Assembly (NCBI RefSeq): GCF_018873765.1
Contig: NC_057925.1
Coordinates: 62,504,470-62,568,469 of the forward strand
DNA from: Telopea speciosissima
Lineage: Eukaryota; Streptophyta; Magnoliopsida; Proteales; Proteaceae
Direction of reading: 5' to 3'
Length of the DNA: 64,000 bases
Of the stretch, positions 1 to 64,000 are shown piece after piece. The notes below the pieces were generated by a model. It made no database searches. It was not told the origin of the DNA and saw only the letters and a program-made list of their open reading frames with translations. Position numbers and translations under genes: made by a program. How positions within the stretch are numbered: position 1 is the first letter of the stretch; every line of letters starts with the position of its first letter.

Positions 1-1159
1 TCTCAGACTCAGAAAGGGTATAAATGTTTTGATCCGGTTTCTAATAAACAGTTTATTAGTGCTGACGTCAAAATACTCCTTACAAAGAACCAAAATAAAG
101 GAGGGGGCAGTACCCAGAAAACTCCATTTTCGAACCCCCCCAAAAAAAAGATCATCTTTGCCATACATATAAAGAAAAAATAACTGAAGTCCAAGTACTT
201 CGCAGCACCAATACTTGGTCTAAATATGTATGTCTGACTCTGATCAAATAGTTAAATAATATTTTCATCTATATGTAATGGCCACACATACTTGAGTCCC
301 AAAATCAAAGCTTATCCTAAAATAGCAGTTAAAACCCATCCGATATAATAGAAATTTTATATCACTTTGATCATTGGAAAAGGTGATGCCCCTAATCTAA
401 AGGATCATCCACTTTCGGCTCGGTGAAAGCCTCCATTACTCGGTCATGAATGTGGGGTAAGGATGCGGGCAGGGAAATTCCAACTTCCACAGAGCACATT
501 CTGGACCTGTCGCTTCCTTTATTAGTTTAGCCTTAAATAGTAATGGATTTCTTCTACAGCTGCGCACGCATTTATCAACTTAGGCACGCTGAGATTGTCG
601 GATGTCACTTCAAGCATATCCCAAGCCACAACATGGGCAAGGGGGAAAGAAAATTTAAATGTAAAGTCTTTTGCAGTTAAGCAAAAACCACACCACAATA
701 TTGCATGTCATCATGACGCGGGGGTGTGGCAATTCTAAGGCAATATGTGATTGTGAAAAATATGGCAGTGACTTGTGTATCGGTTACATATTCAACCAAC
801 AGACTGAACTAAACCTGGAAAAGATGGTCATATATACTTACAAATGAAACAATATCTAATGAAAATAAATAAAGTGGAAAATGGTTGACAAATAATTGCA
901 AAAACCACAACACAATGTCTCATATCAATCGTGAAGCGGGGGTGTGGAAAATCTAAATCAATTATGCGATTAGGAGAATATGGCAGTGATTTGTCTAGTG
1001 GGTTACACATTCAACCAACAGGTTGAACTGAACCTGGAAAAGAAGGGCATAAATACTTAGAAGTAGCAAATAGAAAATCTAAGCACAAATTTGCCACACC
1101 ATGCAATCAACTACTCCAATTGAACTGAAATTAAGCCCAGCAAAGAATGTGAAGCATAC
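1..1159 (-). other. DEK1 intron 1 (right-hand part)
   Basis: This stretch follows the donor of DEK1 exon 1 on the minus strand and contains no reading frame resembling the next DEK1 segment. It holds the two-copy tandem repeat listed separately. I see nothing else that I can support in it. Confidence 0.7.
678..1063. repeat. two-copy tandem repeat, period about 220 bp
   Basis: Two diverged direct copies lie at about 678-850 and 897-1063. Both carry in the same order GGGGGTGTGG, an ATATGGCAGTGA block, TTCAACCAACAG, and AACCTGGAAAAGA. A faint third start (CACACCATGCAAT) follows at about 1090. The repeat lies inside DEK1 intron 1. Confidence 0.75.
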
Positions 1160-1284
1160 CTGTAAATCCGCCAGGGCCTCCAGTTTACTGCCCAGAGGAT
1201 AGCAAAGGAAAGTGAACTCAGAACGGAGAAAAGCGTCCCAGAAACAACGCATGCGATCAGAACTTGACGCCCGTCTCCCTCCAT
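1160..1284 (-). CDS. DEK1: DEK1 phytocalpain, first coding exon (partial gene)
   Basis: This is the first coding exon of DEFECTIVE KERNEL 1, the plant membrane calpain that controls epidermal and aleurone cell fate. The 41 codons start at the ATG giving MEGDGRQVLIACVV and run through a first transmembrane helix to WAVNWRPWRIY, which I recognise as the highly conserved DEK1 N-terminus. The exon ends at CAG|GTATGC with two bases (AG) of a split codon, which would give Ser, as expected in RIYS-W. An in-frame ATG lies six codons upstream, but the MEGD start matches the family. Known DEK1 proteins are over 2,000 residues, so nearly all of the gene lies left of the window. No second exon is visible between 1 and 1159. 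Identity is recalled from family knowledge, not from a search. Confidence 0.9.
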
Positions 1285-2159
1285 GGCTCTTCCCTCACTC
1301 ACTCCAAATTCACGTCATAGAAATACGAAGAGCAAACGAGTCAAGCAGCTCGAGCCCTCCCCCCCCCCCCCCCCCCCAAAAAAAAAAAAGCAAAGCAAAA
1401 CTATCCACAAAGATGAGAACCCAGCCCTAGTGGAGTTCCGGAACAGGAATAAAAGAGACCATCTTAGAGTCCCCCTAGTCTACTTCAGACGGAAACTATT
1501 CAGACCATCGACCATAACAAAAGGAAAGAGGTGATGATTCCAAGATAAGTGACTAATTTCTGCATGAATTTTTAACTTCCGAAACCAGCGGTTTCAGACA
1601 CTGATGAGAAACGAGAGTGTGGAGGGTAAAAACAACGAGGATAAGGACATTGAATCGAGTGGAGTGATGAGGAGTTAGGGTTTTTGGGTTATCTTGTGCT
1701 TGTGCAGCTGCCCTTCAAGAATCTTTGGCGAAGAACAGAGATTACTTTTTCGTCTCAAACCCTATGTGAGGAGTCAGGAGTATGAAACGGTTCCTTCTGA
1801 AGGTTGAGGAAAAGAGAGAGTGAGAGTGAGAGTGTGTGTTTGTGAGAGAGAGAGAGAAGAGATAGAGTGAAAACACAAAAATAATTAAATAAAACACAAC
1901 AGATGAAATCCCATTTCAATGGGAAATGGAAATGGAAATGGAAATGCGGAATGAATGAATGATAAAAGACAGGATGTGGGTCTAAAAGAAATTTTATGTC
2001 CGAAAATAGAAAATATTTCTGATAAATAAACTTATCGGGAGACTAGCGCGACCCACGCGCCGAGGAAAAAAGCAGACTTTACTGAATCTCTTTTTTTTTC
2101 CCTCTTAGTCCTCGTCACAGTCATACAATTGGTCCCACATCCTAAACAAAATTACAGCC
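1285..2159 (-). promoter_or_regulatory. DEK1 5' flank, divergent with the left duplicated arm
   Basis: This is the upstream region of DEK1. It has a C-run followed by an A-run (about 1357-1390), a GA-rich tract read as CT-rich on the DEK1 strand (about 1813-1865), a short GGAAAT microsatellite (about 1920-1945), and a telo-box AAACCCTAA on the minus strand at 1675-1683. CT-rich leaders are common in plant promoters. The region separates DEK1 from the oppositely oriented left arm of the inverted duplication. No transcription start can be fixed from sequence alone. Confidence 0.5.
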
Positions 2160-3197
2160 TCATCAAAAAGGATTTTAATCCTCTCCATTTCTCAATCTAT
2201 TATTTCTTGTAATTTTTCCCTTGAAAATATGACACATGGCATAATCAAATCTAACGGTCTGTATTTAAAGTTTAACTTTTAAATCCTAACTAATCATGGT
2301 TACACCAACTCCTAGACTAACCCGAGTTGGTGTAACCAAACCTATCCCTAAATCATGGTTAACGTTTAGGTTCTAACTCACAACCTTACCTCGTTTTCCC
2401 CCATCTCTCTCTCTCCTATTTACTCAAAACCTCTCAACCCTCTAGGTCGCCCCCATCACGCCGGAGACGTCGAGGGTAAGCGGAACTCGGTCACCCCATC
2501 TCGTTATAGAGGGTGTTGCTCCCTTTCTCTGTGGAGCACTTTTACGCCAGCTCAAGAGCACCTGACGGAGCACCCTCACGTAGCCTCTGGATTTTCAGGC
2601 GATGGCTCTTTGCCTTTGCAACTTCATGCAACATCTTCCTCACTCCGTTGGAGCAACCTCAGCTACTGCAAAGAAGCCGGAGAAAAATCCTTAGGTGGTG
2701 AGTGCAAATCTGAATCCTTTCCCCTGTTTTTTTTTCTCCTTTTCTTTTTTTGCTTGTCATCTCTGACGTTGACTTAGATTTATCCTCTCTTTTACTTTAC
2801 TGTAGACATATACCCATTGTATTCTATGGTTTCCAGTCTTCCTTATTAATCCCATCTCATCTTTTTGATCAAAAGTTTTGATCGTCATTCTTTCTCTCAA
2901 ATTCCTTTATCCCTTTGTCATTCCTTCATCCTAGAGCCATGGCACCGAAAGCTAAGAAAAGACTACCTAAAGCTGCATCCTCTTCCAGGAGAGGAGTAAA
3001 ATCCCATTGTACTTATGCTATACATGGAGCTTTTCGTTTTTTCATTTATGGGTATCTGAATTTCAGTTTTAAAAATAGTATTTTTTATGTCACAATTTAG
3101 GGCTTGAAGATGCTTTGATGGGCTATATTTCTGGCAAGAAAAAGGCAACTGAGGTTGCTCACTCGTGGGTACTTTAACTTAAATCACCGATTTCTTG
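2160..3197 (+). repeat. left arm of a large inverted duplication
   Basis: The reverse complement of this segment recurs at about 7366-8390 with only scattered substitutions and small indels. Shared landmarks in order are the CTCTCCATTTCTCAATC block, the CTAACCCGAGTTGG block, the TCTC-rich leader, the two coding exons, and the sequence CTTTAACTTAAATCACCGA just past exon 2. Similarity stops at about 3197. The spacer between the arms is about 4.2 kb. Confidence 0.9.
2939..3164 (+). pseudogene. duplicated 5' end (exons 1-2) of an rRNA-methylase-like gene
   Basis: Exon 1 is 2939-3008 (MAPKAKKRLPKAASSSRRG...) and exon 2 is 3101-3164 (LEDALMGYISGKKKATEVAH). They use the same splice sites as the minus-strand copy at 7617-7392. 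Both donors and the acceptor are intact, and the two copies differ by one residue in the encoded 44 (Gly here, Asp there, in the LM-YISGKK segment). No exon matching the SAM-binding exon follows on this strand before the spacer ends, so this copy is a promoter plus a 5' stub. It could still be transcribed, since its promoter was duplicated with it. A short product of this kind would lack the catalytic domain. Confidence 0.8.
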
Positions 3198-4200
3198 AAA
3201 CTAGTCACTATACCAGATGCATGAGGGCTTCTCTAATTTTATGGTGTTAAATAGGCACAATACTTTATTTTTATTTGATCACCTGTTTGTTGGATGGGAT
3301 TTTGCTTCTGTTAATATCTTGAAGGATTGGTTGATTTGTTAGGGTTGGTTTGGGATTCTCTATCAATGGTAAGTTAAATAAAGACTGTAAAATATATTTT
3401 TGAAACTGCAATTTTTCCATCAAGTGTTGAAAGAATGCACTTTATTTGATGGTTATGTCAACTGTTTGCTCTCAAGATGGTAGCTTAGACTTTGATTTTG
3501 GTTCCTTTGTTTGACTAATGATCTTTACTGTGTACAAGATGGTAGGTTAGACTTTTCTTTTTTATTTTCTATGGATTAATTTGGATCTGTTCTTTCAGAA
3601 CTGGGTGTAATGGTGAAATAGTTCATATATTTTATGAGGATTGGCTGATGAGTAGATTAGGGGATGCAAAATGAGAATCTGAGACTTGTAATTTTCCCTA
3701 AAACAAGATTTGTAATGGAATGGCCATTTTGCTGGTCAATTGGATGTATTGGTATTGGCATACTTGTTAAAATTAAATTTATTTTTTATTTTTATCAAAA
3801 TTAAAGACAAAACAGGCTGATTTCTTTGAAGCTTGAGAACCCCTTACCTTGGAGTCTTGGATATATCCCATACCCTTCTTGTGGAACGAACATGGCTGAT
3901 TTGCAATCAAGCTGTGTTGGAGTCTTGGAGATATCCCATACCCTTCTGAGTGCTGAATTCTGAAGCTTAAGCGCACATTTCCTTGTAGGGTGTCTGGTTA
4001 GTCCACAGAGCTGTGTTGGAATCTTGGATCGGTAGCGTGTACTTCTTTCCCTTTAATTTTTTTTTTGGGTTAATTTAATGAAAGAATCTGATTTAAAAAT
4101 AGAGGAAAAAAGAGCCCACACATCTGGCTCAAATGAAAGAATCTCTTGTTCTTTTCCACCTTCAAACCAAATCAAAATCCTTTTGTTTGTTCTGACGTTT
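3198..4200. other. spacer between duplicated arms, no gene seen
   Basis: AT-rich sequence without a supportable reading frame. It contains a direct repeat of a roughly 32-base block, TTGGAGTCTTGGA followed by ATATCCCATACCC, at about 3848-3880 and 3916-3947. Confidence 0.5.
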
Positions 4201-4210
4201 TTTTTAAGGT

Positions 4211-4283
4211 GAATCTTTAGCTCAAAATGGGAGAGCACCTGGGAATTACCCAGGTTATGATGGTTCGAATCCATCAGGATTCA
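4211..4283 (+). other. tRNA-like cloverleaf (tRNA pseudogene or SINE head)
   Basis: The sequence folds as a canonical cloverleaf: acceptor GAATCTT with AGGATTC (one G-U pair), linker TA, D stem GCTC with GAGC, anticodon stem CCTGG with CCAGG around a 7-base loop, and T stem GATGG with CCATC around TTCGAAT. The B-box GGTTCGAATCC is perfect. The anticodon loop GAATTAC lacks the universal U33, so it is unlikely to be a working tRNA. It resembles the second element at 5341-5414, which suggests a dispersed tRNA-derived family. Confidence 0.6.
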
Positions 4284-4978
4284 TACATTTAACACGATTG
4301 TGCCAGCTATCCTAGTTACTATTTTATTTCTATTATGATTCGGTTTCTAATTTTTGTAGTTGACTCTTAGTTACTATTACTATAACTAAGAGTCCCTTTT
4401 ATTTTAAGTTTCTATTTCTTTGAGATAGCATAGAAGAAGATCCTAAGTAGCTTGGCAACAAAGTAACCCCCATGCATGGTAGGGTTACAATTTTTGCAGT
4501 TGTTGGTTGATTATTATAAATAATGGGGGAGGGGGGGGCGCATTCTCCAGTTATGTATCCTAATTTCCCACGACTTCTCAAAGATAACTTCATAGAATGA
4601 GCCCAGTCTGGATAGTTGGTGTCATCCTACTTAACAATTGAAATATGTTTGTTTGTGCTCTCAAGAGCAGACATGCTGGGTTAACATTACTTGTACCACT
4701 AGTTGAAGAATCCATTGGTCCATTGACTTCAGTCATTGTCCACAGGTACGCAAGGGAAGCTGGTCAGATAACCTAACCAGGTGGGGAGTTTGCACTCTAC
4801 CCAATTTTCTTCCTAACAACAGAATACTTACTTTCAGTTAACAAAGAAAATACCATAAACATACAGACTTTCCAACCAGATAACCATTTCCAGACAAAAA
4901 CATAAAGCTACTACAACCTTCAATGTTCAAATATCATAGCTCAATCAATAGAATCATCTACTAACTAGGATAACCAAC
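4284..4978. other. spacer, no gene seen
   Basis: Gene-free sequence between the tRNA-like element and the coding-like remnant. Apart from a short G-run at about 4525-4540 I see no structure in it. Confidence 0.5.
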
Positions 4979-5253
4979 TCATGAAAATAGCAGTCTATCT
5001 TCAGGTCTGCTGGCAAAATAGCTTACAGAGTTTGGAGCTGCAGAGAACATAGAAGTAGTGCTAGCTATGGCAGAAGTTCTTGCAACAAATGGTCCTGATT
5101 TCATCTCCAACTAATACTAGATCAGAGAGAAAAAAAAAAAAGAACTGGTTCCAGAGCTGGCAGTAATGCTGTTCTGGCCAATATCTCCTTTGATTTTATT
5201 TTTGTCAACTTCATAGCCACCAACAGGATTGACTTCCTTGATCGACTCTCAAA
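4979..5253 (-). pseudogene. unidentified coding-like remnant
   Basis: On the minus strand two open segments have protein-like composition rather than that of random AT-rich DNA. One is about 5253-5146 (begins SIKEVNPVGGYEVDKNK). The other is 5107-4979 (EMKSGPFVARTSAIAS... ASRPEDRLLFS) and ends at a stop codon at 4979-4981. A pyrimidine-rich tract separates them. They could be the last exon or exons of a gene, or a decayed copy. They lie downstream of the methylase exon 3 on the same strand, but I do not see methylase motifs in them. I do not recognise the family. Confidence 0.3.
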
Positions 5254-5340
5254 CCAAACATTAGATGAATTAATCAGCAAGGATATGTAGAGTATTTGAC
5301 ATGAAAAAAGGACATATTGTATCCCCTCGTAAAGAAATTA

Positions 5341-5414
5341 GGAGTCTTGGGGGAGTCGAACCACCATCTACTGGGTATAACCCCAGTTGCTCTTATGTTT
5401 TGAGCTAAAGACTC
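5341..5414 (-). other. second tRNA-like cloverleaf
   Basis: Read on the minus strand, the acceptor GAGTCTT pairs perfectly with AAGACTC. TA and D stem GCTC/GAGC follow, then an ACTGG/CCAGT anticodon stem and a GGTGG/CCCCC T stem with one mismatch. The anticodon loop is 8 bases, so the molecule would be non-canonical. It shares the TCTTTAGCTCAAAA head and GGTTCGA box with 4211-4283. Confidence 0.5.
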
Positions 5415-5907
5415 ACATACCTTCATTTAGGTGAAGGAGAAGGATATTGTGTGGTTTGTGCAATTTTGTGTTCCATGGTGTAAGCATTGGTATGGAAATG
5501 AATATTCAGTTTTCCTATCAAATAATGATCATTCACCAAGTGGGAAAAATATAATTAGAATGCTCAAAAGCAAAGAGTATTAGAAGTCAAAGAATACAAT
5601 CAACCATCTAGACTAACCATTGTATTATTTCAGGGACCTGGAAACTTCAAAGTAGAAGCCATACCCATTTCCTAAACTTTTCTAAATTTGAACGATAAAT
5701 TGTAAAAACTGCAATAAAATGTTAAAATGGTCGTTGGTTAAATTAAAAAAAAAATTTGGAGGACTAAATTCTGAGTCCTCCCTCTGCATGTACTAAAAGC
5801 ACGTCAAATAAAATTTGAGAGCAATGTAGCATGTGCTAATGTTGCAACTTCATCATAAGCACAAAGCAATTCCAGGAAGACACTTGGATCTTGCACAGTA
5901 CAATTAC
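5415..5907 (-). other. region following methylase exon 3, no exon found
   Basis: This is where the rest of the methylase domain should begin after the exon 3 donor. I found no segment encoding the expected later motifs of the family (a VAFNLGYLPGGD-like stretch or a C-terminal VFLFKR-like end). Nothing else is visible. Confidence 0.45.
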
Positions 5908-7617
5908 CTCACTTGGATTAAGCAATGCATCCAATAGTAAGGAAGCATTTTCTAGAGCTATGTTCTGGATATCCATTCCATAAACACAGCCACTACCTGA
6001 CTCATCAGCTACCAATTTGACCATTGCCAAGGTATCATGACCATTGCCACAAGTAGCATCAACTACTGTGTCCCCTTTTCGGACCATATGTCTCCACATC
6101 CTAATGAACCAAAAGAAACAGAAAATAAACAAGTAAACAAACAAAAGCTTTTAAAATAGCAAAAGCAAAGAGTATTAGAAGGGAACAATTGGATATCTCC
6201 ACATCTTGAGCAAGAAAAGTTGGAAATATATATAAATGGTTGGGCGGCATATTTGAAAAAGAATAGAGCTGTTTGCACTTTGCACCATAGAAAGGTTAAA
6301 CTCGCTTTTCTTTGCCCTTTAAAGGGATATAATCTTATGATTACAATGTAAGGATGACGAAAGAATGTTGCTACTTTTGGATGCAGCTTATCAGTGCCAC
6401 ACTAGTAACAGTAGAGGCAATTTGCCAATATCATAATGTCCATGTTACATTTCACCCTGACAAGAGGAGGAAGGTGGCAGGGGGAGAATTTACCTTCTAA
6501 CAGAGCCTACTAGAAGAATTTGCTAAAAACTAACTCAATGAGATAACCATAGTCAAGCATCCTGAATTCTTTTGGATAATCAGATCCAAGATTAAAATTT
6601 TTGGATTAAGGTGGGATTTTGACCCCTACCAAAACCAAAGTATTTCAGCATTTCAGTAATTTCGGTATCAAAATTTGGTCCATTTCGATGGCCAAAACTT
6701 GGAATTTTGTTCTGAAACTTCACGAAGTGCATATTTAAGCATGTTTACATATGTTTAAATCATTAGACGGGAAAGAAAATAAAAACCCAAAGTGGTAGTT
6801 TGACTTTGGACCCCATGACATATGGCGGTCATGTTATCCTCTGCCTAAAAAATCTCTCAAAGTCCATCACGACAGCCCTAATTCCATGTAATGAGTTACT
6901 CAGTGGTTAAGATAGATATGAAGTAGAAGTTTCAAATTTTTATTACTTTCCATTTTGCATGTAATAGTAATGGATCCTCTAGAAGGATTCCATCCTTGTT
7001 TCTATTTATTTGCTTTCTATTTTTCTTATAATTTCAGTAGACGCTTCAAATGAGAGTCAGATGCGATACAAATCACACCCCCAACTATAGACATTAATGA
7101 TTTTCATTTCCAGTCTGATCCAAAGCAGAAGACTCATGGAATTCAAGGCAAGAACAAGTAAAAACAATCGAAGCACGTATTGAATGAAGATTAATGAAGT
7201 AAATCAAATCACACAGAAACTCTTCCCTAACTTTACCATTCATCATATGCACTTCATGAGAAAGGGGTAGGGGTAGGGGTAGGGGTAGGGGTGGGGGTGA
7301 GGGTGAGGGTGGAGGGAGAACATTCCACATGTTTACTGCATTCTGCATATAGGTAATTTAAGAAGTCGGTGATTTAAGTTAAAGTACTCACGAGTGAGCA
7401 ACCTCAGTTGCCTTTTTCTTGCCAGAAATATAGTCCATCAAAGCATCTTCAAGCCCTAAATTGTGACATAAAAAATACTATTTTTAAAACTGAAATTCAG
7501 ATACCCAGAAATGAAAAAACGAAAAGCTCCATGTATAGCATAAGTACAATGGGATTTTACTCCTCTCCTGGAAGAGGATGCAGCTTTAGGTAGTCTTTTC
7601 TTAGCTTTCGGTGCCAT
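5908..7617 (-). CDS. SAM-dependent rRNA-methylase-like protein, truncated gene
   Basis: Three exons on the minus strand: 7617-7548, 7455-7392 and 6100-5908. They splice in consistent phases (donors GTACTT, GTGAGT, GTAATT) to about 109 residues: a basic N-terminus (MAPKAKKRLPKAA), then LEDALMDYISGKKKATEVAH, then MVRKGDTVVDATCGNGHDT. The last contains the SAM-binding motif VDATCGNGxDT of the putative rRNA methylase family (PF06962), followed by GCVYGMDIQ. Plant members are roughly twice this length. The second half of the domain is not visible between 5907 and the left arm. Either the downstream exons were lost when the region was inverted and duplicated, or they lie outside. A leader intron is possible upstream, since a GGTGAGTGC donor lies near 7858. 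Probably a broken gene. Confidence 0.65.
6101..7391 (-). other. intron 2 of the methylase-like gene
   Basis: AT-rich intron between exons 2 and 3. It contains a short minisatellite at about 7264-7316 made of GGGGTA units grading into GGGTGA units. No other feature is supported. Confidence 0.6.
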
Positions 7618-8390
7618 GGCTCCAGGATGAAGGAATGACAAAGGGATAAAGGAATTTGAGAGAAAGAATGACGATCAAAACTTTTGATCAAAAAGATGAG
7701 ATGGGATTAATAAGGAAGACTGGAAACCCTAGAATACAATGGGTATATATCTACAGTAAAGTAAAAGAGAGGATAAAAATCCAAGTCGACGTCAAAGATG
7801 ACAAGCAAAAAAAGAAAAGGAGAAAAAAATAGGGGAAATGATTCAGATTTGCACTCACCACCTAAGGATTTTTCTCCGGCTTCTTCGCAGTAATTGAGGT
7901 TGCTCCGGCGGAGTGAGGAAGATGTTGCCTGAAGTTGCAGAGGCAAAGAGCCGTCGCCTGAAAATTCAGAGGCTGCGTGAGGGTGCTCTTGCGCTGGCGT
8001 AAAAGTGCTCCATAGAGAAAGGGAGTAGCACCTTCTATAATGAGATGGGGTGACCGAGTTCCGCTTACCCTCAACGTCTCCGGCGAGATGGGGGCGGCCT
8101 AGAGGGTTGAGAGGTTTTGAGCAAATAGGAGAGAGAGAGAGAGATGGGGGGCAAACGAAGTATGATTATGAGTTTGAATCTAAACGTTAACCATGGTTTA
8201 GGGGTTGGTTTGGTTGCATCAACTCGGGTTAGTCTAGGAGTTGGTGTAACCATGGTTAGTTAGGATTTAAAAGTTGGACTTTAAATACAGGCCGTTAGAT
8301 TTGGTTATGCCATGTGTCACATTTTCAGGGGGGAAATTACAAGAAATAATAGATTGAGAAATGGAGAGGATTAAAATCCCATCAAAAAGG
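7366..8390 (-). repeat. right arm of the inverted duplication
   Basis: Inverted counterpart of 2160-3197, carrying the promoter, leader and exons 1-2 of the methylase-like gene in the orientation that continues into exon 3. It is therefore probably the original and the left arm the copy. Confidence 0.88.
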
Positions 8391-8451
8391 CATCAAAAGT
8401 AAGAAATATGATTTTGTATTTACCTGTATTACACCAATGTTTTTTTTTTTT

Positions 8452-8618
8452 GGGAAAAAATTATGGTCGATAGTGTAGCCTCTGCCAGCACTTCTATGAG
8501 TCTATCTCTCTCCTTCCCATGTGAAAAGATACTTTTGCCCCCTTATTTTAAGGAGGAGAGAGATAGACACATGGGAGTGTTGGCGTAGGCCACACTCCCG
8601 TACAGAAAACTGCTTCCC
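8452..8618. mobile_element. foldback MITE, Mutator-like termini
   Basis: The left end (GGGAAAAAATTATGG... GTGTAGCCTCTGCCAGCAC) pairs with the right end (reverse complement GGGAAGCAGTTTTCTG... GTGTGGCCTACGCCAACAC), giving a stem of over 60 bases with mismatches. T-runs flank both sides, so a 9-bp target duplication is possible but cannot be proven. The GTGGCCTACGC stem recurs in the element at 46330-46638. Confidence 0.7.
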
Positions 8619-8940
8619 TTTTTTTTTTTTTGGGTAAATCTACACTACGCTAGTTAATATAGAATTTCAAAGCCTGAGTCAGCCGAGTAAAATTGATGTA
8701 CACTCCGGCATTTGGATATATTCTCTCCCCCCTAATCATGTGAGTCATCAACATATAAACGAGGATTATTAATCAATTGATTTGATTTAATATTGATTAA
8801 GTTAAATCAATTTTTCATCTTATGTTAAATCAAAGTTAAGCCAATGCTTGATTTTGGTTCAGTCTTTTATTAGGTTAGCTTAACAAATTATTTTTGTTAT
8901 TAGTTTAGTTTCATTTTTCTTCTATATATATTAAAATGTA
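8619..8940. other. AT-rich spacer, no gene seen
   Basis: Low-complexity AT-rich sequence with no reading frame or repeat that I can support. Confidence 0.5.
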
Positions 8941-8941
8941 A

Positions 8942-9131
8942 GGGGTAAATAATGCTACCTGGTCGTGTGTGGCGCACGGCTCTTGTGCCTAGACACAGGG
9001 CCGTGAGAAATTACTATCACACCCTTAGGGATTTTCACTTATTCATCGGGGTATGACGGTCATTTCACGTGGCCCTGTGTGTAGGCGCATGAGCAACACA
9101 CCAAACCTGACCAGGTAGTGTTCTCTTTCCC
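8942..9131. mobile_element. foldback MITE, Mutator-like
   Basis: Ends GGGGTAAATAATGCTACCTG and, on the other strand, GGGAAAGAGAACACTACCTG are imperfect inverted repeats. The flanks TAAAATGTAA and TAAAATTAA resemble a 9-10 bp target duplication with one indel, which points to the Mutator group. Confidence 0.65.
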
Positions 9132-9640
9132 TAAAATTAATGAAACAAAAAAAGTTTTTTTTTTTTTTTTTTTTGGGTTCGATTGCAATTTCAATCAATT
9201 CGATCCAATTTTCATTCCTACTGGTTTCATAAAATACAAAATCAAAGCCAATCAGCTAGGTCAAAAATTGACACCTATAATATGAATCGTAAGGCACTCC
9301 ATCAAGTGCGCCTATTGGCAAGGTATGAGAGATGCCAATGCATTCAAGCAGTGTGTAAATCCCCCCTTACATCAAATACCCTTCTATGTAATGGCATATA
9401 CATCCCATATATTTTCCATACAATCTTATGTACTCCAATATTGTACAACTTTATTAATATAAGCTTCATTAGTATCACTGTGCTCTCTTCTTCTTGTTAT
9501 TTATTGTTGTTATCGGCTTTCACGCCTAACTAGTCTTCTTCTTAAGTTTGCACACACATTGATTTATTATTTTTGAAAGCTTTTAAATTTTAGAACCTAA
9601 TTGTGTAGAGTAAATCAAACGTTTCGTTAGATCGTGATTC
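9132..9640. other. gene-free stretch, possible LTR-end sequence
   Basis: A long T-run at about 9155-9174 is followed by AT-rich sequence. The part around 9400-9530 (polyadenylation-like AATATAAGCTTC, then a CT-rich end) looks like the 3' part of an LTR, but I see no matching partner. Low certainty. Confidence 0.3.
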
Positions 9641-9649
9641 AGGTGCAGA

Positions 9650-12065
9650 GCATCACACTCTGATACCACGATATCACACCCCTATCCCAACAATGATAAA
9701 ATATAGTAACCAAGGTATGACTAGGATGACACGTGTCATCCCATACACCGCTAGGATCTCGAATGCAGTGTTCTGAATCACAGTCAACTAATATAATCAT
9801 CACAATAATACTAGTGTGTAGAAAACAAAGGAATATTACATTTCCAAGCATAATATCAGAGTTGCAGAAGCATATAAGTAATAGTTACATATGTTCATCT
9901 GTATAGTGATAGGTAATACAGTATTCCAATGTTTAATCAAACAACCATTACATAACTATAAAAATAAAGTTTATACAATTACTGGTATAAACTCAAAAGA
10001 ATCAGAAGTAAAGTCTCTGAATCAATATGCCCTATAGGCACAATCATCGCAAGGACACCCATTGCCGTGATCCTCTATCAACGACTTTGGGTCGGAACCA
10101 ATGAAATCATAATCTGAAGAGTGAACCTCCAGGTTCGTCACAATTCCATCATCTACAATCACATCTAAAAAGGTATACACAAAGGGGGGTAAGTGCCACT
10201 GAGCCCAGTGAGGGGATGGGGAACACACAAGCAATAACATATAGTCTATGATGCATGGAATTATTAACCAATTAACCACCTAGCAATCATGTCTAAGTCA
10301 CTAGGTTCTTGATACTGCAACGACTCGGGAAACATCACAGATCACTTATCTTATCACCGAAATACAACCTCAATTGTTACAATGGGGCCTGCGCCTATAG
10401 AAGCCACTTACCACCCAAAGGCAAACCCCGATAACCAATGGTCATCCTTGACGTGGGCTCGAATCACTCCTCAGGCACATAGGGAGACTTGGTTACACAA
10501 CACCTAAACCCCTATTGGTAAGAGTCGTAGCAAAGGGAACATAACCCTAACTGCAGTTGCTATATGAACTGTCATGTCAAGAGGTATACCGGGTGTATCA
10601 AAGTCTCATATCATCTATCACCCGAATACCAACAAGATACAACACGGTACATGACAGGCCAACATATCATATGACAGCAATAAGTCACATGATTCCAGTG
10701 TCGGCATCCTTGACCACTGTATCACATGTCAATCCTTTCCAACATACACATCACATAAAGCCATAAACAACACTAACATAATCGCAATCATAGTTATAAT
10801 TATACAAGTATGAAGTATGTATGAATATGGCATATATACATAGGTTATAATGATAAACATTCCAAAATTATTTCAAAACCCAACCCCGCTCACCTATTAG
10901 TTTACGATTTGGAGTTATGGTTCGTCGTCGAATGTCGTTTAATACGTCTCCCCGTAGCTACGTAGATGCCTAAGGAGGTGGGAGAAAGTGTTAAAAACAT
11001 GAAGGGAAAGTCCCCTAAGGTCCCCCACATGTTGCCCCTAAGGCTAGGCCTTGAGGGCAAGGGTGCATATTCGGTCGAATTCTACAGTGCATGCTACCTG
11101 GCGAAAATTTGCTCAAGGCAGCAGCCTCATAAGGCTGGAGGATTCTTGACCGATTTCTCTTGGGAGAGATCCTGTTTGATAATCCGCCTGAGGTCAAGCC
11201 CGGGATCTAAAGGCCTTCACTTCCAGATTTCATTCTTACTAAGTTTTAAAGCCTCAAGGACCAAGGGAGGATGCCCCAGGGTCTACTAGGGTCACACTGA
11301 CCTATTTCAATTAAAGGTTTAAGGATTCAATGAACTGAATCCCCCACAAGAACTAGACCTAGGTTTTGAGAGAATGGAGCCTTAGGCTCCATACATTGAC
11401 TCGTAAGGTGTCCTAAGGTCTACTAGGGAAGAGGCAGAGGTCTATAATGGTTCACCATCAAGAGCTCCAACATTCCCCTTGGGTTTCACATGAAACCCTA
11501 GGTTCAAACCATCCAAAGTCTTTCCCCAAAACCCAAAACCAAAGAGGGGAAGAGGGGAATAAAGATCTTACCTGAAGAATGAGGAACTCCCAATGGATGG
11601 CCTCCAAGTCAGCAGCCTCCACCAGTCTCCACCTTCTTCTCTTCATTTCCCTCCTCCTCCCACATTTTTGTTTGGTGAGAAGATTAAAATGGGCCAATGA
11701 ATGGCCCAGGGTTCATATTTATAGTAAGTTAGACCTAAGGGTCTGTTTGCCTTAGCCCCTAAACCCAAAAACTCACTTTTTACTCAAAATACAACTCAAA
11801 ACTCACTTTAGTCTTAGTTGAGCCTCGTGAACCCACCTACATGACTCAACATAGAAAGGTACGGCATGGGAACATCACACACTTGCACAGATCACGAGGC
11901 AAGTGGGTCCCCTCAACCAATAATCTAATAAGGGCAGTACAACATGGGTGGAATTTCGATTGGTTTCTCACTTCTCCGTATGAGAATCCGCCCCTACTGA
12001 AAGGCCTTTTTAACCTTAAACAAGCCCCGGGCTTTGGCCTGCACTTCAAGGGCTTCTAAGGGAGT
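9650..12065 (-). mobile_element. LTR-retrotransposon fossil, probably Ty3/gypsy
   Basis: At about 9660-9670 the minus strand reads TGGTATCAGAGTG, a primer-binding-site-like match to initiator tRNA-Met. It is preceded, at higher coordinates, by GGGATAGGGGTGTGATATCG as an LTR end would be. The roughly 2.4 kb to its right has the GC-richer, unique-looking character of a long LTR and no gene. No intact coding domain follows the primer site. It looks like an old LTR-plus-leader remnant on the minus strand. The left boundary is supported by the primer site; the right boundary is a guess. Confidence 0.45.
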
Positions 12066-12169
12066 GTGAACAAGTGAGAAATTAGGCTTAGAAGCATACT
12101 CAAAAATGTGATCCCCTCATCCATCACGATGTGTCTTCCGAGATTCCGAAGAGTTTCCTAACTTCAACA

Positions 12170-12430
12170 CTTACATCGTTAAGACACGAAGTGTTGATGT
12201 GACAAGATATCGGGTGCTCCTTTCGAAACTCCTCGCTCCCGGGACTCGAACTAGGAGGATAGTCCGTGAAGTCATCGTCGATGAACTTTCCCCACTCTCA
12301 GCTGAGAAATTTATCCTCGACAGCCATTCCCATGAATTGATCGATGATTTTGTGGGTCGGTTTGATGACCATTGCAAACAATTCATCGACATAAACTTCA
12401 GCTCCATATACTTGGCACAAATATAATAAT
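12170..12430 (-). other. degenerate coding-like remnant, family unknown
   Basis: A minus-strand frame here has protein-like composition, with recognisable words such as VYVDELFAMVIKPTHK and KEHPISCHINTSCL. It is broken. It lies just beyond the LTR fossil and may belong to an old mobile element or to a host pseudogene. I do not recognise the family. Confidence 0.3.
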
Positions 12431-13368
12431 ATGATATTAGGGTCTCAGGTGCGGATATAACAAGATGGCTCAAATTTTGTAAACTGATAGCCTAAGATTT
12501 CATGCTCTCATCATAATATAGTTTCCTAAGTGGCAAAATAGAGCTTTGAAAATCCAGGGCTATGGATGATTGCAAAACAGTGATCAAAGTACCATAAGCA
12601 TGTATTAACATACATGGGGATGTATGCCAATATACAAGGCTGAGGTATTTAATTGAATTAGGTTTTCTGAAATTTGACACATAGCTAATCCAAATTATGT
12701 ATTCTATATGAAATGTTCATAATGTTCATAATTGTCATATCATCATTCTATAGCACAATGCAATTCATTTGCTTTGATAAGCTCATCAAAATGGGTCATG
12801 AGAATGAATATTTACAAAAAAAAAGAAAAGAATTTCCTCAAGTATAAATATTGAGTATAATTTTAAATATCTTTGCTAATCATATTCATCTTTATGCCTC
12901 CTTGTCCTAAAATGTAATCTTTTATCAATTAGACCCTTTAACTAAAAAGAGGGGTATGTCAAGGAACTTTTTTCAAGTTTGAGTGTATTTAAGGAAAGTC
13001 TAAAAAAACCAAGTTACTTCTTAACATTTGCTTAAATTAATCCAAAAAATGACAATATCTCAAAACTTATTGACTCATCATTTAAGTGGTCAAACTTTTT
13101 ATTCAATTAGCCCAATAACTTGACCGTGTGTAAGATGGGTTTGATGAGTTTTATGTGGATTTTATACCTAGCAGTTTTGTTTTTATATTAACCCATTTAA
13201 TTAGTAAATCCATAATTCTTACCAAATTTTCAAGTAAATTGTTTTAAAATTTTAAGCTTTTATGGCTTGTGAAATGGCCATCCTTGATCCAACCCCACCT
13301 AGTTTTGTGGTTGTATGGGTTTAAGCCTGATTGAATCAAGACTAGGTCAATATATATCAATTACCAAA
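12431..13368. other. AT-rich stretch with a dispersed repeat
   Basis: No gene seen. The part at about 12645-12790 (AATTTGACACATAGCTAATCC and a following GTCATATCATCAT block) is a diverged copy of sequences at about 25437-25555 and 52070-52115, and inverted at about 46440-46475. Confidence 0.5.
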
Positions 13369-13544
13369 GGATCTTTATCCGTTGCGGTTCCCTACCCGGT
13401 ACAGTTTCCCTAGTGCCTCTAACAAGGGGGCGCAATGACCATTCCACCCCTGCCTAAACACTCTACCTGAGTGGGGTCCACCCCCCGTTTATTAGAGGCA
13501 CCAGGTAACTGTACCGGGCAGAGAATCGTAGGAGATAATTTCCC
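13369..13544. mobile_element. Mutator-type MITE with 9-bp target duplication
   Basis: The ends pair over about 60 bases: the left carries CCCTACCCGGTACAGTTTCC and GTGCCTCTAA, and the right carries their complements. The flanks are ATTACCAAA (13360-13368) and ATTACCACA (13545-13553), an 8-of-9 match. That length is typical of Mutator-like elements. Confidence 0.8.
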
Positions 13545-13901
13545 ATTACCACATGGTGTAGACTCTTTTTTTTTTTTTTTTAGTGAGAATGCTCATGATA
13601 TCAATCCCTTTAAGTCTGGTACTCTGGTCCCTTGCCTTAATTTTCCAATTTATCATCTTCTCAATTTCCCTCCCACACTCTTGCCAAATTACTTCTAGAT
13701 ATGTATGCAAGTTCACTGTGTAAATTTGAGTGTCCTTTTGAATCATAGTACAGCAATATTTTCCTAATTAAGAAGGATGTCCAATTGACTAAACTAGAGT
13801 TGCTTTGCTTGCAACTTAAGAAATATGTTTCCACCAATCATTACTGCCTCTCTCTTAAAGCTATCTAAGCATACTATTATAGATATTATAACTAGGGTCC
13901 T

Positions 13902-14265
13902 TCTATGTGTCACTATGCCTAGTAAAGTATAACGCTTCACTATTGGTCACTTGACAATACATGGGTTAGTCCATGTGAGATATAGGACCCCACATATATT
14001 TAATGGCGAAATTTTAATCCAAAGTAAGCAAAGAATGTTGTTAAAACTCTGATTCAAAATTTTAATAAAATCATCAAAATGTCATCAAATGGAGATGAAT
14101 ATAAAATACGAAATAACATCTTTTGTAATTTAGCTACTTCCTATATTTAGTTTAAGTTGAACTAGTATCAATGAGATACTTACCTGGTCCTCTATCACAT
14201 GGACTATCCCGTGTACTACCATGTGGCAAATAGTAAAGTATTATGCTTCACTAGGCAAGTGATGA
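13902..14265. mobile_element. foldback MITE
   Basis: The left arm, containing GCCTAGTAAAGTATAACGCT and GGGTTAGTCCATGTGA, pairs with the right arm, which on the other strand contains GCCTAGTGAAGCATAATAC and GGGATAGTCCATGTGAT. A related but partial copy lies at about 16268-16600. Boundaries are approximate. Confidence 0.65.
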
Positions 14266-15248
14266 AGAATAAAACACTTATAATTAATACCACGATGAAT
14301 ATATTATCAAAACCCAACTCTTTTTTCAAAACAAAGTAGTTTTCCCCTTTTGTTGCTAAATGTTCAGCATTGGATGCCTTGTATTATATCTACCACCACC
14401 CCTTTGGGACCCTGCCATCTATTTAGCGGGGTAATACCAGCTGCACTAGTAGTTGTATTCACATATGGATCATTTCTTTGGTAAATAGAACCCAAATAGT
14501 TACTTAAAACACTTTGTGTTATAAATGTTCAAATCATCCTAAATAAGGAACCTATTGTTTTGGGACAACTATGAAAAACGAGAAAAAGTCACAGGTGGAG
14601 AGAGAGAGAGAGTGAGGAATGTAACTAATTCCTTTAACCAAATTTCATTAAAAAAAAAAATTCCAATATGTATAGTAAGAAAATTTCAATTAAGTTGGAC
14701 AAGAAATTTAGAAAATCTCCATGGGAGTTGTGTACATGGATAGATTTTCTATCGATTTCTATGGTCCACCTATGGCGGGTAAATGAGAGACTAATCTCAA
14801 TAGGTTTCATTCAAATTAATAGACTCTCCTTATTTCTTTCTTCTTTTTTATTTTTTGGTAGGATAGACTCTCCTTATTTCACCTAAGTGTTTTACAAATG
14901 TACTCTTCCATTGTTATTCTATTACACTAATTTTTTAAGAAGGATCTGATGGATGGGATTTAAGGAGTGAGAGAATTGTACTTATTTACCAAAAGCATGA
15001 GAAAGTGAGGCGTTTGATTAGATGGGGTGGGAACATTACCCGACAACATATGCACGTCAAGGTTTCCTTGTCTGTTGATGTGTCTTTCACCCATTACTTT
15101 CCAAAGTCTAACCAAATCGTTGGGGCTCTTACATTGTTCATGGAAATGCAACGGCTCTCTTTACTCTACCTCTCTTCCCATTGCCAAGAAATCTAGCGAA
15201 TAGCTTTGCTAACGCTCCTCTCTTGGAGAGATCCGACTTCAAGGAACC
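14266..15248. other. gene-free stretch
   Basis: AT-rich sequence with no supportable gene. A short GA tract lies at about 14600-14613. Confidence 0.5.
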
Positions 15249-15256
15249 CTTTCTGC

Positions 15257-15785
15257 TAGGGGTGCAAGTTTGGCCCTGTCGGCCCAAACCCGCCTTGAGC
15301 CAAACAAGGCCTGGTCTGAGATATCTTGGCCCTGAGGGCAGGTCAGGGCTAGAAATTTTTAACCCTGATTAGGGTCAGGTCGGGTCAAGGTTGAGGCCTC
15401 AGGCTGAGCCTGGCTTGGCCCGACATTGTTTTAAGCTATACTATAAAATATATATATTATAAACTTTAAATGTCATCCACATTTTGTTATATAATATATT
15501 ATATATGAAGATAATAAGTGATATAAACATTTTATCATAGTGTTATTTTAGGTAAAATTGATAATTTTCTCCTTGGCCCAATTCAGCCCATGCATGCATC
15601 TCCCTTCCCCACCTCCATGATCAGGGCCAATCAGGATCAGCCCGGCCCGACCTTGAGGGCGGATCAGGGTTGGATTTTTCAGGCCCTAAGTTAGGGTCGG
15701 ATCGGGCCTGGGCCTAGCTAAGGAGACTCAGGGTTGGATTAGGATTTTATAAAGCCCATCCCAACCCGACCCTGTTGCACCTCTA
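15257..15785. mobile_element. hAT-type non-autonomous element, 529 bp
   Basis: Terminal inverted repeats TAGGGGTGCAA (left) and, on the other strand, TAGAGGTGCAA (right). The flanks are CTTTCTGC at 15249-15256 and CTTTCTGC at 15786-15793, a perfect 8-bp target duplication diagnostic for the hAT superfamily. Subterminal regions are rich in GGGTC/GGCCC motifs. It has no coding capacity. The perfect duplication suggests a comparatively recent insertion, although the arms have diverged. Confidence 0.92.
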
Positions 15786-15793
15786 CTTTCTGC

Positions 15794-16267
15794 TCTCCAA
15801 AATGAAATCGTATATTATAAATTAGAAGCAAATAATAGCACCCCAAAAGAAAAAATAGCACCCAATCATGCAAATATAAGTATATAGCACAGAGACACGA
15901 GAATAAAGAGAGAAAGCTTATGGCAAAGCGGAGAGAGAGACGAAAAAATGCTTCCAACGTTCTTACTTGTTAGCGTAGTTTCCACTCCCTTGGGTATCCG
16001 CTACCTCACTTGACCTCTCTTTGCTATTTTGGTTGTTTTATCCCATCAGTCTTTAGGACCATACGTCAGACTATCCCACCCCATACTCCCCTATAAACAA
16101 ACGGGGCTTTAAAGTTTGATGGTAAATTCATGAATTTAATATTGACTTTTTAGTGATTTTCACATTGTTTTATCAAGTAAATGTAAAGAATGGAAAACGA
16201 AAATAATATTAAAAATCATCTGATGAATATGTTATATTAATTTTATTTTCCATTGGTGTTAGAAATT
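15794..16267. other. gene-free stretch
   Basis: No gene seen. A GA-rich stretch at about 15895-15945 is the only notable composition. Confidence 0.5.
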
Positions 16268-16600
16268 TACTTAAGGGGTCCTTTTAGGCTTCCATAATGC
16301 TTCACCATCTACTATGTCGTAGTACATGGGTGGATCTATGTGATAAAAGACCCTATATCCAATCAATGGCAAAATTTCAGCCCAATTAAATTAGGAAAGT
16401 TTATATGATTTGAAGTTTCACTAAAATTATAAAAATGTCATAAAACATAAATGAATATAGGGAGAAAGAACGCTAACCGATGCAGTATCTGGGTGCAGGT
16501 ATACACCCACACACAGCACCGCTTAGCGTTCCTTTTCCCATGAATATAGTACATAATGGCATCTTTGTAGTTTTAGCAATTTTTGTTCTACTCATTTTTA
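16268..16600. mobile_element. older MITE copy interrupted by a younger MITE
   Basis: The sequence resembles the left arm and centre of the element at 13902-14265 (CCTATATCCAATCAATGGCAAAATTT and ATAATGGCATCTTTGTAGTTTTAGC blocks). It is split by the 80-bp element at 16460-16539. Confidence 0.6.
16460..16539. mobile_element. tiny Mutator-type MITE, 80 bp, perfect 9-bp target duplication
   Basis: The left end GGGAGAAAGAACGCTAA and the right end (other strand) GGGAAAAGGAACGCTAA match at 15 of 17 positions, and the pairing continues into the centre. The flanks are ATGAATATA at 16451-16459 and ATGAATATA at 16540-16548. A perfect 9-bp duplication assigns it to the Mutator group and dates it as younger than its host element. 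Confidence 0.92.
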
Positions 16601-16859
16601 ACTGAAAGTTGTACCAAAAATGAGACGATCGCTTCACCCTCCTAACTCTCTCATTTTTTCCCCTTCAATCAAAATATACTTGGGTAGTGCCTTGGGAAAT
16701 TGATAAATTTGAATCAAATTGAGGTTGAGCCCATCCAAGCCCAACCCAATTTGGTTAAAAGTTGAGCATGAATTTGGCCCAAGGTGGACCTTGGTTTGGA
16801 ACTTTTTCTATGGAAAATTGGAAACGTCGAAGTGAGCTGTGGCTTATAAATAGGAAGAT

Positions 16860-17650
16860 GAGGAGATAACGGGCGAAGGATATTCATATGTTGATATGAA
16901 GATTGATGTTCATTCGCTCCTTGCTCGCGGAGTATTGATTACTCTCAGATAACTAGATATTAACAGAAAATATATGGTACCAGCCATGAAAATTCTCTGA
17001 ATTATTGTCTCATACCCGCATACATGCGTATTAACCCTCGGTTCTCATGATCCGATTGGTCTAAAAGGGCACGACACATTACGAGTCTGCGATGTTTGAA
17101 AAAAGAAAGGAGCTTCTCAGTCAGGCGGGTAGACTTTCTCTCCGGACCCGACATCACATAGATGTCTGAATCCTAGTAGAGTTGATCCGAAAGGGGCGTT
17201 GCGATGAAGGAGACTGCGGGAGAAGAAAAAACTCGTAGACCAGAATTACTACAAGCACTTTAGATAAAGGGGGGGGGGGTTTAACTAACGAAAGAAAGAT
17301 GGAACTTGTTCCCCACCTAGGAAGAAAACCACATTTCCTTGCTACTAATCCATTTAGGCACTCTTTCATCCAGGGATTGGCCCTGTAGGGACGACCTGAG
17401 TTTGAGAGAAAAAGCCTAATAGTTCAAGGTGGCCTGATTCTTTCTGTTATGCCTTAGAACCCTTAGGGGAGTTGGCATTAGTGTTTGAGAGTTACTAATT
17501 AAGACTCCGTTCAATTAGCTACAGAAAGAGCCTTAGGGCGCAGTTCTATCCGGTTTCTGAGCCGGCGTAAGACGAGACCAAGTGAGCAGTGCAGTCTAGA
17601 GAGCGAATTGAGTTCCGAGTGACTGCTTGATTCCTATGCAATTTGAAATT
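16860..17650. other. possible organelle-derived insertion
   Basis: This block is clearly GC-richer than its flanks, has few A/T runs, and reads like plant mitochondrial intergenic DNA (for example the part around 17100-17200 and GAGCCGGCGTAAGACGAGACC near 17560). No mitochondrial gene can be named in it. A nuclear mitochondrial insertion is the best explanation I have; an LTR piece is an alternative. Confidence 0.35.
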
Positions 17651-19375
17651 TTCATTTCAAGAGCCTTCGATGATGCCTAACCAGAAATAGGAAGCATATA
17701 TAGGGAGGTTTAGGAACCAGAAATGGATGTGGATTGGAGGGAACTACCATTTTAAACGATAATAGCAATGATGTAACAGAAATTTAGGAATTCTAAATTT
17801 AAAAGGCTTGAATTTACCGGCAAGTTCTTAGAGAATAGGGGGAACTTAGAATGTTAGAAACCAAAGTTTTAACATGTATATATCTTGAAACCTCGAAGGG
17901 CCAATTGTTTATTTACCACCCCATATCTTATGATATTGTTTTCCTTTCCCTTGTATTTTCAATATTTTCAACTATTTCCCCCATGGAGATATGTGACTGG
18001 GTTAAAATTTGCCACATGGCTAGAGCAAAGGGTCATGAATATGCTTACATACATAACATGTGAAGAGTTCTCTCATCCAAAATAGACATATAAGAGGATA
18101 TATGTGAGTGGGTTAAACTTTTTTTCTTCCTGTTTTCCATGAGAAGAAAAAATTCAGTGAGAAGATTATGGAGATGGTATGGTGTGCATGAGTAATGCCT
18201 GCAACCACAAAATGTATGATGAAATCCATCCAAGACAGTTATGTGGAGCTCTCAAATGTCTACGAGATGGAATATGCAAACCAAGCGAACCCAAAGAGTA
18301 AGTAGCATATTCCGAAGCGAAATGCATACTTGTCAAGGGGCCATGCTGCTTTTCAAGGTTCTTTTTCCCAAATATTTCTTAGCCTTCCAATCCACATAAA
18401 CAACATATGAACAGAGAACCTTTGAGTCAGTAGTCCACAAATTATATGTTCAATCCGTTAATATGGGTGCTTACTATTGCCTTCTCATATGAGGTTTTTT
18501 TTTGTTTTTTTCTTCTTTTATTGTTGTCTTTTTCCTCCTAATCCGACCATATAGGCTCTTGCAAATGATACCGTTATCTGTGCTGTCATTAGTGTGGCAT
18601 AAAGATTCCCTTTACACTGGCACTGTAGGGAACCCTCTCCCTACATTATATTGTAGGTAATATTTTACTAAAGTTAACAAAAATTTTTGCATGTGCGTTA
18701 CTAAAATATGAGAACCTTTGCCCAAAAAGCTTCTTGATGAACAAAATCCTCAAGGAACCAAGTGACACGGTCACATTCTTAGAAACATCTAGTTTATGAA
18801 GCATTAAACTATTAGAGCCCTTTACAATGAAATGAGAATCTGCTTTGCAAGCACTTATCCTACTAGATAATTGATCAAACAATTTAAAAAAGAAGTGTGG
18901 GAGGAGGTGAAGTTCCTCCGAAAGGACCTACAGATCGAAAAGCAATGGCATCCAATTCCAACTAACATTCATACCGACCTCTCCATACACATCTTTTAAA
19001 AAAGGGTCCCCTCCCCCCTCCAATGTTTGATGCTTGCAAAAGGCACTAAGCTTTGCTTCCACCATTAGAAATTTAGGATCAAAGTAGTATGAATTTACAT
19101 CATCTCAATTTAGCATCAGAATCTCATTCATCCATTAACAAACCACTCCAGGGAGAGAGGAGCGAACAAATACAAAGAAACTAGGAAAGTGACCAAGGCT
19201 GTTCCTCTAGGCTGCTTTAAGAAACTTGGCCCCCTCCTCTCCAACCTCTTATGGGGAGAGAGTGAGAAACAAAGAGTCAAAACTTCCCAACACAAAGCAA
19301 AAGAAAAGATGAACATGTTACTAATCTAACCTAAGAGGTAAAATGTGTATATAAATGGGAAGGACATTAAGTTAC

Positions 19376-19416
<41 letters not shown>

Positions 19417-19421
19417 ATCTT
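17651..19421. other. 3' flank of the neprosin gene, no gene seen
   Basis: AT-rich sequence. It ends with a perfect GA microsatellite at about 19378-19412, just downstream of the neprosin stop codon. Confidence 0.55.
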
Positions 19422-21789
19422 TCATGGGCAATTGGGGTTTTTGCCCGGACCACCATAGTAGAAGTAGTTGCCCCAATCACCATTATTGCCATTTTGGACA
19501 TCATAGCAATTGGATTGTTCAGTGAAGGTGCCGATTCCTTTTGGGGCTCTTAGATTATTGGACCCATCAACAACCTGAATATTCCTGAAATAACTAGCCT
19601 TACCAAAGCCTTCTTCAGGGAAATGGCCACTACCCATCTGAGTTGATGTGTGCTCACCATCTGGTTCTGAGTTTACAATCTCTCCTCCCCACTCAATCAT
19701 GGATGCACTGTCAGCCAAGTATGAGAAGAGGAAAGAAGGCCAGTAGCCTAACACATAATCATTCCCAAATTGCATCCACCAGTTCCCCTCTGTTGGGTCC
19801 TACAATCCCATAATAGACTTAAATTAACTTAAAAATTATTTAAAAAACAAATTTAATAAAGGAACAAAAACATTCATAATTGAACAAATGTCAGAGATTC
19901 TCTGTAGCTTTTCTGTAATCGTTTTTTAATTAATCCCTCAATATTTTAAGTGGGTCCTTGGATTTTGTTTTTCTTTGGCGTTTAATCTTTATATCTATCA
20001 TCACGGACAGATGGATACGTTGGTTTTTACCTTCCAGACAAGTATACTGATATCATATTGGGAACCACGATAGCCAGATACAGGAAAGATGCTTGCACCC
20101 ATTGCTATTTGATTGTTGATCTGAATAAAGCCTGAGCAGAGGAGGTTGTAGCAACCCGTGGCCTGGTAAGCATCACTCTATACGGAAAAGAAAGAGAAGA
20201 AAACGAACTTAAATTAGATATGTATGGTTAAGACTTGAAAAAAAAAAAACAGATAATTGACCCCCAAATCAGATAGGAAGGAAAAATGGAGGCATGGAGG
20301 CATACAGTCCAGTAGGTGAAGAGTCTCGTATTGTTGTCTCCATAGAGATCTGGGCTGACCTGTATTTTGTAATCGAAAGTACAAAATCAACCAAAGAAGA
20401 ACCCACAATAGGTTTCTTAACTCAATTTCCATTTTTTAGGGTTGTAATTATAAAGAAATATAACATACCTGCCAACCAGCTTCAATGCTGTTGAGATCTT
20501 GACCAAAAGAACCTCCCAAGATCCAGAGCTGAGATAAGCTAAACTCATTAGTCTGTTGGATCTTGGGTTCCCACACGTTAATGGTTGCTTTTGCTCCATA
20601 ATACTTGTCCCCTTCAGCATATGCTATTGCATGCTACTCACTCCAAAAGAAATTAAATAAAAGAAAAAGAGTTATAACCGTGAAAACGGGTGAAAAAAAG
20701 CAAGAAAAGTAACTGAAAAAAGTTTTTTTTTTTTCTCCCCTTCTCTTCCTCTTTTACCTGATGACCACTTTCATTTATCAGGTCAGGATTAGCAGAACGG
20801 GGCAGAGGGATTGTTCTGTGCTTCTTCCTTCCGAATCTTTTGATTGAGCTTGCTCTTAGAATATCATCTTTCTTTGTTCTTCTGATGGGTATGGTTCCTT
20901 CTGGGCATCTTCCATTCAAGTGCCATAGCTGAGTAATGGAGTTTGAACTTTGTTTGGACTTGGAACTGACCTTGTTTTGGTCGAAAAGTCCTTCTGGATG
21001 AAAGCTAGGTCTCATCTAAAAAAACCAGGAAAAAAGATAAAAACACACTAATTCCAAAGGACAAAAAAAGAGGGGATGCAGTAAACATTAGAGCAACCAA
21101 TGGCAGGAGTTGAGAGCAGAAACACGAACCTGAATAGTATGGTTCTTGAGAAAAGGATGGTCGAAAGCAGGTTGATGAGAAGCATGGACGCAATCGATAA
21201 TATCTCCATCTGGGCTCTGTCACCAGCAAAATACCAGATTTACAACGTACAAGAAATCTAATAATCATCAACACTCATACACAGAAAAAAAGATTTTCAG
21301 AAAAGATTTTCTCATTTAGTAAACATAAAGGAGGAAAATAAAAGGATTACTGAAGACAATCCCACTTATTCCGAAAGAATCCTTCAAATTTATTATCCAC
21401 AACAAAAATCCAACCAAAAAGCAAGAAAATGAAAAGAGATCGACTGATTTAAAAAAGGGAAAAAGGGAAGATGGGAACGAAACACTGTAAAAGATCCATA
21501 AAAGGAGAAAACTCATTGTAGAGAGAAAATAAACGAAATGGAAGAAAAATAAGGAGGAGATGCTCAACGAAAGAGAAAGAGTGAGGGAGAAGGGGAGGGG
21601 GGGGGGGACCTTGATGGTTTTAACGGCAGGCTTGTTGAGGCGTTTTAAGTGGTTCTGAACTTCGAGTTTCTGACGGGAAATGCGCATCCCATTAGCAGCG
21701 GATGAGAAGGGGATCAAAGCCATGAAGTAAAGGAATAGCAGCACTCCTACTCTCTTCCTCCTGCTCTCTCCGCTAACCCGCGCTGCCAT
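19422..21789 (-). CDS. neprosin-family (DUF239) protein, complete gene
   Basis: Seven exons on the minus strand: 21789-21610, 21216-21130, 21015-20758, 20633-20469, 20359-20306, 20177-20031 and 19799-19422. All are multiples of three, all borders are GT-AG, and they give 422 residues. The N-terminus has a signal segment (residues about 14-34, [19 protein letters not shown]). The neprosin activation-peptide domain follows (about 60-115, with [20 protein letters not shown]), then a linker, then the neprosin domain (about 175-422, with [28 protein letters not shown] and EWGGEI). Neprosin is a glutamic peptidase that cuts after proline. Glutamates in NEFSLSQ (about 205) and EWGGEI (about 337) are in the positions expected for its catalytic pair. 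The protein is likely secreted. Nothing is broken. The peptidase role is inferred from the family. Confidence 0.93.
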
Positions 21790-22620
21790 GTTGAACACCA
21801 AACCAAGGAAACACTACTACACCCCTCCCCACATCAACAAAGCAAGCCTAGGTTCGAGCTTTAAGTCACCTCAGTAACATCATGGATTCATGGGTTGGCG
21901 ATCTCTCAGTCCTTCCCACCCAATAAACAACCACAAGTCCACTTCTCTGATGTTAATCCTCGCTCTCTCTCTCTCTCGGTTGTAACTTGTAACGTGCGAG
22001 AAGGAAACCGCCTTCTTCTCTAGAGTCTGCTGCTTATCCTACGCACCCCCCTTTTAATTATCTCGATCCCACTCTGTCTCCTTCTCGCCCTATGTCCCTA
22101 TCACTCAAATAATTCCCAGAAGAAGAAGAAGAAGAAGAAGAAGCTGAAAAAGAAAGGGTTTCCTGGCTTTCGCTCCCACAAGCAAAAAAATCCTATGCGA
22201 TTGCCGACGCTCAGTTGTTAACCCCCCCCCCCCCTCTCTCTCTCTCTCTCTCCTATTTTCGTTTTTTTGACGAGACGAGACGAGAGTGAGGGTAAAAATA
22301 GAACAGAAATTAAGAAGAAAAAAAAAACAACTGGCGGAAAAAAACAGAAAGTGGGGAAGCGAGTGGATTGATTGGTTTGTCGTTTTTGGGATAGTTCCCA
22401 GTTCCCACGCGTCCCCGAGGTCTTCCACTTTACCTTTTTCAGCTTTCATTTGAAATGTGAAGGTTGGTATGTTACCGAAATAACCCCCTACCCTACCCTC
22501 AACACATGAAGCCCCCATCAGTCATTTTGCTTTGTTTTGTTTTGTTTTCTGAAGAGAGTATTTCCCATGATGCCACTGTAGGGAGGGATCTCCACGCCAG
22601 ATAATGAAGATGTAAAAAAA
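21790..22620 (-). promoter_or_regulatory. neprosin-gene promoter and leader region
   Basis: The region upstream of the neprosin ATG holds CT/GA tracts, a GAA-type trinucleotide run at about 22119-22143, a C-run at about 22220-22233 directly followed by a CT run, and a GTTTT microsatellite at about 22530-22548. These look like leader and promoter microsatellites. I do not identify a TATA box with confidence. Confidence 0.4.
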
Positions 22621-22720
22621 GATTGAGAAAAAATTCTATGGGGGGAGTATACCATCCTCCTATTATAAGAGGAGAGAGATAAACTCAACTAATACTACGC
22701 TACGCTACTGGATAGAAAAT
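22621..22720. mobile_element. partial foldback MITE
   Basis: The stretch around AGAGGAGAGAGATAAACTCA and the following CTACGCTACTGGATAG resembles one arm of the 8452-8618 type. The other arm is poorly preserved. Low certainty. Confidence 0.35.
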
Positions 22721-24505
22721 GCCATTATCTATATAAGATCCACATGAGTGAGATTCTGAGTTGTGAGAATAAGGGAAAGAGAGAGTGCCACTGACATCTC
22801 ATTGTGTATGAGGGCATCTTGTGCTTCCCCCTCCCCTTCCTTTTTTTTTAATAACTAAGCATGTAAAAAAGATGGTTTACTAGTGAGGAATTTGGACCAC
22901 AATCCAAACACAGTAATAATAAGATTGTTTACCAATTTTGGTTACATAGTTAAAGAGAAGATTCTGTGTGCAGCACCAATGAGGTGATATGGGGTTGCAA
23001 ATTTTGGTGTGCAGAACATGCTTTGGTAAAGAGGGGTGAAGAAACTATTTTAGGAGGTGTGGGTATGGAAGCTAGCACTTGGAATGCATTTATGTCTTAT
23101 GTCTTGTTCAATTAAATTGTACATTTTTAAGGTTAAAATTGATCGAGAACAGCTACTGGTGGAGTTGAAATGGGGTAGCGTAATAGAGCACTTAGGCATC
23201 CCAAGCCTATCTATGTTTCTCATCTACTCCCATTCATCCCACTTTGTTTGAATTATTATTTATCAAAAAAAAAAAAAAAAACTATTATGGAATTACTAAA
23301 ATGTAAATTGAAGGAACTTTAAATTGAACCATGTCTATTCCTGGCAAATTATAGGTTTATGATTAAGATGACATTATTTTTGGTAAAATTGAAGAACGTG
23401 CCTTAATTTTAAAACAAAAAAAATTAATAGGAAGGAAGTATTCAGGGAATCCGAGGAAAATGTCTCATGTAAAGATCAAACGAATAATAATAAGAAAACA
23501 GTAGCTAGCCTAGCGTTTCATCCACACAGATGTTTTAAATATTTGGTGGTACAGACAAAGATTCTTCTATAACTCAGCTGGGGTTTCACAAATTTTTTAT
23601 TTTTAAAAAAATAAAATAGTGAAGCTTTAACTCATTAATCGATAATTATCAAATTTTCAATTAGAAAAAACATATGTTTTATATTAAAATTAGCAGAAGA
23701 GAGCCATACATACATACATACATACAGCCCCACACTACACACGAGTCGATCCGCATAAGTAAACAGTCCAATGCCATATTATTGTTTGATTAACTCGTTT
23801 ATGATTTATTTATAATTCAGTTAACTCATTTAAAGATCGATTATAATCTGATTAGTCCAATTATTTTGACTTCCATTACATATGGATAACCGATTGGTTG
23901 AGGGAATATAAAATATGACTATGCTTAGCTTATGAGACCTGATTAACTAAATGATGTGATAAAAATGAGGAGCCTTAAATTGGATGGAATTGAGCAGACT
24001 GGACCGGACCAGATCAGACCAGATCAGATCGAGCAGTTGACAGCCTCACTTACAGTTCAATTTGAGTACTGAGACCTTAATTTATTTGTGGCGCAAAGCC
24101 GCAAAGCCATCAGACACTACGCTCTTACACGGGTGAGGCGAAATGAGCTAAAGGGTATTTTCGTTATTTTAAGTAAATATTAAGGGCTTATATGAGAAGC
24201 ACATCACTCAGCAGAGCGCCACTCACCTCTCGCCACTCGCCCAATCGTTAATACCAAAGCATGATGAATGAGTGGACTACTTAGTACTTACTGGGTGGAG
24301 AGCATCTTTTAAGTAACGGTGAGGATCAGAAAATATAACGCCTGTTAATTAATACCGTCAACTCCGCCACGAAAGTGGATAGGAAAGGCCAACAACGGTG
24401 GAGAAGGAATCCGAAGACAGGGTGGAGTAAGTTTACGATAAATAGAAAGAAAATATTTCAGAAAAGTCATCATTTGATTTTGAAGAAACGTAACGTACAT
24501 AATGT
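22721..24505. other. gene-free stretch
   Basis: No gene seen. It holds an A-run at about 23264-23281, a TACA microsatellite at about 23709-23726, and a short purine/pyrimidine tandem near 24000-24032 (GACCAGATCA units). Confidence 0.5.
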
Positions 24506-24558
24506 GGTTCACTCTCTCACTCTCTCACTCTCTCACTCTCTCACTCTCTCACTCTCAT
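24506..24558. repeat. tandem repeat, 8-bp unit
   Basis: About six head-to-tail copies of ACTCTCTC. Further on, at about 24677-24707, the 9-base unit AGTAGTCC(C/A) is repeated three to four times. Confidence 0.85.
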
Positions 24559-24822
24559 GAGACATGAGCCTATAGGTAGTATGAGAGATGTCTTATATAG
24601 GTCATGGTGTTCATGATCACGTGGGGATGAGAATCTTGAGGGTTGCACGAGTTATAGGGAGTGAGCTTCATTAACCACTCCAGTAGTCCAGTAGTCCAGT
24701 AGTCCAGTCCGAACTTTTCAGAGGGTACTTCTGTCTTTTGGGATGCAAACCACAGACTACGGACAAATGGGGATAATGTCTCATCTCTGTACATCATCAT
24801 TCACGTTCTAGTAGGTATTAAC

Positions 24823-24962
24823 GGACCTTATCCGTTGCCGTAACTGGAGTGTTACTGTGCGTATCATGCGGTGTAACAGTGATCCTATGTATACAGTGAG
24901 GCCTGTTGTGCACACATGATCATTGTTGTACCGTATAATACACACAGCAGTGGATAAAATTC
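24823..24962. mobile_element. foldback MITE related to 13369-13544
   Basis: The left end GGACCTTATCCGTTGCCGTA and the right end (other strand) GAATTTTATCCACTGCTGTG are imperfect inverted repeats and share TTATCCGTTGC with the left end of 13369-13544. No target duplication is recognisable. Confidence 0.5.
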
Positions 24963-26339
24963 ATAACTAGTGATGACACCATGAGAAAAAAACCCACGGA
25001 CTCAGGAATTCAAGAATTCCATTTGAAAATCGAAATTGGAATCGAAATTAGATCGATTCAGTCAAATTGGGATCAGCACAGACCAATCCCGATTTCGACA
25101 ATCTAGATTAAAATCAGGGAAAAAAAAAAAAAAATTTCTTAGATGGTCCAAATATTTTTATGACAAAGCAGCTTAGTTAGAGTTAAAAATTTAAGTGTAG
25201 CTAAACCCTAAGACTAAGGTAGGTTACTGAAATGCTAAATTGGGAGACGAAATATTCTCATAGATTGGATTCCATCTAAACAACTGTGAATCGTTCACGT
25301 ACATGAAAATTCCCTGCTCACGACAAATAATTGGAAGACATATTTTTCCAACATATATAATAGTGCTTTGCTTTTTTTAAACGTGTGTGAATCGGACAAT
25401 ATAGGATGTATACCACTTATACACCGCTAAGTACTTGATTGAATTAAACTTTAAAATTTGATATGTGACTAATCTAAAGTCTAAATCATGTTTTTTTTCT
25501 TCTATCAAATAGTCATAATAGTCATATCGTCTGTCCATGTGATGCAATAAAGGTTGGTTGTGCCAGTCCTTCCTAGGAGGGGTCGCTCAAAGGTATGCCT
25601 TTTGAACTATAATTGCATAATTTTTATTCAAAGGTCTATTCACTATCTCGTACCATACTTTGCATTTGCAAACATAAAAACTATTGTAGAGTTTGCTTTT
25701 TTAGGTTTTGTTTTTTTGAGGTAATCCTATCAAAATGAAGTTCATGTAAAAAATGTCCCCTATCAATTGAGTGAAAATTTTGCACTTTTGAAATTATCCA
25801 AATAGGAAAACAAATGAGTTTTCGAAGATTGGTTTCTCGAATGTCCCTTGATATTTCACCAATGAAATGGGTAGGGATCCTTTTATCATACAACTCTAAT
25901 TATAACCACATATATAATAAATTGTCATGAAAGATTAAGTTATTACGATTCTTACTACTTTGTTGTTTCTGAAGGGGTTACAGGACAAATTTGAGTAAAC
26001 CATTTTAAATTCATGGTTTTTTAAGAATTATATATGTCTCTATTGGGAAAGAAAACCAATGGTTTACGTTGGCCTTTTGTTTATAGAGGTTGTGGACTTA
26101 TATCCTTTTTTTTTTTTTTTGCCCTTTTGAAAAGAATCACCCCTATTGTATCATGCTCCAAAGGTACATCACTTCACTTCCCTTCTTCCACCATGCTCCA
26201 ACACTTTTTTTTTCTCACCTTTGAAATTTTGTACTAATTAATCTTTGGTAATCATTTATTGTCTTCTTCAATAAAAAAGTGACTTAATTTCTAGTCCCCT
26301 ATTTGTTTTGGTCTTTAATTTAATTTAAGTTGTATGATG
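24963..26339. other. gene-free stretch with a dispersed repeat
   Basis: No gene seen. The segment at about 25437-25555 belongs to the dispersed repeat described at 12645-12790. Confidence 0.5.
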
Positions 26340-26442
26340 ATCTCTGCGAAACAAGGGCAAGACTACGTACATTATAGTTATACCCGCACCTCGATCAAAA
26401 TGGTGGGAGCCTTGTATTTAGGGCGGCGCACTCCTTTATTTG
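26340..26442 (+). mobile_element. Au-type SINE, diverged
   Basis: The segment GGGCAAGACTACGTACATTA, then a C-rich TACCCGCACC, then TGGGAGCCTTGTATTTAGGG follows the layout of the conserved 3' half of the plant Au SINE. The tRNA-like 5' half is weak or missing. Confidence 0.65.
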
Positions 26443-29400
26443 ATGATTTCATTACTAATTTACATTTACGATTTGAGATAATTGACAGATAATTGTTGAT
26501 ACTATATTAAAGTGTACAACCCAAAAGTTTAAGCTATTACACAATGAGACTGATCAATCAAGGATCTAGTTTCCCTCCACCCATGGTGAATGGTATCTCA
26601 TTGACTGAGGGGCGTGAAAAAGCAAGAATGGATGATATCAGGAGGATATATAGTTTGGAACATACTAAAACCCTAGGAGGGTTTTGTGAACCCTAGCTAG
26701 GATGATAGGTGAACTGTCCTCTATGAATGGATGAAAACTTTGTCCCTCAATTAATTTACGAAATCATCCAAAGTCTTATTAGAGTTGATGTGAAATCATT
26801 TCTAACAAAAATATCTATGAAATTGTAAAATTGGCCGGTAGTTTTGGGAGGGGGGTTTTCAATCGGAATGCTAGAGAGTAAATCTACATGCAGTCACTTT
26901 AATTCCAATGGAGAGCTTAATTACAGTTTGTTTGGTAACCTGCTATTACACCATTTATATATTCTCATCCGGCCACCTTCATGTATGTATTTTGCTTGCT
27001 TAGTCGTCGATCAGTCCGACATTGATAGATATATAGATGTTAACGTATAAGGTAATCCTCGCTCCACCGCACATTTCTTCAAATCCATACAAGAGCAGTT
27101 AATTAGTTGTCCCATGTATATATGATCAAATTGTGCAGCACGTACCCACATGTAATGGTGATAGGCTTGAGTCACATGCAGTTGGACAAGATCGAAACCA
27201 TGCATACTCTCCAGTGGCAACAAAATATGGCCTTCGATCTTGGTGAGAGACCCATTAATAATTAATAAGATCCATACCCGGCCCAAGGTGATTCAAGCCT
27301 TGAATTTGTATGAAATGAATGGAGTCAGACATTAACAAAGTGGGACCACCAAATCAAACGAACTTATAAACAAGCCACAAGCCACAAGCCACAAGCCTTT
27401 GTCATCATGTCTGTGCATGAACTACTGTAGGAACATGAGTTTGTGTTCAAAGGTAAGCCATATTTCCTTTTCAATTGAGAAGAAATTACGTTGGAATATC
27501 AATTTTGGTTTATATTATGTATAGAGAAGATATATACCACAATAACAGTAACAGTCTTCTTTCACTGCCTAATTATAACTCCTTCCCGGCCACAAGGCAG
27601 AAGAAACAGACCAATTTTAATCAAATGGACTTTGCATGAGCCAATAATCTATATATGGTCTACCTTGGGCCCAATTATGTTCGTGGGTTCAATTAATTGC
27701 TTTGATTTTTATAACCTAACAAACTTTGATTTAGACAGCTCAATTGATTAGGATACCACTCTTCAAGTTATTGGTATCGCCAGTACGTACCCAATATCGA
27801 TTCAGGGAGAGAGGGTAAAATGATAAATAAATTAAAAAAAAATCAAGGTTTCAGTATTTTGAGGGGCAAAGTAATCCAACCCGACCAGATAAGACCAATC
27901 TGTATCGATATCGATATCAATATCAATAATGGTCTAGATCGATATGGGTACTAGACCGATATTGATACCGGTACTGACGTACGGTGACATCTCTATTCTT
28001 ATACAAGTCTAAGTAAAAAAGTTGGAGTCCAGTTCCACTGCATGTCCATGCACATTCCACGTATGTTGAGTGCTGGACAAATGTTCCATCCAAAACCAAT
28101 AAGAAGTGCCTTGAAGGGCATTTTGGGAAGCAAAGAGTACATGTGTCCAACGCTGTGTGTACGTGCAGCGGAGCCACTCTAAAAACAACACGTAAGTTGG
28201 AATTGGAAGAAAGAAAGGGGAAAAAGAACCATATGCCCATGTATTGTCTGCGCGCCCCCGGGACACCTGTGTTTGGCTGTGTCCTCCCCTATGTAAATGT
28301 AATGACCTCCCTGCCCCTCTTTTAAATATACCAAAAGAAGGGCTGTGAGTGGCTGTTTTCTGCTGATGTAGCATGCCACTCCCCTATGCGGCTTGCTCAG
28401 AGAATCCCAAAATAATTGAAAAAAGAAAAAGGGGTATTTGCATAGTTTTTGGATGGGATAGGGGCATAGGGGACATATTGTGAGAATATGAGTGAAACCT
28501 TTTCCTCGTAATTAAGAGTAGTACCCATGATTGTGATATCCAATTCTTTCCAAATATTCTTTATAATATTATTATTATTATTTAAATATAATCTAACCTG
28601 TCATGCATCTTTTTTATGAATATGTTCTTTCATACCATACCATACCATACCATACCTTTCAAAGGTGTCTAGAACCCAAAAAGGTAAATCCATTAGCAGC
28701 TCAAAAAGATTTATATCTTCAATGCATGGTGTCCCTTAGCTAATGGGGCATATATTAGTGGCCCACAATAAAGCTACCTTTAATATTGTATAATCGTTAA
28801 TTTATCAGTCAAAAAAAAAAAAAAAATAAATTTATTCTTAACTGAATTGAAGTGCATGAGATCGAGATTAATGCTTCTTGTCAATGAACATGGCTTTGCA
28901 GATCGAATTGCAGCTTGTTGAATCACGGGCAACTCTAGCTGATCCGTGAGTGTGAATTGTTAGAACATTGAAAAGAAAATGACTTCATTCTTAATCTAAT
29001 CACTAGAGAAAGCAACACTTAACTTGTTAACCTTAAATTACGGGGGTCAATATAATTAAGCTCCCATCGCCTTACTCCACTCTCAATCTTGTTTTGTTTT
29101 ACCTTTCTGAGGTCAACAACTTCAGCTGAATCTGACATTGGAAATTAAGGAAATATGTATATTATCAAAGTATCTATCCTGTCACTCACGTGAACAGATG
29201 ATACGTCCATTCTAGCCGTTGGATAAAAAGGACATGATATCAAAATCTTCGTCCACAAAACATAACATAATAATTGGTAAATCCCACAATAATAGAAAAA
29301 TTAGACAAGATGCATGGCAATTCGAATATTTCTTTTCTTGGAAACAAGAATATCAGGGTAAAATTATATGAAGTCACTCCAGACAAAAACTGATTTACAA

Positions 29401-29565
29401 TTCTTAACAGGTCCTCAAGAAAGGAGGAATCCCACAAATCCCCGTCCCGTGAGGATAGGTCAAGGCCCATTTAATTTGGCAATACTATGGGTTTAAAGGT
29501 TTGACAATCCGAATGAAAGACAACACTCCGGGTTCGAACTGTGTGCGCACAGCCGCACACCATTA
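26443..29565. other. gene-free stretch with short tandem repeats
   Basis: No gene is supported. Short tandem repeats are CAAGCCA at about 27371-27398 and CATAC at about 28629-28658. At about 27768-27980 there is a loose inverted repeat built on TATCGATATCGATATC-like sequence (left GGTATCGCCAGTACGTACCC, right around GATACCGGTACTGACGTA), possibly an old foldback element. An A-run lies at about 28810-28825. Confidence 0.5.
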
Positions 29566-29573
29566 ATCTAAGG

Positions 29574-30153
29574 TAAGGATGTCAATTTAGAATTGAAAAC
29601 GAAAAACGAAACCAAAAGTGATTGTTTAAAACTGAACCCAAAAAAAAAAAAATGGTTCAGATATGTTTTTGAAATGTGAAATTTCCTTCAGATTGATTCA
29701 ATGAAAACCAACTGAATAAATAAATAGTAAACCGTATAAAACGAAATGAACCAAAACTAAACTAAACCATACTAAACGCTAGAATCTTTTGTCTTTGTTG
29801 AGCTGTGTAAAATTATCTACTATGAGTTTCTTTGTTGGTGTTAAGTAAAAAAGGATGAAAGATTCAATTTTAATATTGTTGTGGGACCTGTATCTTCATG
29901 AAGTTGTAATTTCCTTACCAATTTCATTTGTTGTAATAGCTTATTTTCATTTAAACCAAATTTGAACTAAACCGAAACCGTGAGTGAAAAGAATAAAACC
30001 GTATTTGGTTTCAGTTTTGAAATTATAAAATTATAAAATTATGAATTATTTGGTTTCAGTTCAATTTCGACTTGCACATTGTATTTTAAACCAAATCGAA
30101 ACCAAAACCGAAAACAAACCAAAAAATTGAAACCAAACAGATTGACATCCTTA
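29574..30153. mobile_element. hAT-type foldback element, 580 bp
   Basis: The ends are TAAGGATGTCAAT on the left and, on the other strand, TAAGGATGTCAAT on the right: 13 identical bases. The flanks ATCTAAGG (29566-29573) and ATTTGAGG (30154-30161) match at 6 of 8 positions, as an aged 8-bp hAT target duplication would. The interior is rich in AAACCGAAACC-like motifs in both orientations. No coding capacity. Confidence 0.85.
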
Positions 30154-30419
30154 ATTTGAGGGCGAGAGCTTCACCTATCAAGACTGAGGGTGGGGTAAAG
30201 GTGATCCGAAGCAACTGAGAAGACAAGGTTCCTCTGATCCAACAGAGAATGCAGTCAAACCCCAACTTTAAGAGTAGAAGAGAAAGCTGCATCATTTGAG
30301 AACAGAAAGATGGCAATAGAGGTACGTACGTACTAGTGGAGTGAAGAGTTGAACTGTCATACATTTAGTCATTTGTTTTGTTGGAACTACGAGACATGTT
30401 TATAGGAGACCCACCACCC

Positions 30420-31000
30420 TTAACCTGACTGTAATCTGGATAAGATCTAGTGTAGCCCATTGTGAATAAGAGGCGGTTCAGGTTCAAGAAGAAAAGTCTT
30501 CAAGGATAAGGTGTCACGAAATGGGGAAGCCGTTGAAAAGGGATTTCCTTCTCTGAAATCAACCATATGGTATCAGGGTTGTGCAGAAAAGGCTCGTGAT
30601 TACTTTGGTTGATGATTTCATTTGGGAGACAACTTTTAAGTTTTAAGGAGAAATGGATTGTTAATTTTAATGAAGATGAAATCCTTTTTCAGTTTCAGGT
30701 TCAGAGAGTGTGGGTGCAAAGGAATCTAGAGCCTCCTCACTAGGAATCTCCATTGGTTCTTCATAGTTGACATTATGATAGCAAAGGAACTGAAGATTCC
30801 ACTTCTAAAGGGAGAACAGAAGCAGGGTGCATTGCATGCAAACAATTCAAACACTTCTCAGCTCAGTGCCCTAACAGTTTGGGGTGACATTTGCTCATAA
30901 GGATGTTCATAGTGCATCTGTTGGCTTGAACAGAAGAAGCAGATCATGTTGTTGGGGGCCAAAAAGAAAAGGGCAGTCTTGCTGACAAGAGAGAAGTAGC
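30420..31000 (+). mobile_element. Ty1/copia-type LTR-retrotransposon fossil
   Basis: A primer-binding-like TGGTATCAGGGTT follows an LTR-like end (CAACCATA) near 30569. Downstream, at 30828-30869, a frame encodes CIACKQFKHFSAQC, an exact C-x2-C-x4-H-x4-C gag zinc knuckle. This is the order LTR, primer site, gag. The fossil is short and broken, and its 3' part is not recognisable. The adjacent 31010-31130 has a direct repeat (GGTGATTGGTTGA twice). Confidence 0.6.
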
Positions 31001-31230
31001 AGTGCTGATGAAAGGCATTCACAATCTCAGACATGTCTGAAGCACAATACTCACCTATTTAAGTACAATGGTGATTGGTTGAAGTAATTGTCACTATTTA
31101 ATTACAATGGTGATTGGTTGAGGTAATTGTACTAATGTGGTCCTTTTGTGTTTGTTCATATGGAGTACGTCTTGTTTGATTCTCAAGTTGCAAGTTGCTG
31201 GGGCAAAACTCTAATTTCCTTTGTTATCAC

Positions 31231-32115
31231 AATTTTTTTTTTTTTTTAGGTAATATCAATCTATAGGAAAAGGAGGAAAACAATTATAACTCAAAGGCAG
31301 CCAATCTAAGCATCAGGGAGAAAGCCCCCAAGACTAAGAAGGCTCCAAGAACTACTAGGACGGAGGCCTACATTCTAGACCAAACCAAAAGAACCAAAAG
31401 CCAGGAACCAGTCGCTAGGATCATAACACCGGGGCCATACTCCTCCCAATCCATATTGGATGAACATCCCATTTCTGAGCTAGGTAGTTCCAAGGAGTCT
31501 TCCTCCCCTTAGGAACAACAACTCTACACTTGTCCTCGACATCCTCCGCTTAATGATGCAAGGCAAAGCCTTTGTCTTGTTAAGAAATAATTAGAAATTT
31601 CTGTCCTTCCAAATGAGGGCAACCGCAGCACCGAATGCCAGCTTGGCTATACATCCAATAAAATCTCCCTTGAAGGTCTTCCCAATTCACCTTGCTTCCA
31701 GGAGGATGCTCTCTGCATTGAACTTCTAAAAGGATGACAAAAGCTCAAAATATCTCTCCAAATTTTTTTGGTAAAGGAGCACTCAAAAAATAAATGGTTC
31801 CTACTCTCCAAAGCCAACAAAAATTACAAAAGGGCACCACTAACATTTTTCGCTTTCGGATCTGAACCTTCGAAGGGAGACCATCCACTAGACACCTCCA
31901 AGTTGTTGTTGAGTTTCTAGGAATACTAGTCTTAAACCATATTTTGCCCAATCCAACTCCGGGGAAGAACACCTCACAATGTTCTAAGCTGATTTAATAG
32001 AGAAGAAACCGGATGGGGAAGCCGTCCAAATGACTGAATCATCCCTCAGATCATTACGTCTGATGATGCTATCAAGCTGGCCCCAAATGAACCTAAGATC
32101 CGAAGAAGTGAGTGG
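31231..32115 (-). mobile_element. L1-type LINE, 5'-truncated 3' end
   Basis: Read on the minus strand, this carries the C-terminal zinc-binding region that follows reverse transcriptase in plant L1 elements: DSVIWTASPSG, then TTWRCLVDGLPSKVQIRKRK and PFCNFCW with paired cysteines. The 3' end is a poly(A) tail seen as the T-run at 31231-31247. The reverse transcriptase core is absent, so it is a 5'-truncated and decayed insertion. Target duplications are not clear. Confidence 0.8.
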
Positions 32116-33772
32116 CCTTCAGTTAGTCCTCATTAGAGTTCAATTTGAGTCTTTTAGCTTTAATAATTAAGTCTATTTATATAATGTATGCTGCCAATGT
32201 AGGATCAGATGAAATAGAATTTTAAGCGAAGCTTTGTAAGCAACAGGCCATGTGAAATGTTGAGGAAGCGTAAGTCATTTTTTCTTCTCTCTCTATCAAT
32301 CCTATTGCTTCTTCTTTTCTAAATTCACCTGCAACAATTATATTTCTTCTTCTCCATTCTACATATTTTGTTAATTGCTTAGTTTTTTCTAGCATAAGTT
32401 TATTTTCTTCTTCTATTTTCCTTAGATAATCATTTCTTAGCTTATCTGAAACATGAAAACTCTGTTTGTACATCCGTGAACTTTCAAACATTAACCCAAA
32501 ACTCTTTCAAAAACTCTTCTCTTACCTCTTTGCAATTCCATAAATCACAGCCCATGGCAGTGGTCCATTTTATACATCCAGGAAATCACATACACTGGAA
32601 AGACCTCCAATACCTGCAGAGGAACTTTAAAGAAATAAAACTGCAACCTTCTCCACACCTAAATTACTTTTAAGCCCAATTGACATATTCATCTTCTTCA
32701 GTTAACTAAACCATTTTCTACCTATATCACTCAGCTTGTTTCAGAACCTGAAAGTTTAAAAACATGGAAATCTTCAAACCTACTCAAACAGGCCCTCACC
32801 ATGCATCTCTGTAATTCTTCAAGCTACAAACCCCAACTTGGGCCATCTGATTAAAGCTACACTTTGATAATTCAATTCCGTAGTTCCTTCAAATTGCATC
32901 ACAGGCTAGTAGGTGCTTGTTAATATTCTTTAAAAAGGACATGCAATAACTTACTTCTGATACTTCTTTGCTGCATCATTAAATCTTTGCCATTCATCCA
33001 CATCTACATCACCAGCTTATACACTTGATCAATTTATTTAATAGTCATTATTCCAAGCACTCTTTTTCTCATCATTAATATAGACAACAACAGCAACAAC
33101 AGCAACAACAATTACAGCAATAACAAAGACTTGACACAGGAACAGTTAATTTCCTTTCACTGTTTGTGCAGGAAACATATATTTCTATAACAATAACAGT
33201 ACAACAACATACAATCATAGGGTTTTTACACTTGATCTTATTCATAACGCCAGTATAACTGCTTATCATAATCAAATGAATACATACATAGGAAATTAAG
33301 CTGCTACTGAGGACCTTAAAAGAATCCATTGGAATATAATGATAATCTGGCAAAGAGCAGAGAAGGATACCCATACAAATAACCAGTACGAAGAACTCAC
33401 CGGCTATACTGAGTTCCACAAAAGAAATTCAATCAAAATAACATAACAGATGCAACAATTACCAAAAATACACATTAATCAAGCATCGTAATTATACAAA
33501 TGAAAAATTCATCACCTCTCTTTTTTTTTTTCCCATTTTTTTTGAGGGGGTGGGTTGAGAGTTGAGACACAATAAAGTGAGAAAATAGAGTAAAACTAAA
33601 AGGATCATTCAAACTTCAAATTCCTTGTTCCTCCCAATTTACACCCGGACAACGATCAACATTTAGGTCTAAATTAAATTAAGAGCAAATCAAATACATG
33701 ATGATAATAATAATAATAAATAAGAGAAGAAAAAGTAGAATATATATATACTACAGAGAAAACACGCGGGTA
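32116..33772. other. gene-free stretch; one K/E-rich frame
   Basis: A minus-strand frame at 32222-32491 encodes a lysine/glutamate-rich, coiled-coil-like stretch (around LRKIEEENKLMLEKTKQLTK). It could be a remnant of a gene or mobile element; I cannot assign it. Elsewhere there are CAA-type repeats (about 33086-33120) and an ATA run (about 33703-33720), but no gene. Confidence 0.35.
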
Positions 33773-34048
33773 TCAATCCGAATTTGAATCGTCAACAACG
33801 TCATAATCGGACCCAGATGATGAATCGGAATCATCATCGGAAGAGTATCTGTAGTAAGAATTGGGTGGTGGGAAACAGAAGAAAGTCCACAGACAGAGAG
33901 CAAGACGACCCAACCGCTGCAACGGGAAGCAACAGAGGAGCTCCAATAATTGTTGGCTGTTCACTCTCTCTGGATAGCAAGCCATATATTGGAACACATC
34001 AGACGACAGGTTCGCCACTGCTAACAATACAACACTACTGAAAACCAT
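33773..34048 (-). CDS. small plant protein with hydrophobic core and acidic tail
   Basis: Single-exon frame of 91 residues on the minus strand. Its layout is non-random: a hydrophobic N-terminus (MVFSSVVLLAVANLSS), a central cysteine-rich hydrophobic segment (LGRLALCLWTFFCFPPPN) preceding a Tyr-rich turn (SYYRYSS), and a Ser/Asp tail (DDDSDSSSGSDYD onward). Plants have short proteins of the type LWTFxCxPPPxSYY plus an acidic tail, as far as I recall, but I cannot name the family. A membrane association through the central segment and phosphorylation of the acidic serine tail are inferences. Its ATG lies only 413 bp from the left end of the Harbinger-type transposon, which therefore sits in its promoter. 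Confidence 0.55.
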   Translation of the reverse strand: MVFSSVVLLAVANLSSDVFQYMACYPERVNSQQLLELLCCFPLQRLGRLALCLWTFFCFPPPNSYYRYSSDDDSDSSSGSDYDVVDDSNSD

Positions 34049-34554
34049 CTCTCTCTGTCTGTTCTACAAAATTATAAGCTTTTTCCCTTTCTCTTCCGAC
34101 GATTTCAACCTATTGGTCTTCTAATCGATAGAGCCATGGTGAATTGGTGAGGGAGGGATGGGAAAAATTTCCGAAAGAACTCTGAGATGAGATGAGATGA
34201 GATGGGTTGGCATCTGCTATCCGTGTTTCTGTGGGAAATTGCGTGTCTTTCGGTATATGTTAGATTTGTTTCCTTTCAACCTCCTCATCTTCTCTGCTGA
34301 TGATGTCTCTGATGACTCAATACCATGTCAACGCTGCAAGTTTTGGGCAACCCAAGGGCGGCGTGTGCGTGTGAAATTTGCCACTCAACTTAAGGGTGGC
34401 TTGCGGCATACCCTCAGTAACATCTAAGAGGTTGGTTCCGTGTGTCCAGCAGTTTCATTAGGGTGCGTTTGGTTGCGTAAATCCTTTGGATGTTGTCTGA
34501 TTGGAGATTGTCATCTATTTGAGTTACCATCAAATGAATCGTAATTCCATAAAA

Positions 34555-34745
34555 TAAACTGTTTGGTTGCCATGATTCTGTGACATGATTCTTTTGGATA
34601 AACTGTTTGGTTACCCTGAGTCTGTCACTTGGATTCACCCTGAATCTATCTGAAATACTGTTTGGTTATCCTGAGTCTGTGAATTAGAATCAATTTAAAT
34701 CTATCTGAAATACTGTTTGGTTACCCTCACTATGTCAGTTGGAAT
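34555..34745. repeat. subterminal tandem repeats of the Harbinger-type element
   Basis: Copies of ACTGTTTGGTTA(C/T)CCTGAGTCTG start near 34557, 34602, 34657 and 34712. The last three are spaced exactly 55 bp, each followed by AATCTATCTGAAAT. Subterminal repeats carrying the TIR core GTTTGGTT are candidate transposase- or Myb-binding sites. Confidence 0.8.
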
Positions 34746-35342
34746 TATGTTTGTTTTTTTTTTTTGTTTTTGTTGATTTTAATACATGGCCCTCTTTTCT
34801 TACCTTTTTAAATTTAAAATTAAAATGCCTAGACTAAGAAAAATAGAAACGAAATGAGCATAGATGGAAAACCAGTGGCCAAGAGAAATCTAAAATCACT
34901 TGATACTTTGGAGATAAAAAAAAAAAAGAAAAAAAGCTCCTATATTAACAGGGGAGAGATGCACTTTTGCTTCATTGTTCCACCTACACCACTTCAACTA
35001 CAGCCTAATGGTTTGGTCTTTCATGCTAAGGTCCTAAAGAAAAAATGAGATAATTTCTTTTAACTTCCTATAGTTGATGAGTTAAATTTCTGAGTTTACA
35101 ATTGAATCAAATACGTACCAGATAAATATGCACGCAATTAAATGCCCATTAAGCTACCACGATTACACAAAACAATTAACATAAAAGACCATCAAAATAC
35201 CACCCATCCATCCTCTATTCGGTTAGACCCATTCAATCTAGGGTTACAAATATAGAGATACATTGTTTCACAAATTTTAATTTAATTACATGAGTCACAT
35301 GTTTTGGGCATACACCCCCTCTCAACCCCCTCCCATACTATT
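34746..35342. other. element interior, no gene seen
   Basis: AT-rich sequence between the subterminal repeats and the GRF gene's stop codon. No frame is supported. Confidence 0.5.
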
Positions 35343-35901
35343 TCACTTGTTAAGATTAAGTGTTTTGACAGCATCAAGTAGCTCCTCCCATGTCTTAGTA
35401 TGTTGTTTGGCATCTTTAATTTTTGCTGTGAGGTATCCCATCAGATAGTCCTTGGATTGACATGGTGTTGGTGAGATGGTTGGTGCATCCATGACATTAT
35501 TCCTTGGTACCTGATTTGAAGATGAAGATTCTCCCTCATCTATGAATTTAAACCACCCATAACCATTATTTTTGCCCTATATACAAAAAAAAATGATATT
35601 TGTAAATATACGGAGACCAACTGTGTTACAAATGAAAATTAAGAAAATAAATGATGAGACACCATACCGAGGTGGAACGTGGGCAACACCAGAAATCTCG
35701 TCCTACAGAAGGGCCTCTAGTGCATCTTCTAACCTTGCACTGCCCTTTGCCACAGTCACACATTCGGAAGTGGTTGGCCCACATAAAAAATGATTGGTGG
35801 ATAGGGCACTTGTAGAAACTTCTGCCCGGATTAGTTTTGGTTTTGGAAATTAATATTATACATTGCTCACCACAAATGTCACATCTAGCCACAATGTCCA
35901 T
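35343..35901 (-). CDS. GRF-type zinc-finger protein encoded in the transposon
   Basis: Two exons on the minus strand: 35901-35668 and 35576-35343, with donor CTCG|GTATGG and acceptor TATAG|GGC, phase 0. They give an intact 155-residue protein. The N-terminus has CDICGEQ, then GRSFYKCP and FMW, a GRF zinc finger. A second finger follows: CDCGKGQCKV, GRDFWCCP and, across the splice junction, GYGWFKF, which supplies the conserved W-F end. The C-terminal third is predicted helical (KDYLMGYLTAKIKDAKQ). GRF fingers bind single-stranded DNA or RNA in several repair proteins, and similar short proteins occur in plant transposable elements. The correct splicing of a conserved domain suggests it was under selection until recently. 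A role in transposition is inference. Confidence 0.8.
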
Positions 35902-37010
35902 CTAGCCAGTTGATCAATATCCCACTAGATCTTGATGGCCTTCGACGCTAGAATCAGTGCATGAGATTGTAACAATTAAAAAAATGGGCATTTTTTGGGA
36001 AATGTAATGAGTTAATGGATTACAGATGACTATAAAATGATGTGCCGTTAAAGTTTGGTAAATTACAGTGAAAGTACATGGGAGGAGAGAAGAGTATCTG
36101 TCTTCCCTAGTCTTCACATTTGGTCGTCTACTTCCATATGAGTATTCATTTTGAAACACAACAGCCCACATGTACAAAGCACGGCATGAGTTGCCCAAGA
36201 AACCCAAAAGAGAGAGAAAAGAGAGAAGGACAGAGAGTGACCATACAGTTGGGCTCCACCTCAAAATCATAGAATAAGTAAAATGGGGAAATAAGAGACA
36301 AGGTTTCAATGACTCATTAATTCCTACTATCTGTTGAAGAAATCTCCATTAATGTTTAGATTCTATTTTGAAGATATTGGATCCATGAAAATAGAACCTT
36401 CAAACTCATCCCAAAAAGTTAAAAATTAATATAGTATGCATAGAAACTCCAAAGTATTTGAAAAACAATTCTAGCAATGTCACCAGAGACAGATCACCGA
36501 AAATCCATACCTGCAGAGAAATATTCTAAAACACATCTTTAATACAGAAAAGTGTGGGTTAGGCTTATCTATGACCCTTCTTAATATAGAAAAGTGTGGG
36601 TAGACGAACTAACATGGACCAAAAACTGAACATATACCAAGTTTCAATGCATCCAAACTTAGTGAGCTGTAAATTACCACAATTTAATGGAATGCCCATT
36701 AAACCACAGAAGCTATATCTTATAACAAAATTCACAGAAAATATAATTAAAACAACAAAATTGCATCCATAAGTATGAGGTGAAATTAGTCTAAATGCAA
36801 AGGCCAGCAAGTATAAGATGAAATGGATCTATCCAACAAAACATAAACATCTTCAACTGTTTAAAACTATGCTAAACCATCCAAAACAAAGCTAAACCAA
36901 ACAAACATCTATGGCTCCAAAGCTAAACCAAACATCTATCCAACAAAATATAAACATAAAAACATCCATTCAATTAGTTCATGCTTAAAACTATGGATCT
37001 AACCACATCT
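35902..37010 (-). other. element interior between GRF and Myb-like parts
   Basis: A long open frame at 35914-36309 on the minus strand has no recognisable domain and is probably not coding. Direct repeats of ACAGAAAAGTGTGGGT-like sequence (about 36545-36600) and AAGCTAAACCAAACA-like sequence (about 36880-36935) are present. Confidence 0.4.
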
Positions 37011-37544
37011 TCAACTGTTCTGGTTCACTTGACAAATATGGTGTATGAATTTCGGCTTGTCTTCGTCACTTGCAGTCAAGAAAAGACTAGCCACGTCCTT
37101 GTCTTTCATTAAAGCTATTTTTGCTTGGACTTTCAGTAAGCCATCAATGCCATCAACCTTATCAACTGCATCAGCTACACTTTGTGCAAGTTCGGTCCGT
37201 GTGATGTTTTTGTTGACTAGGTTATCTATGGCAGCAGCTATTCTTTTCAAAGGACTTGCAATTTTTTCAGCACCCCCTTTCTTTTTCTTCTCTTTACCAG
37301 TTGTGACATCTGCATGCGGCCGCCCACGGGTACGACTGCCACTCCCACGATCACGACTGCCACTGGCAATGGGAGTGGAATGAACATCTTCATATGGAAA
37401 GGAAGTGTCAACCACATTGTCATCCATACTTGGAGATTGAACCATATGGTCATTGTGAACATAGTCAGCTGGGTGCATAGCATCTTCTCCTGTTGCTATC
37501 TCATTTCCTAACCAAATCGCAAGGGCCATATGGATGGGAAGCAC
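37011..37544 (-). pseudogene. Myb/SANT-like accessory protein, C-terminal half
   Basis: The minus-strand frame encodes a start within the end of a Myb/SANT-like region (IWLGNEIATGEDAMHPADYV), an acidic linker, a basic nuclear-localisation-like patch (GKEKKKKGG), and a helical tail (LLKVQAKIALMKDKDVASLF). This is the layout of the plant L10-interacting Myb-like proteins and of the Myb-like ORF carried by Harbinger elements. The DNA-binding N-terminal half is absent. It follows the transposase fragment directly on the same strand, so an internal deletion has joined the two. Confidence 0.7.
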
Positions 37545-37545
37545 T

Positions 37546-37980
37546 TTACGTGACTGCCAATACTTCTGTTCCTTTTTCTGTCACAATCATATGTGAAACT
37601 ACTTGGTTCTTAACATTATGGCCAACTGTGTGTAAAAATATCACCACTTGTTCCTCTACTTGCACTAATTTGTTGTCATACAGTAGACCCCTTTGTCGCA
37701 GCATGTCACATAAGCTAGAAAAAGCCCTCTTGCTCAATCTTATCAAGTTTCGACACGTCCTCTCTGAACCATCAATAATTAGTTGTGTCTCAGTAATGCC
37801 ACGGAGTCTCTGAATACGGTAAGGCTCTTTATGAAGGAACATTTTTGAATACTTCTCCACTGCTATTGCAATAGCAGTAGCCGCCAAGATGATTACTGTC
37901 TGGATGGTTTTCTTGTCAATCTCACCGTCACTATCACTCTCTATTTTCATGTCATCATCAGTATCTCGATCATAATCCAT
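37546..37980 (-). pseudogene. HARBI1-like (ALP1-like) transposase, N-terminal half
   Basis: The frame encodes an acidic start (MDYDRDTDDD) and then IIDGSERTCRNLIRLSK, FSSLCDMLRQRGLL and EEQVVIFLHTVGHN, the N-terminal helical domain of plant Harbinger transposases and ALP1-like proteins. The protein stops shortly after KNQVVSHMI, where family members continue to the DDE nuclease. The catalytic part is therefore missing. About 144 residues remain of a usual 350-450. Confidence 0.85.
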
Positions 37981-40530
37981 TTATAAGCTAAGATGATTAC
38001 TCTCTTTCACCTATCTCTTAAATATTCTTGAATTACAAAAAAAAAAAAAAAAAAAAAAAAAATCGTTAATACAAAGCAATGTGCATACTTGATGTAACAA
38101 GAAAAATCTACAAAAGAAGAAATAAGTAAAAAACAATCTTCATAAAATTGATTGCTATATCTAATAAAAGCAGGCCAGCCTGCCTCTTTGACAAAATTTG
38201 TCAAGATTGTGGCCCCTCCCCTATTTATCTAATTAGATTGGTTGAACTCTCAATCTGAGTTTTAGAAGAGGTATCCTATACTTGGAGATCTATCCCTTAT
38301 GCTATTAACTAGAGTCTCCTAAGATTCTCCCATTATTATTATACATAATAATAATGGCTTCCTATAAACCTCTCAAGGTGGAATCAATTGGGACTCAGAA
38401 TTTTAGAGGAATGTAGCCATCAAAGTAACTTGATGAAAATCTTCTTTATCACATTATGGATGGATCTACCACAAACTGGAAAAAGTCTAGCATTCCTCTC
38501 TTTCTAAATGGTCCAATAACTAAGGTTTTTATAAAAAGAATCCATGCCTAAACTACATTGATTGCAGATAAAACCAAATATAGATATCTCTAGAACTTCC
38601 AATAACGATACTACATCTCAATCATAAAAGTAATAGTTGAAAGAAAACAAGCTGGAGTACATCTAAGACAATGGTTAAATAGTTTAGGAAAACTGTCCGA
38701 ATCAAATAATTTTACAAATGCCCATCCCCAAGGAAAACTGTTTCATTGCATTAGAATTTACTTTCTGAATTTCCAATTCACAGATTCAATCATGAAATGG
38801 CTACTTGTTTCCCAATCGATGTACATTTTTTTTGTTAGACAATCAATGTACATTTGAGGTTCAAATCCGAGCAATACAGCCATACAAGAAATATCACTGG
38901 AAACGAAGTTTAAGAGAGGAAAATGAGAATGCCCATTAATCTACATGAAGAATATTTTCCTATTCCTTCCTGGATTACTCAAGTTCAAGCACTTTTTTTC
39001 CCTTTGTTTACTTGTTTCTTCTAATTTTCATGGAGAAATTTCATTGAAAGATAAGTAATTGAAAAAATAAAATAAATAGACAATATTATGTGGGGGATTA
39101 AGTGATTCTGCAATTATGTTTCTCCTCAAATATGTTTGGGTCTCCAACAACTTTAGACCTATGGAATAGAAATCATTTAAAGAGCGAAAAACACTAGCAA
39201 TATGACAGTAGTAAGTTATGAGTTACAACTATTGATCCAGCAACCCAATGCAGGGCCTCACGGTGTAAAGAAGTTGGAACCAGTGTATCAAGCGGCAAGA
39301 TTGAATGTGGTAGGCTATACTTTTGATGTACTAGCATATTTTCATCCAGACAATCCCATTATCAGGTATAGTTATGATGTACTAGCATATTTCCTCTGTC
39401 TATAAAAAAAATTACTATAATAATGCATGTGAGGAGGACAGTGTACACCTTCGGCTCAGAGAACCTTATCCAAGAAAACAAAAACAGAAAATAAACAAGG
39501 AAAAGAAAAAACTAACTGTGTGAACTGCAACTCCTTCCCCCCCCCCCCTTCAAAACAAAAAATTCAATGAACATTTTCATACAAGCAATAGGTAGGCACA
39601 AGAAAGTGGTGAATCAACCACAAGCAGCAAAAGAGAAGGATCAACTCCACTTCAACTCATTAATAGTTATCTCAATACACTATCATCCCTTTGTCCCCTC
39701 ACTCCCCGTCGAATTGGCTTTCAAAGTTTTTGGATTTAGTAACCTCCTCCCAATGACACTTTTTTTTTGTGTGTGTGTGGGAGGGGGGGGGGAGATGAGG
39801 TAGAAGAAAAGAATATAGAAAGTAACTGAATCCAAGAAACTAAAAGACTTGCTTTCTAATTTTCGACCTGAAACTCAAATCTAATAAATTTCTAATTCGC
39901 TTGCAATTTTAGCAACTCCGGTAAAAGCATTCCAAGTACCCTAAAAAAAATTCAGGAAAAAAATACTGAATAAACACTAAATGGACAAGTATTTGGACCT
40001 GGTTTTGACAGATTTATGCCTACAATAACCACTTGGACTGGAAGTTACAGAAGCATGAGGGCATGGGTACCGAAGCATCAATCTATGCAATTACAGAATA
40101 CAACTCAGGTGAACTAAAACAGTACAAAGAGAGAGAGAGAGAGAGAGAGTAGTTCCCTAAGCTAGCTAGGGGCAAGGTAGTCAAATCCACAAGCAAATAA
40201 ATATAAGAGGAATTAATGGAGGATTCAAGGACTGAAACAAGGGCGTGGGGTGGGCAGACCATGTGACCCTTTTCACCATTAAAAGAAATAAAGAGAAATT
40301 CTATTTATAATTTAAAAAAAAAAATTGAAAATACCCCAAACTCTCTCTCTCCCTATGTGCTATTTATTTAATCGAAAATAGAGCATTTTACACTAAGACA
40401 GACTCGGCTACTACTAGTTAGCATCTAGGCTGGTTGGTGGTGTATACCCATCACTCACTTCTGCTTCTTCGTCTGGTCTTTTTCTACTAATACTACTTGG
40501 GAGTCTTGGACTTCTATGGCCATGGGCATG
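37981..40530. other. element interior, no gene seen
   Basis: Holds a long A-run (about 38037-38062), a direct repeat of GATGTACTAGCATATTT (near 39326 and 39376), a C-run (about 39537-39549), a G-run (about 39783-39792) and a GA run (about 40130-40150). No supportable frame. A minus-strand frame at 40414-40665 is antisense to the captured carboxypeptidase fragment. Confidence 0.45.
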
Positions 40531-40539
40531 GGTATGTGT

Positions 40540-40660
40540 AAAACAGAGTACTCTGCCTATGTCTCTGTTAATAAAGTCTCTGGCAGAGCTCTCTTCTATT
40601 GGCTCACTGAAGCTGTTCATCTTCCAGAATCCAAACATTTGGTCATTTGGCTCAATGGAG
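40540..40660 (+). pseudogene. captured serine carboxypeptidase-like exon fragment
   Basis: The plus-strand frame reads [20 protein letters not shown], then [19 protein letters not shown], ending at a usable donor GGAG|GTCATT. This is the N-terminal SCPL signature that precedes PGCSS and the active-site region, and the exon ends just before PGCSS as in plant SCPL genes. No upstream or downstream SCPL exons follow. It is a fragment inside the transposon and cannot make an active enzyme. Confidence 0.8.
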
Positions 40661-40785
40661 GTCATTCTCCCTCTCTCTGTTTGTGTTGTTGGTGTGTGTT
40701 TAGGGGAAGGTGGTCCTACTGTTTGTTTTGTTTTTTTAATTATTTTTTTGAATGTGTCTAACTGTTCTGCATTTTTCTTGTTCAG

Positions 40786-40899
40786 ATTAATAAACTACAA
40801 TCTATTTTTCGTCAATGGGAACATGTACGTTTGAATGAAGGAGAGCACATCCATCTCATGAAGGAGTTGTTTGTTGGTTGTGAAAGCATTGAATGGCAG
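40786..40899 (+). pseudogene. captured SYP61-type syntaxin exon
   Basis: A 38-codon block between a clean acceptor (TTCTTGTTCAG) and donor (CAG|GTATTA) encodes INKLQSIFRQWEHV, then a KELFVGCESIEWQ end. I recognise it as the N-terminal helical domain of the trans-Golgi syntaxin SYP61 (family pattern DKLQSTFxxWE... KEL... C.SIEWQ). It is open in phase 0 and lies 125 bp downstream of the carboxypeptidase fragment in the same direction, so the two could be spliced into one chimeric transcript. No other SYP61 exons are present. Identity is recalled from the family, not searched. Confidence 0.7.
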
Positions 40900-41099
40900 G
40901 TATTACAGCCGAAGGTGAAAAAATCACCTGTTTTTTGAATTTCTAGCATATTTTGGTTCAAACTGTTGTAGACTGCCACTTAAGATTGGATGTACAAAGG
41001 CAGAAACGAATTAAAGACTAAATCAAAAATCCAGGTGTAAAAACTCACCTGAACAGGAACCCTAGACAAATCTTCGGTTTACACTTGAAAGAAGAACAC

Positions 41100-41698
41100 C
41101 CAAATTAGAACTAAAACCCTAAAAAACAAAAAATACAAACTGCAAACTCCATGTTCTAGGACAGAGAAACAGAGAGAAAGAGAGAGCACAGATGCAAAAT
41201 GGGTATGAAATAGCAGAGAGGGAGTGACAGAATCCGACAGAGAGAGATGAAAAGAACAATGAGATTTAGGAACGACATACCCAGGGAGCGAGAGAATCGC
41301 GAGACACTCCTATTCTTTCGAATGGTAGCAGAGAGGGAGGTATAGAGTCTGAGAGTGAGATCTGATCTTGCTCTCTTCTTCCCTTCGCGAGACACTCCTG
41401 TTCACCCTTCTCTTCTCAGTCGCGAGAGAACGCAAGTCGCGATAGCCAGGTTTTTCGATTTAGGGCACATAGGTATGATCCTCTTGGATTATCCTATTTA
41501 TACCTAGGCTGTAATTTGTAATCCAAATCTGAGTTCTCCTATAAAGGTGAACTCAGATGAATGATCTAATATAGTGTAAAATGTAGAATTACATAATTCT
41601 TGTCGTCCGTTGGAATTAGGATACCAAACGGTTTAAAAAATTCAGAATCATGGTCCAACAGAATGATGTTCGGTCGATTTACACAACCAAACGCAGTC
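41100..41698. promoter_or_regulatory. right subterminal region of the Harbinger-type element
   Basis: GA-rich sequence with repeated CGCGAGACACTCCT (near 41298 and 41386) is followed by the right terminus. It lies upstream of the minus-strand transposase frame and could be its promoter or leader. Confidence 0.4.
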
Positions 41699-41713
41699 TT
41701 AACCTTTTGCTTT

Positions 41714-41973
41714 TTAGGGTGTCAAAGTTCACTCCGAACCCTTAGATCAAACCAAATCTCTTTATTGGTTTGGTTTAAAGAGATTTGGTTTCAGTTTAAC
41801 CCGATAAGAACCAAACACCCCCCCATCCCCTACAAACCCAATCGGATTGAAATCAAAACTGACCAAGATACTGAAAACTTCCTTAATGGTCTGGTTTCAT
41901 GGTGGCTGAGTAACAGATCAAAACCGATTCAACCCAACCAAAGCCAGACCAAACTGACTAATTGACACCCTTA
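41714..41973. mobile_element. hAT-like foldback MITE next to the Harbinger-type element
   Basis: The ends TTAGGGTGTCAA and (other strand) TAAGGGTGTCAA match at 11 of 12 positions, and the interior is rich in GGTTTGGTTT/AAACCAAACC-like motifs in both orientations. It resembles the hAT-type element at 29574-30153. No 8-bp duplication is recognisable. It starts 12 bp beyond the Harbinger target duplication. Confidence 0.65.
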
Positions 41974-42117
41974 CAGTTTGCTATCCACATACAACTATGG
42001 TGAAGGCTGGCTCCCTACATCAACAGGTAGGGGAGTCAACTGCTCCGTCAGGCATGCAGTTACTAGTCTATAACCGGGTTAAAGCATGCTATGATTGGGC
42101 TAATCAAGCTATAAAGG

Positions 42118-42262
42118 ATTGTATCCAATGCACAAGGCTCTTGCGTTTAGTAGGGTCTAGGGAGGGTTAGATGTACGCAGCCTTACCCCTGTTTCCAGAG
42201 AGGCTGTTTCTAGGACTTGAACCCGTGACCAAGCATTCAGCAAGCCTTGGAAATTGACCATG
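42118..42262 (-). mobile_element. Au SINE, nearly complete
   Basis: On the minus strand the sequence contains the B-box GGTCACGGGTTCAAGTCC, then AACAGCCTCTCTGG, GGGGTAAGGCTGCGTACATC, a CCCTCCCTAGACCC block and GAGCCTTGTGCATTGG. This is the characteristic order of the angiosperm Au SINE. The tRNA-like head is less conserved. No long tail is visible. Confidence 0.9.
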
Positions 42263-43742
42263 CTATAAATGCCCTACTCGGGCTATAAACTGTTGATTAC
42301 CAGTTTCACTCGGGCACCTGCCGATCTACTATCAAGAGTTGAGTCCTGCCCGAATGATAATCGAGCTAGGGCTAAGACCAGGCCAGTTTTGGACCTGACC
42401 TGTTTAACCGGTGCAGTTCATACGTTGACACCCCTACAACTATACTATACTACGAAGATACTGTTGGAAGCCAGCGTATGTGTTTGGTTGGTTTTTCCAT
42501 GTGGTCTTAAATTCAAATATGAGAGAGGATTTAAACATTGCCCACTTATATTTGGCATCCTACGGGCCATGTCAATGGGGCATGACCCAAGGTGTTGGAG
42601 GGGCGTCTAGGCTACAAGAAGCCCACCTAGGCAATGCCTAGGTGTGCAATACATAGATTACATGTTATATAGGTGAGAAGTCACTTCAGCTATCCTTTTC
42701 ATTTGGTAGCATAATTTTTTAGAAATTAAAGAATTTTCCATTTTCCAAATTTTGCTGGACATAAAGCGCTCCTATATATAACTGCAGATCCAATATGTTT
42801 AATTTATGGGTCAAACCCCACTGCTTGCTAGGAAGATTTGATGTACTTAATTAATGTTGTAATGCTTCCACAGACCCCTTATAATGATGCAATGATTGAT
42901 CAGAAACCAATGTGACTGAGTGAATGGCTGATGTTTAGGTAATCCGCCACCAGATCCGATTATTCATGCATCCATCACTAGCAAACCTTTCAAGCTCAGA
43001 CATTGGGGTTATTGTTCAATCAGTGGTGGTAAAGGATTTTAATATCACCCACATGAACAATCTATTCCCAAGTTTGTTACACCTTTTTATTCTGATCAAA
43101 AGAGCAGCAAAATTTACAAATTCTGTTACCAGTCAGTCACCTTTCTAAATCAGGAGGTTGGGATCTGCAATTCCAAGTTTCCAACATAACAGAACAGAAA
43201 CCAAATGAATGGAAATTTGAAATGTTCATTGATGGAATATTCTGAGTTGGGGAGGTTTTGGTTTTTTTTTTTTTAAATTTTAATTTTAAACATTAGATGC
43301 AAAACCAAGTCAGGATCTAAACAGGGAAAAAATCAATCTTTCTTATAAATCATTTTTTCAAAAAAAACTTCTACAGAAGAAAAACTCGAAAGATTCCTAA
43401 TACAGACCCTAGTGAGAAAATAATGGAAGAAATGGCACCTGGCTTCAGTGCAGTTCTCTAATAAAATCCCCTTGTGTGAAAGGAATGCCATTGGAGATTG
43501 AAATGCACTGGAAGTATATTCTTTTAAGGATTTAAAAGCAATGGCAGAAATCTCTTTTGAGCTCGACCCTGCAGCTCAATTGGTTGATGTTATCCATCAT
43601 AAACATCTGGCTGCACATTCAGGGACTAAACCCCAACAGTCACTATACAGGACCAAAACATGGAGCCCAAGGAAATGGGAGTTGCTGTCTTTCTGTCCAT
43701 GCTGTAGCTAATACGGGACTGAGGCAAGCAGAATAAGCAGAC
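42263..43742. other. 3' flank of the CaaX gene, no gene seen
   Basis: No supportable frame. A T-run lies at about 43260-43275. Confidence 0.5.
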
Positions 43743-46700
43743 TCACTGAATAACACAAACACAGCCTCGATTACCCTGTCCTTCATCATCTGAATATCCT
43801 GACTCACTGGAAAATATACCAATAAATAAAAGAATATCAGATTGCAACTATCAATAACTAACAGCAAAGAAACAATCATTAAGTTAATGACCTTACACAA
43901 AATGATAGTGTTTTTGTATCAGTGAAGGTTTGTGATCATCCTAGTATATCATAAATGTGACTCAGTCATTAAGAGCTTTTTGACCTTACTCACTTGACCA
44001 TTCCAAGGATGATCCTAGTCAATATATACTGATAAGATCATTCTTAGATTCTCAGTTCATAACCACCGGACACATCCCATTCAAGTTTTTCTCTTGAATG
44101 GAAAGTGAAGATAGGTCATTGGCAGCATTTAGAGATAATAACCCATCAAAGAGGATACTCACCAACTGAACAGTTCTAATTCATGAATAGGTCAGCAAAA
44201 TAAATTGCAGAAAGCTTTCATTTCCTGTTTTCTGATTGCATTAACAAAGCGTTTCTCTACAACCGCCCCCTCTCCCCCCACCCCCAAAAAAAAAAAAAAG
44301 GTGGCAGGAACCAACCAGGATGTAGATGGTTAATCAAATTCATATATTTGTAGTAAGTACAAAAACTGTTCAAAGAGTAAGTGGCAAGAAATTCCACTGA
44401 AGATTAGTAAGATCCCGGATAAACATCCAGTTCTACTAGGCCAAAATGATTCTCCTGATAGATGAACAAAAACCACAATCATTTTGTGCGAATATTTAAC
44501 ATAAATATAATCATAGACCCAAGCAACCAGTATTGGCTACTCCTTCGTCCTCCCACATTGTTCATCATAAACTTACACACCCTATATTTAATGGTCATCA
44601 AGTCTCAAGTGAGATGAATCATCTGCATAGCTGTGTGGATGGAAATTGGGTCCCTGATGGGATTCTAACAGTACAATAGAGATCAGAATCTCATTTGAGT
44701 AAACACCACCAGGAAACTCAATCAAGGACTCCGATTAACACCCAAATCTAATCACAGGTAGACAACTAATAGTACTTCAATGTCCCAAAACAGTTTAACA
44801 ATCCAATGGTTGGATTCTCAGATATCAGCAAAGGACCAAAAATAGAAACTTGTCCCAGATATAGAAACAGGGTTATAAATCATCATCCGCCCTTCAAAAC
44901 AACATGAAATTATTAGGATAGTCAGCACTCCATCAGGACATCAACAGATATAGAACTCAGCCAAAACCAGTGAACGGGTATCACAGTTAAGACAGAATAC
45001 AGAATTAGAAACAAAATAAAATCTGTGTTCCTTAAGTCAGAACACTTCCAGATTGACGCCAATCGGCAGGTAATATTATTAATAAGAATTCATGAAAGCA
45101 TCTCTCAAAACAGATGAACAGAATTGAACTAGTGAAGTAATCCCAAAATATCAACTGATGGCCAACAAATATTAGTAACTGATTAACAACATGGATGGGA
45201 CCCAATCTTCCATCAAGAGGAGGGCCCAATTCCACTCCTTGGCTCTAACTAAGGCATCCAAATGTCATTGTCTGCACATTTTTCGATTATACATGTGAAA
45301 TGACAGTATTTACCTTCATTGGAAAAAAGGGTGTTACATTAAAAGCGTAAAGTAAGGTTACAAAACATTTGACACCTTAAAGGGTGTCGATAAGAAAATC
45401 CCAAAATCTAATTGGAAACTATCAACATAGAAAGTAAATAAAATATCCCCTTAAGATTGTATAGATGACAGCTCGGCATCTCTTTGAAGAAGTCTCCATG
45501 CAAAAGCCAACTGTCCTGAACATCTCCACACAAGGTGGCCATGGGCCCCACAAAAGCAGTCAAATATCTTTTCAAAATCTTCTCCACACAAGGACTATTC
45601 TAAAGACCAAATAATGGGCTAAAGGCTGGCCATTAAGTGGACCACAGACTAGTGCGTTGGGCTGGTTCTTCTCCATCGATCTAGTCTACATCAGTCCCCC
45701 CCCCTTCCGAATGGTTCCAAATTTAAATCTTATGATAGAAAATGCACTGTTTTGTGAACCACAGTACCCAGATGCTCCAAAATGGCTACTGTACTGTGTT
45801 GTATCCTACTTTGAAGATGGTTCCCCTTCAAATTCTCAAAGCATCTCAGGAGACATAGCATTGAAAAACAAATGGTGTCGAAACTTTTAGGAATCTCAGA
45901 ACCCTTATTCAATATCCCCTTTCTAAGGAGAAAGATTCCAAAAGATCACAAAGAAATCAATTCAATCAAGGGATAGAAAGATATCAAGAGCAGAAAGGGT
46001 GGTACCCCAAGATTCAAATATATTGTTGGAGAGTATCCTGGAGAATTCCAGTCTCTAATTACTTCATCAGTAACTATTTCAGTTGGTAAACCTGTATTCC
46101 TTAATAAAATATAGTCATTAACAATTGCTTAAAAACGACAAGGAAAACCACCCATTAGGACCTGCTTGAGGCTCATTGAAGCACATGGAGGACATTAATC
46201 AGTTAAAAATTAAAATAACATAACCGGTTATTGCAAGCAAATTAATGGAATCTCCAAAGTAAAAGTCCTATTCACTATATCAACGGATTTATACAAAGTT
46301 TGAATACCAAAACATAGACAAAAATGAATAGGAAAAAAGTTTCCCTGGGTGGCCTTCCATCATGGAGCAGTGCAACTAGTTCTGCCACGTGGAAGAGTGA
46401 TGAGGTAATTTCATGTTGAAATATCTAGTGAATGGTCTGAATTGGCCATGTGTCAAATTTTAAACCTGAATTCAATCACTTCCCTCCCATGTATTCCCAT
46501 TAATGTTCATGTACTCCCTTAGTGGTCCATGCACCCTCTCTGCTGGCCAAGATTTTCCCATCCAACCTGCCATATGGTAGAAATAGGCGTCTTTCCATAG
46601 ATTCAGTGGTGCGTAGGCCACACATGAATCCTTTTCCCAAAGAAATATGCAATATGTTACCCAATAACCCAAACATCAGAGACAGTGCCACTATCTATAC

Positions 46701-48289
46701 AGATTCAAAGCGAAAAAAGTCAAGAACATCAAATGCACACACAATGTAAACCAGATGACAACATCTGAAACCAGATTAAGCAAAAAGTATAATGCTTGAG
46801 GTCCAGAAAATAGGAGAACCAAGTTCATCAGTATGACTTCCCTCAATTATATTTATAGCTGACATCATAAGTGAATACCTATCATTGATCATTAAAGCTA
46901 CTCGGTTCTAACAGGAACCATATCTTCAACTTAATTCTGAAAATAATGATCTACTTTCCTGACTGGATCCAGGTCTTTATTCCACCATCATCCAAATTTG
47001 TGTCCATTTTGATGTATTCCCATCTCACCTTTTAGAAAGGATCAACTATCAATACTAAATCAAATTCAACTCACCAAGCCTCTAACCAACAACCTTGGGA
47101 TGCTAAAAGTAGTCATTATTTAACCAGGATGACTTCTATGCTATGTCAACATGAAAAATGAAAAGTTGGGAGGCGGGGGAGAGGGGGGGGGGGGGGGCTC
47201 AACATATTGTGCACTAAACAAAAAAATTGACCTCTGCATTACCAACCCAACTTCTTAATGGTTTAATTAAGAAGGTTTGATGTTTTGCTCCTTTATAGAT
47301 TTCCCCCCCCCCCCGTGACTCTGGAGTGAGACCAGGTTAAACTGTGGATTTATTGACCATCACAAGTTATATTGGCATGATTTCAATCATCAGCCCTTCT
47401 TGTTTAACCAAAAGAACTGATTAAAAGAACAAGTGACCAACACTCATTAGAAATACCACACAACATATCTTTGAGACAAGATCCTTTGAAGTGCATACCG
47501 GAAAGCTAATTCTCTTTATCTTTTACTTTTTAGGAATCGTCATTTGGCAGGAATACAGTTGCCTAATCGTCTTTCCGCCATCTTCTCAATCACTGTCCTA
47601 CAATGTAACGCCTCAAATATATTTCTATAATTTGATTACCTACAAGTTTACTAACAAACCCAAAGTATCATATCAAACACAATGTTAGATATATATAGTC
47701 CATAAATTTTAACATTCAAACATGGAAAGTCCAACTTTGCTCTATTTAATTATCACTAATGTCCTACAATTCACAAAATAAATTGCAGTTCAATCATGCC
47801 CGCAATGTGAAACAATGTTGAGACTTAAACAACCAGTTTTATCAAAATAACAATTTCATGCAGAAGAATACTCTGACAATACGCCAAAAGGAAATCAAAT
47901 CAGATAATTAAAGAAGAACTAAATGTTAAAAAGAAAGAAGATTGAACCAACCTGGGTTCAAATTCCTGGATCTCAACAAGTTCTTTCCCTAAGAAATCTA
48001 TCCATTGCACTCTTGCCTTTTCAACCTCTTTCTCAACACCTGGTTCTGAGGACGGCTTCTTGAGACTGCTTTTTGGAAAATTCTCAATTTGATTCCCATT
48101 AGAGCTTTCATCCTTTACCTCAATCGTCTCACCAGATAACTGAGCCACAGCATCAGGAACTGAAGATAAGGGAGAAGGAACATGTGGGCTGTTCTCTAAT
48201 TTCAATGGGCAAGGAGAGAGCAGATGAGGAGAAGGTTTGCAAAAGCAAATGAAAGAAGGGCAGTGGAACTTGCCAAACAAAACCCACAT
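43743..48289 (-). CDS. plant-specific protein with C-terminal CaaX box
   Basis: Two exons on the minus strand, 48289-47952 and 43806-43743, separated by a 4.1-kb intron (donor CCCAG|GTTGGT, acceptor TTCCAG|TGAG). They give 133 residues. Exon 1 encodes MWVLFGKFHCPSFICFCK, a Pro/Ser-rich linker, then KARVQWIDFLGKELVEIQEF. Exon 2 adds an acidic stretch (SGYSDDEGQG) and ends in RGCVCVIQ. CVIQ is a C-a-a-X prenylation box, and the cysteine two residues upstream is a possible palmitoylation site, so membrane anchoring is likely. I recall homologous plant proteins of unknown function with the (V)QWxDFLGKxLxEIxEFE motif and CVC-ending tails. The phases agree and the tail is only 20 residues, so the second exon is easy to miss in annotation. 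Confidence 0.85.
43807..47951 (-). other. intron of the CaaX gene
   Basis: A 4.1-kb intron containing the Mutator-type MITE at 46330-46638 and homopolymer tracts (A-run about 44286-44300, C-run about 45696-45704, G-run about 47184-47198, C-run about 47306-47315). No internal gene is supported. Confidence 0.7.
46330..46638. mobile_element. Mutator-type MITE within the CaaX gene intron
   Basis: The left end GGAAAAAAGTTTCCCTGG... GTGGCC pairs with the right end (other strand GGGAAAAGGATTCATG... GTGGCC). The flanks AAATGAATA and AAAGAAATA match at 7 of 9 positions, an aged 9-bp target duplication. The GTGTGGCCTACGC stem is shared with 8452-8618, and the interior includes the dispersed repeat in inverse orientation. 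Confidence 0.65.
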
Positions 48290-50549
48290 TAAATTTTCTG
48301 GAGGAGGAACTATTTAAAAGCAACCCATTTCATATCCAGGAAAATGCAATAGTCTAAAATAAAATTAAAAAGCTCATATCCATGAGTCAATGAAAGAAAG
48401 ACAGGGTTTCTATTTTTGGATGCATGACAATCCGCCACTCCTAACAATAAGAGCAAATAACAGAAAACATTGACCTCGAGGGTAATTCCCAACTGAAAAA
48501 CGCTTCATACGAAGAAGTTATCAACCATCCAGAAACAGCCTAAAATCATATCTTTTCGACAATTCCAGTTCTTTCAGAATCATAACTAATTGATGTCCGT
48601 TTCCTTCTTTTCTTTTTGAGAAGCCCAACCTTTTTAACCGATTGTAAAGACACCGAAAATAGAATACGAAGCTAGTCTTCTGGAACAAAAAAACAGAACC
48701 TGGAAAAGATTTCTGGGTTTTCAGGATCTCAGATGATGATCCAAAGTCCTATTTGATTTCAGCGAACTGGGTAGCTCTCGACAAAGCGCCAAAATAATTC
48801 AGAAAAAAAAAATCCTTCTCTTCAGTTTTTTATCGAAGGAAAATTGACAATTTCCTGGTGGAAAACTAAGTCATCGCATTCCATAGTGACCATCATACCC
48901 TCCTTCAAGTCTATCCTTGAACCAATTTTACTGTCAAGATCAAACCCAAATAGACGAATAAGAATTAAGAAGGAAGGGGAAATTGGAAATCTTCAATGAT
49001 TAATCAATAGCAACGTAAGGAAATTAGAAAAATAAGCAAATATTAGCTGAAAAGTCTGCCACATCCAGCATTCTACTTTACTGGGTGATTGTAACCCAAA
49101 AAGCACTTAAAGTTAAAAATTTCCTCATGGAACATCAAAGCCAAAGCTTTGAGTCGAAACTTGAAAGTTGCATACCAACCAACAGGACAGAGATATTGCA
49201 AGCAGAAAAGAGAACTTGAAAATTGGTTGGCTTCTGATATTGTTAACGAAGGCTTCAATTGCATCAGATCCTTTCAGCATTAAAAGGATATAAGGAGACT
49301 TTGAAAGAAAAGAACAAAAGCAGATATTATTATATCTATCCTACAGTAGAAACCTCTGAAGGAGAATTTAGTAAGATGGTTCTGAATCTTTTGAGAAATG
49401 AAAAACTTTAACAAATGTAATCAAGTGTATACCCCAACTCCCTGAAAAAAATGTTATTAAAAAGCCTTAATGGATGGCAAGATGGCATATGTTGTCCCCA
49501 GCTCACCTCATACTCGACCCACCAACCCATCTACCAAGTGTCAAAGCGAATTTATATAGTCTTTCAGATAGATTGATAGCAGAAACGGGTAATAAACCTT
49601 TGAAATTTTGTCTCAGGACTCTCATTAAGTGTGGGGCTGTTCTGTGAGCCTCAAGGATATTTCATGAAGCCATGAATGAAGTCTTTTGAGGAATTCTGCC
49701 AAGTTTGAAGCGAAAATAACCTATAAACTCGCTTATAGAGAGTCGTAAAAGGATGGATTCCCAAGTCCTAAAACTACTGTTTGAATAATTGGAATCGGAT
49801 TGGGAATCAGAAATTAATTTTAGATTCAGAAACCAACTCAATTCTTCGTTTTGGGCCGATTCTGATCAATCCATTTAATTCTGGCCTTTTGTGGAGAAAT
49901 TTGTCCTCTCAAGTGGGATGCCCTGTCCAGTGTACCACACTTAAAGAGAATCCAACCATCCACTCAAAATTTGAAAAGATAAAAAAACATCATTGTCCAT
50001 GTTTTTACAATTGAATTCTTTAAATGTAGTGAGAAAATAAAAATCACTTTTGTGGCTCTTATACTTGATAATCGAAGCACCTACAACTACAACTGATGTG
50101 GGATTACCTTAATAATGCCTAATGCTTCTGCTTGATATGTTTGTATTATTTTTCAGAGAAAATGAATGTTTAACTGGCCTTTCCACATGTAAGGAGGGCT
50201 CAACTTTAATTTGAAGGCCAAATGTCCGTGAGATGTTCCTCTCTTTTGGGTGGGGTGAGAGAGGAACTTCTATAATTCCATATGTCCACATCACATGACA
50301 ATGAGACATGAAACACACTTCGAGTGGCTAAGAATGAAAAGAATAAAAGACAAAAGAAAAAAGTGTCGTATGGTGTCTCATCAAACATAGTGAACCCATA
50401 GATGATAGAACCTCAATTGTTCTGAAAACCACATTCATCTACGTACCAAGGATCATTATCCACTAATTAGGATTTATGGGTTCAAGAACTTCCATCACTG
50501 TCCCACTAGCTTGTTTCCCTGATTAGTGTAGGTTACACACTGCCAGGCT
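48290..50549 (-). other. 5' flank of the CaaX gene, no further gene seen
   Basis: Promoter and leader of the CaaX gene presumably lie at the left of this stretch. No other gene is supported. The segments around 48600-48900 are typical AT-rich leader or intron sequence. Confidence 0.45.
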
Positions 50550-50675
50550 GTGTTTGGTATGTTTTCTTGGAATAAATTCTAGTTCAGAATACATTCTATA
50601 ACTAGAAAATAAACAAGAATCGGATTTTTAAATGGACCTGACCATATAATAATTTGAGAATGCATACCAAACACA
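50550..50675. mobile_element. short foldback MITE, Tourist-like
   Basis: A perfect 13-bp inverted repeat TGTGTTTGGTATG ... CATACCAAACACA encloses about 100 bp of AT-rich sequence. The GTTTGGT core resembles PIF/Harbinger termini. No target duplication is clear. Confidence 0.6.
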
Positions 50676-52500
50676 TTTCTAAATCTCAAATCTTGCCAAC
50701 CTGTTGACATAGAGAGGGTTACCAGAAATCCCAAAGGAAGGGACAATAATTTAGCCAACATTGCCTACTCAACACAAAATTAACCTGCAATAATGAAGTT
50801 TTAAGAACAGTTAAGAGGAGGGTTGACAGACAGACCATATTGCATGTACCTTATATCTATGTAGAGGGAGAAAGAAGGTGAGGGGTGTGTGTGTGTCCCC
50901 ACCTACTAATATTGAATCCTTAAAAAATGCTTCACTGAATTATACACAAAGAGAAGTCATGAAGAATCCTTGAAATGGGTAGCGCTTGCTTGCTTGTGTA
51001 GCTAATAAAAGTCTACAAGCTTTTACACCACCGCTCCCAAGTTCCAAGTTCCAAGTTCCAAGTTCCAAGTTCCAAACCTTAATGAAATGAAATTTCTTTC
51101 TCTGTGAAGTGATATAAACCTGGCTGAGTTGTTCATCTGTTATGCTTACATCATGATTTCAAAAATCAGCATTGGAATATTGGATTGGGAACGATCCAAG
51201 CTAATCCCGATTCTGGCTGATCTGCCTCCCTCAAGCGAAGCTCAATCGATTCCTGTTTAAAAAAAATTAGGGTTAGTGAATATTTGGGCCGATCTGGCTC
51301 AACTGATTACGGTTGGAGCATATATTGGCCTATTCTTAGCAATTCCTCACTGATCCTAATCAATTCTAATCCGAATCAGATTAAAATTGACCGAGACCGA
51401 TCTAAATCTAGATCCTACTTCCGGGTTTTTAAACACTTCCTTTTGACACATGGCAACTGATTAAAAGGCCAACGTAGTTCTACAAAGCCTAGAACCACTA
51501 GCTTCTCTTATGTGCCATCACTGCCAAGTCCTTGCCTACTTAATGACCGCATGTCATGTTGCAAACACCCCACAGCCCACCCAAACACACACAAAACCAA
51601 TTCTAAAATCCCTTTCAAAGAGTCAAAGAGTACTGAAGATCACTTTTACTTACTCCACCACAAATGGGAAATGGGTTTGGCTACCCGAATCTTTTTTAAC
51701 ATCAACTAATAATGCTCTGGTTCAGCTTACTTAAGTCTTATCCCAAATAAAAGTACCTGACTAAGCCTTGTTTGTTTAGCCGATAAAAAAGATGTGGGAT
51801 TCATGTGTAACAGAATTAGAAAACAGGAAAGTAAAGGATGGTAAAGCAAAAGAGTTAAAGAAATGTGTGGGACCCAAGCACTCTTTCCTCTCTTTCTCCT
51901 CAAAGTCTTAACAAAAAATGGAAGGACTTTTGACAAGAAGGGATGGGGGAAAATTGTGTGCCACATCAGCATACAAAAACTAACTTGTTTAATAATGAAC
52001 CAAATGTTGTCTTCTTACTTTCCTATCCCGTTCAAACAAATAAATGGGATTCTTTGAATTTTATAGAAAACACATCCATGAACTTTGACATGTGACTAAT
52101 CCAGATTATTTTCAAGATATCCAATCCTGAAAATTGCTAGATCACTCTTCCAGGGTGGGCAGACCAGGATTTAAGATCTACAAAGAGAGAATAATCATCA
52201 TCGAAAAAAGAGAGGATGTTTAGTCACACATAGGTTCAACCAACCTGACTCTTGCTTCAGCACAAAGTTAAAAGAAAAGACCCTCATCCTTAGAATTTAA
52301 GAAATCCAATGCTGTACAGCCAACAACAAGAAACAGAATATTGACACCTGAAATCCAATAAATCAAACCCAGTACTCAAGACAACTATCAGCAGAAGACC
52401 TATATATGAGAGAGATGGCAATGCCAGTCAAGAACAAGAAGACACTGACAAATGAACTTATCAACAACTTGTGAAACTGTGTTACACAGTTTCTCACTCA
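50676..52500. other. intergenic stretch with tandem and inverted repeats
   Basis: A 7-bp tandem CCAAGTT repeats about five times at 51037-51074. A loose inverted repeat spans about 51165-51430 (GATTGGGAACGATCC on the left, AATCGGATTAG-like sequence on the right). Part of the dispersed repeat lies at about 52070-52115. No gene. Confidence 0.45.
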
Positions 52501-55500
52501 TTACACTTGATCCTTAATCCGCATGCAACGTGCCAACATTTCTGAGTAGCCCACGACTTCAAAAGGCAAACTTCGCTTAACGGAAGTGGATGGAGGATTG
52601 GAGGAGACTGAATTCTTGGGCTGGTCGACATTGAAGTCTATCGGTGAACCCAAAGGACTTGTTGCTAGCAGGAATGCTTCCTGCTGCATTACAGGGCTTG
52701 GAGCTGACAATGATAAACGAGTATTGCTATTAGAATGTTGTTGCTGCTCGGGTATGGGTGAAAATGGCACTTCTACACCCTTGTCAAGCTCATTCTGCAA
52801 ATCAAATCATACAATGAAGTCACAATAATGAAGACAAAGTAAATTTTGAATTCAGTAGTGTTGGAGGAAGATCTAAAGTTAATGATCAATAAACTGCCTA
52901 CAACTATGGTCCATCCAGAAAGTGGTCTGCAAAATGAAACAATTTATATCTATCGTGAATGTAGGCCCTTGATACAAGAATATTCACGCATAAGTTTCTT
53001 CAATGCCAATAGTGGCACAGAAGCCTGATCCCAGCAAACAAGTTCAACAAAGTGAGGTATTAAGCTTTCTTAATAGTTGGCAATTTAAGCCATTGTCGAC
53101 TAAGGAACCAGATTAATCATCTGAAAGTAAAGACTCTTATGGTCTAAGAAATAGGATCCAGCCATAGTTACTGAAATAGATGCCAAGTTACAAAAAGTCA
53201 ACAGGTAAATAAACAATATTTCCACAATGATTCAAGAAAGAAGTGCATTAATAAGCACCTGTAGATGTGCTAAAATATCTGCTCCAGTAACTCTTACTCC
53301 TTCTTGTTGCCTCATCAATATCCATTCATTAAGTTTTTCCTTGGGGAAAATACAAAATAAGTATTAGATATCTTTTATGAAACCATATTCTAATTGAGAA
53401 GTTAAAGTCAATTATGATATAACTACATCCCGATCCTCAGCTTCCCAAAATATTTTTTTGGTTGGGGGGGCTCAGAAATAGATCAGAACTCACTTTTAAG
53501 TCTGTACAGAAGGCTGATATACACAATTGTGCTTTGCATAAGCTCCCCCTTAAACCTACCTTACTAATCAATATCAAGTAAAAAACATGTCATACCTAAA
53601 CATAAGTGTCACTGCATCTGTCCTCTAATAGAAATTTGAATCCGCCACTTCCAAAAAACTAAATTATATATCAATAGGAGTATGGGATAAGCAGCCTCCT
53701 CTTCCTAAAAAGACAAAAAGATAGAATCCCTAGTAGGTAGTCAGCCCCACTTTAATTAAGCCATGACCAGCTACTTTGGTCTGCTTCATGAATTATGTTC
53801 TGCCATTCCACTTTTCAGGGCTATATCTTCTTAGTAAAACTCAAAAAACCCACACAAAGCGCCCCCCCCCCCCCCCCAAAAAAAAAAAAAAAAAAAGATC
53901 AGAAGATGTGATTTTCCATTAGCCTTTTTCTTTTAAATTTTCCCCCTTTTGAAAGCTCAAAGAAATTTATATAACAGAGTCCAGAGATAGGGATCCTATA
54001 CTCCTACTAAGAATAATGTGGAGTACATGCGATCAGACGTTTTTTTTTATTTATTATTTTATATATATATATTTTTTGGGGGGAGGGGAGTGGCAAACCA
54101 ACACAAACAGAAGGGCAAGGAATAATGCCTCTTCAGCAAGAGTGTAGTGTTGTACTACTGACAACCTTAGAATTGGTATACTCTTCTTCATAAGATTCTT
54201 GATTTACCCTCAGCTCTATACGAGAATACTTATGACGAAATACCACCTTCAGCCTCCATTATGTACTTTAAAAATATTATGTGCTGTTCAGATCAGCGCC
54301 AATTAAAGCAGGTTGGAAGTGATGTGGCAGCAGGGCCACGTGAACATCTCAAGCCCAAAATCATCAAAAACAAATATGATTTTGGCATGAAACAAGAATA
54401 ATATTCTTGAAACCATAGTGAACTATTTCTCTAAAATACCAACAAATTGAAAACTGATTCAGAAAAATTTTCTCTTAAACTTCACAAAAAAAATTTGGAA
54501 AAGTGAGAACCACGCAAATAGCACAACAGTTAATTAGTTAACCCCTTATTGACTCCAATTCTTGGAGATTTTCCACCTTGTATTTTGCTTTGCTAAGCAC
54601 TAGATTATTTAGTTCTTGGATATTCTGCCAAAGAAAAATTGCAAGAAGAACCTACTTGAAGTGATCATGCCTTTCCAAACAAACCAACAATTATATCTCC
54701 TAAAACTGTGCCCAATCAATGCAACTTAAAAATGAAAAGGCCCAACAAATAGGCAGAAATTTCAAACCATAGAAAGAAGGATATACGCTCTAAAACCATC
54801 CAATTAATCTTTTAGAGGAAGGCGGTCCACCAAATACTCATTATGTGAACCAGACAGAGAGTGCAAAAAATGAACCTCTCTCAAACCATGTGAGCCAGAA
54901 TTATCTTAAAGGTTAATTGATCAAACTGGCATAGGAAATGCAAATATCCGGCCAACCAGGCTGAACATTTCTTGCAATTCTTGATGCTCTTTTGCACAGC
55001 AACGATTTGGTGCTTCACTTCCTCGACAAATGGAACCAGGTGACAGGAGGCCATTGGTCCTTCAGTCCAGTCCATAGGCATCATAGAGAATAAAATAAAA
55101 ATAAGAGTTGTTGGTTTTATCCCTAAATGCAGGAACATTGGGAGTTGCAACTACTTTAAAAATCAATGAAAAAAAGAAAGCCTTCAATATCTACAAACAA
55201 CGCGTGACTAGGGATAACACAACATCTTGATTATGTACCTACACATTGCACCTCCTAGGGCTGATATTACTGCAAAGAAGGTGGAGCCAGAAGTTCCTTA
55301 CTTTTTCGGACAAATGGACTCATGCATATTCCTTGCTTGGTTAGATTTTATAGAGGAATATTTTGATTGGTACAACTTGACAAAGGAGCGAAAACTTACA
55401 TTTGTTTACCTGCAATTGATTGGTTGTACTAGAGGATGGTGGAGATTCCATGAAGAAAGACTTAGAGTTAAAAGGAGTAAACCTCGGACTTGGGAAGAGA

Positions 55501-58500
55501 TGAAGCACAAGTTGAAGAATAAATACCTTCCAGAACATGTCCAAAGAAAGTTCTCCCTTTAACAAGATTACCACTAAAAGGTATTCAAATCTGAAGATAA
55601 CTTGAAGCAGCCATCTCTGAAATTCAGTTCGTAAGTTAGGGAGTTTTGGAAGTCCGGCCCCAATAATATTAAAGCACAGACTGAGCTCAACTTTGCACCA
55701 TCAAAAGAAGCATTCAAAGAAAGGAGCTTGCAGTTGAAGATAAAACTAAAGTAATCACAGTGAACTATGAAGATAAAGAAGAGACGGTGCTTGAAGCTTC
55801 AAAGACAGAAGATCAACAGGTACAAGATTCTACTGAAGAGGTCCATGTTGAAGAGATCAAAATAGACGAAACTGAAACAGTGTAAGATGTGGCAATATTG
55901 TCAACATTCATGATGTTGTTTTTTAATAGGTAGAGCTCATGCCTCAAGTCTTTGATGAGAAAACTACCAAAGTTGAGGACTCTATGAACATGACATTCAC
56001 AGTTGATATTGATTCAGAAGTTGAGCACAAAGAGTTCATCATGCCACAGTTCTTTGAAGAGAAAGCTCCACACCTTCAAGTCCACATTCCCAACTTGAAG
56101 GAGTTGTCAGAGTTTTGTTACTGTCTTAAGAAAGACAGTCATAATATGAAGCTGATCCCTCAAATGTCTAAAACTCGTGGTTGAGTTTTTTCTAAGCCGG
56201 GGAGAATTGATGTGGATCAGAGGTTCCAGCCAACATAAGCCAACATAGGCCCAGATTTGTTGGTCTTCATGGTTCTGGCCAGGCCTAGGCCCAAAGCCAA
56301 CATTTGGCCCATGCATGTGAGACATTTCTAGAAGCATATTAGTTTTCATTAGTGGAGTCATTTTATATTAATGTTTGGTGGATGTTATTTCTTTATTGTT
56401 GGGTCAGCCTATTTAAGATGTAAGAGCTAAGCTCTCAACCACGAATTTGACAATCAAAACATTGCTTTGTGCATGTGTGTGAATGTGAGATGCCTCATGT
56501 TGTGAGAGGCAGCAGCTCTTGGTGAGATTCCACGGAGTAGATCAGTGGGAGGCCATTTTCTAGTTGGTGGGAGACCAACATATCGTCTTCTTTCTACCCA
56601 AATCTTCATCTTCAAGTTTAGCCTTCAATCCAACCTTGGCCTAAGTCTATCTATGAATGGTAAAGTTGATGTTATTTCAGTTCTCTTTTCTCTTTAATTA
56701 TTAGCGCTATTCAGGTTTTGGTTTTCTTGTGGGATCCTTGTCTCTATTGTTGGTGACTAGATACCATTAACAAGTTCCTCCAACGTCGTGCTTTCTTCTT
56801 CTTCTTCTCAATCTCTCTCTTCCCTCTCTCATTTCCCTTTCTATTTTTACATATTTGTACTTAAACCTCAACTAGAAATCGAAGTGCCTCATGCCAACTA
56901 CTTGAGACTTATATTTAGATAAGAACGAAATAGGATGAAGAAACTAAAAAAATTTTGTCGAATAAATTAAACAAAGCTCAAAGAAGTCTTGCCCCAACTT
57001 TCTCAGCCATGCAATACCATTCAACTTCCACTAAATCGAATGCCATACTGCCATATTTTCCAGGGTGGAAATGAAGGGAAAAATAAGCAGTATTAAGATG
57101 CAATTCATGTGGTACAAGATTTCCAAGGTAACCTCATACAAGACTCACTTACATAATAGCAGCTGCCCACTCTTAGAACCCCATTCCTGCCACAACTTTA
57201 GGATTCAAGAAAAAGAGTACGGAGTAGGAAAATATGCTACAAAAAGGGGGTTTCAAGAGAAGAAGCAAGGGACTTAGTTTTGCTAACTTAAATGTAAAAA
57301 AATAATGAAAATAAATGTTGGGGATTCTAATCACAGCTGAATCGTACTAATCACCCGGTCAAAATTCATGGTTCTTGCCAAATTCTCAAAGTTGCTTTCT
57401 CAACTTCTCAACAAATATTCACCAAGGAAGCCTCTCAAGGTTCAAAATATTACTAAGGGGATATAAAGTGTTGATCAATTTTCACTTCTTTTAAGGAAAA
57501 TTTTCGCAATGTGGCTGGCAACTAGCAAGCCAATAAAGATGCAAAGATTTTTTTTTAAAGGAGAAAAATAAATTCCAAGATCCATGGTGAGAAACAAATC
57601 AAGTACTTAATGAAATTCAAATTGAAGTGTCCAACTATTATTGTAATTACCAGGTTGAACAACACCAACAGAAAAAAATAGGAATCAAACATGAGGAAAC
57701 ATCAAAGTTCAAGATAAATACTATAGTACAAGTTAACCCATCGCTTAATCATAGCTGAAATATCCAAATGCTTGGCATCAGTCATTCAATTAAATATGTT
57801 AGAGCTAGTTGCATGATTATTCTTCTCCATAGCTGAACAATCCCCAAAAAATAGTACGAAGTTCAAGGAATATTAGGTGCCCACTTTCATCCATTCTTTC
57901 ACCAAGATATCCAGAATATGAATTCCAAAAGGACATTAAAGCAGAAACAACATGAAGGAAGTCTTTAATAAATAACCCAGGATAGAAATAAACTGTTTAC
58001 TGTAATCAGTGAATCAAGCTAAGCAACAAGTAGCCGTGAGAATAATAAAATTGGCCCAAATGTAACTGACAATTAAAAAAAAAATAGACATCATGGATTA
58101 CTTTAATCAAGAGGAAAAGCCTTGTCTCATATAAACAACAATTACTCAATTAGTTCATTAAAACATTCAGAAATAAAAAGGCATAAAATATATAAAAATA
58201 TAAAACCATCCATCAGAACTGGAAGTCTCTCCAATATGTAGGTCTTACAAAATTTGGGGAAAATGGGACATGATCAAGATGGGTTTAGGAATCAAAAGAG
58301 AAAAAAGCGAACCAAGGAAGAACCCTTAAGAGTAGGTGATTTGGTTTATTACCAAAGCATGTCGTTCTCCAGCGTGAAAGAGCAACTTCTGCTGATGAAG
58401 TGATTGAGCATAAAGTTGAGAGAGAGAATTGGCGGTGTTACAGAAAGAGGAATAGAGTGTTCTATCGCTTTCCTCCAAAGCAGTGACCTCCGCAGATTTC

Positions 58501-58589
58501 CTCTTCTGAGTCATCTCTCTCGAATTTGGCGCAGCTGGAATCGATGGTACACACTCAGAATTCTGTTCAACCCAGGGACAACACACCAT
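52501..58589 (-). CDS. conserved plant protein of unknown function (GERHAL...NEL family)
   Basis: Three exons on the minus strand: 58589-58353, 53339-53259 and 52794-52501. All junctions are GT-AG and in phase 0, giving 203 residues (or 178 from a second ATG at 58514, giving MTQKRKSAEV). Exon 1 holds LYSSFCNTANSLSQLYAQSL and HAGERHAL; exon 2 EKLNEWILMRQQEGVRVTGA and DILAHLQ; exon 3 NELDKGVEVPFSPIPEQQQ, a Ser/Pro-rich tail and SVKRSLPFEVVGYS. I recall plant proteins with this FCNTANSLSQLY...GERHALEKLYxWI...DIxxxLQNEL layout, uncharacterised as far as I know. The N-terminal half looks helical and may dimerise; the tail looks disordered. The first intron is 5.0 kb and contains an LTR-element fossil. 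Confidence 0.85.
53340..55228 (-). other. intron 1 of the GERHAL gene, left part
   Basis: Intron sequence with a C-run plus A-run (about 53862-53895) and an AT run (about 54060-54072). A minus-strand frame at 54881-55150 (with EEVKHQIVAVQKSIKNCKK) is moderately protein-like but has no splice support. I treat it as non-coding or as a remnant. Confidence 0.5.
55229..56770 (+). mobile_element. Ty3-type LTR-retrotransposon fossil (gag plus one LTR)
   Basis: At about 55290-55560 a frame encodes a retrotransposon gag domain (words DFIEEYFDWYNLTKERK and RGWWRFHEERL, and a KNKYLPEHVQR end). A few hundred bases later a polypurine-like GCCGGGGAGAATTG at about 56196-56208 is followed by an LTR-like region starting TGATGTGG (about 56208-56770) with a TATTTAAGATG promoter-like motif. 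No protease, reverse transcriptase or integrase is visible and no second LTR was found, so this is a broken and shortened copy. It sits inside a host intron in the antisense direction. Confidence 0.75.
56771..58352 (-). other. intron 1 of the GERHAL gene, right part
   Basis: AT-rich intron with no supportable gene or repeat, apart from a CTT run near 56796-56812. Confidence 0.55.
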
Positions 58590-60010
58590 GGACGGTTAAA
58601 TAGGGAGAGCTCAGAAGCCTGTTGGAAAGGGCAGCTCTCTATTAGTTACAGAAAATTAATTATTCTGACAATCCAATTAAAAAAAAAAAAAAAAAAACGA
58701 AATTGAATGAAATTGGCTGTTTTAGAAGAAGGGCGCAGGACCCATTTTGAATTTTCCCATAGAATCATCCTTTCCTCTCTCTCCTGCCATGGGAAAAGTT
58801 TAGGGGCGAGATGACAGGTGACAAGCAATACTGGGTGAACATTTGTTGTTGTAGTTGTTGATGTTGCAGCAGAAAAACCACAACTGTCCCACACTCTCTT
58901 TTTTATAGGAAAAAATTCCCGTACCTGCCATTGCCATACTCAACTATTAGTGGAGTGCCATCTGATATTGAGATGATGATTTCAAATCACCATCTATCGT
59001 ATCATTCCTACGCGGGACATCCCATATCTTTTCACTGGACGAGCCTCCATCTTTTTCTTTCCACATCAGAATGCTTTTTAACGGTTTCTGGGAAATATCC
59101 TAATCTTACTACATGCAAACTGCCTTCAATGCCCAGCTCTGCAAGTGACGGGTTCTTCCAGCCAAAACTGGGACGTAATCGACTCGAACGAACTCGGCCA
59201 CATTCTGAGATTACACGCCATCAGAACCATCTTCTTTACTCATCTGTGTTGGATTTTGATTCAGGAGTTTCTTCTTTTGATATATATATATATTTTTTTT
59301 CCTTTTTTGAAGTTACAGAACAATCATAGTAATTATAACTTTGCAAGAGATTTCTCTGGTTAGTCCTAGGACATGCGTCTCTTTCCAATCATATGTAGAA
59401 GGAGGTACAGAGAATCCAAAGCGCCTAGAATGGTTTTGAGGTTTTCTGTCTGCAACAGAGACGACGGGTTGAGATTGAGCCGGGTTTTTGAAAGTTCAGG
59501 CACATCCCAAGGTCTCCAAGGCTTGGTCTAAGCTTGGCCTGGCCTTAGATCGGTTTGAGATATTTTAACCCAGGTCCGGTCCTATCGGGTTAGGACGGCC
59601 AAGGTTTGGTCCTATTTTATCATTAGATCATTTGGTTAGTCTAATAATAACCATTTTTTTTAATCCATAAGTAAGGTCCAAAGAGAGTGAACTCATGACC
59701 TCTTAGTTGTGATAGATCAATATCCATAGGTTGAGCCCAATGTCCTTTGTTCACATGTTAAGTTTCAATTCAATTCCCATTTATTAATAAATGGTAAAAC
59801 AACTAAATAAGGAATTGAAAATAATAGGAATTACCAAGATTACAATGGGATTCATGGATATACGTGAGAATGTGCTCACATATGAATGAGAGCATACGCT
59901 TCCAATTATTAGAATTTCTAAAATCACCCATTTATGTGGTCAAAAAAAACAAGAGGTGTTGTTGGTTTACTTTCTTACAAAATACAAAAAATATGTTAAA
60001 ATATTTTTTT
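58590..60010. other. intergenic region between the GERHAL gene and GAR1
   Basis: The left part is the GERHAL gene's promoter side, with an A-run at about 58679-58697. Around 59465-59640 there is a GGCCT/GGTCC-rich, GGGTTAGGACGGCC-type sequence resembling the interior of the hAT-type element at 15257-15785, probably a decayed copy. No gene is supported. Confidence 0.4.
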
Positions 60011-60018
60011 AAAACGAA

Positions 60019-60175
60019 AATGTTCTTGATACTGGGGGTGCAGTATGCACCTAGACACATGGGGATAGATGAAATGATCGTCCCGCCTTGTTGAATGACT
60101 GAAATTATGTCCCTGCCCTACCCCATGTGTCTGGGTGCAACCAACGTCCATATGCACTCCCAGACAGAGAACATT
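60019..60175. mobile_element. foldback MITE upstream of GAR1
   Basis: The left arm AATGTTCTTGATACTGGGGG, followed by CACCTAGACACATGGGG, pairs with the right arm, which on the other strand reads AATGTTCTCTGTCTGGGAG and CACCCAGACACATGGGG. The right outer end (GGGGTAATGTTCTC on the other strand) resembles the element at 8942-9131. No clear target duplication. Confidence 0.7.
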
Positions 60176-60212
60176 ACCCCTTGAATGTGAAAGCCAAACA
60201 ACAAAGGAACTA

Positions 60213-60349
60213 AAAGTGTGTTTGGATGGCCAGAAATATGTTTAAAAAAAAAAAGAATAAAAAAAACATAGTAAAATAAAAGTAAGAGTGAAACCAATGA
60301 TGAGTTTTATGTGTATTTTTTTCTTTTCTTACCAGTCAAACACAACTTA
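60213..60349. mobile_element. short foldback MITE
   Basis: An imperfect inverted repeat: GTGTGTTTGGATGGCCAGAA on the left and, on the other strand, TTGTGTTTGACTGGTAAGAA on the right. The AT-rich interior has no frame. Confidence 0.55.
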
Positions 60350-60496
60350 AAAAAGTATCGTTAGTCGTTACAAAGGAATTTTTTTCTTGGATAATTCCTT
60401 AGAATTGAACTTCCATGCAACCAAATGGAGCATCAAAGTATTTCAGAAAAGTTCAGGGAGATTTCGGTCATTATGGATCTGATAAAGTAACGGTTT

Positions 60497-60510
60497 AAAC
60501 CCTAAACCCT
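60497..60510 (+). promoter_or_regulatory. telo-box in the GAR1 promoter
   Basis: AAACCCTAAACCCT lies 104 bp upstream of the GAR1 ATG. The telo-box AAACCCTAA is well known in promoters of plant ribosome-biogenesis and translation genes, which fits a snoRNP subunit. Confidence 0.75.
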
Positions 60511-60613
60511 CTTCAGTTCACAGCCGCTCCACTTAGCTGAAAAGCACCTCTAGTCCTCAAGGGGAGCTACTCTGCGTGTGTCTCTGTGTCTGTGTGTGTG
60601 GGATTAGGGAAGC

Positions 60614-61353
60614 ATGCGACCTCCGAGGGGTAGAGGGGGTGGTTTTAGGGGGGGTAGAGATGGTGGTTTTAGAGGGGGTAGAGACGGTGGTCGCGGTGGA
60701 AGCAGAGGTGGACGTTTTGGTGGCCGTGGCGGCGGTGGATTTCGCGACGAAGGACCTCCTGCGGAAGTTACAGGTGGGTTACTTTTCCTTTTCCAATCTT
60801 GCTCTAGTTTCTCTTTCGATTGCTAAGATCCTCCTCAACCCTCATCTCTCAATTATTTGCTTCTGACTCTCACGTTCATAAAAAGGAAAGGTACACACAT
60901 ACAAGCAATGGGAAACAAAAAAGAGCTCTTTCTTAACCCATTTTTCTTCTGGCCCCTTTTGTTATATGCAGAGGTTGCTTCCTTTCTTCATGCATGTGAA
61001 GGTGACGCTGTAACCAAGCTCACGAATGAGAAAATACCATACTTCAATGCACCTATCTATCTGCAGAACAAGACCCAGATTGGGAAGGTTGATGAAATAT
61101 TTGGTCCCATCAATGAATCTGTGAGTCCACTTTTTCCTCCCTTGTTCGTTATCATCGTTTCTTGAACTGAGACCCCACCCAAAAAGAATTTCGGGTTTCT
61201 TTTTTAACGCAATTGATCATTGTGTGTTCTGTTTCAGTTATTTTCGATTAAGATGATGGAAGGCATCGTGGCGACTTCATATTCGTTGGGTGACAAGTTT
61301 TACATTGACCCGGGGAAGCTTTTGCCCTTGTCAAGATTTCTCCCACAGCCAAA
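60614..61353 (+). CDS. GAR1: GAR1, H/ACA snoRNP subunit 1 (5' part; gene runs off the window)
   Basis: Three exons on the plus strand: 60614-60773, 60972-61120 and 61238-61353. Splice sites are GT-AG and the phases agree; 141 residues plus two bases of the next codon. Residues 1-50 form a glycine/arginine-rich domain ([18 protein letters not shown] onward). The Gar1 core follows: [31 protein letters not shown], then [20 protein letters not shown] and [12 protein letters not shown]. Gar1 is part of the nucleolar H/ACA particles that make pseudouridine in rRNA. Exon 3 must splice at CCAAA|GTAGGC, since reading on gives a stop. The expected C-terminal RGG domain is not found in the remaining 2.6 kb, so a further exon lies beyond the right edge. 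Confidence 0.93.
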
Positions 61354-63014
61354 GTAGGCATTTTCCTCCTTATCACATATTTCATATTTAGAAAAGTTCT
61401 TATTTGTTGTTTCGAAGGCAATGATCCGCCAACCCAAGTTAGAGGATCTAATATACCAATCTTTTAATATTGATCTGGTTCCATTTGCTCAAGGCTCTTG
61501 GAGCTATACAAGTTTGAGTATATACGTAGGCCAGGGTGGGTTGTCACTTTATATATGATATTGAGGCACCACTCTTTGAGGTTGGTTACTAATTACTCCT
61601 TAGATATATCTGCTGTTGAGAATAATATACAGCATTTCCTTAGTAAGAAAATGTGTGGATTTGTAATATCCTGAAATGTGTAAAACATGTCAAAAAATCA
61701 GTAAATATACAATTAATTTCCAGAAATTGGATATTCTCTGGGAATGTAGACTTAGTTCTTTTCCAGTGTCACTTTTTTTGGAAGACAGTTCTTTTTCAGC
61801 ATCACTAGTTTGCACTTGCATCTTTTAGAAGGTGGCCATGGAGACAATTTTCATTGGTGGTCAGGTATTTGTGTGGGAAGAAACTTGATTCCAAGCTAGT
61901 AAGAAAGAATAACCTCAGTTGGTTCCTCTCGACTCTGGGGCTTCTAATTGCATTCTTAATGCTTTATGTTAAGCTGTTAATTTTTTTAGGGAGATTGTGG
62001 CCAATTTCATTGAATTGTTTGCTGGATCTTGGAATTAGTAAAAACAGGATAGAGCTGATCTTCTATTGGTGATTTGTTCTATTGAGGTTTTTTTTTGGTT
62101 TTTGGAAAAGAGATGTTTGTCTTCCTGTGGTCTGATGTAAGCCTAAATACTCTCCATGGGGAATAGATGCTTCTCTTGTGTGTGTGTGTGTGCTTTTTTT
62201 CTTATTTGTTTTTCTCTTGAGCAATCAACTATTCTCTTCTGCAAGTTTCAGTCTACCACCACAAATTTCAATGAACAATGTCTGTTCTGTGGGTTGTATT
62301 CTTATTAACTACAGTATCTCTTCACTTAGGTTCAATAAATTGGATCAGTTTGAGAATCTGTTTTCAATTGTTAGTTCATTACATACTCTCTCACCAGCGT
62401 TCCTACTTTTGGGAGGTTTTTTTTTTAATTTTTAATCTTAACTGCAGCTGTTTTTTCATTTGTCTAGTGATTACTGCTGCCAAGTATGATGCCCTTATTT
62501 GAGTTGAGACCATCTCTCAGATATTCCTCATCGTGCCTGCATCAGTCTACTGCCTAATATGTTGTGGTGTTTCTTGATTGCTTCTTTAAAATCGGATATT
62601 ACAGTAGTTTGTGCCCATGAACTTATATATGCCACCCCATAAACATTTAGTGACATCTAAAGCTTGACACTTTGAGAACAAATATGCTTGAAGCTATAGA
62701 TAGCAAGTTTTACCGTTCAATTAATATCGGTAGTAATCTTTTTTGCTACCTTGCTTAAAGTTTTACAGATCAATTGACATCGGTAGTAATCTTTTTTGCT
62801 ACGTAAATTTTATTCCACAAGATGATCCAACCATTTATCTCATTTTTTTAAAAATATTTTTATTTTATGCTTAAAGCCCATTGTCGTGCATATTTGGTCT
62901 ACTATAATAAATTCAGTGGATGAGACTATCCTGACATGGTGAATTAAGTTTTATAGATATTATCATTTTAAGCTCGTGAGGCTTGTTTCTTGATGTAAAG
63001 CATCCTGAAGATAT
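61354..63014 (+). other. GAR1 intron 3, left part
   Basis: T-rich intron with a TG run (about 62176-62191). A two-copy tandem repeat of about 60 bp at 62703-62803 shares ATCGGTAGTAATCTTTTTTGC. No gene. Confidence 0.6.
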
Positions 63015-63765
63015 TCATTATTACAACAACTCAACCTTATCCCAACTAAATGGTGTCGCCTACATGGATCCTTGCCCTCTAATCAGCTTTATTTGAGGTC
63101 ATACTTGATACAATACCTAAACTATGCACATCTTTCCTCACCACTTCTCCTGGGGTCATTTTAGGTTTGCCCCTTTTCTTTTAGTTCCTTTAATATGAAT
63201 CAAATCACTCCTTTGTACTGTAAAATCCAAAGCTCCGTTGAACATGGCCATGCCACCTCAAACAATTTTCTTTTTTTTGGTAACAACCTCAAACTATTTT
63301 CTTGTAGCTTATCATGTATCAGAGCTATTCTCAAATCAACATGTGATTATTCCTTACTTTATCCTTCCTAATTTTTGCCGCACATCTATCTCAACATCCT
63401 CATCTTTACTACATTGTGTTTATCTACATGATGCTTCATAACTACCTAACATTCCACACCACATTACAACCCTGTCATTTGACTGTCCTATTTTCCTTTA
63501 AGTTTTAAAAGAATACGTCGATCACATAACACTTCGGATGCACCTTTGAACTTCATCCATCCTATTTTAATTCTCTGTGAAACATCATCCTCTATATCAG
63601 CTTTGTTTATGATTGAGCCCAGATACCTAAAATAATTATATTCACATATTTACCTCGAACACTTTTCTTCCCTTATAGTTACCAGATTAATTCTCTAGGG
63701 ACTATCATAAGCTTTTTCTAGGTTAGTAAAGGGCCATATGGAGATCTTTTTGACAATTTCTAGAT
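63015..63765 (-). mobile_element. RTE-clade LINE, 3' end
   Basis: On the minus strand the sequence corresponds to the C-terminal part of a plant RTE reverse transcriptase. The decayed frame includes words like HVQRR-type endings near 63250 and an LRWMCGK-like stretch near 63370. The 3' end carries the typical GTTGGGATAAGGTTGAGTTG terminus followed by a short TTG/TAA tail at about 63020-63045. It is 5'-truncated and frameshifted. It lies in GAR1 intron 3, antisense to GAR1. Confidence 0.8.
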
Positions 63766-64000
63766 CTTTCCATGAGTCCCCTAATTAAGTAAATAGCCTT
63801 CTGTCGTGGACCTTTTGTGGCATTAAACCAAATTAGTTCTTCGTAATAGTAGTTTCTTGTCTCAAGAGTGTTTTAATAACCCTCTCCCATAATTTCATAT
63901 TATGATCGTTAGTTTTATGCTTTTACCCCAAAAAAAAGACTCATTAGTTTTATGCCACTATAGTTATTGCAGCTCTGATATCACTTTTATTTTTGTAAAT
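63766..64000. other. GAR1 intron 3, right edge
   Basis: AT-rich sequence with no feature that I can support. Confidence 0.4.

Follow-up and report, generated by a model that had tools for sequence, protein, structure and literature searches.

In plant PIF/Harbinger transposons, the ends of the element are bound by a Myb protein that guides the transposase into place, and the transposase moves the element by cut and paste. The described plant elements are two-gene systems in the available portions of three accounts (PMC2836001, PMC4482050, PMC6327408), with an average consensus of ~4.1 kb in one of them (PMC4482050), and gene order differs between lineages in the available part of a Medicago study (PMC2213677). 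Extra genes occur in Harbinger-type elements of other hosts, namely a SET gene in HarbingerS and TET genes in elements of rust fungi, the latter with TA duplications and without a Myb/SANT protein, according to the accessible text of PMC12730594. Pack-TYPE transposons, in turn, hold captured coding DNA between their ends and, in the section available of PMC8903248, are elements without a transposase match.

Positions 34461-41698 of the window (the whole stretch of 64,000 nucleotides of Telopea speciosissima DNA that was analysed) form a single PIF/Harbinger element of 7.2 kb. Like PIF, Ping/Pong, MtPH and PePIF1, the elements described here have a 3-bp TTA/TAA duplication, GTTTGGTT-type terminal repeats, a DDE_Tnp_4 transposase and a Myb/SANT second gene, and like the Medicago elements they vary in gene order. 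They differ from the described ones in their larger size (~8.9 and ~6.9 kb) and in the frequent presence of a third gene, encoding tandem GRF zinc ribbons; the usual two-gene content, a trait that is not strictly defining, thus does not hold at many loci. The likeness to HarbingerS and to the TET-bearing elements lies in being Harbinger-type with an extra gene, whereas both that gene and the hosts are others. A PIF/Harbinger element with GRF as third gene was not found in the literature searched.

Structure of the element and of its relatives

The following features were located in the window.

34458..34460, no strand: left target-site duplication (TTA)
34461..34482, + strand: left terminal inverted repeat, 19 of 22 bases matching the right one
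34559..34722, + strand: subterminal CTGTTTGGTT-like repeats with at most one mismatch, starting at 34559, 34603, 34658 and 34713
35343..35576, - strand: GRF exon 2, with the end of the second ribbon and the C-terminal region, stop included
35577..35667, - strand: GRF intron, GT..AG
35668..35901, - strand: GRF exon 1, with the first ribbon and most of the second
37011..37583, - strand: C-terminal part of the Myb/SANT gene, the Myb domain being lost with the deletion
37584..37589, no strand: junction left by the loss of ~1.7 kb of internal sequence that L069, L070 and L071 retain, 6 bp being common to both sides
37590..37980, - strand: N-terminal part of the transposase, the catalytic DDE_Tnp_4 domain missing
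40124..40740, + strand: serine carboxypeptidase-like piece, with upstream region, first exon (~148 bp missing) and intron start
40743..41000, + strand: SYP61-like piece, one exon and parts of the adjoining introns, borders set by eye
41677..41698, - strand: right terminal inverted repeat, 19 of 22 bases matching the left one
41699..41701, no strand: right target-site duplication (TTA)

The matching termini and the TTA on both sides, claimed in an earlier sequence-only reading of this DNA, were both found. The terminal repeats of L069 also match at 19 of 22 positions, and those of L078 and of a divergent family 2 copy at 21 of 22. Target duplications are TTA/TTA in the window and TAA/TAA in L069 and L078, and for the family 2 copy the surrounding TTAA leaves the duplication ambiguous by one base. 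Flanks differ among the fuller copies: L069 is flanked by TAA at either end, L070 by TTA and L071 by TAA, each of the last two within two bases of the element edge as delimited. The spacing of the CTGTTTGGTT-like repeats is identical in the window element, L069, L078 and the family 2 copy, and so spans families whose transposases are 59-61% identical.

Among the matches listed, the same two ends lie in the same orientation and less than 12 kb apart in 19 elements, including that of the window, so that the terminal match goes beyond chance and the termini do not come from separate elements. Pairing drew on 40 left-end and 40 right-end places (40 scored of 608 and of 69 candidates), for which 40 of 44 left-end and 40 of 45 right-end matches were used, the short secondary ones (4 and 5) being dropped. 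A listed GRF match falls between these ends in 14 of the 19 elements and a transposase match also in 14, the window element among the latter; host gene pieces do so in 16, of which one has just the SYP61-like piece (18 of 28 matches used, places in the host genes and their paralogues being dropped).

Relatives with GRF, Myb-like and complete transposase genes, as the sequence-only reading had envisaged them, were found as a family of ~8.9 kb whose fuller copies carry DDE transposase, Myb/SANT and tandem-GRF genes on one strand. In L069 the transposase frame matches PF13359 (E 2.1e-15) and the second gene PF12776 (E 1.1e-13), a domain that is deleted in the window copy. The window element belongs to this family as a non-autonomous copy that has lost internal sequence. 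The join of a transposase N-terminal half to a Myb-like C-terminal half that had been noticed is real, but it is the deletion junction; a fusion protein was rejected because the halves lie in different frames.

The adjacent carboxypeptidase-like and SYP61-like exons were likewise borne out. The former piece matches Peptidase_S10 (E 1e-10) and has a donor-like locus at C3:14432388-14433154. The latter has one at C11:38231144-38231407, to which it is 92-96% identical in DNA, and its exon matches STX6_10_61_N at E 0.021, below the Pfam cut-off. An explanation of the ~148-bp carboxypeptidase gap by splicing was rejected, since TACT is present at either edge and the absent sequence looks coding by eye. 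Nothing in the older relative L078 matches positions 38148-41494 of the window. The two pieces are captures, which look recent, and both were acquired by one subfamily. Host gene pieces between terminal repeats are what these elements share with Pack-TYPE transposons, from which they differ in the transposase and Myb genes of the fuller copies, in the transposase matches of most paired copies and in a GRF gene that is not a recent capture. The window element comes from a family with its own transposase and has been shortened by deletion, and it is not a typical Pack-TYPE element. The earlier designation as a Pack-type Harbinger derivative is supported for the two host pieces but not for GRF, which very probably has long been a genuine gene of these elements and is not cargo of a single Pack element.

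The GRF gene and its placement beside transposases

The GRF gene of the window had been read as intact and spliced. It does have two exons, a GT..AG intron and an open frame, but where L069, L070 and L071 have a Cys that probably serves as zinc ligand in the second ribbon, it has Tyr. Two stretches of its product match PF06839 with 51.5 bits, against a curated cut-off of 25.9, and a clade-2 GRF protein reaches 69.7 bits. In the genes of clade 1 and clade 2 that were examined, the intron interrupts the reading frame at one and the same codon boundary, and its donor is GTATG in both clades. Fold prediction of exon 1 alone gave a pLDDT of 41.7, too low for use.

Used as a genome query, PF06839 finds mostly other GRF proteins (21 of the best 148 of 149 matches lie downstream of a listed transposase); it was set aside and GRF proteins of the elements were used instead. 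The search with GRF exon 1 contributed the best 150 of 192 matches, and the others 113 of 113 and 150 of 153. From one underlying search, 109 of 144 matches entered the clade-1 placement, pairing and correlation counts; the remaining 35, at 20-26% identity, were left out there and kept in the PF06839 placement count. For clade 2, 150 of 151 transposase matches were used, 120 of which lie outside clade-1 loci.

Among the matches listed, GRF follows on the same strand, at most 8 kb downstream, at 56 of 93 clade-1 transposase loci, 52 of which have Myb downstream too, and at none of the 93 is it upstream or on the opposite strand within that distance; opposite-strand GRF within 25 kb was listed at 4. 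By chance, 0.05-0.07 such loci would be expected on average, under a null of uniform random positions on 11 large contigs that treats repeats as unclustered. In clade 2, GRF was listed in the corresponding place, downstream on the same strand and no more than 8 kb away, in 44 of the 120 transposase hits (42 within 1.1 kb; random mean 0.29) and in another placement in 4. Where all three genes are listed, GRF is the last. The earlier view of a PIF/Harbinger element with a TTA duplication in which GRF travels as a third gene is supported. No downstream GRF within 8 kb was listed at 37 of the 93 clade-1 loci and for 76 of the 120 clade-2 hits, and none within 25 kb at 30 of the 93. GRF may be dispensable in, or absent from, part of both clades, yet each GRF search scored no more than 150 candidates, and decay has affected many of the loci.

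Most of the GRF-accompanied transposases are only ~50-65% identical to that of the family itself, and those of the second clade are also accompanied, so that GRF has long belonged to the elements. Compared with L073, L074 and L075, family-1 copies have dN/dS values of 0.12-0.31 in GRF exon 1 and 0.19-0.34 in the transposase; judged from these substitution ratios, the constraint on exon 1 resembles that on the transposase. Values among close copies range from 0.25 to 1.0, those of exon 2 against L078 and L079 (0.50-0.83) indicate weak constraint, and saturation of dS affects several distant comparisons, including most with clade 2. GRF and transposase identities correlate over 45 loci (Spearman 0.58) and over 28 non-independent pairs from 8 loci (0.66). 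Below 70% transposase identity they are uncorrelated (0.13, 33 loci), so that deep co-descent of the two genes is not demonstrated.

Origin and possible role of the GRF gene

We assign a probability of about 0.6 to the explanation as a whole, that is, a three-gene PIF/Harbinger transposon together with the role proposed below for GRF. GRF could instead belong to a separate repeat, nested in or beside the Harbinger elements, as the span of transposase-to-GRF distances in clade 1 (0.9 to 7.3 kb) would allow. This is scarcely credible given that GRF lies inside the terminal repeats in three lineages (family 1, L078 and family 2) and between shared ends in the paired copies, and that the listed clade-1 matches contain no upstream or opposite-strand GRF within 8 kb. 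It is also very unlikely that GRF is a host gene taken up in the manner of the carboxypeptidase-like and SYP61-like pieces. The family does take up host pieces, and GRF proteins exist outside elements too, as the PF06839 count indicates; however, the regular order and strand beside the transposase in two clades, the common intron position and the transposase-like dN/dS of exon 1 speak against such an origin, and the one non-Harbinger GRF that was read is a different, single-ribbon protein. An ancient single capture of GRF, on the other hand, would be compatible with the three-gene transposon.

In such a transposon the Myb protein would bind the ends and position the transposase, the transposase would cut and paste the element, and GRF would serve as a third transposition or maintenance factor, possibly by binding DNA that becomes single-stranded during excision or gap repair or at replication forks. 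The analogy is with NEIL3, whose tandem GRF binds single-stranded or forked DNA in the available text of PMC9266487. A profile search of the PDB matched the transposon GRF to that tandem (7jl5, 7omk) with E 1.5e-8 over both ribbons and 7.6e-7, and a third match was weak (E 0.42). The two share a pair of consecutive GRF ribbons, but that of NEIL3 is part of a glycosylase and that of the transposon a small stand-alone protein. We rate a single-stranded DNA role in transposition at slightly under even odds. Plant Vandal elements encode a protein that regulates their own silencing, and GRF could similarly be an anti-silencing or expression factor acting against host methylation or small RNAs, in a role like that of this protein or of the SET and TET genes found in other transposons. 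Its position as the last gene is in keeping with this proposal, which we nevertheless consider unlikely: the GRF ribbons are the only Pfam matches of the protein, with no chromatin or methylation domain among them, and among solved structures a DNA glycosylase and an apurinic-site lyase come nearest.

More speculatively, and somewhat doubtfully, the machine of tandem GRF, Myb/SANT protein and transposase might be old and widespread in flowering plants; an excision, repair or copy-number step would then require GRF, and for that step two-gene relatives would rely on host proteins. For PIF/Harbinger coding elements, which are described as having two genes, the occurrence of GRF in two clades suggests a missing component. 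GRF proteins are annotated in plant genomes, and part of them may be transposon genes, not host genes.

The element, its copies and its captured pieces

Positions 34461–41698 of the window form one single PIF/Harbinger element, for which the following window positions matter:
34461–41698: whole element, terminal repeats identical at 19 of 22 bases, flanked by TTA on both sides
35343–35576: part of the zinc-ribbon (GRF) gene, with a Tyr where the fuller copies L069, L070 and L071 have Cys
40124–40740: captured piece, 90–93% identical to a carboxypeptidase-like locus on C3, including upstream DNA
40743–41000: captured piece, 92% identical to a C11 locus over 265 columns

A search of the 822.9-Mb genome of the window with the 200-bp left and right ends returned at least 40 left-end places (40 scored of 608 candidates) and at least 40 right-end places (40 scored of 69). 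The listed ends combine into 19 elements, the window copy among them, with lengths between 1.1 and 9.0 kb; 10 are longer than 8 kb. Among the matches listed, GRF was found inside 14 of the 19, Myb inside 13 and transposase inside 14, and 16 contain at least a piece of captured host DNA. The sequence-only reading had asked whether relatives hold all three genes between these termini; among the matches listed, 11 of the 19 do. Twenty-one left ends had no partner among those listed; one belongs to L078, an older relative whose right end was located in its fetched locus, and which has TAA at both flanks and GRF, Myb and transposase within its ends.

The fuller copies L069, L070 and L071 measure 8.9–9.0 kb, are 92–97% identical to one another (aligned blocks >500 bp) and carry, along the direction of transcription on the minus strand, transposase, Myb and GRF in that order; Pfam domains in L069 were DDE_Tnp_4 (E 2.1e-15) and Myb_DNA-bind_3 (E 1.1e-13). 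Judged from their mutual comparison, none of the three retains a full-length unbroken transposase frame. The window copy is damaged: about 1.7 kb present in L069 and L071 is missing where the N-terminal part of the transposase now meets the C-terminal part of Myb. Both sides of the junction share 6 bp, and the two remaining halves lie in different reading frames. The locus L072 (C4:65515253-65516932) holds a short derivative, a 1,080-bp element with two blocks 97–99% identical to the window; as it keeps both ends and has no GRF, Myb or transposase match among those listed, MITE-like copies are also spread by these ends.

Window positions 38148–41494, which include both captured pieces, have no match in L078, and search and alignment located neither piece at that locus. 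Most simply, they entered the window's subfamily after its split from L078, although they may instead have been lost from the latter.

A divergent family (family 2) has an element on C1 with GRF inside its ends and a C5 copy that is 96–98% identical, with the same left end in different flanking DNA (left side read). Its transposase is only 59–61% identical to that of family 1, the window element and its relatives with the same ends. In the window, L069, L078 and the family-2 copy alike, repeats resembling CTGTTTGGTT occur at distances of about 99, 143, 198 and 253 bases from the left end; they are putative protein-binding sites.

Linkage of GRF to two transposase clades

Listed matches to GRF (best 150 of 192) and to Myb and transposase (all 113 in one search and 109 of 144 in the other, where 35 of 20–26% identity were left out) were placed on the genome. 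They form 93 transposase loci (clade 1), which beyond the window's subfamily are mostly about 50–65% identical to the query. Among the matches listed, a same-strand GRF lies within 8 kb downstream at 56 of the 93, compared with a mean of 0.05–0.07 under random placement (a uniform null that ignores repeat clustering), and at none within that distance is it upstream or on the opposite strand. Within 25 kb the listed matches gave 63 downstream, none upstream and 4 on the opposite strand. Myb is likewise downstream at 52 of the 56 (listed matches), and is closer to the transposase at every one of the 41 loci that combine Myb with a near-complete exon 1 of GRF. With such regularity of side and strand, GRF is very probably a third gene of these elements, as the sequence-only reading had proposed; the idea of recent cargo is not supported.

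In a DDE_Tnp_4 genome search, GRF was downstream of 10 of the 81 listed transposase matches outside clade 1, at 0.67–0.83 kb in 9 of these. Clade-2 queries gave a same-strand GRF within 8 kb downstream for 44 of 120 listed exon matches (42 within 1.1 kb; random-placement mean 0.29 under a uniform null ignoring repeat clustering) and one otherwise placed for 4, a linkage read from gene positions. Downstream GRF accompanied 30 of 39 listed matches of ≥65% identity and 5 of 40 below 60%. In the DDE_Tnp_4 search, nine loci have a same-strand Myb match some 2.1 kb upstream, and one has it downstream on the opposite strand. Among the matches listed, all three genes occur at two loci (C4:34495815 and C9:43392520), so the order seen there, Myb, transposase, GRF, comes from few loci. 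GRF genes of both clades have their intron at the same codon boundary, with GTATG after the codon following Ser-Thr of CCPxST (L069, L073, L075 and the clade-2 locus L081).

The GRF protein: constraint and possible role

The element GRF protein contains two PF06839 stretches. A profile built from five such proteins, three represented by exon 1 only, matched the NEIL3 tandem GRF structures (7jl5, E 1.5e-8; 7omk, E 7.6e-7) and, weakly, the apurinic-site lyase 5u6z (E 0.42), which we take to be APE2. In the second ribbon, the Cys that is replaced by Tyr in the window copy probably coordinates zinc.

Comparison of family 1 (window, L069–L071) with the element loci L073, L074 and L075 gave dN/dS of 0.12–0.31 for GRF exon 1 and 0.19–0.34 for transposase (L069–L071). 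Exon 2 is less constrained, at 0.34–0.41 against L073/L074 and 0.50–0.83 against L078/L079; dS was saturated in several comparisons, including most against L081. Close copies ranged from 0.25 to 1.0, the pattern of decaying copies.

In earlier reports, PIF/Harbinger coding elements are described with two genes (PMC4482050, PMC6327408, PMC2836001), whose order differs between lineages (PMC2213677), and other groups with additional SET or TET genes (PMC12730594). Many of the elements here likewise have an extra gene, in this case GRF; a GRF-bearing PIF/Harbinger was not found in the literature searched, where coverage of subscription journals was thin. Element anatomy, gene linkage and sequence constraint are shown here. 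As GRF is under constraint, a captured gene without use is disfavored. We infer that GRF would handle single-stranded DNA during excision, repair or replication-linked increase, an anti-silencing role being a rival proposal.

In the genome search, 127 of the 148 PF06839 matches used did not lie downstream of any Harbinger transposase listed. A non-Harbinger locus, L082 (C9:57096900-57098500), encodes at 441–878 a distinct 145-aa protein with one GRF ribbon; judged by eye, it also contains a coiled coil, and its C-terminus is hydrophobic. Four equal-score matches are listed on C3, C6 and C9, and it probably belongs to another repeat or gene family. Plant GRF families may include further mobile kinds.
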